Virus record (IMG/VR): IMGVR_UViG_3300043410_001789
Location: 1 to 64,000 of that record
DNA: 64,000 nt
Direction: 5' to 3' (one strand)
Source of the DNA: a virus
This document shows positions 1 to 64,000 of the stretch, piece after piece. The position numbers and the translations under genes are program-made. The notes under the pieces are model-generated. The model was not told the origin of the DNA, ran no database searches, and saw nothing but the letters and a program-made list of their open reading frames with translations. How positions within the stretch are numbered: position 1 is the first letter of the stretch; each line of letters starts with the position of its first letter.

Positions 1-166
1 CATATGTCTTAGTTATGAATATGTATCTTCCAGGTATACCAACGGTTTCTATAGAATGCTGTAACAGGGTTTTGCCACCAATAGAAATTAATGGCTTCGG
101 CAGAGTGAAACCAGCTTCAGAGAATCTAGAACCCTCTCCAGCCATGGGGATAACTATGTTAATCAA
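1..166 (-). CDS. Sugar nucleotidyltransferase, N-terminal fragment
   Basis: The gene runs off the left edge, so only about 55 N-terminal residues are visible. They match the start of NTP-transferase enzymes that couple NTP to a sugar phosphate: the strand INIVIPMAG, the loop GEGSRF (a form of the GxGxR signature) and the following PKPLI motif. The start is TTG at 166-164, which overlaps the TGA stop of the upstream glycosyltransferase gene; a GGAG lies 7 nt before it. No ATG precedes the signature, so TTG is the only sensible start. It is co-transcribed with the GT61-type gene and the RmlB-like gene, consistent with making an activated sugar. The substrate cannot be told from this fragment. 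Confidence 0.72.
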   Translation of the reverse strand, partial: MINIVIPMAGEGSRFSEAGFTLPKPLISIGGKTLLQHSIETVGIPGRYIFITKTY

Positions 167-1389
167 ATTTGATCTCCGTATTCATCTTTTAGCATTTGCA
201 GCATTTTAAAAACTGGCATGGCATAACTAGGTCCATTATGTATTCTTTTATCTAAAGGAATAACACTATTCTCTGTAATTGACTCTATAATGTCCTCATG
301 ATGGAATGAATATCCTGTATTTGGTGCCAAATAAACCATAGTTCCATCCCCCAAGAATATTGCATTCACAGAGCCAGCACCAGCTAATGTGGCAATATGG
401 GAGCATTGTGCAAAGGTGTTAATCTGATCTTCCATTGACATTGACTCTATACCATTTAATATTTCGTAGCCCTGTGATGAAAAGAATCTTTCAATCAGCA
501 TTTCATCTTCTATATCTAAATATCTAAAATCTATTTCGTGCATTGGGCCAAATATTCCAGCTGGTTTAAATGCGTCTAGGTTTGTCTTTAAAAGAAAATC
601 GTTAGGATCATTGAATGAGCCATCGCCATTCCAAGAAACTCCATTATCCATTACAAGCTTTTTAAACAAGAATATCCTGTCATACATTCTACGAGTTTGT
701 ATTCTAGATATATATACTTTTTTATTTCTTGGCAAATTTTTTGTAATTATATTTTCATTTACAAAATTTTTCAGAAGCTTAGATTTCATATAAAATAGAG
801 CATTGTTTCTATCATTAAGATCTAGGGTAATTTCATCTTGTTGTGGCATCTGGTGGACTACCTCACGAAGTATGTGACTTGTTCCAGAATGTATAAAGGA
901 TACCTTTTTAAATTTTAATGATTTGTATTCAGAGGCCTCATAGTATCCATTTTCTAGAGTTACTCCTGCCCAGTTCATAATTGTTGATTTATAAGATGTT
1001 CCTTCGAAAGTTTTGATGTCTTGAGTATTTACAAAAATTGTCTTTAATTCTGGAATGTATTTTTTTAAAACAAGCCATTGCCCGAAGTTATCATATAGAG
1101 CATGGAAGTATGATTGATTGAGATCTAAAAGAAAAACGTGATCATCTATAACTAATTCTTCATTGGATTCAGATTCAAAGTCAATGTCTAGATCAGTTAG
1201 GGTAATGATGTTGAAGTGGTTCTTTCTGGAATCCATCTCAAGCTTTCCATAAGTTGGACTCATAGCAAGCCTTAAATAATCATTCTCAGTTATGAAATCA
1301 TTAATGTTTTGTTTTTCTAACTTACTATATGTTACTGCGGTTGTTTCAAAAACTATGCCAGATTGATATCTATTTAAACTTTTAACCAT
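163..1389 (-). CDS. Glycosyltransferase, GT61/DUF563-like
   Basis: A 408-residue protein whose C-terminal half fits the GT61 (DUF563) family. It has the HALYDNFGQWL motif near residue 96, a KVYISR motif in the middle and a C-terminal stretch with SMEDQINTF followed by LAGAGSVNAIF, equivalent to the conserved 'hGAgl.N' loop. Known family members transfer sugars such as xylose or GlcNAc; the acceptor here is unknown. The start ATG has AAAGGAAA upstream. The gene is preceded by an extended -10 promoter and followed with overlap by the nucleotidyltransferase fragment. Family call is good, substrate unknown. Confidence 0.75.
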   Translation of the reverse strand: MVKSLNRYQSGIVFETTAVTYSKLEKQNINDFITENDYLRLAMSPTYGKLEMDSRKNHFNIITLTDLDIDFESESNEELVIDDHVFLLDLNQSYFHALYDNFGQWLVLKKYIPELKTIFVNTQDIKTFEGTSYKSTIMNWAGVTLENGYYEASEYKSLKFKKVSFIHSGTSHILREVVHQMPQQDEITLDLNDRNNALFYMKSKLLKNFVNENIITKNLPRNKKVYISRIQTRRMYDRIFLFKKLVMDNGVSWNGDGSFNDPNDFLLKTNLDAFKPAGIFGPMHEIDFRYLDIEDEMLIERFFSSQGYEILNGIESMSMEDQINTFAQCSHIATLAGAGSVNAIFLGDGTMVYLAPNTGYSFHHEDIIESITENSVIPLDKRIHNGPSYAMPVFKMLQMLKDEYGDQI

Positions 1390-1414
1390 GGCTTTCCTTT
1401 CACTGTATAAAATA

Positions 1415-1423
1415 ATTATATCA
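1415..1423 (-). promoter_or_regulatory. Extended -10 promoter before GT61-like gene
   Basis: The minus strand reads TGATATAAT between the RmlB-like gene and the GT61-like gene, a TGn extension next to a consensus TATAAT. No convincing -35 is seen 17 nt upstream. The predicted transcript has a leader of about 20 nt containing the AAAGGAAA ribosome site. Confidence 0.5.
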
Positions 1424-1439
1424 GAAGATGCTTATTGCC

Positions 1440-2444
1440 CTACAGCCATTCCTGGTTATTTAAATACCACATTACAGTCTTATCAAGTGATTGTCGAAGA
1501 TCATATGGTGCTGTCCAGCCTGTGGCTAGCAATTTTGAATTATCTAATGCGTAGTGTGGATCATATCCAGGTCTAGAAATGCTAGAATCCTTTAGATTAT
1601 ATCGAAGACCAGTTCCCAATATTTCAGATATCATTTCTGCCCATTGTAGATTGGTATATTGTTCGTCCCCTGCAATATTGAATCGCTCTGGCTTATCTGA
1701 GTTATTTGGTAAAAGTGCATCCACATTCTTTAGGATATGAATAATTGCGGATGCTTTATTGCCTACGTATAACCAGTAACGAGACCCAATCTTACCATTG
1801 TCATATGTGTGTATGTCTACAACTTCATTATTAATTAATTTTTTAATTAATAGTGGGGTAAATTTTTCAGTACCCTGAGCTTCTCCAATAATGTTCATAG
1901 TATTAGTTATGATTATTGGGATGTTGTATGTACGCCAGTATGCAAAAGCGATGCTTTCCTGGGCTGCCTTACTAGCACTATATGGATTGCTAGGTAGATG
2001 TGCATCCCACTCAATTGACTTTCTGTTTTGATATGGTCCATATACTTCATCGGTAGATATCTGTATAAATTTTTCAAGATTTGCTGTTCTTGCCCAATCA
2101 AGCAGATTACATACCAAAGATACATTGTTTATGATAAACGGTGCAGGTGAATCAACGCTTCTATCTACGTGACTTTCACTTGCAGCATTAATAACATAAT
2201 CAATCTTACCAATTTTACTTGAGGTAATAGAAGATATGGGAGAAGATAGGTCACAAATCAATACTCTTACCCTGCTCATTGTTGGATCCAAATCCTCAGT
2301 AGCAAAAACAATTCTGTCTTGATTACCCTGGTGAGTAAAAGTAGTTAAACAAACTACTTCCCAATCTGTATTTTCCAAGATATGTTTTAATATGTGCGAT
2401 CCAACAAAACCAGAAGCACCTGTTAGCAATACTCTTTTAGTCAT
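1440..2444 (-). CDS. NAD-dependent sugar epimerase/dehydratase, RmlB-like
   Basis: A 334-residue extended short-chain dehydrogenase/reductase. Visible features are the N-terminal Rossmann motif GASGFVGSH, the STDEVYG motif characteristic of dTDP-glucose 4,6-dehydratases (its D-E pair is the dehydratase acid/base pair), the YSASK motif carrying the YxxxK catalytic pair, and a later EKFTPLLIKK segment matching the RmlB substrate region. It likely converts an NDP-hexose to its 4-keto-6-deoxy form. It overlaps the 3' end of the small zinc protein gene by 8 nt and precedes the GT61-like gene. Length is near the usual 340-360. The substrate nucleotide is not determinable. Confidence 0.82.
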   Translation of the reverse strand: MTKRVLLTGASGFVGSHILKHILENTDWEVVCLTTFTHQGNQDRIVFATEDLDPTMSRVRVLICDLSSPISSITSSKIGKIDYVINAASESHVDRSVDSPAPFIINNVSLVCNLLDWARTANLEKFIQISTDEVYGPYQNRKSIEWDAHLPSNPYSASKAAQESIAFAYWRTYNIPIIITNTMNIIGEAQGTEKFTPLLIKKLINNEVVDIHTYDNGKIGSRYWLYVGNKASAIIHILKNVDALLPNNSDKPERFNIAGDEQYTNLQWAEMISEILGTGLRYNLKDSSISRPGYDPHYALDNSKLLATGWTAPYDLRQSLDKTVMWYLNNQEWL

Positions 2445-2667
2445 CTATTTTTAGCCTATTTTCTACGAGTCGCTCTCGTTCATCTGTAATTTGATATGCA
2501 AAATTCATCATCTTTTCATATCCTGTTGGACTATCCATAATCTTGTTATAGTGGTGGCTACAAAACATAAGATCTCCAGTAACTCCTGTTACCTGAACAT
2601 AAGCTTGTGCTCCACAACTATCACAACGATCTAAAGCAGTCAGTACCCACTCAACTGTCTCTACCAC
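2437..2667 (-). CDS. Small putative zinc protein, DUF7455-like
   Basis: A 76-residue protein with CDSC near residue 15 and a later CSHHYNK, together able to hold one zinc. The 'LDRCDSCGAQAYV' block is typical of a small protein family common in actinobacteria and actinophages; I recall it as DUF7455, from memory. The start is GTG, overlapping the TAG stop of the FmdB-like gene. Function is unknown. Confidence 0.65.
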   Translation of the reverse strand: MVETVEWVLTALDRCDSCGAQAYVQVTGVTGDLMFCSHHYNKIMDSPTGYEKMMNFAYQITDERERLVENRLKIDD

Positions 2668-2843
2668 TACTTATCCGTTCTATAAAATCCGCTGCCTTTA
2701 AATTGAATGCCCAGACCGCCAATAACCTGGTTCATTCTGTTTCCACATTTCTCACAAAAGTGATCTGGCGATGGATCGTGAATGCTACGTTTTTCAACTA
2801 TTTGAGTTTCACATTCCCTACATACATACTCATATGTTGGCAT
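2667..2843 (-). CDS. FmdB-family zinc ribbon protein
   Basis: A 58-residue protein starting MPTYEYVC, with two CxxC pairs (CREC and CEKC) and ending in a GIQFKGSGFYRTD block. This is the layout of the FmdB/CxxC_CXXC_SSSS zinc ribbon family. An in-frame start six codons upstream exists, but the ATG at 2843 overlaps the TAA of the endolysin gene (TAATG) and begins exactly at the family consensus, so I chose it. The family is often described as regulatory, with no firm role in phages. Confidence 0.8.
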   Translation of the reverse strand: MPTYEYVCRECETQIVEKRSIHDPSPDHFCEKCGNRMNQVIGGLGIQFKGSGFYRTDK

Positions 2844-3565
2844 TAGCCTAGTGCCTTCCAAGTCAGGGGACCGACAATACCATCGGCTTTTAGCTTATTG
2901 CTCTTTTGCAAAGCCACTACTGCCTTGTGGGTGTTACTGCCAAAGAATCCGAGATCGTCACCAGTTACTCCTAGGGTAGTCTGCAAATATTTAACTGCAG
3001 ATCCCTCCGAACCCTTCTTCAATTCTCCAACTAGTTTTGGCTTTGCTGCCTTCTTTGGTGCTGGAGTAGCAGGAACGTCAGCTGCAGGTGCAACTACTGG
3101 AGCAGGTGCAGGTGCTGCAGGAGCACCAGTTGAATTCTTTGTGATGTGCTTAATTGGATCAATTAGCTTGTCGTATGGTGCTAGGTGACCATTCTTTTGC
3201 TTAGACATTCCAAGATGAAGGTGGGCACCTGTACTGGCTGATCCGCTAGGTGTGTTTCTTCCTCCACCAACACGACCAACTGGTTGGCCAAGTGCTACAG
3301 CATCCCCAACCTTAATACTTGTTGGCTTTGCTGCTAGGTGGCAATACTGAGCATAAACCCCATCTTCTCCTAGGATTTCTACAACGTGCCCCAATACATC
3401 TGACCAAAAAATCTGAGTAATCTTTCCTGCTGTGATTGCTGGAATAATGGTCTTTTCGGCTGGGTGCCAGTCTTGTCCACGGTGTGGGTGCTTACGGTAC
3501 GAAGCCATATTTCCGAATTCGTCACCACGAAGCTTTTTATCAAATGGTTCTTTGTAAAGTGCCAT
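2843..3565 (-). CDS. Endolysin: M23 metallopeptidase plus peptidoglycan-binding domain
   Basis: A 240-residue cell-wall hydrolase. Residues ~20-140 are an M23 (LytM-type) zinc endopeptidase: HxGxD at H28/D32, YCHL with H76, and HLH at H115-H117. M23 enzymes cut peptide cross-bridges of peptidoglycan. A Pro/Ala-rich linker (~148-175) leads to a PG_binding_1-type domain (~180-240, with AVKYLQ and the DGIVGPLTWKAL end). There is no signal peptide, so export would need a holin. The DUF2061 membrane protein lies 9 nt upstream. The start ATG has AAGGAGAAA before it. Confidence 0.88.
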   Translation of the reverse strand: MALYKEPFDKKLRGDEFGNMASYRKHPHRGQDWHPAEKTIIPAITAGKITQIFWSDVLGHVVEILGEDGVYAQYCHLAAKPTSIKVGDAVALGQPVGRVGGGRNTPSGSASTGAHLHLGMSKQKNGHLAPYDKLIDPIKHITKNSTGAPAAPAPAPVVAPAADVPATPAPKKAAKPKLVGELKKGSEGSAVKYLQTTLGVTGDDLGFFGSNTHKAVVALQKSNKLKADGIVGPLTWKALG

Positions 3566-3574
3566 GTTTTCTCC

Positions 3575-3778
3575 TTATTTTACGTTTTTACCAAATTTTG
3601 CCCAAGCACGTTCGTGCAAATAGTAGGCAACAGTTTCCCAAACTAGTTCTGCAATTGCTGCAATGCTAGCAATCTCCCATTTACCAGTTAGAATTAGAAT
3701 AGTTCCAGCAACTAACACCATGTGTGTTATTTGCCAGGTAATACTTTTAGCTAGGCTTTTCTTTTTTGAATCAGACAT
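3575..3778 (-). CDS. DUF2061-type membrane protein, holin candidate
   Basis: A 67-residue protein with a lysine-rich N-terminus, two hydrophobic segments (about residues 19-33 and 36-54) and the AKSITWQI and YYLHERAWAKFG blocks typical of DUF2061 proteins. The family has no assigned function. Its size, two membrane segments and position directly upstream of the endolysin make it a plausible holin, which is inference. A ribosome site AAAGGA and a good promoter precede it. Confidence 0.72.
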   Translation of the reverse strand: MSDSKKKSLAKSITWQITHMVLVAGTILILTGKWEIASIAAIAELVWETVAYYLHERAWAKFGKNVK

Positions 3779-3799
3779 ACTAATCCTTTCTTCAACACA

Positions 3800-3828
3800 A
3801 TTATACCATTTGGTTTAAAGCTTGTCTA
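3800..3828 (-). promoter_or_regulatory. Promoter of the DUF2061-endolysin group
   Basis: Minus strand TAGACA, 17-nt spacer, TATAAT, with TGG directly before the -10 (extended -10). It lies in the 65-nt gap between the carbamoyltransferase stop and the DUF2061 start and would give a short leader with an AAAGGA ribosome site. Confidence 0.7.
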
Positions 3829-3843
3829 GATAAGACGCAAAGA

Positions 3844-5259
3844 TTACCTAATAACTTTAGTATTATATTGCTTTTCCCATTGCCAAATATCTTCTTCATC
3901 ATTAAGCAGAGGCTGACCCTTAATATTAAGGCTTGTATTTAGCAATATTGGTACTCCAGTTGCCTCGTAAAACGCCTTCAGAAGCTCGTAGAGGCCACGA
4001 TGTTGGTCCCTGTTAACAGTTTGTACCCTAGAAGTTCCATCTTGATGAACCACTGATGGGATAAGATCTGGCTTAAGGCATCTAGGAGTATATTGCATAT
4101 ATGGTGATGCATATCTCATGTCAAACCATTCGGAAGCATGTTCTTCCATTATGACTGGTGCAAAAGGTCTAAACAATTCTCTTTGTTTAATTCTATTTAC
4201 CTTATTTTTGATATCTGGATCTCTAGGATCTGCCAGGATACTTCTATTTCCTAATGCTCTTGGACCAAACTCTGCTCTTCCAGTGGCTACCGCAGCAATT
4301 TTATTAGTCATTATTTCATCCAAGATTTTTTGGACTGGGTATTCTCCGCCAAGATCATATCCAAGATATGGTCCTTGCCAGTTTAAATGTTTTCCATACA
4401 AGGCTGCAGCTGCACCCAAAGAGCTTCCAGCATCTCCTGGGTTGGGCATAATCCAAATGTCTTCAAAGATATCCCACAAACCTGTGTTTGCCTTACTATT
4501 TAGAGCACAGCCACCCATAAAGACTAACCTTTTCTTACCAGTTTTTTCTAGGGCTAGCCACATAAATTCAGATAGGCGGTGCTCATATACTTTTTGAACA
4601 GCGGCAGCAATATGAAACTTATCGTTATCAGTTATATCCTGATCCCAATCATAAATTCCTTTGTGAAAATTATATTTTTGCTTATAGGTAGAAGGAAAGT
4701 ATGAGGCTACTTTATCATAATACATTTCTGCTTCACCGTAAGCAGCCATGCCCATCATGATGTACTCTTCTTCATTTGGCTTTAATCCAATTAGCTGAGT
4801 AAATGCTGAATAGAACAGTCCATAACTAAAAGGATAGCTCCACTTCTTATATAGGGTCAGGTCATCTCCTTCACCAATCCAGATAGAGCTAGTGGTAAAT
4901 TCTCCAATTGCATCCAACACCACCACAACTGCGTCCTGGAATGGACTTGTGTAGTACCCTGCACAGGCATGAGAATAATGATGCTTGAATGATTTATCGT
5001 AGTGATTTTCTGGCTTCCAATCGCTGGCACCACCCTGAAGTATAAGCCTAGATCTTTTTAATCCTGGTGTTTCATAGTAGGCAAATTTGTCGGGTATGCC
5101 ATAAGAATATGCATCATGCCATAGAGCATCATTTGTATACCAATCATTTTTAATCTTGCTGTATCTTTCAGCATGACCAGCAAATAGAATTTCACCACTA
5201 TCGTTTATTAAAGAGAGGGCAGCATCATGGGAAGTCTCATTGAATCCAAGGATATTCAT
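3844..5259 (-). CDS. Carbamoyltransferase, NodU/CmcH family
   Basis: A 471-residue protein with the N-terminal FNETSHDAALSL motif, the HHYSHACAGY metal-binding motif (about residue 90), the GMAAYGE and GGCALNSKAN motifs, and the GRAEFGPRALGNRSILADPR signature of the YrdC-like/Kae1-like family. These enzymes transfer a carbamoyl group from carbamoyl phosphate, via carbamoyl-AMP, to hydroxyls of sugars, nodulation factors or antibiotics. The protein ends shortly after the LLNTSLN motif, so it is C-terminally shorter than typical 550-600-residue members, though all core motifs are present. Neighbouring sugar genes suggest a glycan or modified nucleotide substrate (inference). Confidence 0.87.
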   Translation of the reverse strand: MNILGFNETSHDAALSLINDSGEILFAGHAERYSKIKNDWYTNDALWHDAYSYGIPDKFAYYETPGLKRSRLILQGGASDWKPENHYDKSFKHHYSHACAGYYTSPFQDAVVVVLDAIGEFTTSSIWIGEGDDLTLYKKWSYPFSYGLFYSAFTQLIGLKPNEEEYIMMGMAAYGEAEMYYDKVASYFPSTYKQKYNFHKGIYDWDQDITDNDKFHIAAAVQKVYEHRLSEFMWLALEKTGKKRLVFMGGCALNSKANTGLWDIFEDIWIMPNPGDAGSSLGAAAALYGKHLNWQGPYLGYDLGGEYPVQKILDEIMTNKIAAVATGRAEFGPRALGNRSILADPRDPDIKNKVNRIKQRELFRPFAPVIMEEHASEWFDMRYASPYMQYTPRCLKPDLIPSVVHQDGTSRVQTVNRDQHRGLYELLKAFYEATGVPILLNTSLNIKGQPLLNDEEDIWQWEKQYNTKVIR

Positions 5260-5337
5260 TTAATATATATACTTTCTGGGCTTTAGCTTCTTGCGATTAC
5301 GAATCTTCCATATCATAAATTTAATTTTAGTAATCAT
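5260..5337 (-). CDS. 25-residue basic peptide
   Basis: A short open frame that starts inside the last codons of the SGNH hydrolase gene and ends with TAA exactly one base before the ATG of the carbamoyltransferase gene. An AGGAG lies 6 nt before the ATG. The product (MITKIKFMIWKIRNRKKL...) holds about ten Lys/Arg in 25 residues around a short hydrophobic patch. The ribosome site here is better than any in front of the carbamoyltransferase, so the peptide may be real or may serve to couple translation into that gene. No homologue is recognised. Confidence 0.5.
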   Translation of the reverse strand: MITKIKFMIWKIRNRKKLKPRKYIY

Positions 5338-6133
5338 TATTTCTCCTAAATATATTATACGCAAAATCTGCATAAAATGTGTGGTATGAAATGCCTGGAT
5401 GGCTACCGTCCATGGCTACCTGAAAGTAATCCTTGAGATAATGTTCCCTGTTTACTAACTCAAACTTAAACATGTACTCAAGCATTTCTTGTTTGGAATA
5501 CCTAAAAAATCTTTTAAAGTTTTTACGCATATCTAGCACTTTTGTTTTGGCATCCAGGTCATCCCATGTAAAGGCAATTAGTTTTATACCTAAACTATTA
5601 CACATGTCTAGTAGTAACATATAATATCCATAAATTTGCATGCCTGTAGCCACAGAAGATGCATATTCGTCATTTTCATTACCCTGCATCAACAGCCTAT
5701 TTTCACGATCAATATCTGGCAGATTTAAAAATATTACATCTGGTTTTGAAAACTCACCAATGTAAGTTATTGTCTGATGTAGAACCCCTATTGGTGTTGC
5801 TCCTGGTTGAGCTATATTGTAATATCCAGACATGTCATATTCTTTACTTAACCTATCGTATAGTATCTTGCTCCAGGTCATGTCTAATGGCAGACCCTCC
5901 CCTGCAGTAACTGAGCAGCCAGCAAATAAAACATGAAGTCCTTCGTGATCCTTAGAAAAATCTTCAGATCTCAGGTGATGACTATTTAGTTTATAAAATA
6001 ATTCTGGTGACATTCCATTCTTTTTTAGCTCTACTAAAGTTTGCTCCAGACTTTTATCTGAAAAGCTTAATGGAGCCAGGTTATTTTTAACATCTGGATA
6101 TTCCATAATATTAAAAGTATTCTTAATAGTCAT
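5327..6133 (-). CDS. SGNH/GDSL-like hydrolase
   Basis: A 268-residue protein with the SGNH fold signatures: block I as AGCSVTAGEG with the presumed nucleophile S74 (Cys replaces the Asp of GDS), block II around IAQPGAT, block III around NLPDID, and block V as DGSHPG with D242 and H245. Members hydrolyse esters, often O-acetyl groups on polysaccharides, and some act as O-acetyltransferases. There is no signal peptide, so it would act in the cytoplasm or on the virion. It sits between a glycosyltransferase and the carbamoyltransferase. The start overlaps the previous stop (TAATG). Confidence 0.72.
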   Translation of the reverse strand: MTIKNTFNIMEYPDVKNNLAPLSFSDKSLEQTLVELKKNGMSPELFYKLNSHHLRSEDFSKDHEGLHVLFAGCSVTAGEGLPLDMTWSKILYDRLSKEYDMSGYYNIAQPGATPIGVLHQTITYIGEFSKPDVIFLNLPDIDRENRLLMQGNENDEYASSVATGMQIYGYYMLLLDMCNSLGIKLIAFTWDDLDAKTKVLDMRKNFKRFFRYSKQEMLEYMFKFELVNREHYLKDYFQVAMDGSHPGISYHTFYADFAYNIFRRNNDY

Positions 6134-6966
6134 TAGCCTATCCTATTTACCCTAATGTTATACTTCTTGTTTTCATTTGAAAGTAGATCGATGTTAAACT
6201 TTACACTTGGGTCATATGACACATCGTCTGCGTTGTATGGTAGCCTACTAAGTGTCACTCCTTGGAGTGCATGGTCTCTTATAAATACCTGTGCCATCTC
6301 TGAATTACTATTAAGTTCATCTATCATTTGGTTGTACCCATGCTCCAAAGAATATGTTACATAAAGATTTTCTACATTTCTTTTTCTAGAGTCAGTATAT
6401 ATATTGGTATTAGCAGAATATATGTCTGATCTTTTTCTTACCAGCATTGTCATGTATTCTTCAAAACCATAGTATTTTATGTTGGTTGGCACGATTCCTG
6501 GGTCAATCATATTTTTGTCTATAAAGATAAATGCTCTATCGATCCATTGTGTCTTGGTACTTACTGAGCTTGGCTTATAGTTATGTGCAAAAGAAAATTC
6601 ATCTTTCTTAGAAAGACTTATGGGACCATTTCCAGAAATAACGGCATTATGTAATTTAGAAAGCTCTATTGTCTGAGTATCCCAGGAAGGAGAAAGAGTA
6701 ACATCATCTGAAAGAAATAGCACATATCTTGATTTTGATTCTTTTAAAAACTCACTATAAAATTTACCCACTCCATATTGGATATCCCACATAATATGTG
6801 TATAAAAAATATTGGGATTATCTTTAAACGCTACCGTTCTGTCTACTGGATTTTGATCATATATATAGATCTTAACAGCCAGATTTGCATTGCCAAGAAT
6901 GTTTAAGGCAATTGTTGGCAAAATCTTATTTTTATATGAATATAAAAAGACATCAATGCTTTCCAT
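6133..6966 (-). CDS. Glycosyltransferase, GT-A fold
   Basis: A 277-residue protein beginning with SIDVFLYSYKNKILP, a GT-A type first strand, followed by YDQNPVDR and then YVLFLSDDVTLSPSW, where the acidic SDD is the expected metal/nucleotide-sugar DxD-type motif (about residue 105). It resembles GT2-type enzymes and the GlcNAc-transferase family PF11397, the latter from memory. No membrane segment is seen. GGAG is correctly spaced before the ATG. Together with the SGNH hydrolase it likely acts on a phage or host glycan. Donor and acceptor are unknown. Confidence 0.72.
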   Translation of the reverse strand: MESIDVFLYSYKNKILPTIALNILGNANLAVKIYIYDQNPVDRTVAFKDNPNIFYTHIMWDIQYGVGKFYSEFLKESKSRYVLFLSDDVTLSPSWDTQTIELSKLHNAVISGNGPISLSKKDEFSFAHNYKPSSVSTKTQWIDRAFIFIDKNMIDPGIVPTNIKYYGFEEYMTMLVRKRSDIYSANTNIYTDSRKRNVENLYVTYSLEHGYNQMIDELNSNSEMAQVFIRDHALQGVTLSRLPYNADDVSYDPSVKFNIDLLSNENKKYNIRVNRIG

Positions 6967-7699
6967 TGGATACTCCTAGAAAAAGTTTCTTAATCCATGT
7001 TGTCTTTTTATAATGACCATACATAGAGGACCTTCTGTTCTCTGCCAATAGTTCATGAAAGTCTAACGTTTCCTCTTTGTCGTCAAGCTCAAGCTCCCAG
7101 TTATCTCTCTTGAAAGGAATAATTTGAAATATTGGTGTGCCTTTTGGGATTATTCCACGAAAATTTCTTTTTAGAAAAAACGTTGTGAATACTGGTAATC
7201 CCCAGATATCGGATTCCACTATGCCAGACATTGTATAGAATGGCAGGTCATGCCTATTCATTGGGTGGGTGATCAGGATAGAGTATCCTGGTGGTGTTTC
7301 GTAATACCAGTTCATTCTCCATCCGTAGTGAATTGGGTGACAATTATCTGGCACTGGAAGATCTATCTTTGGCCTTTTGTCTACTAGCAATTTATCTATT
7401 CCCCAAGTTAGCACTGGCTTACCGTCCTTATCCAAGTCTACATGCAAATCATCTTCCAAGACATACATATATCCTGCTGTGAGGGCATCTAGAAAGGGTG
7501 GGCACATCTTAGTAAATACCGCTGCCGAGTCGCTGCCCACTGCGTTATTTGGATGAAGATGTTTTTCACTATTAGAATTTTCAAACTTAGATAGAGAAAC
7601 ATACCACTCTGGCACGTGCCTCGTAGCTGGTTCTGGTACAAGTAGATCTGAATATTCTGGGGAGGTGGGAACAAATTTTATTTTTAGGTGATCGCTCAC
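6953..7699 (-). CDS. Uncharacterised phage protein, family copy 1
   Basis: A 248-residue protein with an N-terminal 'P.PATRHVPEWY' block, a CPPFLDALTAGYMY block, a central PPGYSILITHPMNR block and a C-terminal KGTPIFQIIPFKR block. The next gene upstream (7696-8415) shows all four in the same order, so the two are paralogues. The family is widespread in phages and, as I recall, is listed as DUF6065; no function is known. The start is GTG, overlapping the upstream stop (GTGA), and its ribosome site is weak, so translation is probably coupled to the upstream copy. Confidence 0.6.
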   Translation of the reverse strand: MSDHLKIKFVPTSPEYSDLLVPEPATRHVPEWYVSLSKFENSNSEKHLHPNNAVGSDSAAVFTKMCPPFLDALTAGYMYVLEDDLHVDLDKDGKPVLTWGIDKLLVDKRPKIDLPVPDNCHPIHYGWRMNWYYETPPGYSILITHPMNRHDLPFYTMSGIVESDIWGLPVFTTFFLKRNFRGIIPKGTPIFQIIPFKRDNWELELDDKEETLDFHELLAENRRSSMYGHYKKTTWIKKLFLGVSNGKH

Positions 7700-8415
7700 T
7701 TGTATTCTTTCATTACCCTAAACTTGTTTTTATAGGCATTGCTGAATACGCTTCTAAGCTTAAAACCCTGAGTCTTAACTCTTGGCATTGATATCTCTGC
7801 AGGAATTACTTCAGATTCCCAGGCTTCTCTCTTGAAAGGTATTAGTTGAATTATTGGTGTTCCCTGTTTAATTACTCCCTCAAAATCTTTTTCAACTAGG
7901 AAGGATAGGTGACCCTCAGATACAAAATTGTCAGTATCTATCAATCCAGCAAAAGCAAACAGTGGGCTAGGTCTATGTATTGGATTGATAAATAGTGTGC
8001 TATATCCTTCTGGAGTTTCAATAGACCAGAATGGTTGAATTCTTAACAACTGCTTGTGATATTTATTAAGATCAATAGGATATTCGCTATACTGCTCAAA
8101 GCTGTGTGTAGAGAATAGGTCTCCCTTAAATTCATTTAGTGGTCTAGGAATAGAGTATTCTAGCTTGTTGGGGTCTTTTGCGTTGACGTATATATCGCAC
8201 GGTGCTCCAAAGATATAGCCTGCAGTCATAGCATCAAATATTGGCATGCACTTCTTGATGGTAGTGCCAACGTTTCCCTGCTTATAGTCCGTGTGATCTT
8301 GATTTACTGCTGGTTGCTCACGATACCATTCTGGCATACTTTTGGTGGCTGGCTTGGGTGCATCTACAAAATGCGGTGTCTTATCTGAAAATGGGTGAAA
8401 CGATGCCTTTGGCAT
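7696..8415 (-). CDS. Uncharacterised phage protein, family copy 2
   Basis: A 239-residue paralogue of the protein at 6953-7699. Shared blocks are 'PKPATKSMPEWY', KKCMPIFDAMTAGYIF, TPEGYSTLFINPIHR and KQGTPIIQLIPFKREAW. The conserved aromatic and Pro-Gly pattern looks like a compact all-beta fold, but this is only an impression. AGGAG lies 5 nt before the ATG. It overlaps the third family-like gene by 35 nt. Function unknown; the company of sugar-modifying genes suggests, without proof, a role with small metabolites or glycans. Confidence 0.6.
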   Translation of the reverse strand: MPKASFHPFSDKTPHFVDAPKPATKSMPEWYREQPAVNQDHTDYKQGNVGTTIKKCMPIFDAMTAGYIFGAPCDIYVNAKDPNKLEYSIPRPLNEFKGDLFSTHSFEQYSEYPIDLNKYHKQLLRIQPFWSIETPEGYSTLFINPIHRPSPLFAFAGLIDTDNFVSEGHLSFLVEKDFEGVIKQGTPIIQLIPFKREAWESEVIPAEISMPRVKTQGFKLRSVFSNAYKNKFRVMKEYK

Positions 8416-9049
8416 AAAAGCTCCTAACTCTTTCTTCTATTATAGCATTTGACTCTATGATCATGTCAAACATTGGCTCTCCTCTTTTAATTATACCCTG
8501 CTCTGAGTCCTTCATATGCTTGCCTATCTTTTTAAAATAGCATGCGACCATGGGAGGATGTATGGCATGTATGTCCTTTGGGATATAGTTAAAATTAGAA
8601 TTAAGAGGTATGGGCAATATGGCTGAACCAGGAACTGGAACATATTTAACCTTAGTAGGATAATCTAAAATCCAGGGCACATAGAATTTATAAATTTCCT
8701 CTGAGAAACAATCTGGGTGCTGATCAAACGGCATGGCTGTTCTATAGTACTGTCTGACCCAGGTTCTATCTATATTATAAAACCCTACATCTGCATTGTT
8801 AAGTATGTATATATCTGCCTGAGTTTTTTGTCTAAGCACTATTGAGGATTCTGAAATTGAAATAAGTTCTGGTGGTGGGTATAAATACTCTACATATTTA
8901 TTAATTGGCTTAATTATTGAGTCCCCAAATTTTTCTTTATTAATTTGATCAAATAGTACCCATCTGGCTGGAACCAAAGATTCTTCACATATCTTTATAA
9001 AGTCTGGATCTTTAGTTTTACTCCAGATATCACGATCAACTTCTTGCAT
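8381..9049 (-). CDS. Uncharacterised protein, divergent family copy 3
   Basis: A 222-residue protein directly after the tRNA cluster. Its C-terminal half keeps spaced remnants of the two neighbouring paralogues: a YVPVPGSAILPIPLN block and a QGIIKRGEPMFDMI block matching their 'GVIKQGTPIIQLI'. The N-terminal half is not alignable by eye. GGAAAG precedes the ATG. I regard it as a distant third member; function unknown. The 35-nt overlap with the next gene is unusually long for this window. Confidence 0.55.
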   Translation of the reverse strand: MQEVDRDIWSKTKDPDFIKICEESLVPARWVLFDQINKEKFGDSIIKPINKYVEYLYPPPELISISESSIVLRQKTQADIYILNNADVGFYNIDRTWVRQYYRTAMPFDQHPDCFSEEIYKFYVPWILDYPTKVKYVPVPGSAILPIPLNSNFNYIPKDIHAIHPPMVACYFKKIGKHMKDSEQGIIKRGEPMFDMIIESNAIIEERVRSFYAKGIVSPIFR

Positions 9050-9062
9050 AAAATTCTTTCCG

Positions 9063-9134
9063 AGCCTTCTGTCAGGATTGAACTGACGACCTACGCATTA
9101 CAAGTGCGTTGCTCTACCACTGAGCTAAGAAGGC
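9063..9134 (-). tRNA. tRNA-Thr (TGT)
   Basis: Acceptor stem GCCTTCT pairs perfectly with AGAAGGC, the D arm is AGCTCAGTGGTAGAGC, the anticodon stem ACGCA/TGCGT encloses loop CTTGTAA (anticodon TGT, reads ACA), and the T loop is TTCAATC. CCA is not encoded. Discriminator base is T. Confidence 0.93.
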
Positions 9135-9304
9135 ATTTGCCAATCGTGCATCGCTGTTTCTACAGAATTCCTGCCATTGGCTGTTATACCTAGTGGGTTA
9201 GCAGAACAATCTCCATCGGGCTGAACCCCTTCGTATGATGCGTCCACATTGTAGATTTCGGTATAACAATCTCCACATAAGTTGTTCAGACTTATGCTTC
9301 TGAG

Positions 9305-9378
9305 CGATCTGTATGGGACTTGAACCCACGACCCCCACCGTGACAGGGTGGTGCTCTAACCAACTGAGCTAACAGACC
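9305..9378 (-). tRNA. tRNA-Asp (GTC)
   Basis: Acceptor stem GGTCTGT/ACAGATC (one G-T pair), D arm AGCTCAGTTGGTTAGAGC, anticodon stem CCACC/GGTGG around CTGTCAC (anticodon GTC), T loop TTCAAGT. The discriminator is G, as expected for tRNA-Asp. CCA is not encoded. Confidence 0.93.
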
Positions 9379-9571
9379 AAATGTGAGAAGGTGGATTGTC
9401 TATTACCACCAAGGAGAAGTCTAGATACCATTAGAGTACCGCCTTAGTCCTACCACAGTCTTGCTCCGCTAAGAGCAGGGACGCTAATCCCAACTGTGTG
9501 CCTTTCTCGTTCCATCTAGACAAGGAACTTCGTTCAGCCATTCTCCAGATCCCTCGTCAGGAATCTGTTTG

Positions 9572-9642
9572 AGCGAATAGGGAGAATCGAACTCCCACCT
9601 TCTGCTTGGAAGGCAGAGGCACTACCATTATGCAACATTCGC
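9572..9642 (-). tRNA. tRNA-Gly (TCC)
   Basis: Acceptor stem GCGAATG/TATTCGC (one G-T pair), anticodon stem TCTGC/GCAGA around CTTCCAA (anticodon TCC, reads GGA), T stem GGGAG/CTCCC around TTCGATT. CCA is not encoded. Confidence 0.93.
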
Positions 9643-9692
9643 ATTTACCTGCTTTTATCCATACCCAGGAGTGGTGCAGGTGGAACCATTAG

Positions 9693-9764
9693 CTGCCCCT
9701 GCTGGATTCGAACCAACAACCTTAGAGTTAACAGCTCTCTGCTCTGCCGTTGAGCTAAGGGGCA
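9693..9764 (-). tRNA. tRNA-Asn (GTT)
   Basis: Acceptor stem TGCCCCT/AGGGGCA, D arm AGCTCAACGGCAGAGC, anticodon loop CTGTTAA (anticodon GTT), T loop TTCGAAT. It starts with T and has discriminator G, as tRNA-Asn usually does. It is the first tRNA of the cluster in transcription order. CCA is not encoded. Confidence 0.92.
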
Positions 9765-9885
9765 AGGTGGTAGGAAACGACAACGCCTACCTCGTCAGAG
9801 TAATTACCTCACTCAGCACCGCACGTTATTATCTAGAATAATCTGCTGCGTACTCAGGTCATGTTCTCTATTTATTTGTAAATCT
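9765..9885 (-). other. Leader of the tRNA transcript
   Basis: This 120-nt stretch between the tRNA promoter and tRNA-Asn holds no open frame or tRNA that I can support. It is presumably removed by RNase processing. The spacers between the tRNAs (50 to 193 nt) are unusually long for a phage tRNA cluster. Confidence 0.5.
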
Positions 9886-10678
9886 ATTGTAGCACGTTCA
9901 CAAACTTAGCGTCAAGCGTTCCAGAAACAAATTTTGCAGCAACTGCAACGTTTCCTGCTGACGTAGTATTTGGAATTAGTCCAAGAATTGGTGACTTATA
10001 AGAATATACTGATGCTGAGGCAAAGTAGTCCGTACTGGCATCTGCAGCATATGAGCTTACAACCACACCCAGCTTATTGAGAGATCCAACACTAACTGAG
10101 TTTGTCTCCAAAATACATGCTGGATAACTAATCTTTGTTCCTTGTGTGTTGCCAGTAGCGACAAATACTGGGATTCCTAGTGACTTAAGGTTAGCAATTT
10201 GACTACGAATAGTTGCATCTGCTTTAGCAACACCACCATATGGTGCAGTATTTACGCTTGCAGGAGTACATCCAGAAGTTCCATTAAAGTAACGTGAAAT
10301 GGCTACAGCACCAACTGATGAAGAATGAGAGGATACCCAATTCAATGCATCAATAAAGTTTCCTGCGTTTACATCACTTACAGACTTTGCACTTGGAAAT
10401 CCAGCCCTCAATGCAATAATTGATAGTCCAGGATTTTGCTTCTTTGCAACCTCCACCATGGCATCGCCATGATTAATATTGTCGGATAGGCTTGCTGGGA
10501 TAGTCTTAACCACGTCTGTACATGGCTTATCTTCTAGAGTTACACAAGACACATTCCCACTAATCACACGTGAATCAAAATAGGAATCGATGATTACTAG
10601 TGATTTGGTTTCTGCCTGTGCTGGAGTTACTGAAATAGATGCAATCAATGCACCCAAAATAATTGCTGTTTTCTTCAT
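9884..10678 (-). CDS. Secreted subtilisin-like (S8) protease homologue
   Basis: A 264-residue protein with a clear Sec signal peptide (MKK, hydrophobic core, AQA cleavage site near residue 22). The rest fits a small S8 subtilase: Asp in IIDS (D31), His in NHGD (H70), the oxyanion Asn in VATGN (N177) and a Ser in NTTSAGNVAVAA (S240), equivalent to the GTSMAAP loop. There is no propeptide and flanking motifs are degenerate, so activity is uncertain. Four cysteines could form disulfides outside the cell. It is the last gene before the tRNA promoter. It could act on host surface or envelope proteins (inference). Confidence 0.7.
   Translation of the reverse strand: MKKTAIILGALIASISVTPAQAETKSLVIIDSYFDSRVISGNVSCVTLEDKPCTDVVKTIPASLSDNINHGDAMVEVAKKQNPGLSIIALRAGFPSAKSVSDVNAGNFIDALNWVSSHSSSVGAVAISRYFNGTSGCTPASVNTAPYGGVAKADATIRSQIANLKSLGIPVFVATGNTQGTKISYPACILETNSVSVGSLNKLGVVVSSYAADASTDYFASASVYSYKSPILGLIPNTTSAGNVAVAAKFVSGTLDAKFVNVLQ
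9886..9915 (-). promoter_or_regulatory. Strong promoter of the tRNA cluster
   Basis: Minus strand TTGACG, 18-nt spacer, TACAAT. It lies over the last codons and stop of the subtilase-like gene and reads into the four tRNAs and then the 9049-6133 genes, as there is no terminator between them. Confidence 0.78.
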
Positions 10679-10690
10679 ACCCTTTTTTTC

Positions 10691-10891
10691 TTATTGTAGT
10701 AGTTTTACGACTGGTGAACATGGGTCTCCGCCATCTTCCCACTCTTGTTCTTCTTCTTCGGTCATGTACGGATCTCCGTCATGAGTATAGCAGAATGGCT
10801 CTGAAACCCATCCTTGCTCTATACCAACCTGTAGCCATTGCCACATGTCTTGTTCATCTAAAATAACGATGTCTTTGTCATTGTTTTCCAT
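10691..10891 (-). CDS. Small acidic protein, actinophage type
   Basis: A 66-residue acidic protein with WLQVGIEQGW, FCYTHDGDP, a run of glutamates (TEEEEQEWEDGGDPC) and a hydrophobic end. Proteins of this pattern recur in actinophages without assigned function. The two Cys and His could bind a metal. A consensus promoter places its -10 only 6 nt before the ATG, so the mRNA may be leaderless. Confidence 0.65.
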   Translation of the reverse strand: MENNDKDIVILDEQDMWQWLQVGIEQGWVSEPFCYTHDGDPYMTEEEEQEWEDGGDPCSPVVKLLQ

Positions 10892-10897
10892 GTATAT

Positions 10898-10926
10898 ATT
10901 TTACTCCAGTATTGAGGAAATGTCAA
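10898..10926 (-). promoter_or_regulatory. Promoter, probably leaderless
   Basis: Minus strand TTGACA, 17-nt spacer, TAAAAT, then 6 nt to the ATG of the acidic protein. Transcription should start at or within one or two bases of the ATG. A GGAG lies inside the promoter spacer and would not be in the transcript. Confidence 0.75.
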
Positions 10927-11313
10927 CTATTCTTTACTTAAAAAGTATTCGGTTAGGTCTGGATTTTCACGAAGAACTAACAAGATAGTATCTTCATACA
11001 TTGCAATAAAGTAGTGCTCCCAGGTAGCAATAATTTCATCAGACTGCGTGTTTTCCATATCTGGCTTAATACCACTAGCACCATTAGAATAACGAATGGC
11101 ATGCAATAGTTCGTGAAGCAGCGTTTGACGCTTACGTGATGGTGGACAGTCTTTGTCTAAAACAATAGTATTGCTCTTTTGTAGGGTATAACCATAGCTA
11201 TCATCATTTATATAGCCATCATTGTTGCGTGATCTTTCAACAATTTCCCAATTTTGTGCCCCAATTTTAACTCTTGATGGCAATTTTGGATATTTGATTG
11301 TTTTTGTAGTCAT
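10927..11313 (-). CDS. Zinc metallopeptidase-like protein
   Basis: A 128-residue protein with HELLHAI (H67, E68, H71), the HExxH zinc-peptidase motif, and a downstream acidic helix (residues ~88-110, with SDEIIATWEH) that can supply the third ligand. It resembles the small ImmA/IrrE-like and SprT-like peptidase domains common in phages. No signal peptide, so cytoplasmic. Substrate unknown. It has its own consensus promoter and GAGAGG ribosome site. Confidence 0.72.
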   Translation of the reverse strand: MTTKTIKYPKLPSRVKIGAQNWEIVERSRNNDGYINDDSYGYTLQKSNTIVLDKDCPPSRKRQTLLHELLHAIRYSNGASGIKPDMENTQSDEIIATWEHYFIAMYEDTILLVLRENPDLTEYFLSKE

Positions 11314-11317
11314 TGAA

Positions 11318-11366
11318 AACCTCTCTCGGACGTTATCTTTATAGTATACACTATCCGAAAGAGGTT
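11318..11366 (-). promoter_or_regulatory. Inverted repeat over promoter spacer and ribosome site
   Basis: Two 13-nt arms (11318-11330 and 11354-11366) match in inverted orientation at 12 of 13 positions. One arm fills the -35/-10 spacer, the other covers the GAGAGG ribosome site of the metallopeptidase gene. This could be a protein operator, or an RNA hairpin if a transcript enters from upstream. Confidence 0.5.
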
Positions 11367-11371
11367 GTCAA
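11343..11371 (-). promoter_or_regulatory. Consensus promoter of the metallopeptidase gene
   Basis: Minus strand TTGACA, 17-nt spacer, TATACT, 30 nt before the ATG. It lies between the membrane protein stop and the metallopeptidase start. Confidence 0.85.
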
Positions 11372-11377
11372 TAGCGA

Positions 11378-11758
11378 CTAAACTTCAGTATCTTCGTCAA
11401 CTGGTGGGTGCTCAAAGTCTGGGTCTGGTACATAGCCTGACACAGCCTCATATGGGTGATCAATTGGCAAGTCCAGAGGACCTTCTGCTAACTGCTTGAC
11501 AGCCTCTTCTGGCTTATCAAGATGCTTTAGCTTAACAGTCTGCTGGAATGCAGCATTGATTTCATCCTTTGTTAGCTTTCCATCTTCTAGGAATGCTAGA
11601 GACAGCAATTCGATGACCTTAGCTACTGCCAAGATACCACCCATTGTTGCTGCCAGTACTGGAGGAACGCCTCCAATAGCTCCAGCACCGATTACACCAA
11701 GTGCTGAGGCTACAAACGTTGCAATAATTCTCATTATTACGTTACCAAATAGCTTCAT
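11378..11758 (-). CDS. Phage membrane protein, holin-like
   Basis: A 126-residue protein with two or three hydrophobic segments in residues ~5-58, including an Ala/Gly-rich hairpin, then an amphipathic segment with DGKLTKDEIN and an acidic Pro-rich tail rich in DPDF/PPVDED. Proteins of this layout are common in actinophages and often lie near lysis genes. It follows another small membrane protein gene. Holin is one option; no functional evidence is visible. AAAGGAAA precedes the ATG. Confidence 0.55.
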   Translation of the reverse strand: MKLFGNVIMRIIATFVASALGVIGAGAIGGVPPVLAATMGGILAVAKVIELLSLAFLEDGKLTKDEINAAFQQTVKLKHLDKPEEAVKQLAEGPLDLPIDHPYEAVSGYVPDPDFEHPPVDEDTEV

Positions 11759-11779
11759 ACTATTTTCCTTTCTGTGGGG

Positions 11780-11854
11780 TTATTTTTTAGTCTGGTACCT
11801 CGCTGCCGAGATGTCAGGCTTTTCTTTTGTTTCTTGTAGTTCATAATAGTTCAT
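11780..11854 (-). CDS. Possible 24-residue peptide
   Basis: The 100-nt gap between two membrane protein genes contains an ATG-started frame ending in TAA (MNYYELQETKEK...). A second overlapping frame, starting at the next ATG, gives a 29-residue basic peptide whose stop overlaps the next ATG. The ribosome site (GGTGAG) is weak. I cannot decide between the two; either or neither may be translated. Confidence 0.25.
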   Translation of the reverse strand: MNYYELQETKEKPDISAARYQTKK

Positions 11855-11858
11855 ACTA

Positions 11859-12026
11859 TTACTCACCGTCCTTTCTCAATGGGTACGTCACTGTCCATAA
11901 GGCAAGCGTACCCAAGATGCAATAGCCAACTATAGTCTTGGCAGACCCTTCAAGGACTACCCAGGCTACGAACATACCTAATAATGTCCATGCTTGGCCT
12001 AAAATATCGTTTAGGAATTTCTTCAC
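11859..12026 (-). CDS. 55-residue membrane protein, holin candidate
   Basis: A GTG-started frame with a strong GGAGGG site 7 nt upstream, giving MKKFLNDILGQAW... with two hydrophobic segments (about residues 8-25 and 31-46) separated by a short polar turn and ending in a charged tail (PLRKDGE). The size and topology fit small holins, and similar proteins occur in actinophages. It overlaps the end of the PA14 protein gene by 4 nt and is followed by a second membrane protein. Confidence 0.65.
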   Translation of the reverse strand: MKKFLNDILGQAWTLLGMFVAWVVLEGSAKTIVGYCILGTLALWTVTYPLRKDGE

Positions 12027-14167
12027 TTTGTTTCCCTCCTTCTTGAAGATGGCTTTGATTCTGATGTTGATGAATCTCCACTACCACCAGAAGATCCACC
12101 AGAAGATCTAGATGACGAATTAGATGAACTAGAACCAGCAGCTGAAGATGTTGTGGCTGCTGCAGCGGTAGTAGCAGTTACGGTTGCATTTACCGCTGCA
12201 CCTGCAGCAATAACAGAAGCAACTACTGTTTTTTCTGCTTCATCACGAACTTGTGGGGACATGTCAGCACCAACGTTTCCCAGGGCATTAAATGTTTCTA
12301 AAACAACAGCTGCACCAGGTATGGATTCAAGTGCTGGTGGAAGAACTGGATCATCTGCTATAGCAGCAATAGCAAGAGCCTCAAGGGCTTTTTCGTATTG
12401 TGGTGAACCTTGTTCTGCTGTTTCAAATACTGCATTAGCTGCCTCTACAAGTTGTTCAATTTGTTTGTCAGACATTTGTTCTGGTGCTATGTCTGTTAAA
12501 ACTGCTATAGCAGCAACGGCTTCTTCTACTCGTAGCTCAGGTTCTGATTGTACTTCTGGGGTTGGTAACGGCTCTGGAGTTGATGACGGTTGTGGCTCAG
12601 GCGTTGCTGGCTCTTGAGAAGTGCTCTGGGACGGCGAAGGCGTAGGTGTTGGCTCTCTGAATGGTGGAATGGCTTCCAATTCCTGTTGAGCGACATTAAG
12701 CTCCTGCTGTTTTGTATTTACATCATTAGATGCTGATTCAATTATACCTGCTTTTTCAGTCTGAGTCGTTATTGCAGAGTCATATGAGGATTGGGCACTT
12801 GATGTATTTTGAGCTGATACCACTAAAGATTGTTGTGCAGATGATACTGCAGCTTCTGCTGCTGCTACAACTGTAGCTAAGGCAGGATCATTAATTAATG
12901 GGGCAGAGGCATTAACATCTGGTATCATCCTAGTTCGCTCTTCTCTGCGATATCTAGTTTCTTCAGTATAGAATGTTACATCAACATATATTGTTTCATC
13001 GTGTGACGTTGTTATGGTTGAATAGGTAGTTACATCTTCATAAGTTGTTACATCTTCATAGGTGGTGACTTCTTCATAGGTGGTTACGTCATTGTAGGTA
13101 GTAACATCTTCATAGGTTGTTGTTGCAGTTACTTGTGTTCCAAGCCAGGCTGCTGGAACTACCTGGAAACTTGAACCATTAACTAATTTAGCGTTTAGTT
13201 GTACCCAAGCACCTCCACCATTTTCATAGTAGTATAATGTGAATGGATAGAGAACTCCACCCATAATATTTACAGGCTGCGAAATAGATCCACCGCCACC
13301 CTTGTCTACCCAGTCACTAATTAGTCTCATACCAGCGACATCAAGAATTACCCCATCGTCTGCTGGTGCATAAAATTGATACTGTCCATCTGCTGGAAAG
13401 ATTAAGTTACCAGTAAATTTAACAATAACGTCTTCTGAATACCAAACATTTCCCTGTTGAAGAATATATCCACTACCCCATTGAAAATCAATATTGGAGA
13501 CTGTTGTTGTAAGTACTGGAGTTTCTCCTTCATATGGCAGTGGTGGTGCTTGATTGTATCCTCTGCGATTGTACATTTGTGCCATAATACCGCCACTTGT
13601 TGTATACGTTGTATGAGCAACCTGTGTAGTTGTAGGAACGCTTGTTGTACGAGCAACAGTTGTTGTTGTTGCTACAGTATTTGTGGTAGCTACCCTAGAG
13701 GTAGAAGATATCGTAGATGTATCGTATACTGTTATTGTTCTAGCTTCTTGCGTTACATTTGGAACCTGTACAGTATATGGAACATCAACATAATATGTTT
13801 CCTGTACCTCTGGCCTTACCCAAGATGGATCCGATATTAATAAGGTATTATAGTTGGTTTGAGCTTGCTGTAATGATGCCTGAGCTGCATCAACAGACTG
13901 TTGTGCACTTTGTTGTATTGCTATTGCAGAATCTAAATTTGTTTTAGCAGATTCAACCACTGCATCCGCATTTGCTTTATCAGCAATTGCATTTTGATAT
14001 GCAGCTTGTGCTTGTGTTAAGGCATCTTGAGCAGCAGAAACTTTAGCCTGAGCTTGTGCCACTTCTGCATCATACTCTGCTCTAGTTTGAGCGATTGCAT
14101 AGTTTACAGAAAAAAGTGGGGCTATGGCTATTAATATTGCTAGGATAAGTCTTTGGGGTTTTTTAAT
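12023..14167 (-). CDS. Secreted PA14-domain repeat protein with ATT start
   Basis: About 714 residues if translation starts at ATT 14167-14165, which has AAGGAG 8 nt upstream; a TGA seven codons earlier closes the frame, and no ATG, GTG or TTG precedes the signal peptide. That peptide (KKPQRLILA..., core, AIAQ) argues for the ATT start; the first GTG (14062) would remove it. Order: coiled coil (~30-110), Thr-rich segment, a PA14-like beta domain (~215-340, with FPADGQYQFYAPADDG), six YEDVTT-like repeats (~350-385), second coiled coil, Pro-rich linker, Ala-rich helices, Ser/Gly-rich tail. PA14 domains often bind sugars. It likely acts at the host surface or on the virion. Confidence 0.72.
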   Translation of the reverse strand: MKKPQRLILAILIAIAPLFSVNYAIAQTRAEYDAEVAQAQAKVSAAQDALTQAQAAYQNAIADKANADAVVESAKTNLDSAIAIQQSAQQSVDAAQASLQQAQTNYNTLLISDPSWVRPEVQETYYVDVPYTVQVPNVTQEARTITVYDTSTISSTSRVATTNTVATTTTVARTTSVPTTTQVAHTTYTTSGGIMAQMYNRRGYNQAPPLPYEGETPVLTTTVSNIDFQWGSGYILQQGNVWYSEDVIVKFTGNLIFPADGQYQFYAPADDGVILDVAGMRLISDWVDKGGGGSISQPVNIMGGVLYPFTLYYYENGGGAWVQLNAKLVNGSSFQVVPAAWLGTQVTATTTYEDVTTYNDVTTYEEVTTYEDVTTYEDVTTYSTITTSHDETIYVDVTFYTEETRYRREERTRMIPDVNASAPLINDPALATVVAAAEAAVSSAQQSLVVSAQNTSSAQSSYDSAITTQTEKAGIIESASNDVNTKQQELNVAQQELEAIPPFREPTPTPSPSQSTSQEPATPEPQPSSTPEPLPTPEVQSEPELRVEEAVAAIAVLTDIAPEQMSDKQIEQLVEAANAVFETAEQGSPQYEKALEALAIAAIADDPVLPPALESIPGAAVVLETFNALGNVGADMSPQVRDEAEKTVVASVIAAGAAVNATVTATTAAAATTSSAAGSSSSNSSSRSSGGSSGGSGDSSTSESKPSSRRRETK
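13021..13125 (-). repeat. Tandem 18-nt repeats coding YEDVTT
   Basis: Six or so imperfect 18-nt units within the PA14 gene encode consecutive TTY(E/N)(D/E)V hexapeptides. Units differ at third positions and a few codons. The array directly follows the PA14 domain and probably forms an extended spacer. Confidence 0.7.
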
Positions 14168-14205
14168 TTTGGAGTCTCCTTGTCAAACCTGAGTCTAACA
14201 AAATA

Positions 14206-14214
14206 ATTATAGCA
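14206..14214 (-). promoter_or_regulatory. Extended -10 promoter of the PA14 gene
   Basis: Minus strand TGCTATAAT immediately downstream of the nrdF terminator, giving a leader of about 30 nt that carries AAGGAG. No good -35 is present. Confidence 0.65.
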
Positions 14215-14223
14215 TTGTTTGGA

Positions 14224-14253
14224 TAAAAGAAAAGGGGGAGCTTTTGCTCCCCC
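14224..14253 (-). terminator. Intrinsic terminator after nrdF
   Basis: Minus strand GGGGGAGC, AAAA loop, GCTCCCCC, then TTTTCTTTT. Perfect 8-bp stem. It ends the nrdIEF operon. Confidence 0.92.
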
Positions 14254-14271
14254 ATCTTTTTATATTATCGG

Positions 14272-17322
<3,051 letters not shown>

Positions 17323-17330
<8 letters not shown>

Positions 17331-17733
17331 TTAGTTTTTCCAACCTCTCTTTTACTTTAAGGACATCTTCTGATGTTCCGAATATTTCTACCCTGGCTAT
17401 TATGGGGACACCAGTTTTCCCAGATATTATTTCTGCTGCTTTACAGAAATGAATACCAAAATTAGTATTGCCAAGTCCAACAATCCCAACAAGCAAATTC
17501 CTGTTTTCAGGAATATTTAAAAAGTGTCGAACCTGTCTGGGGATTGCAGATTTTTCACTACCCCCACCATAAGTTGGTACAAAAAGTACATAGCGGTTGC
17601 TGACAGTAATAGGGCTATCAATATCCCAGTCAATAGGAATACGAATAGTGTTGCTGTTGTTGACATCTAATTTCTCCACAAATCTCTTAGTATTCCCAGA
17701 ATAATTTGAGAAGTATACAATATCTAGTGACAT
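17323..17733 (-). CDS. nrdI: NrdI flavodoxin-like RNR activator
   Basis: A 136-residue NrdI. It shows the FMN phosphate loop near the N-terminus ([16 protein letters not shown]), the VPTYGGG loop and the GLGNTNFG loop. NrdI activates the dimanganese centre of NrdF. AAGGAG precedes the ATG. It is the first gene of the operon; NrdH is encoded separately at 25950. Confidence 0.92.
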
Positions 17734-17763
17734 CTATTTTAACTCCTTTTTTAATCTGGGGAC

Positions 17764-17793
17764 AGAAAAGGGAGAGAGCCGAAACTCTCTCCC
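17764..17793 (-). terminator. Intrinsic terminator after the surface-protein gene
   Basis: Minus strand GGGAGAGAG, loop TTTCGG, CTCTCTCCC, then TTTTCT. Perfect 9-bp stem. It isolates the secreted surface protein gene from nrdI. Confidence 0.9.
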
Positions 17794-17811
17794 CAATCAA
17801 TTTTACCACAA

Positions 17812-18792
17812 TTACTTAAGTAGGGCAACCTTGCTCTTTGGGTGAGCCTTGTTCCACTTAGTAGCAAGTGCGTTGTACTTGTTCTTGTTTCCAAGAGCAG
17901 CTGCATCAGCGAGGGCTAGCTTTGCGGTAAGCTCTGCTACCTGTGCAGTAAGTGCATTCTTATCTGCAGTTAGGGCAGTTACCTTACCGTTTGCAATTGC
18001 CAACTCTGCATCCTTCTCTGCTACAAGAGCAGCAAGGTCTACAACCTTAAGAGTTCCACGAACGAAACCAGTAGGAGTAGCAAGACCAGTAACAGCAGTT
18101 GCTACAGTAGCAGTTGCAATTAGGTCATACGAGCCAACAGCAAGACCAGTTAGTTCCTTGGTAGCCTCACCCTTAGCGTCAGTAGTTACTGAGTAGGTGT
18201 TGGTTGCAGTTGCAGAAACTACCTGTAGTGCTACGGTTGATCCAGCAACAGGGTTACCAAATACGTCAGTACCAGTAACGGTTACCTTAGCAGTTGTTCC
18301 AAGTGCAGCAGTCGGAGCAGCAAGTGCAATAGTGTTTAGTGCACCAGCAGCACCCTTAACATAATATGTTGCCAGGGTGTTTGTTCCATCTGACAAAACA
18401 ACCTTACCAGTCTTAGTGGTAGTTGTAAATACATTAAATGATGCAACAGTACCAGTACCAGTTGCAACAGTTGCAGTTGCGGTACCAGCAGATGGAAGAA
18501 CAGTTGTTCCAACGGTTGCGGTTAGCTTTGCATCAGTTGCAGTAGCAGTTACGGTTACATTGTTTGCGAGACCAGTCAGGTCAATGCGTAGAACGTCGCC
18601 AGAGGTAACGTTATTGTCTGCAGGGACTGGAAGAGTAACTGCAGTTGCTTCAGTAGTACCAGCAACGGTAGCTGAGTCTCCACCCACGAGGGCAAATCCG
18701 ACTGCAGCATTAGCTGGTGCTGCCACGAGGGCAGTTGTAGCAATTGCTACTGCAGTGGCAATAGCAATAAAAGGCTTCTTAAATGAAGTCAT
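17812..18792 (-). CDS. Secreted host-like surface protein (moron)
   Basis: A 326-residue protein with a classical Sec signal peptide (TSFKKPFIAIATAV..., cleavage near ANA). The mature part is Ala/Thr/Val-rich: two beta domains, the second with GTDVFGNPVAGSTV, a Big/Ig-like pattern (~165-245), then a coiled coil (~258-300) and a basic end (KWNKAHPKSKVALLK). This plan strongly resembles abundant secreted proteins of Nanopelagicales; the comparison is from memory. The gene stands alone, ending in a terminator, between terL and nrdI. It may be a host-derived gene that coats or masks the cell, or a decoy. Strong Ala/Thr bias separates it from its neighbours. Confidence 0.7.
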   Translation of the reverse strand: MTSFKKPFIAIATAVAIATTALVAAPANAAVGFALVGGDSATVAGTTEATAVTLPVPADNNVTSGDVLRIDLTGLANNVTVTATATDAKLTATVGTTVLPSAGTATATVATGTGTVASFNVFTTTTKTGKVVLSDGTNTLATYYVKGAAGALNTIALAAPTAALGTTAKVTVTGTDVFGNPVAGSTVALQVVSATATNTYSVTTDAKGEATKELTGLAVGSYDLIATATVATAVTGLATPTGFVRGTLKVVDLAALVAEKDAELAIANGKVTALTADKNALTAQVAELTAKLALADAAALGNKNKYNALATKWNKAHPKSKVALLK

Positions 18793-18816
18793 ATTTTTGT
18801 TTTCCTTTTCTCTTTG

Positions 18817-20592
18817 TTAGATTAGATCAAATCTAGCCAGGTATTCACGAACCTCTTTTGGCATAGGCTTATATTCTATCACATTATCCCTGTCCTTGTC
18901 AACCTGTGATTTTGGCCTGTCCCTAAAAGTATGAACCTCTACCTCAAGGTTTTGATCTTTTGGTGTGTGTGCGATTGCACCGTAGATTGCACCACAGACA
19001 GCGTCTGCAAGGTCCTTAGAGGACTTTCTAGGGTGGTCTACACGGTTTTGTTTAACTATCTTAAGTTCTGTAAGCTCTTCAAACAAAAGGTCAATTGCTG
19101 GCATAACCAAGCGGTCTTCATATACCAGCATAGCCATGTCTTCATAGTGTTTCTTTGCAACAGACACAGTTTCAGTTCTCATTCCGACTTGCTTTAACTC
19201 ATTCTGAATATCGAATGATTGCCAGCGGTCAAATGATACCATGCCAATATTAAATCCTAGTCTACGTAGATTTTGGATCCATTGCTTTACCTCGGAAAGA
19301 TTGACAGGACCCTCTACCTTTGGTTCCCACCAAGCTACTGCATCAACTACAACAATTGGCATGACCTGTTGATAATCTCTACCAATTTGAATATTTACCC
19401 ATTTGTCTACGTGAGCAATTGCAACAGCACATTTGTCATGCTTCTGTGCAAGGTCAGCGTGAACGTAATAAGTTTTTTCTGGGTCTGGTGTAAATGATGT
19501 ATCAAACCTTCTGTGCTGATCCAGTGGATTACGGATGCTCATAGCACTACGAATCTTGTCTTCTTGTCTAAAGAATCTGTCAGAGGAGAATGTAGGAACA
19601 CAGGCAAAGCGTTGCATCGCATCCCCCATATCAGTAAAGAATGCTAATTTAAAATCATCAATTTTTCTTGTAGGATTAACTACCCAGGTAGGACGCTTTA
19701 GTGCAAACATACCTGGATATTTATAAGAAACAATTGTGTCTTCATCCCACTCAATATCTAGATAGTTACCTTCTTGATCTTCTGGAAGTTCTGGATTCAT
19801 TATAAATCTGTGATGCTTTGTAACAACATCTTTCTCTGCAATTACCGTTTCATATCTAGACGAGATAAAGTCTCCTGGGTAACGAGGGAAGGAAAGAAGA
19901 GCAACTTTGCCCAAGTCTGGGAAACGTGAATCCACAGACGCACGGAATGCTTTGTAAATATTATCCGCAGTTTTTCCCTGGTCATTGCCAGTTCCAATCT
20001 CAGTAGCAAATCCTGAGATTTCGTCCAATACAGCGAGTATAAGGTTGAGACCCTCGTGTGATTCACGTTCGGAGTGACCAGAATAAACTGTGATAGAGTG
20101 ATCAAACTCAATGCTTTCTGCTTTAGCGTTAAATTTTCCAGCAAACCATGGAGACTTTTCGATCTTAGTCTTAAAGCCTTTAAAGAAGACGTTCTTAGCC
20201 TGTTGTGCGTTAATCGCAACGTTGATAATATCGATAGCGTCACCTGAAGGTTTACCGAAATAACGAGCAGGGTCCTTAAGACAAAGTAGTTTATATACGA
20301 TATAGGAACAAGCAACAGTAGAAGTAAAGTCTTTACCAGACCCCTTGCCAAGTTGTAGAATGACTTCATTCTTAGTGTATTTCTTGTAATAGCGTCTACC
20401 CTCTTCTTCGCCCATTAGATCGATAAGATCTTCTAGTTTATAAATTTGTGACATTGCTTCTACGATGTCGTATTGAATTTGTGACAGTGGTGGTTGATTT
20501 AGATACGCTTCGCCCTCAACAAATGTCTTAGCATCTACAGGACGCTCTGCAAAATTGTCGGACTTAAGTGCTTCTAAAAAATCATCAAACAT
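18817..20592 (-). CDS. terL: Terminase large subunit
   Basis: A 591-residue packaging motor. The ATPase part has LQLGKGSGKDF as Walker A (about residue 80) and LILAVLDEISGF as Walker B (about 185). The C-terminal nuclease part shows YVHADLAQKHDKCAVAI with the first catalytic Asp, and a later DLADAVCGAIYGA block with the distal Asp. It overlaps the small-subunit gene by 8 nt. It is unusual in being about 36 kb from the portal gene and next to recombination genes. Confidence 0.92.
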   Translation of the reverse strand: MFDDFLEALKSDNFAERPVDAKTFVEGEAYLNQPPLSQIQYDIVEAMSQIYKLEDLIDLMGEEEGRRYYKKYTKNEVILQLGKGSGKDFTSTVACSYIVYKLLCLKDPARYFGKPSGDAIDIINVAINAQQAKNVFFKGFKTKIEKSPWFAGKFNAKAESIEFDHSITVYSGHSERESHEGLNLILAVLDEISGFATEIGTGNDQGKTADNIYKAFRASVDSRFPDLGKVALLSFPRYPGDFISSRYETVIAEKDVVTKHHRFIMNPELPEDQEGNYLDIEWDEDTIVSYKYPGMFALKRPTWVVNPTRKIDDFKLAFFTDMGDAMQRFACVPTFSSDRFFRQEDKIRSAMSIRNPLDQHRRFDTSFTPDPEKTYYVHADLAQKHDKCAVAIAHVDKWVNIQIGRDYQQVMPIVVVDAVAWWEPKVEGPVNLSEVKQWIQNLRRLGFNIGMVSFDRWQSFDIQNELKQVGMRTETVSVAKKHYEDMAMLVYEDRLVMPAIDLLFEELTELKIVKQNRVDHPRKSSKDLADAVCGAIYGAIAHTPKDQNLEVEVHTFRDRPKSQVDKDRDNVIEYKPMPKEVREYLARFDLI

Positions 20593-21124
20593 CGTTGTTT
20601 ACCACCACGGTAATCACTTCTTTATCCTTAGAGACCTCTGATAACCTACGCATAATCTTATCTCTTACCTCTGGATGTTCTGCAGCGATATCCTTTAAGA
20701 TACCCACCAAAATCTCCTGACGGTTTTCAATAGCAATCATTTCTTCAGCAAGTTCTTTATTCTCAAGAAGTCCTGCTTTCTGAAGCATATCAATACGCTT
20801 AGACTCAAGATCCATAACCAGCTTAATACCAGCAGTCTTTGCACCCAAGTTGGCAGTAGTTGTAGCATCGTCAATCACCTCATATGCTTTGCTAATTAGT
20901 TTTGTGTAGTGTGTATCTGCACCAACCAAGGCTTCTTTGGCACGAGCACGAATAGCAGCATTATCTGCAGCCATGGCTCTCCACTCATTAATATATGCAA
21001 CAACCTTTTGTCGTGGCATGGCAAGCTCTTTAGAAATCTGAGTAGGCTCATTTCCTGCCAGATACTTTTCTACGACCTTGTTTACTTCATCAAGGTGTTC
21101 TACTGTTAATTCTTCAAATGACAC
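20585..21124 (-). CDS. terS: Terminase small subunit (probable)
   Basis: A 179-residue protein with an N-terminal helix-turn-helix (about 23-50: AGNEPTQISKELAMPRQKVVAYINEW), a helical middle (ALVGADTHYTKLISKAYEVID) and a coiled-coil oligomerisation segment (~95-140). This is the layout of small terminases, which bind the packaging site. The start of terL overlaps its end. Identification rests on layout and position. Confidence 0.75.
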   Translation of the reverse strand: MSFEELTVEHLDEVNKVVEKYLAGNEPTQISKELAMPRQKVVAYINEWRAMAADNAAIRARAKEALVGADTHYTKLISKAYEVIDDATTTANLGAKTAGIKLVMDLESKRIDMLQKAGLLENKELAEEMIAIENRQEILVGILKDIAAEHPEVRDKIMRRLSEVSKDKEVITVVVNNDV

Positions 21125-21404
21125 GTTTGGCCCTCTTTCCTCGTTGTGGAATACGCTTTACATCCTCAACCCGAAACGATCTAAATTGTGATGCTGTTGC
21201 TCTAAAAACTTCAAAGCAGTCTACCCAGGTTGCCCCAGTTTCAGTATTTGTTACAAAACTATCGAACTTAAACTTTAGTCCATATTGTCCACTAATCTTG
21301 ATTAGGTCACCCTTTATGATTTCAAATCCATCGATGATTAGTCTATCTTCTCTTACAAACTTTTTGGCAATCTCTGGGACTGCATACTTCTTGGTTCTAG
21401 CCAT
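21114..21404 (-). CDS. Small conserved phage protein
   Basis: A 96-residue basic protein with LIIDGFEIIKGDLIKISGQYGLKFKF followed by GATWVDCFEV, and a Lys/Arg-rich end (PQRGKRAKRVI). It looks like a compact SH3-like or KOW-like beta fold, which is an impression only. The family recurs in actinophages next to terminase genes, in my recollection. It overlaps terS by 11 nt and begins at TAATG after the HTH gene. Function unknown. Confidence 0.6.
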   Translation of the reverse strand: MARTKKYAVPEIAKKFVREDRLIIDGFEIIKGDLIKISGQYGLKFKFDSFVTNTETGATWVDCFEVFRATASQFRSFRVEDVKRIPQRGKRAKRVI

Positions 21405-21556
21405 TATCTTTTAGACTTCCTTAATCCAAATTTAGCAAGGTAAACGTATACTGTCTCTACGCTGACACCACACTCTTTGGCAATGTCCTCTGGAGACTTT
21501 TTATCTATGTGGAATCTTTTCTTAAGCCACAATTCATTTGTATATAATTTTGCCAT
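21404..21556 (-). CDS. 50-residue helix-turn-helix protein
   Basis: A short frame with GGAG 5 nt before the ATG and a stop overlapping the next ATG (TAATG). The product MAKLYTNELWLKKRF... carries a clear HTH at about residues 22-43 (PEDIAKECGVSVETVYVYLAKFGL) and a basic tail. It resembles the resolvase-type and sigma-like HTH of small phage DNA-binding proteins. Its place before the terminase genes suggests a role in regulation or packaging-site recognition; neither is shown. Confidence 0.75.
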   Translation of the reverse strand: MAKLYTNELWLKKRFHIDKKSPEDIAKECGVSVETVYVYLAKFGLRKSKR

Positions 21557-21564
21557 AATAACTC

Positions 21565-22143
21565 CTATTTGTCAATCTTTTCCCAGTTATTTATAACATA
21601 GTGTCCAATACCAACAGCATCTGCAACATCATCATCTGTTAGATTTTTGCTATAGTTTATGTTAACAAAATTAATAGTTCTTTGTTTGCGTATTTCTCTA
21701 GACTTATTCTGATACCAATTCTTTGTTTTTCCTGGAAACTGATCCATTATTGCAAGCTTTTCTTCATTAGTTAATTTGCCATTGCCAATATAAGTTTGCC
21801 AGGTAATTGGATTGATTGAGCCTGCTGTTCTAATGCCTGCAATTTTTGCAGCTCCTAGCAGTGCCCCCTGGATCAGGGCAAGGTCTGATGCTGTCTTTGG
21901 ACTATTAATAAATATTGTATGTTCGATAACAATTGCATCTACCTCAAGCTGTTTAAAGAACGGTAAACTTTTAATAGCTGCATCGCCAAGTTTTTGATAT
22001 GCATTATTACCAATAAATTTAATTTTTCCACATTTTACTAAATCATTATTTGAAAAAATAGCAAAGGCAAGACTATTTGTACTTGCATCAATCGCCATTA
22101 TGTTTTTGGGTTTGGGGGAACTAATCTTGCCAATCTTTGCCAT
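21565..22143 (-). CDS. RuvC-like Holliday junction resolvase
   Basis: A 192-residue RNase H-fold nuclease. The first strand NIMAIDASTNSLAFAIF bears the catalytic Asp, VDAIVIEHTIF supplies the Glu, and DDDVADAVGIGHY near the end supplies the final acidic pair. Phage RuvC-like enzymes resolve branched DNA before packaging, fitting its place just upstream of the terminase genes. I start at the ATG at 22143, 7 nt after AAGGA, rather than the TTG two codons earlier. Confidence 0.85.
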   Translation of the reverse strand: MAKIGKISSPKPKNIMAIDASTNSLAFAIFSNNDLVKCGKIKFIGNNAYQKLGDAAIKSLPFFKQLEVDAIVIEHTIFINSPKTASDLALIQGALLGAAKIAGIRTAGSINPITWQTYIGNGKLTNEEKLAIMDQFPGKTKNWYQNKSREIRKQRTINFVNINYSKNLTDDDVADAVGIGHYVINNWEKIDK

Positions 22144-22420
22144 CTGCAATTCCTTTTATTTGTTTTAAAATTTTAGCAACGTCTTTTGGATTCACATCAC
22201 AATTGTTGCATAATGGAGCATCGTTATAAACAGAAAGGTTAGAGCCACAAGACTTACAGACTCTAACCTTATCTTTTAATTTTTTTCTTCTGTTTATTTG
22301 ATACCTAACAGCAATCTTTTCTCTCGTTGCAGCATCTCTGCATTCGGGAGAGCAGTATATTTGATATGCTATGTTGGTCTTGAAAGTGGCATCACACCAT
22401 TCACATGGTTTTATTTTCAT
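22121..22420 (-). CDS. Zinc-finger protein with two CxxC modules
   Basis: A 99-residue basic protein. Module one is CEWC...CSPEC (residues ~6-27), resembling FCS/MYM-like or HNH-associated fingers; module two is CKSC...CNNC (~55-74). A basic helix (NRRKKLKDKVR) joins them. It overlaps both neighbours (nuclease and RuvC-like gene) by 20-23 nt. Likely DNA-associated; role unknown. Confidence 0.7.
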   Translation of the reverse strand: MKIKPCEWCDATFKTNIAYQIYCSPECRDAATREKIAVRYQINRRKKLKDKVRVCKSCGSNLSVYNDAPLCNNCDVNPKDVAKILKQIKGIADGKDWQD

Positions 22421-23204
22421 CTAATGGCTCCAGAGATTTGAGTTTGATCTCTCCAGAACCTGCATTGTCACAGACCTGGCGGACTGGACATGTCTTGCAT
22501 ATCTTAGAATTACTACGATAGTTTTTGGTAGGAAGAGTTTTCTTCTCCCATGCCCCACGAACTTGTCGCATCCATTCAAATGTGTTCTCTACCCACTCAT
22601 ACATGTATGAATTCAACTCAACAGGGAATATTAGCAACTCGTGATTATTTTTGTTTTCATAAATAAGCACTGCCTTATTCTTATTGAGAATCTTCATGTA
22701 GATAAGCAACTGGACAAGGTGACCTGTCTTTGGCTTACCTGCTACCTTGCGATACTCAAAAGCATCGTTAGGCATAGTCTTGATTTCACCAAGAAGCTCT
22801 TTGTCTTCCCAGTTAAGCATAACGTCACCAAATCCAAAAATTGGTGGATCGTTATATGTTACCTTAAATTCAGAATCTGCTAGAAGTCCAGGAACATTGC
22901 CCATGGCCTCCTGAATGCGTTCGTGAGACTTTGTTCCAGCTGTCATATTAGCAGCACCATAGGCATCTGCATTGTCTGTAAAGTCTGCACCCTCAAAGGC
23001 TAGGTACCAGTAGCGAGGGCACTCTCCGTGGGAGAATGCAATTGTACTGGGTGCAAATGAGTTTTTCTTGGTAAATTTTGTAACACGATTAATAGTATAA
23101 CCAGAGTTAATCTTATCGATAAGTTCTTGCTTATTGATAAATGATGGTTTTGCCACGGTCTCCTCAACCTTTAGCATAACCTGCTGTAGTAAATTTTTTG
23201 CCAT
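22401..23204 (-). CDS. Cas4/RecB-like PD-(D/E)XK nuclease with Fe-S cysteines
   Basis: A 267-residue nuclease. Motifs in order: Cys62 in GECPRYW, H94 in KSHERIQ, D127 in GFGDV, E140-x-K142 in GEIKT, the QxxxY motif (HLVQLLIYMKI), and C236/C239/C245 in CKTCPVRQVC. One N-terminal and three C-terminal cysteines form the 4Fe-4S site of Cas4/AddB-type enzymes. Such enzymes are 5'-3' exonucleases that feed recombination. A consensus promoter overlaps the tentative GTG start at 23240, so I chose the ATG at 23204, which lies inside the predicted transcript. No other CRISPR gene or array is near. Confidence 0.85.
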   Translation of the reverse strand: MAKNLLQQVMLKVEETVAKPSFINKQELIDKINSGYTINRVTKFTKKNSFAPSTIAFSHGECPRYWYLAFEGADFTDNADAYGAANMTAGTKSHERIQEAMGNVPGLLADSEFKVTYNDPPIFGFGDVMLNWEDKELLGEIKTMPNDAFEYRKVAGKPKTGHLVQLLIYMKILNKNKAVLIYENKNNHELLIFPVELNSYMYEWVENTFEWMRQVRGAWEKKTLPTKNYRSNSKICKTCPVRQVCDNAGSGEIKLKSLEPLDENKTM

Positions 23205-23231
23205 TTTTAAAATCTTTTCTGTCTTTTTTCC

Positions 23232-23260
23232 ATTATACACTATCTCGTAATGTATTTCAA
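23232..23260 (-). promoter_or_regulatory. Consensus promoter of the nuclease-RuvC-terminase group
   Basis: Minus strand TTGAAA, 17-nt spacer, TATAAT, over the end of the preceding gene. The spacer ends GATAGTG before the -10, identical to the spacer end of the promoter at 11343. Confidence 0.82.
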
Positions 23261-23545
23261 GGCAGATACTAGATTATTAATAGATTCTGCAGCAGTATAA
23301 TAAATATTCTTCTTAGCCCTATCTGACTTATCTACATTGGTTAGCCATGTAGCCTTGAATGCCATCTTAGTTGCAATAGCTTGAAGTCTAACTATTTCAA
23401 TTGTTGCTACCTGAATAGGAATATCTGGTTTAAGAATTAGCTTTGCGACAAAAGTTAGAGCTTCTGTAAGCTCCTTATCATCCATATAATCGGCTATTTC
23501 TGCAAGGCCATTGACCATTTGTAGGGTGGTCTGTGATTGCTCCAT
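23240..23545 (-). CDS. Small helical protein, unknown function
   Basis: A 101-residue, largely alpha-helical protein (MEQSQTTLQMVNGLAEIADYMDD...). It has the pattern of small actinophage proteins found between replication genes: LTEALTFVAKLI, IVRLQAIATKM, YYTAAESINNLVSALKYI. No motif for a function. Its end overlaps the promoter of the next operon. It abuts the 2OG oxygenase gene. Confidence 0.6.
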   Translation of the reverse strand: MEQSQTTLQMVNGLAEIADYMDDKELTEALTFVAKLILKPDIPIQVATIEIVRLQAIATKMAFKATWLTNVDKSDRAKKNIYYTAAESINNLVSALKYITR

Positions 23546-24486
23546 TAGTTTTTCTTTCTATTCTTTGGATTTTCTTCTGATCTGGCTCTTTCGTATAGGA
23601 AGTCAATTGGTGGAACACCATGCTCTTTTGTATTAGATGGAGCATCTGTCTTATTTCCATCTTCATCTAAAATAAATCCCCATTGACCCAATGGAATACC
23701 ATCCCTGAGTCCATCAAGTTGATATTTTTCAAATGCTATAGCATATTCCATTGTTGACTGAAATTCTGTTCCGTGCTGGCGACGTTCCATTACTCTAGTA
23801 AATGGATCAATTGGGTCTTTCTTTCCAGTAAATACCCAGTCGTCAAGTGGCGAATAGTTTAGTGTAATGATTTCAACATACTCTCCTGGCTTCCAGTTTC
23901 TCTTTGGTCTCCAGTGAACCTGATTAACTGCACTAAAAACAATTGCATCTCCAGGCTTAAGCTTGTAGCAGGTGTCTGTAACACAAACCTCCCAGTCAAT
24001 GTTTCCACCAATCATATAATTAAATGTTATCAGTGCATTACTAGCATCGATGTGTGGCTGTAATGATGGAACATAATTGTCATCTCCATAGACTAGGTTA
24101 TAGTCTAGATAGTTATAGTGAGATAATGCAATCTCACCCTTATACATTGGTTTAACAATATTATCAATGGTCTGCTCTATGTGTTTTGGCATAATAAAGT
24201 CAATTACTTGACGAGACAATTCCGTCATTTTTCTAGGTACTCTTACGTCTGCATCAATTATTTCTTCATGGCCTGGTACCCTGCGAGTATTGGTTGGTCT
24301 TAGGCTTTTGTGCCAACTAAGAATATTTCTTAGTTCAGTAACTTGAGCATCAGATAGTGGTTTTTCTAGATATACTGGTGGAACAGTATTATAGTTATCA
24401 AAGCCTGTGAGCCATTCGTGCATTGGTGCATAGGCTTCTGGTGGAAATGCTGGATCTTGGTCTAAGTATTCTTCGTTATTGTTCAT
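23545..24486 (-). CDS. 2OG-Fe(II) oxygenase-like protein
   Basis: A 313-residue protein with a double-stranded beta-helix core: HxD at H145/D147 (LQPHIDAS), a distal His at H191 (NQVHWRPKRNW), and beta strands ALITFNYMIGG and KPGDAIVFSA. These are the iron ligands of 2-oxoglutarate oxygenases; the Arg of RNWKP may bind 2OG. Such enzymes hydroxylate proteins, sugars or nucleobases; the substrate is unknown. The ATG at 24486 lies 6 nt behind a TATAAT and far from any ribosome site, so the mRNA may be leaderless. Confidence 0.7.
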   Translation of the reverse strand: MNNNEEYLDQDPAFPPEAYAPMHEWLTGFDNYNTVPPVYLEKPLSDAQVTELRNILSWHKSLRPTNTRRVPGHEEIIDADVRVPRKMTELSRQVIDFIMPKHIEQTIDNIVKPMYKGEIALSHYNYLDYNLVYGDDNYVPSLQPHIDASNALITFNYMIGGNIDWEVCVTDTCYKLKPGDAIVFSAVNQVHWRPKRNWKPGEYVEIITLNYSPLDDWVFTGKKDPIDPFTRVMERRQHGTEFQSTMEYAIAFEKYQLDGLRDGIPLGQWGFILDEDGNKTDAPSNTKEHGVPPIDFLYERARSEENPKNRKKN

Positions 24487-24492
24487 AATAAT

Positions 24493-24498
24493 ATTATA
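24493..24498 (-). promoter_or_regulatory. Putative leaderless -10 before the 2OG oxygenase gene
   Basis: TATAAT on the minus strand, preceded by GGTG, 6 nt from the ATG. The -35 is weak. Support comes mainly from the same spacing at other genes in this window. Confidence 0.45.
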
Positions 24499-24781
24499 CA
24501 CCTTCCTGCAAAATTTGTTCTAGCAAAGATAACTCAATAACTGCTAACCTTGTTTTGATACCACTATCGCCAATAACCACAACGATAGCAGGATCATTAC
24601 CATTTCTGATAGCATCTGTAGTAGCTTTGGCCCATACATCTTTGTTAAGAGTAAAGCTTTTGCCAACCTCTTTGAAGTCAACGGTAAAGTTTTCCCAAGT
24701 AGCGTCACCTTTATGGGTACCTCTTCCTGAGTTCTTATGTTGCTTTGCTCCAATTCTTTTACTCTCGGTTCTCTCGCTCAT
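24494..24781 (-). CDS. PD-(D/E)XK-type endonuclease or resolvase-like protein
   Basis: A 95-residue protein beginning with a basic SERTESKRIGAKQHKNSGRG segment, then THKGD and ENFTVDFKEVGKSFTL. The N-terminal Glu, the Asp of KGD and D-x-K spacing, with a Ser-rich loop after it, fit compact PD-(D/E)XK nucleases such as Hjc-type resolvases. Members of similar size occur in actinophages. Activity is not certain. It overlaps the zinc protein gene. Confidence 0.6.
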   Translation of the reverse strand: MSERTESKRIGAKQHKNSGRGTHKGDATWENFTVDFKEVGKSFTLNKDVWAKATTDAIRNGNDPAIVVVIGDSGIKTRLAVIELSLLEQILQEGV

Positions 24782-24944
24782 AATCTTTCTTTGTCTTTTT
24801 AGTATTTAAATTAACAGTACTAAGGTGCTTATCTGGACACATCCAGGTTAACTCTTTTGTCTCTGGATAGCATCTAAGTGTTTTTACAATTACCTTACAT
24901 GTGTGACATGGAAATTCACCTTGATAGAGGTTATATTTGGCCAT
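24759..24944 (-). CDS. Small zinc-ribbon protein, actinophage type
   Basis: A 61-residue protein with FPCHTCK, LRCYPETKELTWMCPDKHLS and a charged helical end (TKKTKKDYERENRE). Three to four Cys plus a His can hold one zinc. Proteins with this pattern recur downstream of recA in actinophages. I start at the second ATG (24944), 9 nt after AAGG. Function unknown. Confidence 0.65.
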   Translation of the reverse strand: MAKYNLYQGEFPCHTCKVIVKTLRCYPETKELTWMCPDKHLSTVNLNTKKTKKDYERENRE

Positions 24945-25950
24945 TACCATTTACCTTAGCTTTTATTAAATCTTGAAGATCTAGGTCTTCTCGTACTCTT
25001 GCTATAAACTTATCTCTACCCTGCAACTTATCCTCAGTTCCTGGAATAATATACCAGGCACCTGTTCGCTCCACAATACCCATCATCTCAGCGGTATCTA
25101 CGAGATCACCTACACTATCAATGCCTACGTCACCTCGGAAATAAAAGTCGTATTCTCCAGACTGAAATGCAGGTGAAGTCTTTGAGAATTGAACTTCCCA
25201 TCGAACCTTACGACCAATTTTTTCTTCGATAAGTTTATCTCCAACCGCAATCTTGCCCTTAATAGCTTGATTATCTGATTCGGAGCTAAACAACTTAAGT
25301 ACTGTTGACGAATAGAACTTAATTGACTGTCCACCTGTTGGCTGTTGTGAAGTATACATGGCAGAAATATTATTGCGAGATTGACTAATTAGAACCAATA
25401 ACGTTGGCTTAACTTTGTTATTCGCATAGTTAAGCATCTTGACAGCGTTGCTAAAGTCTCTTGCTTCTGCACCAATCTGCTTAGTGTTTTCTAGCTGCTT
25501 AAGTTCATCAGAATCTTTCTCAAAATAAATAGCAGGCAACAGCGATGTAATTGAGTCAACAACAATCAGATCAACTCCAGCATTCATTAGTGCAACACCT
25601 ACGTCTACCATTTCATTGATTGTTCTTGCCTGTGATACGATTAGCTTACTTGTGTCTACCCCAAGCTTTTCTGCCCACTCTTCAGAATATGACATCTCGG
25701 CATCAATCCATGCACAAAGTTTGCCCTCTTCCTGAGCTAGGGCAATCATCTGCAAGCACATTGAGGACTTTGCTGATGACTTGGAACCCCAGATAAGAAC
25801 CTGGCGACCATATGGCAATCCACCATTTAGTGCACGATTAAGGCCAAAGCTTGGTGTTGGCTGAAATTCAGTTTTAAATCCAACACCAGTAGTTAGTCGC
25901 TTTCTAATTTTTGGATCTAATGCTGCTAAGGCTTCTTCTACAGTTGTCAT
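24931..25950 (-). CDS. recA: RecA-like recombinase
   Basis: A 339-residue RecA/UvsX-type ATPase. Walker A is GSKSSAKSS (about residue 55), Walker B is VDLIVVDSITSLLP, and the loop region has LVLISQSRNNISAM and QPTGGQSIKFYSS, with the Gln-switch and L2 DNA-binding loop. It pairs homologous strands for recombination-dependent replication. It has neither the C-terminal acidic tail nor an intein. It abuts the NrdH gene. Confidence 0.9.
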   Translation of the reverse strand: MTTVEEALAALDPKIRKRLTTGVGFKTEFQPTPSFGLNRALNGGLPYGRQVLIWGSKSSAKSSMCLQMIALAQEEGKLCAWIDAEMSYSEEWAEKLGVDTSKLIVSQARTINEMVDVGVALMNAGVDLIVVDSITSLLPAIYFEKDSDELKQLENTKQIGAEARDFSNAVKMLNYANNKVKPTLLVLISQSRNNISAMYTSQQPTGGQSIKFYSSTVLKLFSSESDNQAIKGKIAVGDKLIEEKIGRKVRWEVQFSKTSPAFQSGEYDFYFRGDVGIDSVGDLVDTAEMMGIVERTGAWYIIPGTEDKLQGRDKFIARVREDLDLQDLIKAKVNGNGQI

Positions 25951-26174
25951 TAAATATCTGCCAATCCATTAATTTTTTCTGGCTGATATCCTGCCCATGA
26001 ACCTGAGTCAGTAATTACTACTGGTGCTGCCTGAAAGCCCATAGCGAGAATCTTGTCTAGAGCATCTTGGTCCTGAGTAATATCAATGGTGTCAAACTCA
26101 AGCCCTAGCTTGGTGAGGTGTCTCTTGGTTGCATCACACTGTACGCAGGATGGCTTTGTATATACTGTAATCAT
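25950..26174 (-). CDS. nrdH: NrdH-type glutaredoxin-like protein
   Basis: A 74-residue redoxin with the CVQC active site (residues 10-13), the APVV cis-Pro loop and the GYQPEKI end typical of NrdH. NrdH passes electrons from thioredoxin reductase to NrdE. It is encoded about 8 kb from nrdIEF, between recA and the MazG-like gene, and joined to both by overlapping start/stop codons. Confidence 0.88.
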   Translation of the reverse strand: MITVYTKPSCVQCDATKRHLTKLGLEFDTIDITQDQDALDKILAMGFQAAPVVITDSGSWAGYQPEKINGLADI

Positions 26175-26518
26175 TAGAATCTTACTCCGTGCTTCTCAGG
26201 ACGTGCCTGGTTAATGTTTGTTTTCTTTTCAAATGCGTAGTCTAGGGATACCTTGGTGTATCCATGTTCCACTAGACCTGCATATAGGTCAAATGTGCGG
26301 ATTAGAATATCTGCCATTTCATCTGCAATCTCTTCTTCGCCCTTATCTTTGCGGATAGCCTCCATTACCTCCACAGCCTCTGATACGATCATCATTAGCT
26401 GCTTGGTTACAAAGATATCGGTCTGTTCCTGTGTAGCGTCTTCTACAACACTCCAGAAACCCTTTTCTACTGCAGTATTATGCAACTGCATTGCAATATC
26501 ATCAAACGAATTAGACAT
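26174..26518 (-). CDS. MazG-like nucleotide pyrophosphohydrolase
   Basis: A 114-residue all-alpha NTP-PPase. The metal-binding helices show SEAVEVMEAIR and EEIADEMADILIRTFD, i.e. the ExxE...ExxD pattern. Such enzymes hydrolyse (d)NTPs or (p)ppGpp to monophosphates and may tune pools during infection. It overlaps the polymerase gene by 8 nt. Confidence 0.82.
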   Translation of the reverse strand: MSNSFDDIAMQLHNTAVEKGFWSVVEDATQEQTDIFVTKQLMMIVSEAVEVMEAIRKDKGEEEIADEMADILIRTFDLYAGLVEHGYTKVSLDYAFEKKTNINQARPEKHGVRF

Positions 26519-29500
26519 TTTCTACATCCTCCATAATTGTCGTTCCATCTTTTGTTTTTCCAAGAGTAAACTTATATGGCTTACCCTCGTCAATCTTCAT
26601 ATATGCCTTAGAGAAGTTGGTTGGAAATACGGTAACGCTGTGCAAGTCACGACTTGTGTCTGCCAAAACCAGCGAAGCCATTTTCTTTCCTGCCTTAGTA
26701 ACTCTAGGCTTAAATGATACCACAAACATTTCTTCATCCTTGTATGGCAATTGTTTGTAGCTAAGCATCTTGATTAGTCCACTGTCATTATTCTTTATGT
26801 CTTCTACTGGAATAGCACTGACAATTCTATTATCACTAGCAAGAATAATATAAGTCTTGCCAGACTCAATAGTAGTCTGTTCTTCATCAAAGATACCGAC
26901 ACTTCCAGTCTTATCAAGGATTTCTACACGTGACCATCCTGATCCACGCTTGATACCCTTGACCATTCCCATCAGTACGAATGCACCCTTTTCCTCAAAT
27001 TCATCAATCTCATTAATAAAGGCGTGATAGTGTTGTGGAATAGATACATTGAATTCTGGTAAGTTTAGATATTCATAAAGATTCTCACGTACCTCTTCAT
27101 CATTGCGTGGATTATCTTCAAAAGTTGCAGCACCTACAAGACGTAAAGCTTGCAAAGCACGGCTATTAACACCATTACCTTTACCAAAGGTGAACTCCTC
27201 AAGCTCCTTATAACTGCTAAAAGGACGAGCAGCCATATACTTGCTTGCAATATTATCGGATATGAATTTAATTGCTGATAGTCCAAAACGAATACCCTTG
27301 CCCTCAATCTTAAAATCAATGTCTGAATCATTAATGTGTGGCAAACGAATAGGAATTCCCATACGCTTTGCCTCAATTAGATATTCTGTACGTGCATCCT
27401 TATCGCCCTCATTCTTGAGTAGCGAATACATAAATTCAATTGGATAGTAATACTTCAACCAGGCTGTCCAGTATGAAAGCGTTGAGTAAGCCACAGCGTG
27501 TGACTTGTTAAACGAATATCCTGCGTGAGCCTCAAAGTCGTGCCACAGCTCTTCTGCGACCTCTGGGCGTAGGAATTGAGATGCTCCCTTAACGAACTGG
27601 TCCTTAAACTGATCAAATTCCTTAGCATCTTTCTTCTTACCAATAATCTTACGAACCTTATCAGCCTCAGCCATTGTCATACCGCCAAGTTCTGTACAGG
27701 CAAGCATAACCTGTTCCTGATACAGAATGCAGCCATAGGTCTCAGAGGTAAATGACTTCATTACTTGGTGGTGATAAGAGATGTTCTGCTTACCATGCTT
27801 ACGAGCAATATAGTCTTTACCAATGGTGTTCATGGCACCTGGTCGCACTAGAGCATTAGATGCTGCAAGTTCTGCAAAGTTCTTGACACCCATCTTAACC
27901 AATAGGTTTGTATAAGGCGTAGCTTCACACTGGAAAACACCCTTAGTGTACCCATCAGAAAGCATCTGGTAAATATTTTTATCTTCCATATTAATCTTAT
28001 GTAGATTGATACTTTCGGCAGTACGTTCCTTAATAATCTTTAGAGTATCCTGAATAACGGATAGAGTCTTTAGACCAAGTGCGTCAATCTTAATAAGACC
28101 GATACGCTCTGCCTCTTCCATGTCTACTGCTACAACAGGAATACGTTCCTTGTTACCTGGAGATGTGCGTGTCTCTAGTGGTGCATACTTAAATATGGGT
28201 TGCTTAGAAGTAACAACACCTGCAGCGTGAATACCAGTGCCACGGATACGACCACGCAGTAGCTCTCCATATTGCTCAATCTCAGGATACTTCTCACGGA
28301 ACCATGCAGCCTGCTTTGAGGTGCAGTAGTCATCCCAGTCATCAATAGTCTTTAGAACCTTGTTAACATCTGTTAGTGGAATCATCAAGGTACGAGCAAT
28401 GTCACGAACAATGCCCTTGCCCTTAAACTCAAGGAATGTGGCAATAGATGCAACGTGCTTGTACTGGCGGACTAGATAGTCCTTAACCTCTTCACGGCGT
28501 GAGTCTTGGATATCGGTATCAATATCTGGAAAGTCATTACGCTCTGGATTAATGAAACGGAAGAATAGAAGTCCATGCTCAATTGGATCAATATCTGTAA
28601 TACCTAGGGCATAGCAGAGTAGTGAACCAGCAGCGGAACCACGGCCTGGACCTACCATGATATCTTCTTTCTTAGCCCAGGCAATCATGGAGCGTACAAC
28701 TAGGAAGTATGGACCAAAGTTCTTGTCCTTAATTACTTCCATTTCTTCATCAAGACGCTTTAGGTATTCCTCGTTTGTGTCAAGTCCCTTTTCCTTGAGT
28801 CCATCAAGTGCTAGGGCCATTAGCTCTTCATTTGGATTCTGATACTGTACTGGAAGAAGATCTAGGTGGTCTTTAATCTTGTAATCTTCAATCTTATCTA
28901 CAATTTCAATAGTATTGTCGTACATATCCTGACGATCAATACCCTGGGCTTCCATAGCCTTGTGCATTTCTTCATCGGAAAGTAGGTGAATCTCAAAGTC
29001 ACGGAAAGTCATTTGACGGTCTGCACCATAAAGGTAGTCTAGACGGTCCATGAGATTCTCCATCTTGGCTGACTTCTCGTATGACACATCCTTAACAGTT
29101 TTATTAGAATAAGAGTTAAGGATAAGCTTTAGTTCTTGGATTTCACGCTGTGAGGTATCTGCATGGTGGCAGTCTGGAGTAACAATAGGCTTTAGTCCAA
29201 ACTCGTCTGCAAGGGCCAGAATAGTCTTATTAACTTCTGGTGGGTTATGTGGCATCACCTCAATGTAATAATCGTCTCCAAACGTCTCCTGTGCCCATTT
29301 AAGGTGCATTTTAGCAGCAGCCAGGTTGTCTGCCTCAATAGCCTTGGCAAGATATCCAGATAGACATCCAGAGGTAATAATTAGGCCTTCTTTATATTTG
29401 GCAAGAATCTCCCAGTCCATGCGTGGCTTCTTAAAGAATCCCTCAGTCCAGGCAAGTTCATTAAGTTTATTAAGGTTCTGAAGACCCTTGGCATTCTTAG

Positions 29501-29789
29501 CAAGAATAATAAGGTGGTTATAGTTTAGATCAAGTGGGTCGTTCTTGTCTTTCTTGTCTTCATGGTCGAAGCGATCCTTAGTAATGTACCCCTCAATGCC
29601 TAGGATTGGCTTAATGCCCTTTTCCTTAGCTACACGATACATTTCACGGTGTCCAGATAGTGAACCGTGGTCAGTAATGGCGATGGCTGGCATACCGATT
29701 TCTACAGCTCTATCCACATATTCCTGTGGGGTTGCAATGCCATCGAAGAGGCTGTAGTGAGTGTGAACATGAAGTCCAGCGTAACTCAT
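26511..29789 (-). CDS. dnaE: DNA polymerase III alpha subunit
   Basis: A 1,092-residue replicative polymerase. The N-terminal PHP domain begins LHVHTHYSLFDG with further metal ligands (DHGSLSGH, CHHADTS). The catalytic Asp motif is PDIDTDI after GRGSAAGSLL (about residue 380-425), with FNKSHAVAY downstream. The C-terminus has an OB-fold-like segment. It is slightly shorter than bacterial DnaE (~1,160). It has its own promoter. No family A polymerase was seen in this window. Confidence 0.95.
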   Translation of the reverse strand: MSYAGLHVHTHYSLFDGIATPQEYVDRAVEIGMPAIAITDHGSLSGHREMYRVAKEKGIKPILGIEGYITKDRFDHEDKKDKNDPLDLNYNHLIILAKNAKGLQNLNKLNELAWTEGFFKKPRMDWEILAKYKEGLIITSGCLSGYLAKAIEADNLAAAKMHLKWAQETFGDDYYIEVMPHNPPEVNKTILALADEFGLKPIVTPDCHHADTSQREIQELKLILNSYSNKTVKDVSYEKSAKMENLMDRLDYLYGADRQMTFRDFEIHLLSDEEMHKAMEAQGIDRQDMYDNTIEIVDKIEDYKIKDHLDLLPVQYQNPNEELMALALDGLKEKGLDTNEEYLKRLDEEMEVIKDKNFGPYFLVVRSMIAWAKKEDIMVGPGRGSAAGSLLCYALGITDIDPIEHGLLFFRFINPERNDFPDIDTDIQDSRREEVKDYLVRQYKHVASIATFLEFKGKGIVRDIARTLMIPLTDVNKVLKTIDDWDDYCTSKQAAWFREKYPEIEQYGELLRGRIRGTGIHAAGVVTSKQPIFKYAPLETRTSPGNKERIPVVAVDMEEAERIGLIKIDALGLKTLSVIQDTLKIIKERTAESINLHKINMEDKNIYQMLSDGYTKGVFQCEATPYTNLLVKMGVKNFAELAASNALVRPGAMNTIGKDYIARKHGKQNISYHHQVMKSFTSETYGCILYQEQVMLACTELGGMTMAEADKVRKIIGKKKDAKEFDQFKDQFVKGASQFLRPEVAEELWHDFEAHAGYSFNKSHAVAYSTLSYWTAWLKYYYPIEFMYSLLKNEGDKDARTEYLIEAKRMGIPIRLPHINDSDIDFKIEGKGIRFGLSAIKFISDNIASKYMAARPFSSYKELEEFTFGKGNGVNSRALQALRLVGAATFEDNPRNDEEVRENLYEYLNLPEFNVSIPQHYHAFINEIDEFEEKGAFVLMGMVKGIKRGSGWSRVEILDKTGSVGIFDEEQTTIESGKTYIILASDNRIVSAIPVEDIKNNDSGLIKMLSYKQLPYKDEEMFVVSFKPRVTKAGKKMASLVLADTSRDLHSVTVFPTNFSKAYMKIDEGKPYKFTLGKTKDGTTIMEDVENV

Positions 29790-29818
29790 ATATTTTCCTT
29801 TACGTTTGTTGTTATAAA

Positions 29819-29847
29819 ATTATGACAGAATATTTTTGAAAAGTCAA
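29819..29847 (-). promoter_or_regulatory. Promoter of the dnaE-recA group
   Basis: Minus strand TTGACT, 17-nt spacer, CATAAT, directly after the terminator of the ssDNA-binding protein gene, leaving a ~25-nt leader with AAAGGAAAA. Confidence 0.75.
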
Positions 29848-29850
29848 TAG

Positions 29851-29878
29851 CAAAAGAGGGCAGATTTGCTCTGCCCCC
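29851..29878 (-). terminator. Intrinsic terminator after the ssDNA-binding protein gene
   Basis: Minus strand GGGCAGA, loop GCAAA, TCTGCCC, then TCTTTT. Perfect 7-bp stem. Confidence 0.88.
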
Positions 29879-29893
29879 TTAGCTATTTGATTA

Positions 29894-30550
29894 TTACCAA
29901 TCGGCGTTAGACGATGTAATTGACGAACCAGTGTCAAAGCCGAAGTAGAATGCTTCCTGCTCTGCATAAGGAACCTCACGAACAACCTTTTCAAGGTTGA
30001 AGAACTCGTGGCTTCCCCAGTTGAATGGTTCTGTATCTGGCTTTGTAGGCAATAGGGTATAGTTAGTCTCAGTTCCCTGTCCGTTACGCTTTAGCTTCCA
30101 GGTTAGGTTTGAGATAGAGCCAGTCTCAAGTGCATACTCACGAATAGTGTTGAATGCAGACTGCTTTGAAATACCCTGCGACCATACAGCAACATATGGA
30201 TCCTCTAGACCATCCTTAACAAGGACGTTGCAGTAGAAACGAAGACGTGAACGCCATCCTGCCTTTGGCTCCTTACGAGCCATCTCACAACCATAGCAAC
30301 GACCCTCAGTCTCCATGGTACATGCAGCCTTACGCTTATAATCCTTTGGATTCTGGTGTTCTGCAATTACCACAGATAGGCCACGCTCTGCTGAGTAGCT
30401 GGCTGAATCTTCATCTAGTTCTTCTACGAAACGGATCTCTGCTGCCTGGCCATCTGCCAACTTTACCCAGCGAACCTTCTGCCCAGTAGCCTCAAACTTT
30501 GGCTTATCAAGCAGGGCACTGATATCCTTTAGTCCCTTAATAACGCTCAT
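29894..30550 (-). CDS. Single-stranded DNA-binding protein (probable)
   Basis: A 218-residue protein with an OB-fold-like core and a Cys cluster (CTMETEGRCYGCEM, residues ~77-90) reminiscent of the zinc site of T4 gp32-type proteins. RFYCNVLVKDG and SQGISKQSAFNTI are typical of phage ssDNA-binding proteins of actinophages. It has a low-complexity Ser-rich tail ending in NADW, possibly a partner-binding tip. AGGAG precedes the ATG. It lies between primase and polymerase. Confidence 0.72.
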   Translation of the reverse strand: MSVIKGLKDISALLDKPKFEATGQKVRWVKLADGQAAEIRFVEELDEDSASYSAERGLSVVIAEHQNPKDYKRKAACTMETEGRCYGCEMARKEPKAGWRSRLRFYCNVLVKDGLEDPYVAVWSQGISKQSAFNTIREYALETGSISNLTWKLKRNGQGTETNYTLLPTKPDTEPFNWGSHEFFNLEKVVREVPYAEQEAFYFGFDTGSSITSSNADW

Positions 30551-30577
30551 TTTTTCTCCTATATTTGTTTTGGTTTT

Positions 30578-31522
30578 TTATTTTAGCATACCTGAGATAA
30601 CTTTGTCAAATGATTCGTCAATATTTTTTATTGCTTCATCTGACATATCTCCAATATCTTTATATTGTTTATCTAATTTAATAACGCTAACACGAGAGCC
30701 AAGACGTTCTACGATCTTTTCTTTCATGTTACCGCCTGCTTCATCATTATCAGCAATAACGATTATGTTATTGAAGTATTTTTGTAGTAGGTCTGTTTGG
30801 AAATTGGATACATTGGCACCCAATGTCGCTACCGCTGGAAAACCGCATTGGTCTAGGCGAATAGCATCGAATGATGATTCTACCACATAGACCTTTCCTG
30901 CAGTCTTTACACGGTGAAGATTAAATAGGACCTTGCTTTTTGGCAATCCTGGAGTATTCTTAAAATCTTTGCCCTCAACAGAACGACCAACAAATCCAAC
31001 CTCAGTTCCATCTGGTGAATGAACTGGAATCGTAACCATATCTTGCTTGTCGGAGTATCCGAGGCTAAACTTTTTAACAGAGTCTTCTGTAATTGATCTA
31101 CCAGAATAGTAACGCATAGCACGTGGGGACTCAAGTGCTTGCTGGTTTAGTCTTTTAATTAAAACCTGATCATACTGAACATAGTCTGGCTTTTCAATAA
31201 GCTTGACATTAATTTCATCTTCAAGATTTGATTCTGTTTCTTTTGACTTAATAAAGCGTACCGCTTCAAAGTAACTTCTGCCAGAAACATGCATTACTAG
31301 TTCTACCATATCGCAAACGTGCTGGCAAGAAAAACAAAAGAAGAATCCAGTATTTTTGTCAACTTCTCCTGCTGGAGAACGGTGATTATTGTGGAATGGA
31401 CAAAAGATAATATAGTCTGAATCTACTTCTGATTCGATTGTGATACCTGAGCCTGCGACAACTCGCTTGATTTGCTCTTTTGTATAGGAACTACCCTTGT
31501 TCCATCTATTCCTTGTATCCAC
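30578..31522 (-). CDS. dnaG: DnaG-like primase
   Basis: A 314-residue primase. The CHC2 zinc finger is CPFHNNH...FCFSCQHV (about residues 42-75), and the TOPRIM domain has VYVVESSFDAI with the Glu and VIADNDEAGG with the DxD (about 210-260). There is no helicase-binding C-domain, so it is a compact form. The start is GTG at 31522; no later in-frame ATG, GTG or TTG precedes the zinc finger, so it must overlap the upstream gene by 100 nt. Confidence 0.88.
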   Translation of the reverse strand: MDTRNRWNKGSSYTKEQIKRVVAGSGITIESEVDSDYIIFCPFHNNHRSPAGEVDKNTGFFFCFSCQHVCDMVELVMHVSGRSYFEAVRFIKSKETESNLEDEINVKLIEKPDYVQYDQVLIKRLNQQALESPRAMRYYSGRSITEDSVKKFSLGYSDKQDMVTIPVHSPDGTEVGFVGRSVEGKDFKNTPGLPKSKVLFNLHRVKTAGKVYVVESSFDAIRLDQCGFPAVATLGANVSNFQTDLLQKYFNNIIVIADNDEAGGNMKEKIVERLGSRVSVIKLDKQYKDIGDMSDEAIKNIDESFDKVISGMLK

Positions 31523-31767
31523 TCTGCCTGCTTTTTTCCTAAATATATTCCGTATACTGATAATGTAAATTCAAATATGTCTTTGATATCATTATACCGT
31601 ATTGTGAAGTCTGGGTCAAGCTCAAATTTTTGAACATATCCAGCCAGTCTCATTTCAGTCTCAATCAGTTTTATATATTCTGACCTTAATCTAGGGATGG
31701 CGGAGTCATCATGTATTACACCAGATAACGAAAACCTTTTTATGGGTTTATGATGCATATTGATCAT
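31423..31767 (-). CDS. Unknown replication-region protein overlapping primase
   Basis: A protein of about 114 residues (from the ATG at 31767) with HHKPIKRFSL, RLRSEYIKLIETEMRLAGYV, FTLSVYGIYLGKKQAEWIQGI and a Ser/Gln-rich end. The last 33 codons overlap the primase start in another frame. A TATAAT lies 7 nt before the ATG at 31767; there is also an ATG two codons upstream. No ribosome site is visible. Function unknown; similar proteins lie between dnaB and primase in actinophages, to my recollection. Confidence 0.6.
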   Translation of the reverse strand: MINMHHKPIKRFSLSGVIHDDSAIPRLRSEYIKLIETEMRLAGYVQKFELDPDFTIRYNDIKDIFEFTLSVYGIYLGKKQAEWIQGIDGTRVVPIQKSKSSELSQAQVSQSNQK

Positions 31768-31781
31768 ACACATAATTATAA

Positions 31782-33002
31782 CTAGTTATCTTCGTAATCC
31801 TTGTACTTGTACCAGCCTTTATCAAAGTCTACCTGAACCAAGAACTCACCCATAAATCCATTTCGGTTTTTACGGAAAACACACTCAATAATATCTGAAT
31901 TGGTGCCACGACCCAAAGCCATTACCCAGTCAGCATCGTATGCAATCTGGCGTGACCAAGCAGTTTGTCCAAGTGTAGGAACTGTGTCCAGTTTAGTCAC
32001 ATCGTCTGGTGTAGCTGACGAGATAGCAATAATGGGAACCTCTTCTGCAATAGCCAAAAGTTTTAGCTCACGAGACAGGTTCTTCATGCGAACCGTTTCG
32101 TTATCTGACTTTTGGTTTGGACTCATAAGCTGTAGGTAGTCAACAATAATGAAGTCTGGTTTATACTGGTCAATCTTTCCTCTAATAACGCTTGGCGTTA
32201 CTTCTCCACCCTGGTCATTTGATATAATGTGAAATTCTGGTTTTCCAGCAAGTTCTTTTGAATGCCAACGCTTAAGATCGTCAATCTCTACCTGGCCATT
32301 TGATAGCTTGCGATGTGAGAATAGTCCCTCACCCATAATAGTAAATACACGGTTACGAACTTCTGTCTCACTCATTTCAAGCGAGATTACTAGTGGTGAC
32401 TTGCCCTGCTTCCATGCCTGGACTGCAAAGTATAGTGATAGCCAAGACTTACCAATACCTGGGTAGGCTAGGAAGACACCAAGCTGTCCTGGCATAATAC
32501 CAGCAGGTAGATAGTTATCAAATCCTGGAAGACCAGTCTTGATACCAATTGCACCAAGTTCTTGCTGTGCCTTTAGGTTTTGATAATAAGCAATAGCATC
32601 ATCAATATCTGTTACGTCAATATCACGAATTACGGCTGTATTCTTCTTAAGCTCTGATGTCTTTTGGATTAGTTCTTCTAGTGCTTTTGGACCTTCTCCA
32701 GCCTGCACCTCTGATGCAGCTGTTCTAATAATGTCCTTAATACTGTCGTTTAGGTATTCAGCCTGAAGTTCTTCTAGGTGATATTTTGTAGCACCAATAC
32801 CATCTACTGGGGCAAAGTCTCTAAATTTCTCTACTACTAAAGATACTGGTGGAACAGACGCATTCATTTCAGAGTAGTTGCGAATAAACTTCCAGATATC
32901 ATTATGTGTTCTCATAATGTTCTCAACGTTTGCTTGTAGCAAAACGTGCACCTGCTTATCCTGCAGTACTGCCGAAATTAGCTTAGCTTCTGTATTACTC
33001 AT
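31782..33002 (-). CDS. dnaB: DnaB-like replicative helicase
   Basis: A 406-residue helicase. The N-terminal domain begins SNTEAKLISAVLQD; the RecA-like C-domain has AYPGIGKSW as Walker A (about residue 172), LVISLEMSE, IIVDYLQLM as Walker B and the final QIAYDADWVMALGR. It unwinds DNA at the fork with the primase encoded downstream. It overlaps the helicase-associated gene by 8 nt. Confidence 0.92.
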   Translation of the reverse strand: MSNTEAKLISAVLQDKQVHVLLQANVENIMRTHNDIWKFIRNYSEMNASVPPVSLVVEKFRDFAPVDGIGATKYHLEELQAEYLNDSIKDIIRTAASEVQAGEGPKALEELIQKTSELKKNTAVIRDIDVTDIDDAIAYYQNLKAQQELGAIGIKTGLPGFDNYLPAGIMPGQLGVFLAYPGIGKSWLSLYFAVQAWKQGKSPLVISLEMSETEVRNRVFTIMGEGLFSHRKLSNGQVEIDDLKRWHSKELAGKPEFHIISNDQGGEVTPSVIRGKIDQYKPDFIIVDYLQLMSPNQKSDNETVRMKNLSRELKLLAIAEEVPIIAISSATPDDVTKLDTVPTLGQTAWSRQIAYDADWVMALGRGTNSDIIECVFRKNRNGFMGEFLVQVDFDKGWYKYKDYEDN

Positions 33003-33303
33003 TTAACCACTGCTGTGCCATCTTCCTACGCACAGCCCTCTCATTAATGTCGTTTTGGATTTGCTCACGTTTTTCAATTATGTCGTGAGCATAGTTTGCA
33101 AAATATTTCCATGCTGGATTTTGTGCTACCTGAAAATAATATTCTAGCAGATCATAGCAAAATGGTAAACCATAGGATTCAATTAGGGCATCTGCTGCCC
33201 ATTGTTCTACATTCAGATTTAGCAATGGCTTTGATTCATAGTGCTGTGAGTGCAGCTTAGAATATCTTGAAAGCAAAGCCATGCGGTCTTTGCGTTCTGC
33301 CAT
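32995..33303 (-). CDS. Helicase-associated small protein, possible loader
   Basis: A 102-residue helical protein with LNVEQWAADALIESYG, YDLLEYYFQVAQNPAWKYFANYA and a basic end. It directly precedes the dnaB-like gene with overlap, as the corresponding gene does in many actinophages. A role in helicase loading is guessed from position only. Confidence 0.6.
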   Translation of the reverse strand: MAERKDRMALLSRYSKLHSQHYESKPLLNLNVEQWAADALIESYGLPFCYDLLEYYFQVAQNPAWKYFANYAHDIIEKREQIQNDINERAVRRKMAQQWLNE

Positions 33304-33512
33304 TACTTACTCTCTATCTCCGAAGCAGCCTCTTGAACCTTTTCTGATAGCTTGGCCTCTACAAAGTTATAGACACGCTCAAAAGCATCATTAATATTTT
33401 CTCCCTCACGGCGATTATCTGTTACAGATAGATCAATGCGTAGTGATTGAAAGTTGCCCAAATTGAGCGTATACCCAAGGCCTACAGATACCTTAGTTTC
33501 TTCGTTATTCAT
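33303..33512 (-). CDS. Small conserved phage protein
   Basis: A 69-residue protein with VSVGLGYTLNLGNFQSLRIDLSV, a beta-hairpin-like start, and a helical end (AFERVYNFVEAKLSEKV). This pattern is common upstream of helicase genes in actinophages. AAAGGAA precedes the ATG. Function unknown. Confidence 0.62.
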   Translation of the reverse strand: MNNEETKVSVGLGYTLNLGNFQSLRIDLSVTDNRREGENINDAFERVYNFVEAKLSEKVQEAASEIESK

Positions 33513-33534
33513 ACCCTGTTCCTTTCAAGAACAA

Positions 33535-34074
33535 TTAAATTGATTCTGACCAAATCGGGATATAGCGTCCGTCTTCAGTTCTTGTATAAGTCAGTATACC
33601 ATCTCCCATACGCCTTGTCAACTCTTGTCTTGTGGGAGTTATGTCATTAGTAATTAACTTATCATTACGTGGCCTACCAATATGATAGGTAGCAAGTATA
33701 TCACGAATTTCTCTAACTTGCGACTCTGAATAATAAGATCTTACTTGCCATCCAGTTGCCCCACCTTTTTGAGATCCTGTGGGAAATGGGATCACGCCAC
33801 GATTCATTAAATTTGGCATATATTTTTTGTGTCTATTGACTAACTGTGCTGTTTCTCCAACAGTGTAGGCTCTTTCACGATTTTTCTTAAAATCATTAAT
33901 TAAACAACTTTCAATCTGATCTTTTGTAATATTATAGACAGACATTATGCCATTTGATTTATTTAAATGGTGTACCCTGACAAGATCTCCATTCAGAAAC
34001 CAGACTTTTTTACTGCCAGGGATGACTGGGGCATCATTATAACCATCATCACCTATGGAACCTCTTTTGGTCAT
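33535..34074 (-). CDS. Helix-turn-helix DNA-binding protein
   Basis: A 179-residue protein. Residues ~68-135 form a MerR-like winged HTH: AYTVGETAQLVNRHKKYM, then NRGVIPFPTGSQKGGATGW as the wing, then a helix (ESQVREIRDILATYHIG). The N-terminal part (FLNGDLVRVHHLNKSNGIM) looks beta. It is the first gene after the structural module, so it may regulate the replication genes or act at an origin; neither is shown. Confidence 0.7.
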   Translation of the reverse strand: MTKRGSIGDDGYNDAPVIPGSKKVWFLNGDLVRVHHLNKSNGIMSVYNITKDQIESCLINDFKKNRERAYTVGETAQLVNRHKKYMPNLMNRGVIPFPTGSQKGGATGWQVRSYYSESQVREIRDILATYHIGRPRNDKLITNDITPTRQELTRRMGDGILTYTRTEDGRYIPIWSESI

Positions 34075-34079
34075 GGTAA

Positions 34080-34532
34080 TTAGTTTCCAGGTATACCTAC
34101 AACAATTAGGTTAACTCCAACTGATACGTCACCAGCTGAGTTAAATCTTACAACACCGAATACTTTAGAGGTGCTAACCTCTTTAATAACTACTGATAGG
34201 TTTTGTCCTGCAGTTGTCTTTTTAATATTAACTGGTGTAGCAGTAACAATTGGAGCATAGGCAAATTCTCCAACCTGAAAATCGTATGAGAATTCTTTTT
34301 CAAATCCAGCAGTCACAGTTGTGTTTGAAACAACATCAACATAGCCACCAATTATTCTAGCATCTGAGGTTCTAACGCTTTGTCTACCAGAAGCTGGTGT
34401 ATCTACTGTTACATATTTGTATGATGATGTTGGCATGACCGAAGCAGCAATATTGTTTACAGCTGTAACAATGTCTGAAATATAGGTTAGGTCAATTGGT
34501 TGACCTCGTTGTGGTAGTGGTAGTTTAGCCAT
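34080..34532 (-). CDS. Minor tail/fibre-like protein
   Basis: A 150-residue protein with LPLPQRGQPIDLTYISDIVTAVN, a helical start typical of trimeric fibre attachments, then a beta-rich C-terminus (APIVTATPVN, LSVVIKEVSTSKVFGVVRFN, VGVNLIVVGIPGN) like H-type lectin or fibre tips. It is the last structural gene. Its ATG follows TATACT by 6 nt with no ribosome site, so it is probably leaderless. Confidence 0.65.
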   Translation of the reverse strand: MAKLPLPQRGQPIDLTYISDIVTAVNNIAASVMPTSSYKYVTVDTPASGRQSVRTSDARIIGGYVDVVSNTTVTAGFEKEFSYDFQVGEFAYAPIVTATPVNIKKTTAGQNLSVVIKEVSTSKVFGVVRFNSAGDVSVGVNLIVVGIPGN

Positions 34533-34538
34533 AGTATA

Positions 34539-34547
34539 AGTATATCA
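34539..34547 (-). promoter_or_regulatory. Extended -10, leaderless
   Basis: Minus strand TGATATACT, 6 nt before the ATG of the fibre-like gene. The six nucleotides are themselves TATACT, a tandem copy. Confidence 0.7.
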
Positions 34548-34565
34548 TTAAACTCTATAGAATAC

Positions 34566-34724
34566 CTAGTTTTTAGGTAATATGTATATTGGAGACCAGT
34601 GTGATGCCCTGTTTTTATCTTCAGAGATTATTCTAAATCTAAGTACAACACTGTTTGGCACTGTAGTAGATGCTGGAATATTGGCACTAGGGATAACGAC
34701 TTTCTTTATATTTTCAGTTGCCAT
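34566..34724 (-). CDS. 52-residue virion-associated protein
   Basis: An ATG-started frame overlapping the preceding stop (TAATG). The product MATENIKKVVIPS... contains VVLRFRIISEDKNRASHWSPIYIL, a block common in phage tail and baseplate proteins. It is the tail end of the minor tail protein cluster. Role unknown, probably structural. Confidence 0.75.
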   Translation of the reverse strand: MATENIKKVVIPSANIPASTTVPNSVVLRFRIISEDKNRASHWSPIYILPKN

Positions 34725-35875
34725 TACTGTACCGCCATTGCAAATCTAAATTCTATGAAATTTGAAGTATTGGCTAGCTTAACAACTGTTTGACCATCTG
34801 AGGTTCTTATAGCTGAGTAACCAACTAATCCATAGAGTGGGTTGGTAGATGAAACATTTTCTAGCCTAATGGCATCTAGAGCTACATAGAAATCCTGAGT
34901 TGGCTCTCCATTGTTAATTACAGAAGCATAAATTCTTACAACATCTACAGAATTCCAAGTAAAGTCGGAGCTAGTAACTAGATTTTTGAGTTGGGTAGTT
35001 GCCAAGAAATATCTATTTGATGAAAAATCTACATCATCTACTCCATCCTCCAACATAAACTCAAAATTACAATATGCTGCATTCTCTGACTCAGATGATG
35101 CGAACTGTACCAAAATCTTTACAGCATCTGGATTTCCAAAATCAAGTTCTTTATTAACAATAGAAAAGGCTAATCTCAATTCATCTTCTGGTGAATTTTT
35201 GCTTAGATCTATATTTTGACCAGTAACATGTATATGATCTGATGCTGTTGTTGGTTGCCAAGGTGAGGATGTAGAATTTATTTCTGAAGTGTCTCCAGAT
35301 ATCATAATAATATTATTTAAAAATCTAGATCTTTCATATCTAGCAATTCTGTCAGTATCTCCAAAAACTCTATTATCTGCATTGGTATAGAAAACCTTTG
35401 GGAGCAATCCCTTGCTTATGTCAGCATCATCATAAATATTGTTATCATTGTTATCTCCATCTAGTGGACCATACCTTTGCTGAATGGTGTTTGGGGATAC
35501 TCCATGCTGGTGATATAACCATCCATCTTCTATAGAGAATGAATATAGTGTTTTGCTATCATATAGTCCTAGGGCTGGATCAGATGCTGCTGAGTATATT
35601 CCAACTTCGGTAATTTCATATCTTTCTTCTGATGGAAGTTCAGCAGTTAGAACTACTTTTGATATACCGTTTTCAGTTACATAACCTCTGGAAACGATTG
35701 GAACTCTAAACATTTCCATGTCCAGATTTGTTTTATTTGAAAAATCTACTGCTCCTGGAGTAAGTGAATTATTAATTGGATTTGAACCACAACCAACAGC
35801 AACATATGACGCATAGGCTGGAGTCTGACCAATAAGATATTTGGCCATAATTGACTTTCCTGTGTTAGTTATCAT
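34724..35875 (-). CDS. Minor tail/baseplate protein
   Basis: A 383-residue protein. The N-terminus (NTGKSIMAKYLIGQTPAYASYVAVGCG, then RYEITEVGIYS) resembles the attachment domain of collar- or fibre-type proteins. The middle has an Asn/Asp-rich loop and HQHGVSP; the C-terminal half is beta-rich with two sandwich-like segments. AGGAG precedes the ATG. Likely part of the tail tip. Confidence 0.68.
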   Translation of the reverse strand: MITNTGKSIMAKYLIGQTPAYASYVAVGCGSNPINNSLTPGAVDFSNKTNLDMEMFRVPIVSRGYVTENGISKVVLTAELPSEERYEITEVGIYSAASDPALGLYDSKTLYSFSIEDGWLYHQHGVSPNTIQQRYGPLDGDNNDNNIYDDADISKGLLPKVFYTNADNRVFGDTDRIARYERSRFLNNIIMISGDTSEINSTSSPWQPTTASDHIHVTGQNIDLSKNSPEDELRLAFSIVNKELDFGNPDAVKILVQFASSESENAAYCNFEFMLEDGVDDVDFSSNRYFLATTQLKNLVTSSDFTWNSVDVVRIYASVINNGEPTQDFYVALDAIRLENVSSTNPLYGLVGYSAIRTSDGQTVVKLANTSNFIEFRFAMAVQ

Positions 35876-35884
35876 AATGTTCTC

Positions 35885-36343
35885 CTAATATATTGTATCA
35901 TCTAGAATGCTTCCAGAGGTAATAAACTCAATCTCTACCTGTTCATCTTTTGCTATATTTGCCAAAGATATTATCAGGTTGTTGTTTGCATCCAACTGAA
36001 CTGGCTTTACGCTGTTTGGCATTTTGTTTTGTAAGTCTATGCTAAAGTTTAAAAAATGTGAGTCTGAAGTGGCACCCAAAGCAAGTAGATTCTTTGCATT
36101 ATATTGATATGAAATATAAGACAAATTTTTAATTGGCTGATATACAACATTTTGACCATTTATTAGATCATTTCTAGATATATTAATAATCTCTTGCCCA
36201 CCGATATCTTCAAAGATTAAATCGGTCATCATTTCAATAGGCATTTCAGAATCATTTTGAAGGATAATGTCTGGCCTAGCTATTTTGATTGCTGGCATTG
36301 ATGGTGACACACCTGTTGGCAAATTAGGTACTGCATCTACCAT
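35885..36343 (-). CDS. Small minor tail protein
   Basis: A 152-residue beta-rich protein with a Pro-rich N-terminus (VPNLPTGVSPSMPAIKI) and a NLLALGATSDSHFLNFSIDL core. It overlaps the end of the 1,413-residue tail protein and precedes the collar-like protein. Structural by position; no specific match. Confidence 0.6.
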   Translation of the reverse strand: MVDAVPNLPTGVSPSMPAIKIARPDIILQNDSEMPIEMMTDLIFEDIGGQEIINISRNDLINGQNVVYQPIKNLSYISYQYNAKNLLALGATSDSHFLNFSIDLQNKMPNSVKPVQLDANNNLIISLANIAKDEQVEIEFITSGSILDDTIY

Positions 36344-39300
36344 TATGCTACCTCACTTAAGAATATTGTCATTTTGGGTCCACTAGAATCTTTAGAATAC
36401 TCAATATTATACACTATAAACCTTGTATCCTTTGAAGCGATTTCACGGTTGTCTTTTGGCGTAGTATAGTCTATCTTGACTATATCCCCAAGTTGAATAG
36501 TTGGCATAGCAAAAACAGACAATCCTACAGACTTTCTTGGTTTCATTACCCTATCAACTATCCATCCCATTAGTTGTTTTGCATCATCTTGGCTTTGGAT
36601 ATATGGTGCTTCAAGGGAGAATTCTTTATTCCCATATGTGAATCTACTTGAACGAATATCGTTAAATCTTTCTTTTAACTTAAGTGGTGAATAGGCATTT
36701 TCTATTTTACCTAGTCCAGTTTGTGATAGATCAGATACGCTATTAAAGTAGTTATCTACTGTTAACTCATTAGTTGTTTGTTGTGTAAAGGTTACTCCCT
36801 GGATTCTTAGGTAGTTACCGCTAGCTGAGTCAAGGCTTAATGCAAAATCAGTACAGTTAAATACTAGGAACTCTGCACCATATGGGGATGGCTTAAAGCC
36901 AGATACAGCATACCCCTTTAGTCTATTGAATGTTGGAGAAATCTGTGCACTCAATGCAGGAAAAGCTTTGTCATATTTAATATTAAAATAAGATGCTTCT
37001 CTTAGAATTGTTCCAAATTCTTCGAAATAAATATCATGTGTTGGCGGTTCTGATGCACTAATACCTGATAAGTATGTTGATTGAAGAACTCCACTAAGAG
37101 CATATTTTCTGAATGACTCACTTGCAAGAATTTCATTCATATCAAATACGTTACTTGCAGGAAGATCACTAGCAAAGTTAGTTGTCTTTGAATAGTTATT
37201 TGCTAGAGCATATATGTTTTCAAAGTAGCATCTTGCCGAGCCACGAATAAATAGGGCTGCATTATTGTATACAGGCAATGGATCTGTATCTTCTACAACT
37301 GCTACCATTGTATTATTTATATATAGATAAAATTTACGAATAGCTCCAACGTCTTCATATTCCACAGATAGGTCATATACTGATGTCTTATCTTCTCCAA
37401 CAATTCTTGACTGCCCTGTAAATCTTCCATCATCAACGTTGATTCCTGTAAGTCCTGCCCAAAGCCTAATTGGTACAGCAATGTCCTTGTCTGAGGTTGC
37501 AGAGTTATTTCTTTTTACTTTATAAAAAAGAACGTTATAGATATTGTTAGCCGTTGAGCTAGAACTAAATGAGTTTTGTGTAAGTGCAGCTATTTCAAAA
37601 TAGTATCCGTTGTTGGTTTTTGGATTTATTAATACCGCCAAACCTCCAGAAGATCCACCAACCTTTACTGACTCATTAGCTGTTGCACCATTAATGCTGA
37701 AGTAAGATGATCCACCAAATGGAGATTGATCCTGGGTTTCATTATTTTCAACTCTACCAATAATTCTCATTCTTGTTCCAAAGTGCTTAAACTTAGAATT
37801 CATTGGCTTGTATACATAAGATACATAGTCTACTGGGTTTTCAGTAGTTGTAAAGGCTGGTCCAGTCATTACAAGTGCAGACGATTGTACTGTGGCAGAT
37901 TGAGTTGCTGTTAATTCGTTAACATTTGATTCACTCAGGTTAGAGGAACTCATGAAGTTCCTTATGATTCCATTTCGGGTTGTCTTATTTGCTATATCAG
38001 TTATTCCTGCTGCACCTAGCTTAGTTGCAGGAACGTCTGTATCTGAGAATAAAGCTGAGAAGTTCATCTGACAACCCTTAATGTTGTCATTATTTCTCCA
38101 GTATTCTGATAGTCCTGCTTGGTGTGTTGTAATAGTAGTCCCAAACTGTCCACGACCATGCTTAGCTACTGGACCATTAAGATATTGTGTTTTTCCATCT
38201 ACAGTTTCATAGTTTGGTTCTGCATAGATTCGTATTAGTCCTGTTGGAAATATCTTTGCATTAAATGGTAATTTAGAAAAATAGTTTGCGTATTCCTGTT
38301 CATCCCTGATCCAAACATTTGACTGTCCAGAAACTCCAGGCACACTATACTGTACTGCATCGTACTTAATGACTTCACCGTTAGCATAAAAATATCCATT
38401 GTTTCTGGTGATCCAATAAATACCTTCGCCAAGATCAATGGTATTATTTACAATTGTATTGTTTTTAACCTGTGGCACATCCGCCGTGAGTGTGGTATTG
38501 AGTGGGATAGCAGAAAGAGTATATGCAGATTGCTGTGACACGACACCATTCATAGACTTGGTATTGTTTGTTCCAGTAACTTCCCAAAGTAATGCTGGCT
38601 TGTATATCCAAGTTTTTTCTTTATCTAACAAACTTGATTGTCTGAGAGACCCATAAGACTTCTGAATAGATCTTTCAGCATAGTTTATCTTTCCATTATT
38701 AAACACCTTAGTATCCTGTGATGATATTTCAAGGATAGACTGTGGCGATAGGGTTGCAACCGATGGCCTATTTGCTTCTGATGCCAACATATAGTCTTTG
38801 GTCATTACTACCAAATTATTATATTCATCAAAGAACATTGCACTTTGTGTTGAGACTGCCAAGTCGTTTAGAATTTTAGCAATAGTTTGATTTGGTCCAA
38901 CAATAAAATTGGCTATAACTGGATCTTTTTCTGTAGCTAATCTCTTAAATACATAATTAGAAAATCCAACACCATCTAGTAGTGTTGATACTGCATAACT
39001 AAGCGATACATTTTGCAAGAAAAATTCTGGTGAAATTGTTGACTCAAAATAAAAGAATGCATCTCTTAGATTAATAGATACTTCTCGTTTAGAAGAATTG
39101 ATGCTTGGAAGGTTTTCTGAATATAGTGTTTTTATTGGTATGGTATAGTCATAGTCTCCTACCGCTAATACCGTTTCAAAAAATTTTATCTGAATATTAT
39201 TATTTACATCAAATCCAGACACAAGGCTATCTTTATTAGATGGATTAAATGCTTCATCAACATCAAATAGGCTGAGTGATCCCACTGAAGCTAAAAGCTG

Positions 39301-40584
39301 ACCAACAGGCATTCCACTAATTCCCAAATCTGATGCTGACTTTGTTACAGAATAGTTTAAGGTGATGTCTGAAATATCAGCTACTAGTCTTGGTGATATT
39401 TCAATTAAGTCAAAAGTAGAGTCTATCTTGTTCATAGTTTTAACAACTAACCTTACTCCAGATAGAGTATCTACTTCTCTACTGATTGGCACCGAAGCTC
39501 CAGAAGGAATAAAGGTTTGATTGTTAATTAGGCTAGATGCACAGTTGTGTGTTTTTGGGGTTTCGTCATATACTGACCATCCATATTCTGGAACAAAAGA
39601 CTCATACTGCGTACCAGTCCAAAAATAAATTTTACCAATATCTGTTGATGATTTTTTAATTAGATATGATGCACCAGCTATATTAGATCCTGGAAGTAAT
39701 GATTCGTGAGCTATTTCTCCAAGATAATTAAAACTATTGTAGTATGGCTGTGGAATAATTATTCCATATGATAGCTCAAGGTATCCATCGCTATTTATAA
39801 TTGGGGTTCCATCCCATCGTAATGAATTGGCATCGAATGATGCTATGTCTACCCATGAATTATTTTTAAGTATTTGCACTTTCCATTCACTGGGCACAGT
39901 CATATTACCAGAACCAAAGAATGGGTCTGCAAAGTTACCAGAATTATCAACAAATGGACCTAGATCGATATCTCCAACATTTGTCTGCATCTTTATGACA
40001 ATCCTATTTACAAAAACCTCATTATCATAAACTACAAATGGAGCTGTATCGTCAATATAGTATTTGCCACGAACTACGTTTTTGGAAATTCCTCGCTCAA
40101 CATTGCCATCTGTTCTATATGATGTCCAATACTTAAAGGCATCATTTTTATTTGCCATATAGTATCGTGGTCTTCTTGACATATCTTGGTTTGAATAACC
40201 TAGATGCTTACCGTCAAAATATCTTACCTTATTAATTCCAGACCTTGGTCTAAACTTTCCAAAACAACTTTCTAGAGAAAATAAGAGTCCTTCTTTTTTA
40301 TTTGGCAATGTAAAAAATGCTGGAGTGTCATCATTATTTAATCCACCATCTATAATAATGTCTGCATCTGTAGCACCAGTATAGAACTGACCGCTATCAT
40401 CAATATCAAAAGTATTGGTGATTGTGTAGTATTTACTTTCAGTTGCCAGGGGGCGATATCTGTAGTTACCAATCTTTCGTATATTATTGGCACCATTTAA
40501 ATTCCATTCTGCAGTAATAAAAGATTGTGTTCTAACAACAGACGATGTTTCTAGATGGCTTTGTAAATCTTTATCAACAAACAT
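36343..40584 (-). CDS. Large minor tail protein
   Basis: A 1,413-residue protein after the distal-tail-like protein, in the position of the tail-associated hub or baseplate protein. The first ~400 residues are beta-rich with carbohydrate-binding-like motifs; ~430-720 contains a tail-hub-like region (GQTIAKILNDLAVSTQSAMFFDEYNNLVVM); ~930-1130 looks like a LamG-type jelly roll (GGSSGGLAVLINPKTN, YLYINNTMVAVVED); the C-terminus returns to hub-like beta strands (VGLSVFAMPTIQLGDIVKIDY). It probably contacts the host. Confidence 0.72.
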   Translation of the reverse strand: MFVDKDLQSHLETSSVVRTQSFITAEWNLNGANNIRKIGNYRYRPLATESKYYTITNTFDIDDSGQFYTGATDADIIIDGGLNNDDTPAFFTLPNKKEGLLFSLESCFGKFRPRSGINKVRYFDGKHLGYSNQDMSRRPRYYMANKNDAFKYWTSYRTDGNVERGISKNVVRGKYYIDDTAPFVVYDNEVFVNRIVIKMQTNVGDIDLGPFVDNSGNFADPFFGSGNMTVPSEWKVQILKNNSWVDIASFDANSLRWDGTPIINSDGYLELSYGIIIPQPYYNSFNYLGEIAHESLLPGSNIAGASYLIKKSSTDIGKIYFWTGTQYESFVPEYGWSVYDETPKTHNCASSLINNQTFIPSGASVPISREVDTLSGVRLVVKTMNKIDSTFDLIEISPRLVADISDITLNYSVTKSASDLGISGMPVGQLLASVGSLSLFDVDEAFNPSNKDSLVSGFDVNNNIQIKFFETVLAVGDYDYTIPIKTLYSENLPSINSSKREVSINLRDAFFYFESTISPEFFLQNVSLSYAVSTLLDGVGFSNYVFKRLATEKDPVIANFIVGPNQTIAKILNDLAVSTQSAMFFDEYNNLVVMTKDYMLASEANRPSVATLSPQSILEISSQDTKVFNNGKINYAERSIQKSYGSLRQSSLLDKEKTWIYKPALLWEVTGTNNTKSMNGVVSQQSAYTLSAIPLNTTLTADVPQVKNNTIVNNTIDLGEGIYWITRNNGYFYANGEVIKYDAVQYSVPGVSGQSNVWIRDEQEYANYFSKLPFNAKIFPTGLIRIYAEPNYETVDGKTQYLNGPVAKHGRGQFGTTITTHQAGLSEYWRNNDNIKGCQMNFSALFSDTDVPATKLGAAGITDIANKTTRNGIIRNFMSSSNLSESNVNELTATQSATVQSSALVMTGPAFTTTENPVDYVSYVYKPMNSKFKHFGTRMRIIGRVENNETQDQSPFGGSSYFSINGATANESVKVGGSSGGLAVLINPKTNNGYYFEIAALTQNSFSSSSTANNIYNVLFYKVKRNNSATSDKDIAVPIRLWAGLTGINVDDGRFTGQSRIVGEDKTSVYDLSVEYEDVGAIRKFYLYINNTMVAVVEDTDPLPVYNNAALFIRGSARCYFENIYALANNYSKTTNFASDLPASNVFDMNEILASESFRKYALSGVLQSTYLSGISASEPPTHDIYFEEFGTILREASYFNIKYDKAFPALSAQISPTFNRLKGYAVSGFKPSPYGAEFLVFNCTDFALSLDSASGNYLRIQGVTFTQQTTNELTVDNYFNSVSDLSQTGLGKIENAYSPLKLKERFNDIRSSRFTYGNKEFSLEAPYIQSQDDAKQLMGWIVDRVMKPRKSVGLSVFAMPTIQLGDIVKIDYTTPKDNREIASKDTRFIVYNIEYSKDSSGPKMTIFLSEVA

Positions 40585-40585
40585 T

Positions 40586-41251
40586 TTAAGCCTCTTCTAG
40601 TGTAATAGAGACATTCCACATGTCGTGGTTACTTCCTCCACGACTAACAACTGAATATGAGAAGTCTGAAATGAACATTTCAATTACTTCATTATATTGG
40701 GATAGATTATTTGTTGCTGAAGATGGCCAGGGCAAGCCAAGTTCTTTATAGTTATCATATGCAAGAAATACCCAGAAAGATCCTTGGTGGTTGTTATACC
40801 AATCCAGTAGTTCTACTCCACCAGCACCACCATCAGTAGTGTATCTTGAATCTGGTTGAGCTGGATTGCCAGAAGAATATCCAGTAGTTGGAGCACCTGA
40901 TGTAGTATTAAATCCAGCATTATCAGAAAATGCTCTAGATGGAAGCATGTCCCAAGATATAGAAAGTTCCATTTTATCTGCAATGTGGTACGAACGCATG
41001 CGACCATTGATAGTTCTTTGTCTGCTTTCGATCCTAGTTGGCTTAAAATCTAAGATTTTTCTATTGTCATCTGATAGGATCAAAAAGTTATTGACTAGTG
41101 ATATATCATCAATCATGGTGGGTTCGGTGCCAACCTCATATCCATCTGGTATCCAGAAATAACCATCCTTAGTTCCCTGGGTTTCAGAGAATAGGATTGC
41201 CTGTGGTCTAGAATACTTTCTTCTTCCAGCCAAGTATTGACTAGTTGCCAT
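40586..41251 (-). CDS. Distal tail-like minor tail protein
   Basis: A 221-residue protein with a KYSRPQAILFSET start, ELSISWDMLPSRAF, and a C-terminal strand set (WYNNHQGSFWVFLAYDNY, VIEMFISDFSYSVVSRG, DMWNVSITLEEA). The placement right after the tape measure and the fold pattern suit a distal tail or tail-tip adaptor. It overlaps the tape measure end by 11 nt. AGAGG precedes the next gene. Confidence 0.65.
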   Translation of the reverse strand: MATSQYLAGRRKYSRPQAILFSETQGTKDGYFWIPDGYEVGTEPTMIDDISLVNNFLILSDDNRKILDFKPTRIESRQRTINGRMRSYHIADKMELSISWDMLPSRAFSDNAGFNTTSGAPTTGYSSGNPAQPDSRYTTDGGAGGVELLDWYNNHQGSFWVFLAYDNYKELGLPWPSSATNNLSQYNEVIEMFISDFSYSVVSRGGSNHDMWNVSITLEEA

Positions 41252-44200
41252 AAATAGAACTTCTCCTAATACTTTGTGAATCTATTTGCTTAATCTGTCC
41301 AATTACAACTCTTGCAATTTGGTCTGGGTTAGCATCTGACTTAACATTTACGTTCACTTCATAATTATACATTGAATTGCCAGCGTATGTTCCGTTATTG
41401 ATAGACTTTAGATTATTTACTCCAAATTTATCTACCGCTGATTTAGTAACAATAAACTCTCCTGGGGTAAGCATTGCTGGAATAGTATCAGTTCCTATGG
41501 CCTGACCACCATCGGCAAGGTATTTAGGAATTATTCCACCAGCTGCTTTGGCTAAGCTAGCCTTTGCTCGTGCGTCAACCGCTAGGTTGTTGAGTCCGTA
41601 TGAGGCTGCAATATTAGCAAATTTTAGCAATTCATTAGCATCATCTTTAGATACTGGTGGTGGTACAACTTCTTCCTTTTTAGGAACAGTATAGTCTGTA
41701 ACTGCTTGTGCAGCGAGAGCGTTAGCTTTTGCCAATTCCGCAGCATAGTCAGTAGCTGATGTTTTAGCAAGGTCAATCTTGTTCTGTAGTTCATCCCACT
41801 TTAGTTTTTCAGCATCTAGGGCTGCAAGCTTAAGATCTTTTTCTACTGTTACAAGACGAATTCGTTCTTGTGCTGGCTCTAGCCTCTTTTCTTCAATATC
41901 AAATATTTCTTTTTCAAGACTCTTTACCTTGTCTTCAATTTCAAGACGAGTCATTTCCTTATCTCCAACCTTTACCTTTAGGTTGGCAAGCTCTGTCTTT
42001 CTGGCTTCATCAAGTTGCTTTTGCTGCATATCCATAGCATCTTGTGTGCTCTGGGCTCTCATTTCTTGTGCTGCTCGTGCAGCTGCTGCTATGTCACCCT
42101 GAGATAGTGCATCAGCTAGGGTTAGCTGTTGCTTTTGTTGTGCAGAAATCTTTTGATTAATGTCCCTAATTTTATCCAGGGCATCTTTACGTTCATCATA
42201 CTTTTTGTTAACAGCATCTTCTTGTGTCTGAAGCTCAGTAAGTCCAGCCTGATAATCATCTATTTGATATTTAATCTTGTCAATATCATTCTGTGCAGCT
42301 GAAACTATGGCATTGTCTGCTTGTGTAGCCTTCTTAAAGTCTATATCAATCTTATTTCTATCTGCATCAAACTTGGCGTTTATCTTTGACATAGAGTCAT
42401 TAAACTTTTCTTCTGCTGTCTTTGCATCTTCAACTGCCTGCTTTTGCTGCTTGTAAAGTTCAATGGTCTGCTTAATTGCTGCATTCTTATCTTTAATGTC
42501 TGTAGATGCTTTAATTGCAGCAATTGCTTCGGCAAGACCACTATCTTTTCCAGCTTCTACCGCATCCTTGTATGACATACCAGTTGCAAGAAGTTCTTTT
42601 CTAGCACCGAGTTCATCTTTAGTAGACTTTACAGCTGCTTGTACTGACAGTTGGTAATTTCCAAGAGTAATTGCATTAAATGCATTTTGCAGATCTGCAG
42701 CGTCTTTCTTCATAGTAATAAGACCAGTCTTCTTGTTTATTGTCATAAACTTATCTTGAACTGATTTATCTGCATTGGATATAAAGTCAATAAAGTCTTT
42801 ATTATATCCCTTGTTACCAAGCTGTTGTTCAATACCGTTGTAGAGTAGACCGCCACCCTTCTTTTCAAGAGCACCCATTTTCATCCACTTGTGTAACTCT
42901 TTAAAGCCACCTGCTGCATCTACTGCTGCTTGACGTACCTGCTTAAGCTTTTTCATTATGTCTGCATATGGGTCAGCTTTGGCACCACCGCCAACATCAC
43001 CGCCAGCACCTGGAAGTTTTGCATCTCCAGGTGTAAGTGCTTCAGTTCTTTGCTGAGCCATTTCTGATGCGTATAGATCTCTCTTCTTACCAGAATCCAT
43101 GTTAGACCAATACTCTCTAACTGATGCACCGCCACCTGCATCTGCAATCTTTCTTGCAGTCCAGGCACTTAGTTGGTCTGCAGTTACTGTTTCTTGAATA
43201 GTCAGGAATGTAGTGGTATATACCTTTTGTTGGTCTGGTGGCAAACTATTAAAATAATCTATTTGATCCTGTGCTAGATTCATTCCAGAAGTTTGTGCAA
43301 TTACCTCATACTTTATCTTTTTACCTTTATTTTTAGTAATAGCATCACCAACTGCTTTAATTCCATTTTTAATCTTATTAAGTTTTTCTGATGGCGTTCC
43401 ATCATCCTTAATTAACTGATTCATATCTATAGATTGACCATTACCAAGACCATCGCTCACTCTCTTAATTTCAGATAGTGTGTCCATGGTCTCTTGTGAT
43501 TTGCCATCTGTATTGGCCTCTATTTTTGCAGTAAAGTTTGTAAACTTATTTTTAGCAGCGTCATCGGAGCCGAATAGTGATCCTAATTCGACCATTTGTT
43601 GTTGAGCACCTGGTCCATACTTAATTCCAATAGATGCAATTTTTTCATATACCTCAGAGTGGTGCTGAGGATCAAAAATCCCTTCAAGTCTTTGCAGTTG
43701 GTCTATATTTTCTACAGAAACATTTGCTAGCAAGGTTGCTTTAGTTTGGTTAGTTAGAAAGTTACTGTCTGCAACTCCCTCAAGTGTAGTTTTTGCAACA
43801 TTCTTGATAGGATCCGACATTCCTTCAAACATCAATCTCTTTGATTCTTGAATGTTATCTACAATCTGATTGGCAGATGCATTCTGGGCAGCACCTGCCC
43901 TATAGCTTGACAATCCCTTGATATAGTCATATTCTGTCTTCATTGCTGTTGCAGTTTGATTTTGAAGAGCGAGTCTATCAGTATTATATTTGTCATTTTC
44001 TTTGTTTACGCCTTCTAGATCACCTGCAGCTTGAAGAATCTCCAGTCTTTTTCTGTGCTCAAGTTCTAGGTTGTCTAGGTTTTGCTGTCCCATGCTTAGA
44101 ATATCTTGGAATCCCTGTGCATACTTTGCTTCAGCTGCAGCTACCTGGGTATAGTTAGCTCTACCAAATAGAGTTAGATTATCACTGCTGCTTATTAAAC

Positions 44201-47200
44201 CTTTTGTACTTTGAGTATCTGTTGTAGTTCCTAAAGCTGTTTGCTTTGTAGTTATTATCTCTCCCATAATCTTTATTGGGTCTTTAGATAAATCTTCTCC
44301 ATTAGGACCAAGAATTTTTGTCATTGTTGTTAAAACGCTTATACCAAAATCATAGTCCTTGAGTGTTTCTCCAAGGTTATATGCAATACTAGCAGCCTGT
44401 TCTTTTGTAAGAACATTTGTTGCAACGGCTTGCGATAACTGTGCAGCAACATCAGAGACTGATGTCTGCTTTCCAAACATGATATTGCTTTGCTGAACCG
44501 AAGATACTAACGCTTTTCCAGCTTCAGATTCTACATATGATCCACCAAATGTATTCTTACCTGTCTTAATGTTATACGGAGAACGTTCATCAGCACGGAT
44601 TTTATCCATTACCTCTGTAGGGGTGACCTTACCAGATGCCATGCCAAGATTTTTCATTGCTTCGGCACCAGAAGATAGATCCTTAGCAGTTTTCATTGCT
44701 CCAGCTCTAAAGTTATCTAGATCTTGTTTCATTTGGAATAGTACCATTCCAACAGCACCAATGGCACCAACTGCTAGACCTGCTGGACCAGGTATCATAG
44801 ATGTTGCTGCTGTAAATGCAGCGATAGGACCAATAGCAGATCTAGCAGCATCTCCAACTGCTCCTGGCATTGCAGAAGCCATACCAACTGCCATTGTTAG
44901 ACCCATACCTGCCTGTGCCATTCTTCCAGAAGCCTGAGCAGACATCTGTTTTCCAGTTTGTCTTGTTGCTGCTCCTGCTGCTGCCTGATCCTTAGCTATA
45001 ATAGGCTTGCCAGTCTTTTCGCTGATTGTGGTAAATCTTCCCTTTGAGTCTATACCGTATCCAGCAGCTGCTGCTGCTTTTTCTGTACGTCTGTTACTCA
45101 TACCGCCTAAATAAATCTTACCAGTTCTTGGGTTAGTAACTATCTGAGAATTATTTCCTGGCAATCTAGATGAAAATCTTGTTAATGCGTTTGTTGCATA
45201 GTCTCCACCAACACGTTTTAGGTTAGCACGAATTGCTTGACCGTTTTGACTATTCCATGCTCTTACTGCACTATCTCCAGCCTTGAGGATTCCTGTACCT
45301 GCTGCAGAGGCTGCAGATTTAAGTTTAGGGGTTACTACACCCTGGAATTTATTTCCAAGATCTTGACCCATACCCTTAATTTTTGAGCCAAAGCCTGCAG
45401 CCATTTTTGTACCCTGCTGTTCTGGACGATAGGCTGGTGGTGGAGTAACACCAGGAATAGTTGTTGGCGAACTAAATACATCGTTTGGTGAAGAGAAGTT
45501 AAAGCCCTTCTTTCCTCTGGCATATCCAGGAAGAGTTCCATCAACCATGCCCGAAATGAGTGGAGCATATTTCTTTGACATTCCTGCAGGAATTACGGAT
45601 TCTCCTGGAGAAAGCATTGCTGGGACAACGTCTCCTGCACCCTTTGGACCAGGAACTGAAACAACACCATCCTTAAATCCAAGAACTCGTACAATTCTGC
45701 TAATTCCTGCTCTTCTCATTGCTAGCATCATTGCTGACTTATTTGCAAGAGCATCTCTTTCAATAGCAGCATTTGTGACCTTCATGTCATTGGCTCTATA
45801 TTGTGCATTTTTAGGGCTAGTAAGCTCTGCCTTTGAATACCCTGCATGTAATAATTTAGAATAAGACAAGAATTTTTGAAGCTTTGACACTTCTTGCACC
45901 GACAATCCTGCGGTGTAGTGTGGAGTATTATTTGATATCTCTTCAATTACTTTAGAGAATGCGATTCTTTCTTTTTCATTAAATGATGCATTATCTGCTA
46001 TCTGTGCTTGCAAAGCCTGAATATCTGCCTTAAGGGCTGGATTTTTAGCCATGACATTTGCTGCTGCATCTTTAAATATTTTTGCTCTTGGTCCGCCAGC
46101 TTCTGACTCAAATTCGCTGCTTAGGGTGCTTAGAACATTGTTTTCAATTCTTGGATCTATTCCAAAATAATCTTTTCCCCAAAATTCTGGCTGGAGTTTC
46201 CATGCACCGACAGAAGCCATGTGGCCTCTTTCTGTACCATGATAAGTTTTAGTATTTTTTGGATCATAGCCTGAGTGGTTTCTAGCAATATCTTCTATTG
46301 TAATTTTTCTAGCTACTGGCTTTGGTCCTCTTTGACCAGACTGTTCCCATTCTGTTAATTGTTGTTTATATTTGTTGTCTTTTTCTTTTTGTTTGTCTAC
46401 AACTTCTTGTTGCCAGTACGCACGGTCTTCCCCTGTAGAATTGACAATAGCCTCAAAGTGTGCTTTTGCCATACCTTTTGCCATATCAAATTCTTTTTGA
46501 AACTGTGGATTTTTCAATACAGTATCTGGAATTGTTAAGCCCTTTGTTGGGTTTCCTCTCATGTCAGATCTAAATTTTTCTTTAAACTTTCCATATTCTT
46601 TATTTCTGACACCAGATTCATCAACTGATGGGAACATCTTATTTAAAGTTTCTGCTGCAGAATTTTGATTCAAGGCATTATTCCAAAGAACTGCTCTTTT
46701 GGTAAATTCTGTTACTGGAGCTTGAGTAGATTTTGCAGATACAAAATCAAGCATTGCTAGTTTTGCAGCATGTGGATCTGATGCATGTAGTCTATTAACA
46801 GATCTTTCAATTTCAGCCTTTTGTGCTTCTGTGAGACCATAATTTAATGTGAATATTCCAGCTTTGGTATTGATGGTTGATCCTGCTGGTCTATTGCTAC
46901 CTGTATTTCCAACATCTGCTGTACCCTTGTTAAATCCAGGAAGTTTTCCAGAAACCATTCGTGATATAAAGCCACGGTTCTTAGATGCAATATCTGCTGG
47001 AATAACTGCTTCTCCAGGAGATAGCATAGCTGGAACAACATCACCAGCTCCCTTCGGTCCTGGCACAGATATAATTCCATCTGCCAGCTTCATTCCTCTT
47101 GGCATCTTTCCGCCAGGGCCAGGTACTGTTGCTAGACTTCTACCAGCTACTGCTGCTGCTTCGTATGCTGCTGCAAGTTTTCTAACTGCAGATTCTTCAA

Positions 47201-49082
47201 CTGTAAACTGTTGAGTAAGACTCATGTGTGCTTGGTCTAGTGAAGCTGCTGCAGCTGCAGCGTCAATTTGTTCCGCTGACATATACTGTGTTTGTTGACC
47301 AAGAATACCTGTTCCTTGACCTGCACGGATAAATACATTTCTTAGGAAGTTTCCAGCTTTAATAAGGTTTGCGATACCGTTAGCGATAAGACCAAATGCC
47401 ATAATTGCCATTGGAGCAAGACCACCGAGAACACCGATAATGCCCATAATGAATCCCTTGGTATTGTCACCTAGAGAATTAAACTTGTCAAGGATGTTTG
47501 TAACAAATCCAATAATTGGGGTTAGTAGTTTTAAGAATTGCTCTCCTAGTGGAACAAGCTTGGCCTTCATATCTTCTACTGCTTTTTGGAATTTGTACAT
47601 TGGCGAGTCTTCAACCTTTTTCATTTCTCGCTCAGATAGTACTGAAAGTTCTGCTGCAGTAGCCTTTGTTAACCCAAGAACCCTAGATGCCTGAGATCCT
47701 TCCGCTACAACATTTTGGAATAGGGTTGAGATACGAGCAAACTGGAACTTACCAAACATCATTTCAATTGCTTTTGCACGGTTAAGTGGGTCAAGGGTAT
47801 CAAATGCTTTTGCCATGTCAATAACCATGTTCTTGACATTACCCTTATCTGATTCAACGATTCCCTTTACGTTAATACCAAAACCAGCAAGAAATTCAGA
47901 TGCCTTTTTAGTTGGGTTAATCATAGATGCAATACCAGATTTAATTGCGTTAGCACCTTCAGAGGCATTGATTCCACCTTCACGCATAGCAGTTAGGAAG
48001 AAGGCTAGATCTTTTACGTTACCGCCAAGTTGTTTAATAACAGGTGCAGCTTTTGGAATAGCGGTAGTAAGGTCATCAATTGATGTGATAGTTTGGTTTT
48101 CAACAGCATTTAGGAAGTCAATGTTTCCTGCTAGGTCTTTAGCTGCAATACCAAAAGTGTTTGTTAGAGATGTCGTGGTCTCTAGAGCCTTTTGCTGGTC
48201 AACTCCACCCAATACCGCAAGCTTTGTAGCATTTGCTACTTGGGCAATTAAATCTGCACCAGTCTTACCCATGGCTGCAGCGTCAGCAGCAAGTCCCATG
48301 GTCTTTGAAACGGCTACGCCATATTTAGTATACTCTAGACCAAGCTGCTTGATTTGGTTAACCATCTTGTCAGTATCACCAACAGTAGTGTTAAAGTCTC
48401 CATAAACACGGCGGAGTCTAACAATTTCCTTTTCCATGTTCATGAAGACTCTGGATGCTGCAACTCCAAGCATTGTTAATGGAACTGTAAAACCAACGGT
48501 AAGCTGACGACCTGCCCACTGTGTGTTCTTACCAAAGTTTAGCAAGCTTGTAGAACCCTGCTGAACCAACTTATTCATGAGCTGTTGCTTCTGTGCAACT
48601 ATAGCTTGCTGGGTTGCAAGATTCTGCATATCAAGTGCAAGTGGTCTAACCTTGATGGCTTGCATTGCACCATTGGCATCTCTACCGAGCTTTATGTATT
48701 GTGTCTGTAGACTTTTTACTCGTGACTCTGCTACTCTACCAATTGTGTCAAATTCCGTCTTGAAGAGTCTTCCGAAAGTTTGGGTTGATCCAGCTGCATA
48801 TCTAAAGTACTGGCCCATAGACATCTTATTGCGTTCTAGGGCATGGGTGAAAGATTCTGTTGTACTTTGGACTCTTGTAAGTCCTGCTGAGAATTGTTTT
48901 GTAGCATTAACGGAATTTATTAAATTCCTAGTTAGGTTATTAGAAATGGCAGCATTAGCTGCAGAACCTGATGATCTTAGGGTTTGGTGGAAAGCTGAAA
49001 TCTCTGCTTGTAATGTTTTAAGATTGGCAATTGCACTGGCAGTATCAATACCAATATGTATATTTGACTGAACTTCAGCCAT
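41241..49082 (-). CDS. Tail tape measure protein
   Basis: A 2,613-residue protein. Residues ~100-560 are the TP901-1-type tape measure core (VGFTVPLTMLGVAAS, then MVNQIKQLGLEYTKYG, MREGGINASEGANAIKSGI). Hydrophobic helices lie near 540-580 and 1380-1450, coiled coils near 2250-2480. Three copies of a 'P..LSPGE.V' motif occur at ~667, ~1137 and ~2527. The segment between copies one and two (~690-1110) looks inserted. At about 1.5 Å per residue a tail near 390 nm is predicted. AGAGGTG precedes the ATG. Confidence 0.93.
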   Translation of the reverse strand: MAEVQSNIHIGIDTASAIANLKTLQAEISAFHQTLRSSGSAANAAISNNLTRNLINSVNATKQFSAGLTRVQSTTESFTHALERNKMSMGQYFRYAAGSTQTFGRLFKTEFDTIGRVAESRVKSLQTQYIKLGRDANGAMQAIKVRPLALDMQNLATQQAIVAQKQQLMNKLVQQGSTSLLNFGKNTQWAGRQLTVGFTVPLTMLGVAASRVFMNMEKEIVRLRRVYGDFNTTVGDTDKMVNQIKQLGLEYTKYGVAVSKTMGLAADAAAMGKTGADLIAQVANATKLAVLGGVDQQKALETTTSLTNTFGIAAKDLAGNIDFLNAVENQTITSIDDLTTAIPKAAPVIKQLGGNVKDLAFFLTAMREGGINASEGANAIKSGIASMINPTKKASEFLAGFGINVKGIVESDKGNVKNMVIDMAKAFDTLDPLNRAKAIEMMFGKFQFARISTLFQNVVAEGSQASRVLGLTKATAAELSVLSEREMKKVEDSPMYKFQKAVEDMKAKLVPLGEQFLKLLTPIIGFVTNILDKFNSLGDNTKGFIMGIIGVLGGLAPMAIMAFGLIANGIANLIKAGNFLRNVFIRAGQGTGILGQQTQYMSAEQIDAAAAAASLDQAHMSLTQQFTVEESAVRKLAAAYEAAAVAGRSLATVPGPGGKMPRGMKLADGIISVPGPKGAGDVVPAMLSPGEAVIPADIASKNRGFISRMVSGKLPGFNKGTADVGNTGSNRPAGSTINTKAGIFTLNYGLTEAQKAEIERSVNRLHASDPHAAKLAMLDFVSAKSTQAPVTEFTKRAVLWNNALNQNSAAETLNKMFPSVDESGVRNKEYGKFKEKFRSDMRGNPTKGLTIPDTVLKNPQFQKEFDMAKGMAKAHFEAIVNSTGEDRAYWQQEVVDKQKEKDNKYKQQLTEWEQSGQRGPKPVARKITIEDIARNHSGYDPKNTKTYHGTERGHMASVGAWKLQPEFWGKDYFGIDPRIENNVLSTLSSEFESEAGGPRAKIFKDAAANVMAKNPALKADIQALQAQIADNASFNEKERIAFSKVIEEISNNTPHYTAGLSVQEVSKLQKFLSYSKLLHAGYSKAELTSPKNAQYRANDMKVTNAAIERDALANKSAMMLAMRRAGISRIVRVLGFKDGVVSVPGPKGAGDVVPAMLSPGESVIPAGMSKKYAPLISGMVDGTLPGYARGKKGFNFSSPNDVFSSPTTIPGVTPPPAYRPEQQGTKMAAGFGSKIKGMGQDLGNKFQGVVTPKLKSAASAAGTGILKAGDSAVRAWNSQNGQAIRANLKRVGGDYATNALTRFSSRLPGNNSQIVTNPRTGKIYLGGMSNRRTEKAAAAAGYGIDSKGRFTTISEKTGKPIIAKDQAAAGAATRQTGKQMSAQASGRMAQAGMGLTMAVGMASAMPGAVGDAARSAIGPIAAFTAATSMIPGPAGLAVGAIGAVGMVLFQMKQDLDNFRAGAMKTAKDLSSGAEAMKNLGMASGKVTPTEVMDKIRADERSPYNIKTGKNTFGGSYVESEAGKALVSSVQQSNIMFGKQTSVSDVAAQLSQAVATNVLTKEQAASIAYNLGETLKDYDFGISVLTTMTKILGPNGEDLSKDPIKIMGEIITTKQTALGTTTDTQSTKGLISSSDNLTLFGRANYTQVAAAEAKYAQGFQDILSMGQQNLDNLELEHRKRLEILQAAGDLEGVNKENDKYNTDRLALQNQTATAMKTEYDYIKGLSSYRAGAAQNASANQIVDNIQESKRLMFEGMSDPIKNVAKTTLEGVADSNFLTNQTKATLLANVSVENIDQLQRLEGIFDPQHHSEVYEKIASIGIKYGPGAQQQMVELGSLFGSDDAAKNKFTNFTAKIEANTDGKSQETMDTLSEIKRVSDGLGNGQSIDMNQLIKDDGTPSEKLNKIKNGIKAVGDAITKNKGKKIKYEVIAQTSGMNLAQDQIDYFNSLPPDQQKVYTTTFLTIQETVTADQLSAWTARKIADAGGGASVREYWSNMDSGKKRDLYASEMAQQRTEALTPGDAKLPGAGGDVGGGAKADPYADIMKKLKQVRQAAVDAAGGFKELHKWMKMGALEKKGGGLLYNGIEQQLGNKGYNKDFIDFISNADKSVQDKFMTINKKTGLITMKKDAADLQNAFNAITLGNYQLSVQAAVKSTKDELGARKELLATGMSYKDAVEAGKDSGLAEAIAAIKASTDIKDKNAAIKQTIELYKQQKQAVEDAKTAEEKFNDSMSKINAKFDADRNKIDIDFKKATQADNAIVSAAQNDIDKIKYQIDDYQAGLTELQTQEDAVNKKYDERKDALDKIRDINQKISAQQKQQLTLADALSQGDIAAAARAAQEMRAQSTQDAMDMQQKQLDEARKTELANLKVKVGDKEMTRLEIEDKVKSLEKEIFDIEEKRLEPAQERIRLVTVEKDLKLAALDAEKLKWDELQNKIDLAKTSATDYAAELAKANALAAQAVTDYTVPKKEEVVPPPVSKDDANELLKFANIAASYGLNNLAVDARAKASLAKAAGGIIPKYLADGGQAIGTDTIPAMLTPGEFIVTKSAVDKFGVNNLKSINNGTYAGNSMYNYEVNVNVKSDANPDQIARVVIGQIKQIDSQSIRRSSIYGN
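45600..45675 (-). repeat. Tape measure repeat, copy 2
   Basis: Encodes VVSVPGPKGAGDVVPAMLSP plus GESVIPA, nearly identical in protein to the stretch at 47015-47085 and similar in DNA. A degenerate third copy (DTIPAMLTPGEFIV) is encoded near 41455-41510. Confidence 0.75.
47015..47085 (-). repeat. Tape measure repeat, copy 1
   Basis: Encodes IISVPGPKGAGDVVPAMLSP plus GEAVIPA. Together with copy 2 it flanks a ~450-residue stretch of the tape measure and could support recombination that changes tail length. Confidence 0.75.
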
Positions 49083-49103
49083 CCACTAAACACCTCTTTT
49101 TAT

Positions 49104-49421
49104 TTATTGTCTATTTCCAAGGACCTGGCCACCAAGGGTGTATCCAGAAGCCTCTTCAATAATTTCATAGACTGTTGGTAGATCAATATTGTCTTCCAAG
49201 GCCTTTAGATCTTCAGCAATTTCAGGTTTGAACTGCTTCAGAGCAATACCAACACATTCCAAAAGTGCAGAGATTGACTTATCGTTATCTTCTGCAACAT
49301 TCTGAATTGCTTCAAACTTCTTCATGAAGTCTCTTAGTAGAGAAATCTTTAGTGGACGCAGAGAGATCTCTGTTCCGTCTAGAAGCTTAACGGTCTTTGA
49401 CTCATTAATTGTGGTTGCCAT
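49104..49421 (-). CDS. Tail assembly chaperone, short paralogue
   Basis: A 105-residue protein (ATG at 49421, with GGAAGGAA upstream; an in-frame ATG nine codons earlier lacks a site). The frame KTVKLLDGTEISLRPLKISLLRDFMKKF ... DLPTVYEIIEEASG aligns block by block with the N-terminal half of the 223-residue gene upstream. This is the lambda gpG-like part. It lies right before the tape measure, as assembly chaperones do. Confidence 0.78.
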   Translation of the reverse strand: MATTINESKTVKLLDGTEISLRPLKISLLRDFMKKFEAIQNVAEDNDKSISALLECVGIALKQFKPEIAEDLKALEDNIDLPTVYEIIEEASGYTLGGQVLGNRQ

Positions 49422-49450
49422 TTTATTCCTTCCAAAATTGGTATACAAAA

Positions 49451-49459
49451 ATTATAGCA
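49451..49459 (-). promoter_or_regulatory. Extended -10 promoter before the short chaperone
   Basis: Minus strand TGCTATAAT in the gap between the two chaperone genes, leaving a leader of ~25 nt with GGAAGG. A TTGACT is seen only 10 nt before the -10, too close for a -35. Confidence 0.6.
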
Positions 49460-49464
49460 CAATG

Positions 49465-50136
49465 CTAGTCAATTTTTTCGTAACTTAGTCCCATGCCAAT
49501 TCCAAATCCAGCCTTATCAGCATTAACTCCTTGATATGCTAATATGTCATTTGGATTGTTTGTATTACCAAATACTCTGGCTTTCATCTTTTCCCAGGCA
49601 TTATCGTCAGAGTTCTTTTCTAGGTCTACCCCCTGTATTGCAGCATGAAACTTCTTGTCTTGATAATCAATTTCTCTTTTTGCATTAAGTGTTGCTGTTA
49701 ATTCTGGCATTGATAGGGATGATTCAAGTTCTTCATAGTCTTTCCAAATACCCAGTAAAAATGCTTCTGATTCAAGTTTAGCTAGATCTAAATCTTCCCA
49801 AGCAGACCCACTCTCTACTGCTTGTTCCTTTACAGGTTCTTCTTTTTTAGAATTTATCTTAATACCTGCAGCAACATCTAGGACTTCGTAGACTGTTGGC
49901 ATATCCATAAGGTCTTCTACCTGCCCCACAGTTGTTATTTCTGGTCTATATTGTTGCATTGCAATGAGTGTGCAATAAACTAAATTAGTCATGGCCTCTT
50001 CATCGTTTTTAGATGCCTTAACTAGTTCAAATACATTTAAAAATTCTCTTAGGTATTTAAGTTTAAGTGGAGATATTGTAATACTGGTTCCATCTACAAA
50101 CCGTACCCTTTTAGTATCATATATTTTAGTTGCCAT
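49465..50136 (-). CDS. Tail assembly chaperone, long paralogue
   Basis: A 223-residue protein. Residues 1-92 share the chaperone pattern (KRVRFVDGTSITISPLKLKYLREFLNVF ... MPTVYEVLDVAAG); residues ~95-223 form a charged extension resembling the T part of gpG-T fusions. Siphophages usually make G and GT from one gene by frameshifting; here the long form is in one frame. The ATG is 6 nt behind TGGTATACT and has no ribosome site. Confidence 0.75.
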   Translation of the reverse strand: MATKIYDTKRVRFVDGTSITISPLKLKYLREFLNVFELVKASKNDEEAMTNLVYCTLIAMQQYRPEITTVGQVEDLMDMPTVYEVLDVAAGIKINSKKEEPVKEQAVESGSAWEDLDLAKLESEAFLLGIWKDYEELESSLSMPELTATLNAKREIDYQDKKFHAAIQGVDLEKNSDDNAWEKMKARVFGNTNNPNDILAYQGVNADKAGFGIGMGLSYEKID

Positions 50137-50142
50137 CTAATA

Positions 50143-50151
50143 AGTATACCA
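50143..50151 (-). promoter_or_regulatory. Extended -10, leaderless
   Basis: Minus strand TGGTATACT, 6 nt before the ATG of the long chaperone gene and just after the tail tube terminator. Confidence 0.72.
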
Positions 50152-50155
50152 AATG

Positions 50156-50184
50156 CAAAACCCCCCAGCGATTAAACTGGAGGG
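50156..50184 (-). terminator. Intrinsic terminator after the tail tube gene
   Basis: Minus strand CCCTCCAG, 8-nt loop, CTGGGGGG (one T-G pair), then TTTT. It separates the high-level tube gene from the chaperones. Confidence 0.82.
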
Positions 50185-50207
50185 CTTGCTATTAAGTTAT
50201 TATTAAA

Positions 50208-50870
50208 TTATGCTGCTGGAATTGTACGGTCAACAATCTTACCGTATGACGCTGAGTCATTTGGTAGTAGACGGAAGTTAACCTCAAATTCGGTTGCTGC
50301 GTCACGCTTAGCTGCTACTGTAACGCTTTCAATTGAAAGTGCACGGTAAGCAACGTAGATACGCTCTAGCTCTGAGCCTGCTGCACAGTCACCTGTACCT
50401 GGACCAACTGCAACTAGACCACGCTCAACTGGACATTCTCCAATGTCACCAGCTGAGAGTCTCATGGTTGGGTTGCCTGATACAGTAGAAAGGTTTGAGT
50501 CCTTTCCAGCAACTGCAAACAATAGGTTTTCTAGAGTTGCCTCTGCGAAAGTAGTCTTTAGATCAACCTTCATACCCTGCTTGTAGAGCTTAGCAACGTC
50601 AAGAACCTGGTCAACCTTAACTTCACCGAAGTCAGGCTGGAACTGTAGCTCAAGACCGTTAGTTGTGTAACCAACGTTACGGAATGTTCCAGTCTGTGCC
50701 TCAAGTGTGTCCTTGTAAGACTCACCATCAACGTAGGTTGGAAGATCCAGAGCTGCCTGAGTGTCAGTAATGGTTCCTGATGAAGTTAGTCCAATTGGAC
50801 CTTCTTCGTAAGTAAAAAGTGCTGCTGCACCAACAATGATGTTAGCACTTGAACCTCTGTTATATGCCAT
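50208..50870 (-). CDS. Major tail (tube) protein
   Basis: A 220-residue protein starting MAYNRGSSANIIVGAAALF, with alternating beta segments (LELQFQPDFGEVKVDQVLD, ATLENLLFAVAGKDS, TEFEVNFRLLPNDSASYGKIVD) as in siphovirus tube proteins. It lies between the tail terminator and the assembly chaperones, has its own promoter, a good AGAGGTG site and a terminator, all fitting high expression. Confidence 0.85.
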   Translation of the reverse strand: MAYNRGSSANIIVGAAALFTYEEGPIGLTSSGTITDTQAALDLPTYVDGESYKDTLEAQTGTFRNVGYTTNGLELQFQPDFGEVKVDQVLDVAKLYKQGMKVDLKTTFAEATLENLLFAVAGKDSNLSTVSGNPTMRLSAGDIGECPVERGLVAVGPGTGDCAAGSELERIYVAYRALSIESVTVAAKRDAATEFEVNFRLLPNDSASYGKIVDRTIPAA

Positions 50871-50921
50871 AATATTTCACCTCTTTTTCGTTAGAATATT
50901 TGGGCGTGTTTCCTCAACATA

Positions 50922-50930
50922 AGTATACCA
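50922..50930 (-). promoter_or_regulatory. Extended -10 promoter of the tail tube gene
   Basis: Minus strand TGGTATACT about 52 nt before the ATG. It is preceded by the inverted repeat ATGCTT-AA-AAGCAT over the end of the upstream gene. Confidence 0.65.
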
Positions 50931-50935
50931 TGCTT

Positions 50936-51514
50936 TTAAGCATTGGTTAATTGTGGCATCTGGTGATACTCATATTCGATGATTATCTTGTTACCACCAT
51001 AGGTTCTAGCAGTACCGAAATCAATGATGTCTGCGGTCTCTTCCAGCTGGTATACCCTGAATTTATGGAAATAGAACTGATTAGAAAACCCACCAAAGGT
51101 CTTACCCTTAGCCCAGGCATTGAGCTCTTCTGCAGTTTCGTCTTCTCTATCCATTAAGCGTAATACAGTTTCTGTTGTGGCAATCATCTTGTCTGTAACA
51201 CCATCAGCTGTGGCAAAGAAATAGTATAGAAGTTGCTCACCCTTTATGTGTGGAAATGGTGATCTACGCAATCTGGTAAGTCTATCATATGTGCATCTTA
51301 TTCCAGCGTATCCATAATTATTATTGTTTATTGTTATCCAACTTCCTGTTAGATCATCAATAGTGTTTGGTGATGGTGGGAAAAAGGGTACGCCAATATT
51401 TAATAATCCTGCTAGCTTTTCTTTTATGTATTCATTTACCCAAAGCATTGGAGTATTTATCATGTAGTTTCCATTAGAAACTGACAACTGTTCTTCTGAC
51501 GAATATATAGTCAT
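50936..51514 (-). CDS. Tail terminator protein
   Basis: A 192-residue protein with INTPMLWVNEYIKEKL, TRLRRSPFPHIKGEQLLYYFFA, MDREDETAEELNAWA and a C-terminal beta segment ending in IIIEYEYH. The position between the gp10-like neck protein and the tail tube, and the size, fit the terminator that caps the tail tube. It overlaps the upstream stop (TAATGA). Confidence 0.72.
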   Translation of the reverse strand: MTIYSSEEQLSVSNGNYMINTPMLWVNEYIKEKLAGLLNIGVPFFPPSPNTIDDLTGSWITINNNNYGYAGIRCTYDRLTRLRRSPFPHIKGEQLLYYFFATADGVTDKMIATTETVLRLMDREDETAEELNAWAKGKTFGGFSNQFYFHKFRVYQLEETADIIDFGTARTYGGNKIIIEYEYHQMPQLTNA

Positions 51515-52188
51515 TATGCTACTGTACCTGCCTTAACAATCCATTGGTATCCTGTAGATAGTCCAGTTGATCTTCCGCCACGTTTACCTGCTGGCATATT
51601 TGTTTTAAATACAACTGGATTTTGTAGATATGCTGAAATTCCACTAGCATATAGAAATGCTTGTGTAAAGTATACTTGGAAAAATTTATCGAATGTCTTT
51701 TCAAATCCACCTGCTGCATTAGAGCCACCAGGATTTTCCACAGTTACTGGATTAGTAGTAAAAATATCCTGACCATCTTTATTAAAAGCAAGCACTTTAG
51801 AGTTCTTTGGTGCTATGGTAACTGGAATTCCATCTTCCATAATTTTAGCCTTATTATAAAATGGAACCTTAGATCCATTTTTAATTGATGATGATTGTCT
51901 AAATGTAGAGTTTACCGATAGACCGTATCCTTGTACAATGTAATCAATATCAAATAATCTTGCTTGTGGACTTCCAGACAAATTCCATTCGTAAACGTGA
52001 CTTAGTAAACTTTCATCTACCCTTGCCATTGTATCTATGTATTCTTTTAATGCCTCTATGGTAGTTTTTCCAAGACCCTGTAAAAATTGAGGCTTTCCCT
52101 TTTCTACACCATCAAGGAATCCTAGGGAATATTGAATAATATTGTTCATATCTTTCATAAACATCTTGTCATCTGTAATTACTTTCAT
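51514..52188 (-). CDS. Neck/tail completion protein, HK97 gp10-like
   Basis: A 224-residue protein with an N-terminal helical part (FLQGLGKTTIEALKEYIDTMARVDESLL) and a beta core with HVYEWNLSGSPQARLFDIDY. Layout and neighbours fit the gp10-type neck protein. It overlaps its neighbours by 1-4 nt. Confidence 0.7.
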   Translation of the reverse strand: MKVITDDKMFMKDMNNIIQYSLGFLDGVEKGKPQFLQGLGKTTIEALKEYIDTMARVDESLLSHVYEWNLSGSPQARLFDIDYIVQGYGLSVNSTFRQSSSIKNGSKVPFYNKAKIMEDGIPVTIAPKNSKVLAFNKDGQDIFTTNPVTVENPGGSNAAGGFEKTFDKFFQVYFTQAFLYASGISAYLQNPVVFKTNMPAGKRGGRSTGLSTGYQWIVKAGTVA

Positions 52189-52634
52189 AAGTCTACCGCC
52201 TGGTTCTCAGATCTTTTCAAGACAATCTTATAGAATTCAACATTTCCAAATGGTCCAACGGTTGGTTCATTTGATACAATTTCAAATATTGTTGGTTTTC
52301 CAACTCTTGGGCCAGATGTTTCAACGTATACGCTATGTCCAGTTCTATCGCAGATATTTGAGACAATGATATTTGTCATACCATTTGGGGCTTCTCTGTT
52401 GGAGATACGAATATCGCTCTTTACCCTGCCAAATAGTACAACTTCTTGTTTAATATTTATATTTGGCTTTATTTCTTCTGTGGCAGCACCGCCTGCAGAA
52501 GATAGGTTGCAGACTACCGTTCTATCATGAAGCCATTGTTTCTTTACGTTTCCGTAAACACCCTGATCAACAATTGGATAGTAAATCCCCATTGTCATTG
52601 GATATATAAAATCTGGAACTTCCTGGTTTGCCAT
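52185..52634 (-). CDS. Head-tail stopper-like protein
   Basis: A 149-residue beta-rich protein with DFIYPMTMGIYYPIVDQGVYG, VVLFGRVKSDIRISN, HSVYVETSGPRVGKPTIFEIVSN and VEFYKIVLKRSE. Size, fold pattern and position between adaptor and gp10-like protein suit the stopper. Confidence 0.68.
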   Translation of the reverse strand: MANQEVPDFIYPMTMGIYYPIVDQGVYGNVKKQWLHDRTVVCNLSSAGGAATEEIKPNINIKQEVVLFGRVKSDIRISNREAPNGMTNIIVSNICDRTGHSVYVETSGPRVGKPTIFEIVSNEPTVGPFGNVEFYKIVLKRSENQAVDL

Positions 52635-53542
52635 TATAGCACTCCGACTTTAGTAATAGACTTTATATACTTTTCAAGCATTTTGTCTACTAAAAGATTA
52701 CCTGTTCCCTCTAACATTTTTGCAGCGAACTGAATTCTAAACTGATCTGTGATATATCCCTTGACATATTTTTGGTAATAGTCAAGTCTTCCGCATTTAA
52801 GATCATCAATTAAAATGATTGTTGCTTTTTCAACATCTGGTGGAATAGCTCGGAATCCTTCGTCAAGCACAAATAGGTAGTCGTCGCCCTTTGTAAAGGT
52901 TCCATAATTTCTATTATCATATATATAGTCTCCACGAGATATTGGAAGCTGTGGAGAGTTAGTACTGATTAAGCTTGTTTGTCCAGTAAATTCTTTAATA
53001 ATTGCAGAGTTATCTAATGTTACTCTATAATTAAATGCATTTGTTTCTGGGGTATCTATATCAAATACTAAAACATTATTGTGATATACCTTAAGTACAC
53101 GGTTTGCATCTCTCCATACTGGCATGTAGTCTAGTCCATTACCCTGGATTTGAAGAATTGATTTGTGGTTATAAAAACCATTATTAGTATAAGTATCGAT
53201 AATTGATCTTGCAATTAGTTCCCATCTTTTATAATCTGCAATCTCAGATGCTGTTGTACCAAGATCTGCTGGATTAGTATATGGTCTAATGATATCTAAG
53301 TTTGATTCATAGATAATATGTTCATGCTCTGCGTCATAAAAACGAATAAGAAATTGACGATCGAACTGTACTTTGACAACTGGAAGGGTGTAGATTACTT
53401 TTCCATTTGCATCTGATGTAATTGTTGTTTCTTCGATTGAGTGGTCCACCAAATCCTCAACATAGACTATGTAAGGATAGTTTGGATCTGGTAGATCCCA
53501 TGTTGTTGTTAGTGGATATGGTGGAACCCTCAATACTTCCAT
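52634..53542 (-). CDS. Head-tail adaptor protein
   Basis: A 302-residue protein. Residues 1-85 are Ig-like (DHSIEETTITSDANGKVIYTLP); ~95-240 carries an insert; the C-terminus (AIPPDVEKATIILIDDLKCGRLDYYQKYVKGYITD) is the helical adaptor core that binds the portal. This combination is seen in actinophage connectors. Confidence 0.68.
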   Translation of the reverse strand: MEVLRVPPYPLTTTWDLPDPNYPYIVYVEDLVDHSIEETTITSDANGKVIYTLPVVKVQFDRQFLIRFYDAEHEHIIYESNLDIIRPYTNPADLGTTASEIADYKRWELIARSIIDTYTNNGFYNHKSILQIQGNGLDYMPVWRDANRVLKVYHNNVLVFDIDTPETNAFNYRVTLDNSAIIKEFTGQTSLISTNSPQLPISRGDYIYDNRNYGTFTKGDDYLFVLDEGFRAIPPDVEKATIILIDDLKCGRLDYYQKYVKGYITDQFRIQFAAKMLEGTGNLLVDKMLEKYIKSITKVGVL

Positions 53543-53986
53543 TTAGAGACCGAACTCCTTGGCAACTTCTTCTGGGGTAGCAATTCTAATATAAGAACGC
53601 TCTGACCACTTTAGAGAAGCTTCCTTTGAAACGATGTTTACTCCACGATATACCTTGCCAACTCCTGGCCACGAAACGTTCTTTTCTGAGAAAAGAGCTA
53701 CTGTCTCTTTTGACTTTTGGTTAGCTGCTGGTTTTACAACAGGCTTTGGGGTCTTTACGACTCTAGCCGATCCGATAGCCCCATTTTCAACTGGTGCTAG
53801 GCCAGCAACTGTTGTTGGTTTTGCAGCTTCTGCTGCAGGAGAATCTACGACATTTTCTGTCTTTGGCTCTTCAACTACAGGTACCTCGTTTACTGGTTCC
53901 TCAGTTGCTTCAGGAGCTGCAGCCTCTTCTGGCTTGACTTCTTCAGTGAGTGTAGTCTCAATGTTATCTAATGTTTCTTCTGACAT
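53543..53986 (-). CDS. Small head-associated protein with acidic N-terminus
   Basis: A 147-residue protein. Residues 1-75 are Glu/Pro/Ala/Val-rich and disordered, 80-100 are Pro/Lys-rich, and 100-147 form a small domain (VSWPGVGKVYRGVNIVSKEASLKWSER). Proteins like this follow major capsid genes in many phages. It has a strong AGGAGG site and its own promoter. Function unknown. Confidence 0.65.
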   Translation of the reverse strand: MSEETLDNIETTLTEEVKPEEAAAPEATEEPVNEVPVVEEPKTENVVDSPAAEAAKPTTVAGLAPVENGAIGSARVVKTPKPVVKPAANQKSKETVALFSEKNVSWPGVGKVYRGVNIVSKEASLKWSERSYIRIATPEEVAKEFGL

Positions 53987-54005
53987 AATAACCTCCTAAC
54001 TATTA

Positions 54006-54014
54006 ATTATAACA
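54006..54014 (-). promoter_or_regulatory. Extended -10 promoter before the connector genes
   Basis: Minus strand TGTTATAAT right after the capsid terminator, with a ~15-nt leader holding AGGAGG. Confidence 0.65.
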
Positions 54015-54016
54015 GA

Positions 54017-54055
54017 ATAAAATCAAAAAGGAGGCAGGGCCGAAACCCTGCCCCC
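54017..54055 (-). terminator. Intrinsic terminator after the major capsid gene
   Basis: Minus strand GGGGGCAGGG, loop TTTCGG, CCCTGCCTCC, then TTTTT. Ten-pair stem with one G-T. Its loop is the same as in the terminator at 17764. Confidence 0.92.
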
Positions 54056-54076
54056 CTTTAAAGGATTAGTTACAGA

Positions 54077-55210
54077 CTAGTCGTCTGCACCTGCGTCAGC
54101 GAATGCAATTGCATCCTCTTCTTCCCACTGAATACCGAAACGTACGAATACGGTGTACTCAATGGTGTCCTTCTTTGGCTTGTATTCACGGTTGACAGTG
54201 ATGTCACGCTGGAATCCCCAAACACGGTTCTGAGGGAATGTAAGGTCTACATATCCTTCAGGGTAGTAAGGAACTTCCTGAACATCGATACCGAGAACAC
54301 GAGTGGTACGAGCTCCACCGAAGGTCTGACCCTGACCGTCTAGGTAAGCCTGACGGTTAGCAGGGGTACCTGCTGGTGTACCAGCGAATGCTTCAGCAAT
54401 TGCGTCAGCAAGTGTACCGTTGTGCTTGATGATACCCTGGAATGCGTCAGTACCTGCGTAGAACTTAAGGTTGTTCTTAAGTGCACGGTACTTACGTGGC
54501 ATAGCCAAGATAATGTTCTGCATAACTTCTGGAGTCCATGCGTTATCAGTTACTGTAACGATTGACTCGTGAGCGTCTCCGCCCTTAGCCTTGTTAACAA
54601 AACCGTTCATGATTCCGAGGAATGCACCATCGCCACTGTCTCCAGTACCGTTGATTGCTAGATCCTCAATGTCATTTGCGAACGCATTTGTCATAAGACG
54701 TACTAGGTGATCTTCAAGAGCACCACCCTCAATACCATCTTCAAGAGCTTCAGCTGAAACTTCCCAGTCAAGACGAATCTTCTTGGTAGTAAGTTCAACC
54801 TTTGTGAAGCTTGCACCTGCGTTGGTGTAATCACCATTAGCCTGTGTAGCAGCACGGATAACACGCTCACCTACGTTAACCTTTTCAAGTTCCATAGTGT
54901 TAGCTCTCATGGTCACACGGCGACCATCCTTGGCGAGAACTGTGGCATCCCACACGTAGTCAATAAAACGACGTGCTTGCTCTGGGCGAAGGATACCGCT
55001 ACCTGCCTCACCAGAAGGATTTACTGCGTTTGGACCAGTTGTTAGTCCAGTCAAAGCTGTTGGGATGTTTCCAACGGCACCACCTGTACGGTAGTTACCT
55101 GGAACATCTGCACCAGCGTTAGAACCAGAAGCGAAAGCACCTTCACCGTTGTAAAGACCGCTGTCAGCACCATCTGAATCTGGATTGTTTTTTCTAATTT
55201 CTTCCGACAT
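54077..55210 (-). CDS. Major capsid protein, HK97 fold
   Basis: A 377-residue protein. The first ~75 residues are Gly/Ser/Asn-rich, then RPEQARRFIDYVWDATVL (N-arm), RLDWEVSAEALEDGIEGGALEDHLVRL (spine helix region), KFYAGTDAF, GQTFGGARTTRVLGIDVQEVPYYPEG (P-domain loop) and a beta C-terminus. The ATG at 55210 is 8 nt after AGGAGG; the in-frame GTG upstream lies inside that site. A strong terminator follows, fitting high expression. Confidence 0.9.
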   Translation of the reverse strand: MSEEIRKNNPDSDGADSGLYNGEGAFASGSNAGADVPGNYRTGGAVGNIPTALTGLTTGPNAVNPSGEAGSGILRPEQARRFIDYVWDATVLAKDGRRVTMRANTMELEKVNVGERVIRAATQANGDYTNAGASFTKVELTTKKIRLDWEVSAEALEDGIEGGALEDHLVRLMTNAFANDIEDLAINGTGDSGDGAFLGIMNGFVNKAKGGDAHESIVTVTDNAWTPEVMQNIILAMPRKYRALKNNLKFYAGTDAFQGIIKHNGTLADAIAEAFAGTPAGTPANRQAYLDGQGQTFGGARTTRVLGIDVQEVPYYPEGYVDLTFPQNRVWGFQRDITVNREYKPKKDTIEYTVFVRFGIQWEEEDAIAFADAGADD

Positions 55211-55233
55211 ATTGTTCACCTCCTAAGTGATTT

Positions 55234-56550
55234 TTATCTAAATAGATCGGCAGTTTTGAGGAAACGACCGCCCCATAGGGATTTCTCAACCAATTCTGGC
55301 TGAGTTTCCTGTACGATCTCGCCTAGATCGCCAGACTTACGGAAAGCAGTGTCAGCCTCAACAGCATCTACTCTCTTTCCAAACTCATTAAACACTTCAT
55401 TGCTTGCAGCTACCTCATTTTTTACTGCAGCAAGTGACTTGCTTAGTTCTGCAATTTGTTCAGCCTGAGCTTGAACAACAGCAGTTAGATCGCTAAAGGC
55501 TTTTGTAACAACCTGCTTGACATCTTCAATAGATGCCTCTAGGTTATCTGACTTAGCGACAGGTGCAATAATTTCTTCATCTGCTTCTCTTGTTTCATCG
55601 TCTGGAGTAGACTCTGCAGCCTCTTCATTTGAAACAACTGTAGTGGTGACTTCACCCTTTTCTACATCAGCATCTGCAACTTCTGCAACTGTTTCTGCCT
55701 CTGGAGCGACCTCTGTTTCTTCAACTGTAGTTTCTTCAACAGCTGCTTCATCAGCAACAGTCTCAACTACTTCATTTGTTGTTTCTGTCATAGGACTTGC
55801 CTCCTTGTTAATCTCAGTATTATTAATGCCTTTAGCACTATCTACTAAGAACTTTATCATGTCTATCTTATCTGCATCGGATTTTTCCACAAAACCAATG
55901 TTCTGCATCTGGTTTCCGTTTGTTGGGTTTAGCTCTGATTCATTTTCTGAAATAATAACAATTCCAGACTCTGAATCCCAAAAAACATTTTCCAATGTAG
56001 CATCGATACCCTCACCTTTAATAACGTCAACACCGTCTACCTTTTCAACAGAAAGAATATTTGCAAACTGGTTTGCAGGTGTATCAACTAGTGATAGTTC
56101 AAACAAATCGTAATCTTTAATAATGCGAATAGAAGAGTCCATCTTCTCGTCGTAAGCGTCGTCCCACTTATTCATTTTACCGCCAATAGAAAAGCCAGAA
56201 AGGGTGCCATCTAAGACCTTTTCCCAAGTGTCTTGAGCACCCTTTGAAACATATGCTGATACATAAACGCCAGAGTAAAACTTCTTTGTCTCTGGGTCAA
56301 AATACTTATCTTCTTTGAACGATACCATTTTACCAACTGCTACTGGCTGGTGCATTTCACGGATATTTCCACGGAATTTTGAGAATGCTTTAACCGAAGC
56401 CTCGGACGTAACGATGTCCTTTTGGCGATCAACATTGTCAAGAGTGGCAAAGCCAGAAACGATGCGACGTTCTTTGTCTACCTTGCTAAAAGGCATAGAC
56501 ATTCTAACGTTCTCACCGTCTGTATCCCAGTGAACCTTTGATATAGTCAT
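55234..56550 (-). CDS. Capsid maturation protease fused to a scaffold-like domain
   Basis: A 438-residue protein. Residues ~1-190 are an XkdF/HK97-type serine protease: His in EMHQP (H67) and Ser in LSGFSIGG (S118 or S121), with GYATLDNVD-type start (VSGFATLDNVDRQKD). Residues ~255-330 are very acidic; ~335-415 form a coiled coil (VVQAQAEQIAELSKSLAAVKNEV), a scaffold-like region. The ATG is 7 nt behind TATAAT with no ribosome site. Confidence 0.85.
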   Translation of the reverse strand: MTISKVHWDTDGENVRMSMPFSKVDKERRIVSGFATLDNVDRQKDIVTSEASVKAFSKFRGNIREMHQPVAVGKMVSFKEDKYFDPETKKFYSGVYVSAYVSKGAQDTWEKVLDGTLSGFSIGGKMNKWDDAYDEKMDSSIRIIKDYDLFELSLVDTPANQFANILSVEKVDGVDVIKGEGIDATLENVFWDSESGIVIISENESELNPTNGNQMQNIGFVEKSDADKIDMIKFLVDSAKGINNTEINKEASPMTETTNEVVETVADEAAVEETTVEETEVAPEAETVAEVADADVEKGEVTTTVVSNEEAAESTPDDETREADEEIIAPVAKSDNLEASIEDVKQVVTKAFSDLTAVVQAQAEQIAELSKSLAAVKNEVAASNEVFNEFGKRVDAVEADTAFRKSGDLGEIVQETQPELVEKSLWGGRFLKTADLFR

Positions 56551-56557
56551 ATTAATT

Positions 56558-56563
56558 ATTATA
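56558..56563 (-). promoter_or_regulatory. Leaderless -10 of the protease gene
   Basis: TATAAT on the minus strand, 7 nt before the ATG. No -35 or TG extension, so support comes from the recurring spacing. Confidence 0.5.
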
Positions 56564-56590
56564 GTCCCTTTTTATAAAACTTTACTATAT

Positions 56591-56599
56591 ATTATAACA
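56591..56599 (-). promoter_or_regulatory. Extended -10 promoter upstream of the protease gene
   Basis: Minus strand TGTTATAAT just after the portal gene stop, 40 nt before the protease ATG; possibly a second start for the same gene. Confidence 0.5.
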
Positions 56600-56608
56600 C
56601 CTTTTGAA

Positions 56609-58258
56609 CTAGTTTGTTGAACGGCCTTCGCCCTTTGGATTTCTTCCAGAAACTGTTGCAGTATTGTCTGAAGAATTCGCAGTGCGTTCAGCATCCCTAG
56701 TTCTATTTTGTGTAGTGTTAGCAGTAGCGTCAGCAGCTGCTCTAGCATTGAGTTCTAATGGTTTGTCACCATCTGGACGTTGTGGAAGTCCTAGAACTTC
56801 ACGAGCCTCATTAGGAACCATAATCTGGTTTCGAACGTATCGTTCAAGAATTTGAGATTGTGCAATTTCATCAGTTAGTGTTAGCTCATTAAACTTTAGT
56901 TCAAGGATGTCTGTCTTTTCTGAAACAATCTTGTTAATTACCTTCTCAAGGTTACGCTGTGCTGGTCTAGCTACCTGCTCCTTGAATGTACGATCTTGAG
57001 CCAAAGCAGCAGCAATAGCAGCAGAGTCTCCTCCACCAATTTTTGATAGTGGAACCTGGTGTGCTACAAGAACGTCATCACGGTTGCGGATGCGATACTC
57101 ATTGAACGATGCTTCCTGTGTACCGCTTTCAACTGCTTCCATCTTGAACTCAACCTTATTGGTATCTGAGTCTCCTGGAAGTGGAATATAGAGAGTTCTG
57201 TGGTTTTGTCCCTTGAGACTTGTCTGCAGGAAGCGGAACATCTTATCCTCTGCTTCTTCAGAAAGTTTTGCACCCTTAAGAGTAACGATGTAACGAGGAA
57301 CACCCTTATTAGTAAAGTAGTCAATGTTGTACTGTGAAGCTAGGGCATCGCCCTGTAGGGCAGCAATTGCAGATAAGATATCTGGAACACCATAGAATGA
57401 ATTTAGTGGTGAATACTGCTTAATATGAATAATTTCATTTGGACGAGGATCGTTGGTAATTGGATTAGTATTTTTTGCACCAAAGTTACGGAAGTAAACA
57501 ACCTTGTTTCCAATGATTTGAATATATCCATCACGAAGACGACGAACTCTCATAGTGGTTGCAGGTATGTGTCCAACATATCCGATATCTCCCTTAACTG
57601 TTCTACCAATTTCAAGATAGCCGTTTCCAGTTGATTCATAGTCAGTCCAAACTTTCATAAAGACTGCTGTCATTGATTCATCCAGATTTAATGACTCAAG
57701 CCAGTCAGCAACTTCTACTTTAGCTCGTTCAATTCTTTTACGTGCTTTTTCAATAGCACTATCGTTGTCAGAGTTTTCTAGTGCCATTAGCGTCTTTGCG
57801 GTAGCCTGTAGCTGATAGCCCAATCCAACAATGTTTTCTACTTTTGCATCAATTGCTGCGTGATTAGCAAAAGACATATCATAATAATTAGCAAGTTCGT
57901 ACAAGTTCCATGGTGGGGTAATAACGTCAAATAGACCATAGCCGTTTCGGTATACTCTACCAGGATTAATTTCTTTAGATTGTGCTCCATCAATACCTTG
58001 GCGAACTGCAAGTGCAGAATCTTGGTATGCCAAGGAGTTAATATCTACGTTCTGATATCCAACTGAATAGTTAATTGCTGGATCAACTGGGGCAGCCTTT
58101 TCAATTCTATCAGTGCGACGTTTAAAATTCTTTTCAATACCTGTTAGGTTTTTTAATTCGTCCCATGGTTTATTAAATGGATCTTGGGCCTTGAACAGAT
58201 CTTGGACCTGTTCTGTTTGATCTATACCAATATCTCTGATGTAATGTTCTTCTGACAT
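56609..58258 (-). CDS. Portal protein
   Basis: A 549-residue portal. MSEEHYIRDIGIDQTEQ begins it; the ATG at 58258 has GGTGAG just upstream and was chosen over an ATG six codons earlier. Typical segments are YELANYYDMSFANHAAIDAKVENIVGLGY, the wing with PIPATTMRVRR-like VGHIPATTMRVRR, EIIHIKQYSPLNSFYGVPDILSA, and the helical crown. The C-terminal ~50 residues are Asn/Thr-rich. It lies before the protease and capsid genes. Confidence 0.9.
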   Translation of the reverse strand: MSEEHYIRDIGIDQTEQVQDLFKAQDPFNKPWDELKNLTGIEKNFKRRTDRIEKAAPVDPAINYSVGYQNVDINSLAYQDSALAVRQGIDGAQSKEINPGRVYRNGYGLFDVITPPWNLYELANYYDMSFANHAAIDAKVENIVGLGYQLQATAKTLMALENSDNDSAIEKARKRIERAKVEVADWLESLNLDESMTAVFMKVWTDYESTGNGYLEIGRTVKGDIGYVGHIPATTMRVRRLRDGYIQIIGNKVVYFRNFGAKNTNPITNDPRPNEIIHIKQYSPLNSFYGVPDILSAIAALQGDALASQYNIDYFTNKGVPRYIVTLKGAKLSEEAEDKMFRFLQTSLKGQNHRTLYIPLPGDSDTNKVEFKMEAVESGTQEASFNEYRIRNRDDVLVAHQVPLSKIGGGDSAAIAAALAQDRTFKEQVARPAQRNLEKVINKIVSEKTDILELKFNELTLTDEIAQSQILERYVRNQIMVPNEAREVLGLPQRPDGDKPLELNARAAADATANTTQNRTRDAERTANSSDNTATVSGRNPKGEGRSTN

Positions 58259-58259
58259 A

Positions 58260-58640
58260 CTACTCACCATCTCCATAAAGTTCTAAAGTTTTCTTGGCTG
58301 CAATTAGTGCACCAAGGTCATTCATGCTAGGGATTAATCCCTGGTTCATTCTATCTACTTGCTCAGAATGCTCTTCGTCTGAGATCTTACGCATATTTGG
58401 GTAAAATACCGCACGTCCCTCTGGCTGCCCCCAATACTTAGCAGCATCTGCAAGTTCCTTGATCTTTGACTTATCATCTTTCATGCCCTCAATAGATAGG
58501 GCGTTCCCCTGTCCGTCAGTAAAAGGCTTTCCGTTTGGTTTCATCCATACATAGGTTCCAAATAGAGAAAACTCTTCTTGGATAACTTGTAGTCTGGGTT
58601 TTTGAACTTTGCTCAAAAGCTGTTCGTCAAATGAATTCAT
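58260..58640 (-). CDS. Small protein upstream of portal
   Basis: A 126-residue protein with LSKVQKPRLQVIQEEFSLFGTYVWMKPNGKPFTDGQG and IPSMNDLGALIAAKKTLELYGDGE. Similar small proteins lie before portal genes in actinophages; function unknown. The ATG at 58640 is 7 nt behind TGGTATACT and has no ribosome site; the GTG two codons earlier is inside the gap to the -10. Confidence 0.62.
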   Translation of the reverse strand: MNSFDEQLLSKVQKPRLQVIQEEFSLFGTYVWMKPNGKPFTDGQGNALSIEGMKDDKSKIKELADAAKYWGQPEGRAVFYPNMRKISDEEHSEQVDRMNQGLIPSMNDLGALIAAKKTLELYGDGE

Positions 58641-58647
58641 AACCACT

Positions 58648-58656
58648 AGTATACCA
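58648..58656 (-). promoter_or_regulatory. Extended -10, leaderless
   Basis: Minus strand TGGTATACT, 7 nt before the ATG of the portal-adjacent gene and over the intergenic end of the LamG-like gene. Confidence 0.72.
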
Positions 58657-58658
58657 TA

Positions 58659-61600
58659 TTATAGAGGTGACATTGTATAGCTAGACGTTGAACCAACCAA
58701 AATAACGCTATATTCATAATCATTAAACCTAAAAGTGTTTGGATCATCTACAATTATCTTGTTTGTTCCTGTGTATGCCTTATAAATATTTGAAGGATCT
58801 ACTCCATAGAAGCTTGTTTCAGATATCACCAAAACTCCATTCCAAATAAATGAATTTTCCCAAAAGCTCCATGGAATTTCATTAATATTTGATAGCTTAA
58901 CCTTAAGCCATGGCCTCTTCGTGATTTCCTGTACTTCTTGTAAGTTTGTAGATTGATACTGGGATATATTATTAAATAAGAATGGACCAGTTAGTCTTAT
59001 AGCACCCTTAAAGTTTGTGTAGTCTATGCTATTTGAGAATCTAATTCCTAGCATTCCCCATTCTTTAATGGTGATGTTTGGCTCTTTTGTAAGCTTGCCA
59101 TTCCAGTAAAAAGCTATTCCATTCTCTCTTCTACCTGTTTTTGCATTAATTGCATATATCTTTGCTCTCTTGCCATTTGGATGATTGGCAACAGCGTAAA
59201 ATTTTATGTAAGAGTTTTTACCTTCAATCTCAAAGATCTTCGTGGCACCAAATGGGAAGAAGTCCTTATTGTATTGTAATGACATTTGCATAGCAATAAC
59301 CTTGTAGTCAGTTGCTAAACCAGAATTTACTGGGATACTTATTCCACGGTTTACAGCAGGATCATAATCTCCCTTTATTTCTATTCCAGAATTTTTCGTA
59401 AGGTATAGGTGAGGGCTACTTCCCTTATATATTGAAAATGGATTAAATCCCTTATAGTTGAAATATAGTCCAGTTTTTCTATATGGAAAAACGTCTTGTC
59501 CCAATCTAGTTCCAATTGGGGTAGGAGAGGTGTGGTCAAGTGCTTGAGAGGCTAGTTGGAGTTTACGTATCTTTAGTGGCTTTGAGGCAATTCCATCTAC
59601 TGATATTTCTAGGTGCATCACAATTGCTAGCTCTGACAGACTTATTCCTTTTGGCGGATAGATGATCATTCCATCTACTACTTCATATTTAGTTGTCCAC
59701 CAGTCTTCTCCATTTTCTCCAGGAATAATAAGACCGCCTCTGCTTGCAGGGATGCTGTCAGAGAAGTACGAATATGCATTTTTGAAGCCAGACCTAATTA
59801 ATTGGAATGTTACATAGCTCTTTAGTATTTGATCATTAGTATTGTATACATAATTCTTTGTAGTTTTTTCAGCTAAATCTTGGTAATCGTTATATCCAGT
59901 AAATAGGTGGTTATCAAGTTGATCGTAGGTTCTCTGAATTGGTTGAGAATATTGCTCTAGCAATTCTGCATAATTCCAGGTTGATGGTGTGCTAGATACT
60001 TCTACGTACTTACCAGGTGCTGGATAATTAATGTTAAACTGAATAAAATCAATGTCATAGACCTTGTTTCCATTTGCATCTATCGTATATTTAGATAAGT
60101 ATGTGAGTGGAACGTAGTCTTCCCAATAAGCATTTGAGAATATATCCAAGAAATAGATTCCTGCCTTCTCATTAAGTTTAGCTGTGTAGCTTGCTATGTG
60201 GTCTATGATGTTTACCGTTGGCATGACTGCAGGAGTTGTATATTGCGAATCTGGGTTTATGGAAGAAGACCAGGTATCTGTAGATGGTGAACCACCGTCA
60301 TAATCTCCTTCCGTAAGCAATATAAATTCGTCACCATTGTCTTTAATAATTCCATTTTCATCGAAGTTGCTTATTATAGCTGATAGATTTCTAGCTGAAC
60401 AAAATGAAACATTGTATATGCTACCAGTAAAGGTTCTTGTGAAGTCCTTATTTCCACCTACATAAACTGAAAGACCAGATTTTCTTCCAAAGAAAGATAT
60501 TAGATTTCCACCAAATGATTTTACAAAATTATCAATATCTAGGCCAACAGTAAATGTCTGTTCTGGATAATACTTTTGTGTTGCATAAACAACCTCTTCT
60601 TGATCTTCGTATTTTAGGATATACTCTATTGAGTCTTCTAGCATTCTTATTTCAAAGTAGCTTGATGTTGCTTCGTCAAGTATCTTTATTAATGTCTGTT
60701 GGGTATTTGCTGTGGTTCGTTGTTTAAAAATACCATAAATACCCTTGGTATCTGAAGACAGCAAGTCTAATGAGCTAAACAATAAATAGCCATCTGTATT
60801 ACTCCATGCAGAGTTTGGTCTTAAAGATATAAAGTTGTGATCTTCTGTCTGAAGATCTTCTGAAGAGATAGCGATACTCCATTCGGCCTTAGTTTTGTTG
60901 TTGAATACAATATCTGGAACTTTATAGTTTGGGATAGATAGCTGACCATTTGTAGATATCAGATTATCCATAATTGCATTTTCCCATTTACCAAAATCTG
61001 GATACAAATAATTATTGGCATATTTGGAGAATTGGTAGTCAAAGATGGTTGACGTACCACTATATGCTCTGTTTAGATTTTCTGGTATTTCTACTGCTTG
61101 TCCATAAACAAGCCTTCTTTTAGCAACAATTTGAGAAACTAGATATGGGTATATAGCTACACAGTCTATTTCCATCGGTGATGCATCTTCATATGCATAA
61201 AAACCGATCCAGTCATTATCTATTGATCCGTCATATCTATTTGCATACTGGTGTGATTCATCTATCGATATTGTGATTACTGACTCTCCATTGATCAGTA
61301 CTTCTGCAACCAATTGCGATAATTTAATGTGGACAAGCATTGGCCTTCCCCATTCACTAACGTGATAAGAGCCATAAGAGTTTCCAATTTTTAAACCTAA
61401 GAATGAACCATCTACATATAATCCATCCTGAGTTTCTGATGCAATAGGTCCAATAATACGTTTTGGAGTTGTAGTATCTGAAGATATCTTTAGCCATGCC
61501 TCAAGAGTGAGGTCATTATATCTTCCGTATTCTCCCATAAATCCATATCCAGGAACAATCAATGATGGTCCGTCTGGATTAGGAAATATAATTGTTACAT

Positions 61601-62396
61601 TTGATGTTCCATATACCATCGGCAAGCTAGCATTTTTTGCAAAAACATAATTATCTGATGCAAGATAATATCCAGGTGAATTTTGTAATCCATATGCATT
61701 GGCCTGAACACATTTTGTATTGGTAAGCGGTATATTATTTGGTAAATTAATTAAATCTATTCCAAGAGATTCTGACAAGAAGTTTTCTGACCATTGCCCC
61801 ATAGATAACCCATTAATCATAAACTTGTTGTCTTGTATGGTTGCTCCTCCACCAGAATATCTTATTTTAATTATTAATTCTATATTTCCAGTTATTGCTG
61901 ATGCATCAAATGTGTTAGAGACTAGTAACCATCTATTTTCAATATTCAAAGAATTGAACCACTTTGTTTCTGGCTCTACATAGTCGTGTATTGCATTATC
62001 CAGATATCTATAGCCAATAGCAACCGAGGAAAGATATGGATTTTCGGCATATAGGTAAAATCCCAATGCAAATGTTTTTAGAACTGAATTAAAAGTTTCT
62101 GCAGTTATATGATCACCATTTATGGTCTGATCAGTAATTAAGACTATTTCTCCAAGTTCACCCTCTGGAATTACATCGCCGTATAGCACATTAACAGCAC
62201 TGTCGATAAATGGCTGTGTGTTTTGCAATATGTTGTAGTTGGACTCTACGGTACCGCCAGAAATATTCCAATTCTCAAGGTTTCTATCATTTTCGCTTAT
62301 AAGCGATAGATAATCTACTTTGTCATCTAATGCCCATAATGACATTGGATGTTCTGAAAATGCTTTTTCTGCATAAAGGTTTGATGGACTTGACAT
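58659..62396 (-). CDS. Large LamG-like structural protein
   Basis: A 1,245-residue protein of concanavalin-like jelly rolls. Two or three such units are visible: near 290-410 (LTLEAWLKISSD, MLVHIKLSQLVAEVLINGESVI, WIGFYAYEDASPMEIDCVAIYP), near 510-640 (IYGIFKQRTTANTQQTLIKILD), and near 1080-1180. Such units often bind sugars on the host. It starts after AGGAG. Its place before the portal, not after the tape measure, is unusual for a fibre, so tail or head decoration are both open. Confidence 0.7.
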   Translation of the reverse strand: MSSPSNLYAEKAFSEHPMSLWALDDKVDYLSLISENDRNLENWNISGGTVESNYNILQNTQPFIDSAVNVLYGDVIPEGELGEIVLITDQTINGDHITAETFNSVLKTFALGFYLYAENPYLSSVAIGYRYLDNAIHDYVEPETKWFNSLNIENRWLLVSNTFDASAITGNIELIIKIRYSGGGATIQDNKFMINGLSMGQWSENFLSESLGIDLINLPNNIPLTNTKCVQANAYGLQNSPGYYLASDNYVFAKNASLPMVYGTSNVTIIFPNPDGPSLIVPGYGFMGEYGRYNDLTLEAWLKISSDTTTPKRIIGPIASETQDGLYVDGSFLGLKIGNSYGSYHVSEWGRPMLVHIKLSQLVAEVLINGESVITISIDESHQYANRYDGSIDNDWIGFYAYEDASPMEIDCVAIYPYLVSQIVAKRRLVYGQAVEIPENLNRAYSGTSTIFDYQFSKYANNYLYPDFGKWENAIMDNLISTNGQLSIPNYKVPDIVFNNKTKAEWSIAISSEDLQTEDHNFISLRPNSAWSNTDGYLLFSSLDLLSSDTKGIYGIFKQRTTANTQQTLIKILDEATSSYFEIRMLEDSIEYILKYEDQEEVVYATQKYYPEQTFTVGLDIDNFVKSFGGNLISFFGRKSGLSVYVGGNKDFTRTFTGSIYNVSFCSARNLSAIISNFDENGIIKDNGDEFILLTEGDYDGGSPSTDTWSSSINPDSQYTTPAVMPTVNIIDHIASYTAKLNEKAGIYFLDIFSNAYWEDYVPLTYLSKYTIDANGNKVYDIDFIQFNINYPAPGKYVEVSSTPSTWNYAELLEQYSQPIQRTYDQLDNHLFTGYNDYQDLAEKTTKNYVYNTNDQILKSYVTFQLIRSGFKNAYSYFSDSIPASRGGLIIPGENGEDWWTTKYEVVDGMIIYPPKGISLSELAIVMHLEISVDGIASKPLKIRKLQLASQALDHTSPTPIGTRLGQDVFPYRKTGLYFNYKGFNPFSIYKGSSPHLYLTKNSGIEIKGDYDPAVNRGISIPVNSGLATDYKVIAMQMSLQYNKDFFPFGATKIFEIEGKNSYIKFYAVANHPNGKRAKIYAINAKTGRRENGIAFYWNGKLTKEPNITIKEWGMLGIRFSNSIDYTNFKGAIRLTGPFLFNNISQYQSTNLQEVQEITKRPWLKVKLSNINEIPWSFWENSFIWNGVLVISETSFYGVDPSNIYKAYTGTNKIIVDDPNTFRFNDYEYSVILVGSTSSYTMSPL

Positions 62397-62411
62397 ATAA
62401 TCTCCTAGTCC

Positions 62412-62420
62412 ATTTTACCA
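62412..62420 (-). promoter_or_regulatory. Extended -10 promoter of the LamG-like gene
   Basis: Minus strand TGGTAAAAT, 15 nt before the ATG; the short leader contains AGGAG. Confidence 0.5.
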
Positions 62421-62428
62421 TAATAAGA

Positions 62429-62563
62429 TTAATTAAATGACATAGTTGAATGATGCATGCCATGTCCACACCTAGAGCAATAACTTAGAGTTGCTTTTGT
62501 TACTGGGCATGACTGAGACATCATTTTATGTCCCAATATTCTACAAATTATTTTTTTAGACAA
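62429..62563 (-). CDS. 44-residue zinc-binding-like protein
   Basis: A frame from TTG (62563-62561), overlapping the previous stop, to TAA. The product reads MSKKIICRILGHKM...CPVTK...YCSRCGHGMHH: one C, then LGHK, then a CP and a CxxC. This pattern is known from small phage and bacterial proteins. An ATG twelve codons in would lose the first Cys and the LGHK, so I favour TTG. Role unknown. Confidence 0.62.
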   Translation of the reverse strand: MSKKIICRILGHKMMSQSCPVTKATLSYCSRCGHGMHHSTMSFN

Positions 62564-63209
62564 GTGGAATCCAGTGTTGTTCTGCATTCATATCCCCAAC
62601 TAGTCCTCTTAGTGGAATGATATCATAGGCTATTGTGATTCTAGGACCTTCCCATTTCCAGTCGCCCATTGCATGTGGGTGTCCCATTTCAGAAAGAATT
62701 GCACGGTTATTTGTATTTATGTTAATCTTATATTGATCCCAGACTACATAGTGAGTTTCTGATGGCTCTGCCTTTACTGCATAATACCCATGAAAGTTTG
62801 GTGCACCATCTGGACCATGCTCGTGCCAGTCAAGCTTGCCAACGTTAGAGTGATTTATATTAAACCACCCCTGAACCATGAACTGCTCTTTCTTAAAATC
62901 TAGCTCATAGTACTCACAGGCTTCCTTTACCATTTCAGAGACTGCTGAGTATAGATTATGAATCTCTGGTAAATTAAACTGAAAAACGTTGTATTGTCTC
63001 CACTTCATTGTAGAAATACTTCCAGATGATTTCCAGGCACCATCTTCTTCAGATACTGGGGTTACCCCTAAAATTTTAGCCTGTTCAATTAGCTCATAAC
63101 GCTTCTCTAGTTCTGAGGCCAACTTTTCTAAATCATTATCTAGAAATCTCTCAAAGAACTTTTGTGGCTTTGTTGATCTACTAATACTTCTTGGCATATT
63201 CGGTTGCAT
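62556..63209 (-). CDS. 2OG-Fe(II) oxygenase-like protein
   Basis: A 217-residue protein. The core has VQGWFNINHSNVGKLDWHEHG (H129-E-H131), HGYYAVKAEPSETHYVVW, MGHPHAMGDW (H177/H179) and GPRITIAYDI with the 2OG-binding Arg (R190). This is the layout of phage/cyanobacterial prolyl hydroxylase-like enzymes (2OG-FeII_Oxy). Substrate unknown. AGAGAG precedes the ATG. A second oxygenase is at 23545. Confidence 0.78.
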   Translation of the reverse strand: MQPNMPRSISRSTKPQKFFERFLDNDLEKLASELEKRYELIEQAKILGVTPVSEEDGAWKSSGSISTMKWRQYNVFQFNLPEIHNLYSAVSEMVKEACEYYELDFKKEQFMVQGWFNINHSNVGKLDWHEHGPDGAPNFHGYYAVKAEPSETHYVVWDQYKININTNNRAILSEMGHPHAMGDWKWEGPRITIAYDIIPLRGLVGDMNAEQHWIPLV

Positions 63210-63237
63210 TTATATGTCTCTCTTTCTCTATATAGAT

Positions 63238-63246
63238 ATTATAGCA
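63238..63246 (-). promoter_or_regulatory. Extended -10 promoter of the oxygenase gene
   Basis: Minus strand TGCTATAAT, 28 nt before the ATG, between the fibre gene stop and the oxygenase gene. Confidence 0.62.
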
Positions 63247-63253
63247 TATGGAA

Positions 63254-64000
63254 TTATCTGGAAAACCAGTAAAAGCTAAAAGCTGCAAAATAATAATTAG
63301 AATAGTTATAGAAATTAGAATAATTGTAAAAATTAGAATAATTGTAAAAATTGGCATAATTATAAAAATTAGCATAATTATAAAAGTTAGAATAATTATA
63401 AAAATTATAATAGTTATAAAAATTATAGAAGTTATAGAAGTTATAGAAGTTTGAGTAGTTATAATAAGACGTAACTATTCCAGACCAGGCGGTGGCTACA
63501 CCATCTCCATTTAAATTACTTGCATAGACCTTATACTTTTGCTGTGTTCCAGCCTCTTGTGGAACATCTACGGTATTTACCGTTGTATCTCCAGACTTAG
63601 CATCATCAGATGACCAGTGATAGCTTGTAATTGATTTTCCGCCATTTGCTGGAGCAAGCCAAGATAGACGATCGCTATTGGTTGTAGATATTGCTTCTGC
63701 TGTAAATGAGGACGGTACGTCAGGAACTGTGGTGACCAAAACTGAAGAAGATGTCGCAGGATTAGAATTTCCACCAGTTGTCTTGGCAATTACCGTAAAG
63801 GTATATGAGGTATTTGATGCTAATCCTTCAAATATGAATGGAGATTGACTAGTTGGTAATGATAGTGTATTTTTAGTTACAGTCGCTGGAGAAGAGCTAA
63901 TGTCATAGCTATTTGGGGTAGGAAATCCTGCTGGTAAGGTCCATACAAGGCTTACAGCACCACCTTCGGCATTGGTTCCAGTTGCTGTCTGAAGGTATGG
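63254..64000 (-). CDS. Fibre-like protein with Fn3 domains and NFYNYS tail (3' part)
   Basis: The frame is open to the right edge, so the start is outside; 248 C-terminal residues are visible. They hold a fibronectin type III-like pattern twice (SLVWTLPAGFPTPNSYDIS ... SYTFTVIAKTTGGNSNPATS; then FTAEAISTTNSDRLSWLAP ... QKYKVYASNLNGDGVATAW) followed by ~55 residues of aromatic NFYNY(S/A) repeats and the end FAAFSFYWFSR. The Fn3 part suits a tail fibre or surface protein. The aromatic tail may self-associate. Confidence 0.75.
   Translation of the reverse strand, partial: PYLQTATGTNAEGGAVSLVWTLPAGFPTPNSYDISSSPATVTKNTLSLPTSQSPFIFEGLASNTSYTFTVIAKTTGGNSNPATSSSVLVTTVPDVPSSFTAEAISTTNSDRLSWLAPANGGKSITSYHWSSDDAKSGDTTVNTVDVPQEAGTQQKYKVYASNLNGDGVATAWSGIVTSYYNYSNFYNFYNFYNFYNYYNFYNYSNFYNYANFYNYANFYNYSNFYNYSNFYNYSNYYFAAFSFYWFSR
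63290..63468 (-). repeat. Tandem 18-nt repeats coding NFYNYS
   Basis: About six imperfect 18-nt units, followed by shorter 9-nt units (GAAGTTATA on the plus strand), all within the fibre gene. Base content is about 85% AT. The arrays keep the reading frame and code only Asn, Phe, Tyr, Ser and Ala. Confidence 0.85.

Follow-up and report, generated by a model that had tools for sequence, protein, structure and literature searches.

A stand-alone gene with its own predicted promoter and its own terminator lies between terL and nrdI in the 64-kb window (the whole stretch of DNA analyzed, 64,000 nucleotides of the 72.9-kb virus record IMGVR_UViG_3300043410_001789). It encodes an exported-type Ig-like/coiled-coil surface protein of 326 residues (17812..18792, minus strand), delimited from the open reading frame, searches and an AlphaFold2 model. 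Computation gave the promoter, the terminator, the architecture of the protein, a conserved slot behind terL with loss, gain and swapping of its contents, and homology to host surface-type proteins. That the slot gene is kept, lost or swapped at the same spot suggests a recoating of the cell by the phage during infection. We read the gene as resident, moron-like cargo for an exported surface protein that mimics the host's own and alters the infected cell, most likely excluding rival phages; to this reading as a whole we give slightly less than an even chance. The protein is probably exported and surface-attached, and probably acts against superinfection.

The slot gene, terL (18817..20592) and nrdI, which forms the downstream border of the slot (17323..17733, identified by family library matches), are all on the minus strand, and the slot gene starts 24 nt past the terL stop codon. 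An earlier, sequence-only reading had described the gene as isolated; this holds for transcription, since the gene has its own promoter-like site, but not for spacing, with the terL stop only 24 nt away. The same reading had listed a Sec signal, Ala/Thr/Val-rich beta domains, a coiled coil and a basic tail, and both the sequence and the AlphaFold2 model (built with 61 phage sequences; mean pLDDT 88.9) bear out all of them. Residues 1–30 (18703..18792, minus strand) form a predicted Sec-type signal peptide, with KK, a hydrophobic core and ANA-A, and are disordered in the model, with low pLDDT. They are followed by beta domain 1 (residues 31–148, 18349..18702, minus strand; 32–148 in the model), Ig-like domain 2 (residues 149–252, 18037..18348, minus strand; 154–251 in the model), and a single long coiled-coil-like helix of 64 residues (253–316, 17845..18036, minus strand), consistent with the heptad-like sequence of the C-terminal part. 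The basic C-terminal tail (residues 301–326, 17815..17892, minus strand; full tail KYNALATKWNKAHPKSKVALLK) finishes as a short extended segment ending in NKYNALATKWNKAHPKSKVALLK and is the hallmark of the phage family.

Ala, Thr and Val together make up 51% of the protein body, compared to 18–19% in terL, nrdI, nrdE and nrdF. Foreign base composition is a usual hint of a moron, although no strict criterion, and a composition unlike that of the neighbours had been taken as moron-like. The GC content of the gene does differ (47.3% vs 36–41% in the neighbours), but its GC3 (27.5%) is close to theirs (29–37%), so that the higher GC is explained by the amino acid composition; we thus rejected an origin from foreign DNA. 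Two ways of anchoring the protein were likewise discarded: as a lipoprotein, because the sequence has no Cys, and through an LPXTG motif, because there is none. Searches of Pfam and NCBIfam found no known S-layer anchoring domain (SLH and the like) in it; not every S-layer protein has one. A tested analogue of the proposed function is Ltp of Streptococcus phage TP-J34, a surface-exposed superinfection-exclusion protein of the moron kind (PMC3952083). Ltp, however, comes from a temperate phage and is a lipoprotein, and its combination of signal peptide and lipobox cysteine is missing from the cysteine-free slot protein.

The predicted promoter of the slot gene (18902–18873, minus strand) is near consensus and sits within the 3' coding end of terL, whose final codons house it, ending 53 nt ahead of the terL stop codon. 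It consists of a −35 box TTGACA (18897..18902, minus strand) and an extended −10 box TGA-TAGAAT (18873..18881, minus strand), with an 18-nt spacer between the hexamers. The 24-nt gap past the terL stop contains, as judged from sequence, a purine-rich ribosome-binding stretch AAAAGGAAAA (18800..18809, minus strand). Since the promoter sits inside terL, the slot gene can come and go at little cost, and cargo is maintained compactly, with a promoter inside a neighbouring essential gene. Downstream, the terminator of its own that had been claimed for the gene is present: a strong intrinsic terminator, GGGGAGAGAGTTTCGGCTCTCTCCCT plus a T tract (17769..17794, minus strand), with an 11-pair stem and a T-rich tail (z = −2.6). 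In 63 of 83 related loci a hairpin rich in G+C, followed by a T tract, begins about 9–19 nt past the stop, with stems that differ among them, against 2 of 83 in shuffled controls.

We compared the promoter region among distinct loci with terL at least 78% identical. Of the 67 loci whose slot is filled, 61 have the pattern TTGACA-18-TAnnnT, and all 25 empty ones lack it (Fisher p 3e-17, a value inflated by kinship). The −10 part was retained in most empty loci, as expected if the terL residues coded there also hold the −10 box. On a terL tree computed without the promoter codons, four independent pairs were available, and promoter and gene went together in about all of them; the link between promoter and slot is not significant once corrected for phylogeny (sign test, p = 0.125). 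Within the window the slot-type pattern occurs at five sites, compared to 0.37 expected. Two of the other sites lie ahead of SSB-like and helicase-region genes, and judging by this company the slot promoter class looks early or middle. Further TTGACA/extended −10 promoters on the minus strand lie at 8469–8439, 30609–30580 and 33621–33593, two of them ahead of replication-type genes.

To follow the history of the slot, we searched IMG/VR, whose records are metagenomic and in many cases fragmentary. A scan with the slot protein returned 56 loci, most with terL directly upstream; they reach down to a terL identity of 54–55%, where one small ORF intervenes. Of the 80 nearest terL relatives, 73 were readable and seven ended at a contig end. 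A secreted-type protein stood behind terL in 48 of the 73; the signal filter had overlooked 17 of these, which were recognised by eye through their MNSFKK-type N-termini. The slot was empty, with nrdI directly behind terL, in 15 of the 80; in another three nrdE was the next listed ORF, with a short nrdI frame visible in the DNA of two. In the remaining group of seven (L173, L176, L181, L182, L184, L186 and L187), the gene directly behind terL encodes, as judged by eye, a class-II-like ribonucleotide reductase (MSDFFSF...), so that the reductase class itself is swapped at the terL border, in contrast to the nrdI-nrdE-nrdF of other sister phages.

With slot states called by script and by eye on a quick LG+G4 terL tree, we counted about eight changes of state, at least four of them forced by well-supported branches. 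Filled slots were present in all deep clades of the tree, and the simplest reading is therefore repeated loss from a filled ancestor; the slot gene appears to be a resident, which argues against the later insertion into this genome that its position had seemed to hint at, and which we rejected. Repeated loss in turn implies that the gene is dispensable. The description as a moron-like unit fared better: besides the terminator, the gene has a predicted promoter of its own (TTGACA-18-TAGAAT) conserved in filled loci, and it is present or absent between the same neighbours. The nearest annotated terL kin are Streptomyces phages of Stanwilliamsviridae (53–55% identical), and in the two that we checked, Phredrick and Karimac, the slot gene is missing behind terL. 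Some other groups of phages have the gene too, but near WhiB-like and thioredoxin-like genes.

The slot protein diverges much faster than its neighbour. Among the nearest relatives terL is 87–94% identical and the slot protein mostly 65–72%, and the two measures disagree from genome to genome: L002 has 88% in terL and 90% in the slot protein, L008 has 94% and 72%, and other relatives with terL at 88–89% have a slot protein at 42%. This disagreement indicates that the gene is exchanged between phages. The dN/dS ratio of the slot gene is 0.22 (0.05 in terL), being highest in domain 1, the fastest evolving part (0.24), and falling to 0.17 in domain 2 and the tail, as would be the case for a protein that has a function and is kept by purifying selection, its outer domain being freest to change. 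Several different ectodomains occupy the slot among sister phages. The tails fall into types (KWNKAHPKAKVALKK, KYNVGKPKAEKLAFIK, YNKFVKKKKVKLIK, WNKKFPRAKVKLISSK and others). The commonest was found in at least 120 IMG/VR stretches; all 80 of these loci that were read belong to the slot-protein family, and in most of them terL lies immediately upstream.

These patterns bear on what the protein would do for the phage. Exclusion of rivals best accounts for an outer domain that varies in a gene that is traded between sister phages and can be lost. The same surface protein could instead protect the infected cell from flagellate grazing or other non-phage hazards until the burst. A host-like coat in grazed plankton bacteria, and a long variant of the protein with an S-layer-like structure match, are compatible with this, and actinobacterial surface structures play a role in grazing resistance; we consider it unlikely all the same, because a short lytic cycle leaves little time for such a benefit, and fast divergence with swapping among sister phages fits a conflict between phages better. 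A little less likely again is a secreted adhesin or decoy that binds neighbouring cells or rival virions, or keeps new hosts near the burst: the tandem Ig-like fold, with its invasin/intimin-type matches, and the variable outer domain would suit it, but the basic tail hardly varies, which suggests that the protein stays on the cell that makes it, and the host relatives resemble coat proteins. As for a role in lysis or release through action on the envelope, the protein is of exported type and basic, and an endolysin-like gene and other secreted genes lie downstream on the same strand. The slot, however, is outside the lysis region of this genome, family libraries detect no enzymatic domain, the promoter is of the type that precedes replication genes, the gene is missing in a third of relatives, and several different ectodomains use the slot; such a role is improbable.

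Database searches gave little that could place the protein. A tblastn search of INPHARED (50,697 annotated phages) had no match, PHROGs gave no significant match (weak coil matches only) and NCBIfam none. The sole Pfam match was to Big_1 (PF02369, invasin/intimin type), to which domain 2 is similar (E 6e-8), with 33.1 bits, below the cut-off of 34.9. A sequence-profile search of PDB returned weak, mostly coiled-coil matches only, and foldseek with the model retrieved only tandem Ig-like proteins with low TM-score (invasin, intimin, complement, Sulfolobus SlaB). For the model of the longer slot protein of L053, the best PDB match was the S-layer protein SbsB, with SbsC and EA1 further down; given TM-scores of 0.2–0.3, the likeness to S-layers is loose. 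Among the viral structures of BFVD the matches were generic Ig-like ones, including Big-1 phage proteins and a tail protein. The sequence-only reading had named best matches to virion proteins as a result that would overturn it; in our searches neither annotated virion proteins nor the structural families of PHROGs proved homologous. We regard a virion decoration or fibre protein as the least probable of the readings considered. Ig-like domains are common on phage virions, and the BFVD matches are in line with that, but the protein has a clear Sec signal, its gene is a transcription unit of its own outside the structural module, PHROGs and annotated phages hold no homolog, and there are homologs on bacterial chromosomes.

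Those homologs came from Nanopelagicales genomes, reached with the 16S probe AcI-852 (acI probe; sequence from PMC3699509). A profile of the phage family had strong homologs in two of 296 such genomes (L077 and L078), both on bacterial contigs and flanked by metabolic genes, in agreement with the expectation of secreted-type relatives on host chromosomes. They share both beta domains and the coil with the slot protein. L077, the homolog with a complete end, is 37% identical to the slot protein over 173 residues and 46% identical to the phage protein L025 over 231 residues; its C-terminus, LYNKLATKFKQKKIN, is similar to the phage tail YNALATKWNKAHPKSK, yet not the same. Two other candidates for host homologs, G033 and G196, proved to be chance matches (an ABC substrate-binding protein and a transport locus). 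The tail of the slot protein had 15 DNA matches in the 296 host genomes, none of them C-terminal on such a protein, and a scan of 84,980 genomes with tail patterns gave 53 pattern matches and zero confirmed relatives.

A more widespread host family was reached through sister phages. The slot proteins of L053, L049 and L190 are longer than that of the window (557–587 residues) and align over the full length with a 600–700-residue family of Nanopelagicales, with 27–39% identity to L053. This surface-type family is present in 46 of the 296 genomes; among 395 genomes sampled across the class, the 20 with a match had all been drawn before as Nanopelagicales. Its members (L083–L108; MSTKTTFKRIAL...) have serial Ig-like domains, an Ala-rich coil and a conserved LTNLVIKIQKKVKA-type C-terminal tail, and the family looks like a candidate surface-layer protein of Nanopelagicales. 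The protein of the window has the same plan, with Sec signal, serial beta domains, Ala-rich coiled coil and short basic tail, but it is half as long, lacks the full-length ectodomain homology seen in the three sister phages, and does not end in the LVIKIQKKVKA / VNKLLKK tail type of the family. Its similarity to the family is remote: profile comparison with host rows alone gave an hhalign probability of 87% (E 4e-6, 145 columns), and the higher value obtained with phage rows included is inflated. Tails differ in the longer proteins as well (KQYNALATKWNKAHPKSK in L053, ALTNLVIKIQKKVKA in the host).

In yet another sister phage, L188, the slot protein ends in TITCVKGKLTKKVTAVAPVCPTGYKKK, and this tail (CVKGKLTKKV..CPTGYKKK) is the C-terminus of many Nanopelagicales secreted proteins. 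Of 291 Nanopelagicales genomes, 75 contain the corresponding DNA pattern, often more than once, whereas a reversed control gave no match, and the pattern lay 22–28 residues from the C-terminus in the 20 loci read. A tail of about 24 residues, I[TS]CVKGK.TKKV....P.CP.G[YF]K.K, closes many different Nanopelagicales secreted proteins, several per genome (e.g., L325–L344), and is possibly an unrecognised sorting or anchoring signal. Sister phages thus have, in the same slot, genuine relatives of a surface-type protein that is widespread in Nanopelagicales, or a protein with a host tail. For the gene of the window, the earlier description as a copy of a host protein stands in part: homologs exist in the host group, but the nearest kin are phages, the tail was not found in the 296 host genomes and the profile match is remote.

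From the shared surface proteins, the host of the phage is probably a member of Nanopelagicales. The order ranks among the most abundant bacteria of fresh water. The carriers would be freshwater actinophages, probably infecting this order and distantly related to the Streptomyces Stanwilliamsviridae. Transcription of the slot gene would start at its own host-type promoter and stop at its own terminator, and the protein would be exported by Sec. The helix may serve as a stalk, with the variable beta domain 1 outermost, and the basic tail, although unlike host tails, may hold the protein on the envelope. There it would add to or mimic the Ig-like/coiled-coil surface proteins of the host, changing or hiding what the infected cell shows; competing phages would be excluded as their receptor is masked or replaced. 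A more specific version, which we hold as possible but clearly less likely than the general one, is an exchangeable coat slot, in which the phage dresses the cell in its own choice of the S-layer-like protein of the host and thereby hides the features recognised by rival phages, with the promoter kept in terL and ectodomains traded between phage and host. The marine OM43 phage Melnitz encodes an S-layer-type protein for which its authors propose protection from superinfection (PMC9004378), in passages that describe no such slot; it belongs to another phage group with another host, and the likeness is one of description rather than of compared sequences. A literature search on acI surface layers and on the slot gene returned no paper on either. 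The slot bears on how phages distinguish the many near-identical Nanopelagicales strains; a fixed position carrying host-like surface proteins points to a host surface family that matters to phages, and the ectodomains and tails swapped in nature form a set that can be tested.

Two other genes for secreted-type proteins were observed on the minus strand of the window. The product of 9884–10678 is a secreted protein whose D, H and S motifs (IIDSYFD, NHGDAM, TTSAGNVAVA) are spaced much as in subtilases, although it has no Pfam match; it is only 29–31% identical in sister phages whose terL is 87–92% identical. The gene at 12023–14168 encodes a PA14 and coiled-coil protein. Its translation seems in fact to begin on an ATT codon that follows AAGGAG, at about 14168–14166; this start would give the signal peptide IKKPQRLILAILIAIAPLFSVNYAIAQ. 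A relative of this protein in L031 (3140–5500) has a normal signal and occupies the terL slot.
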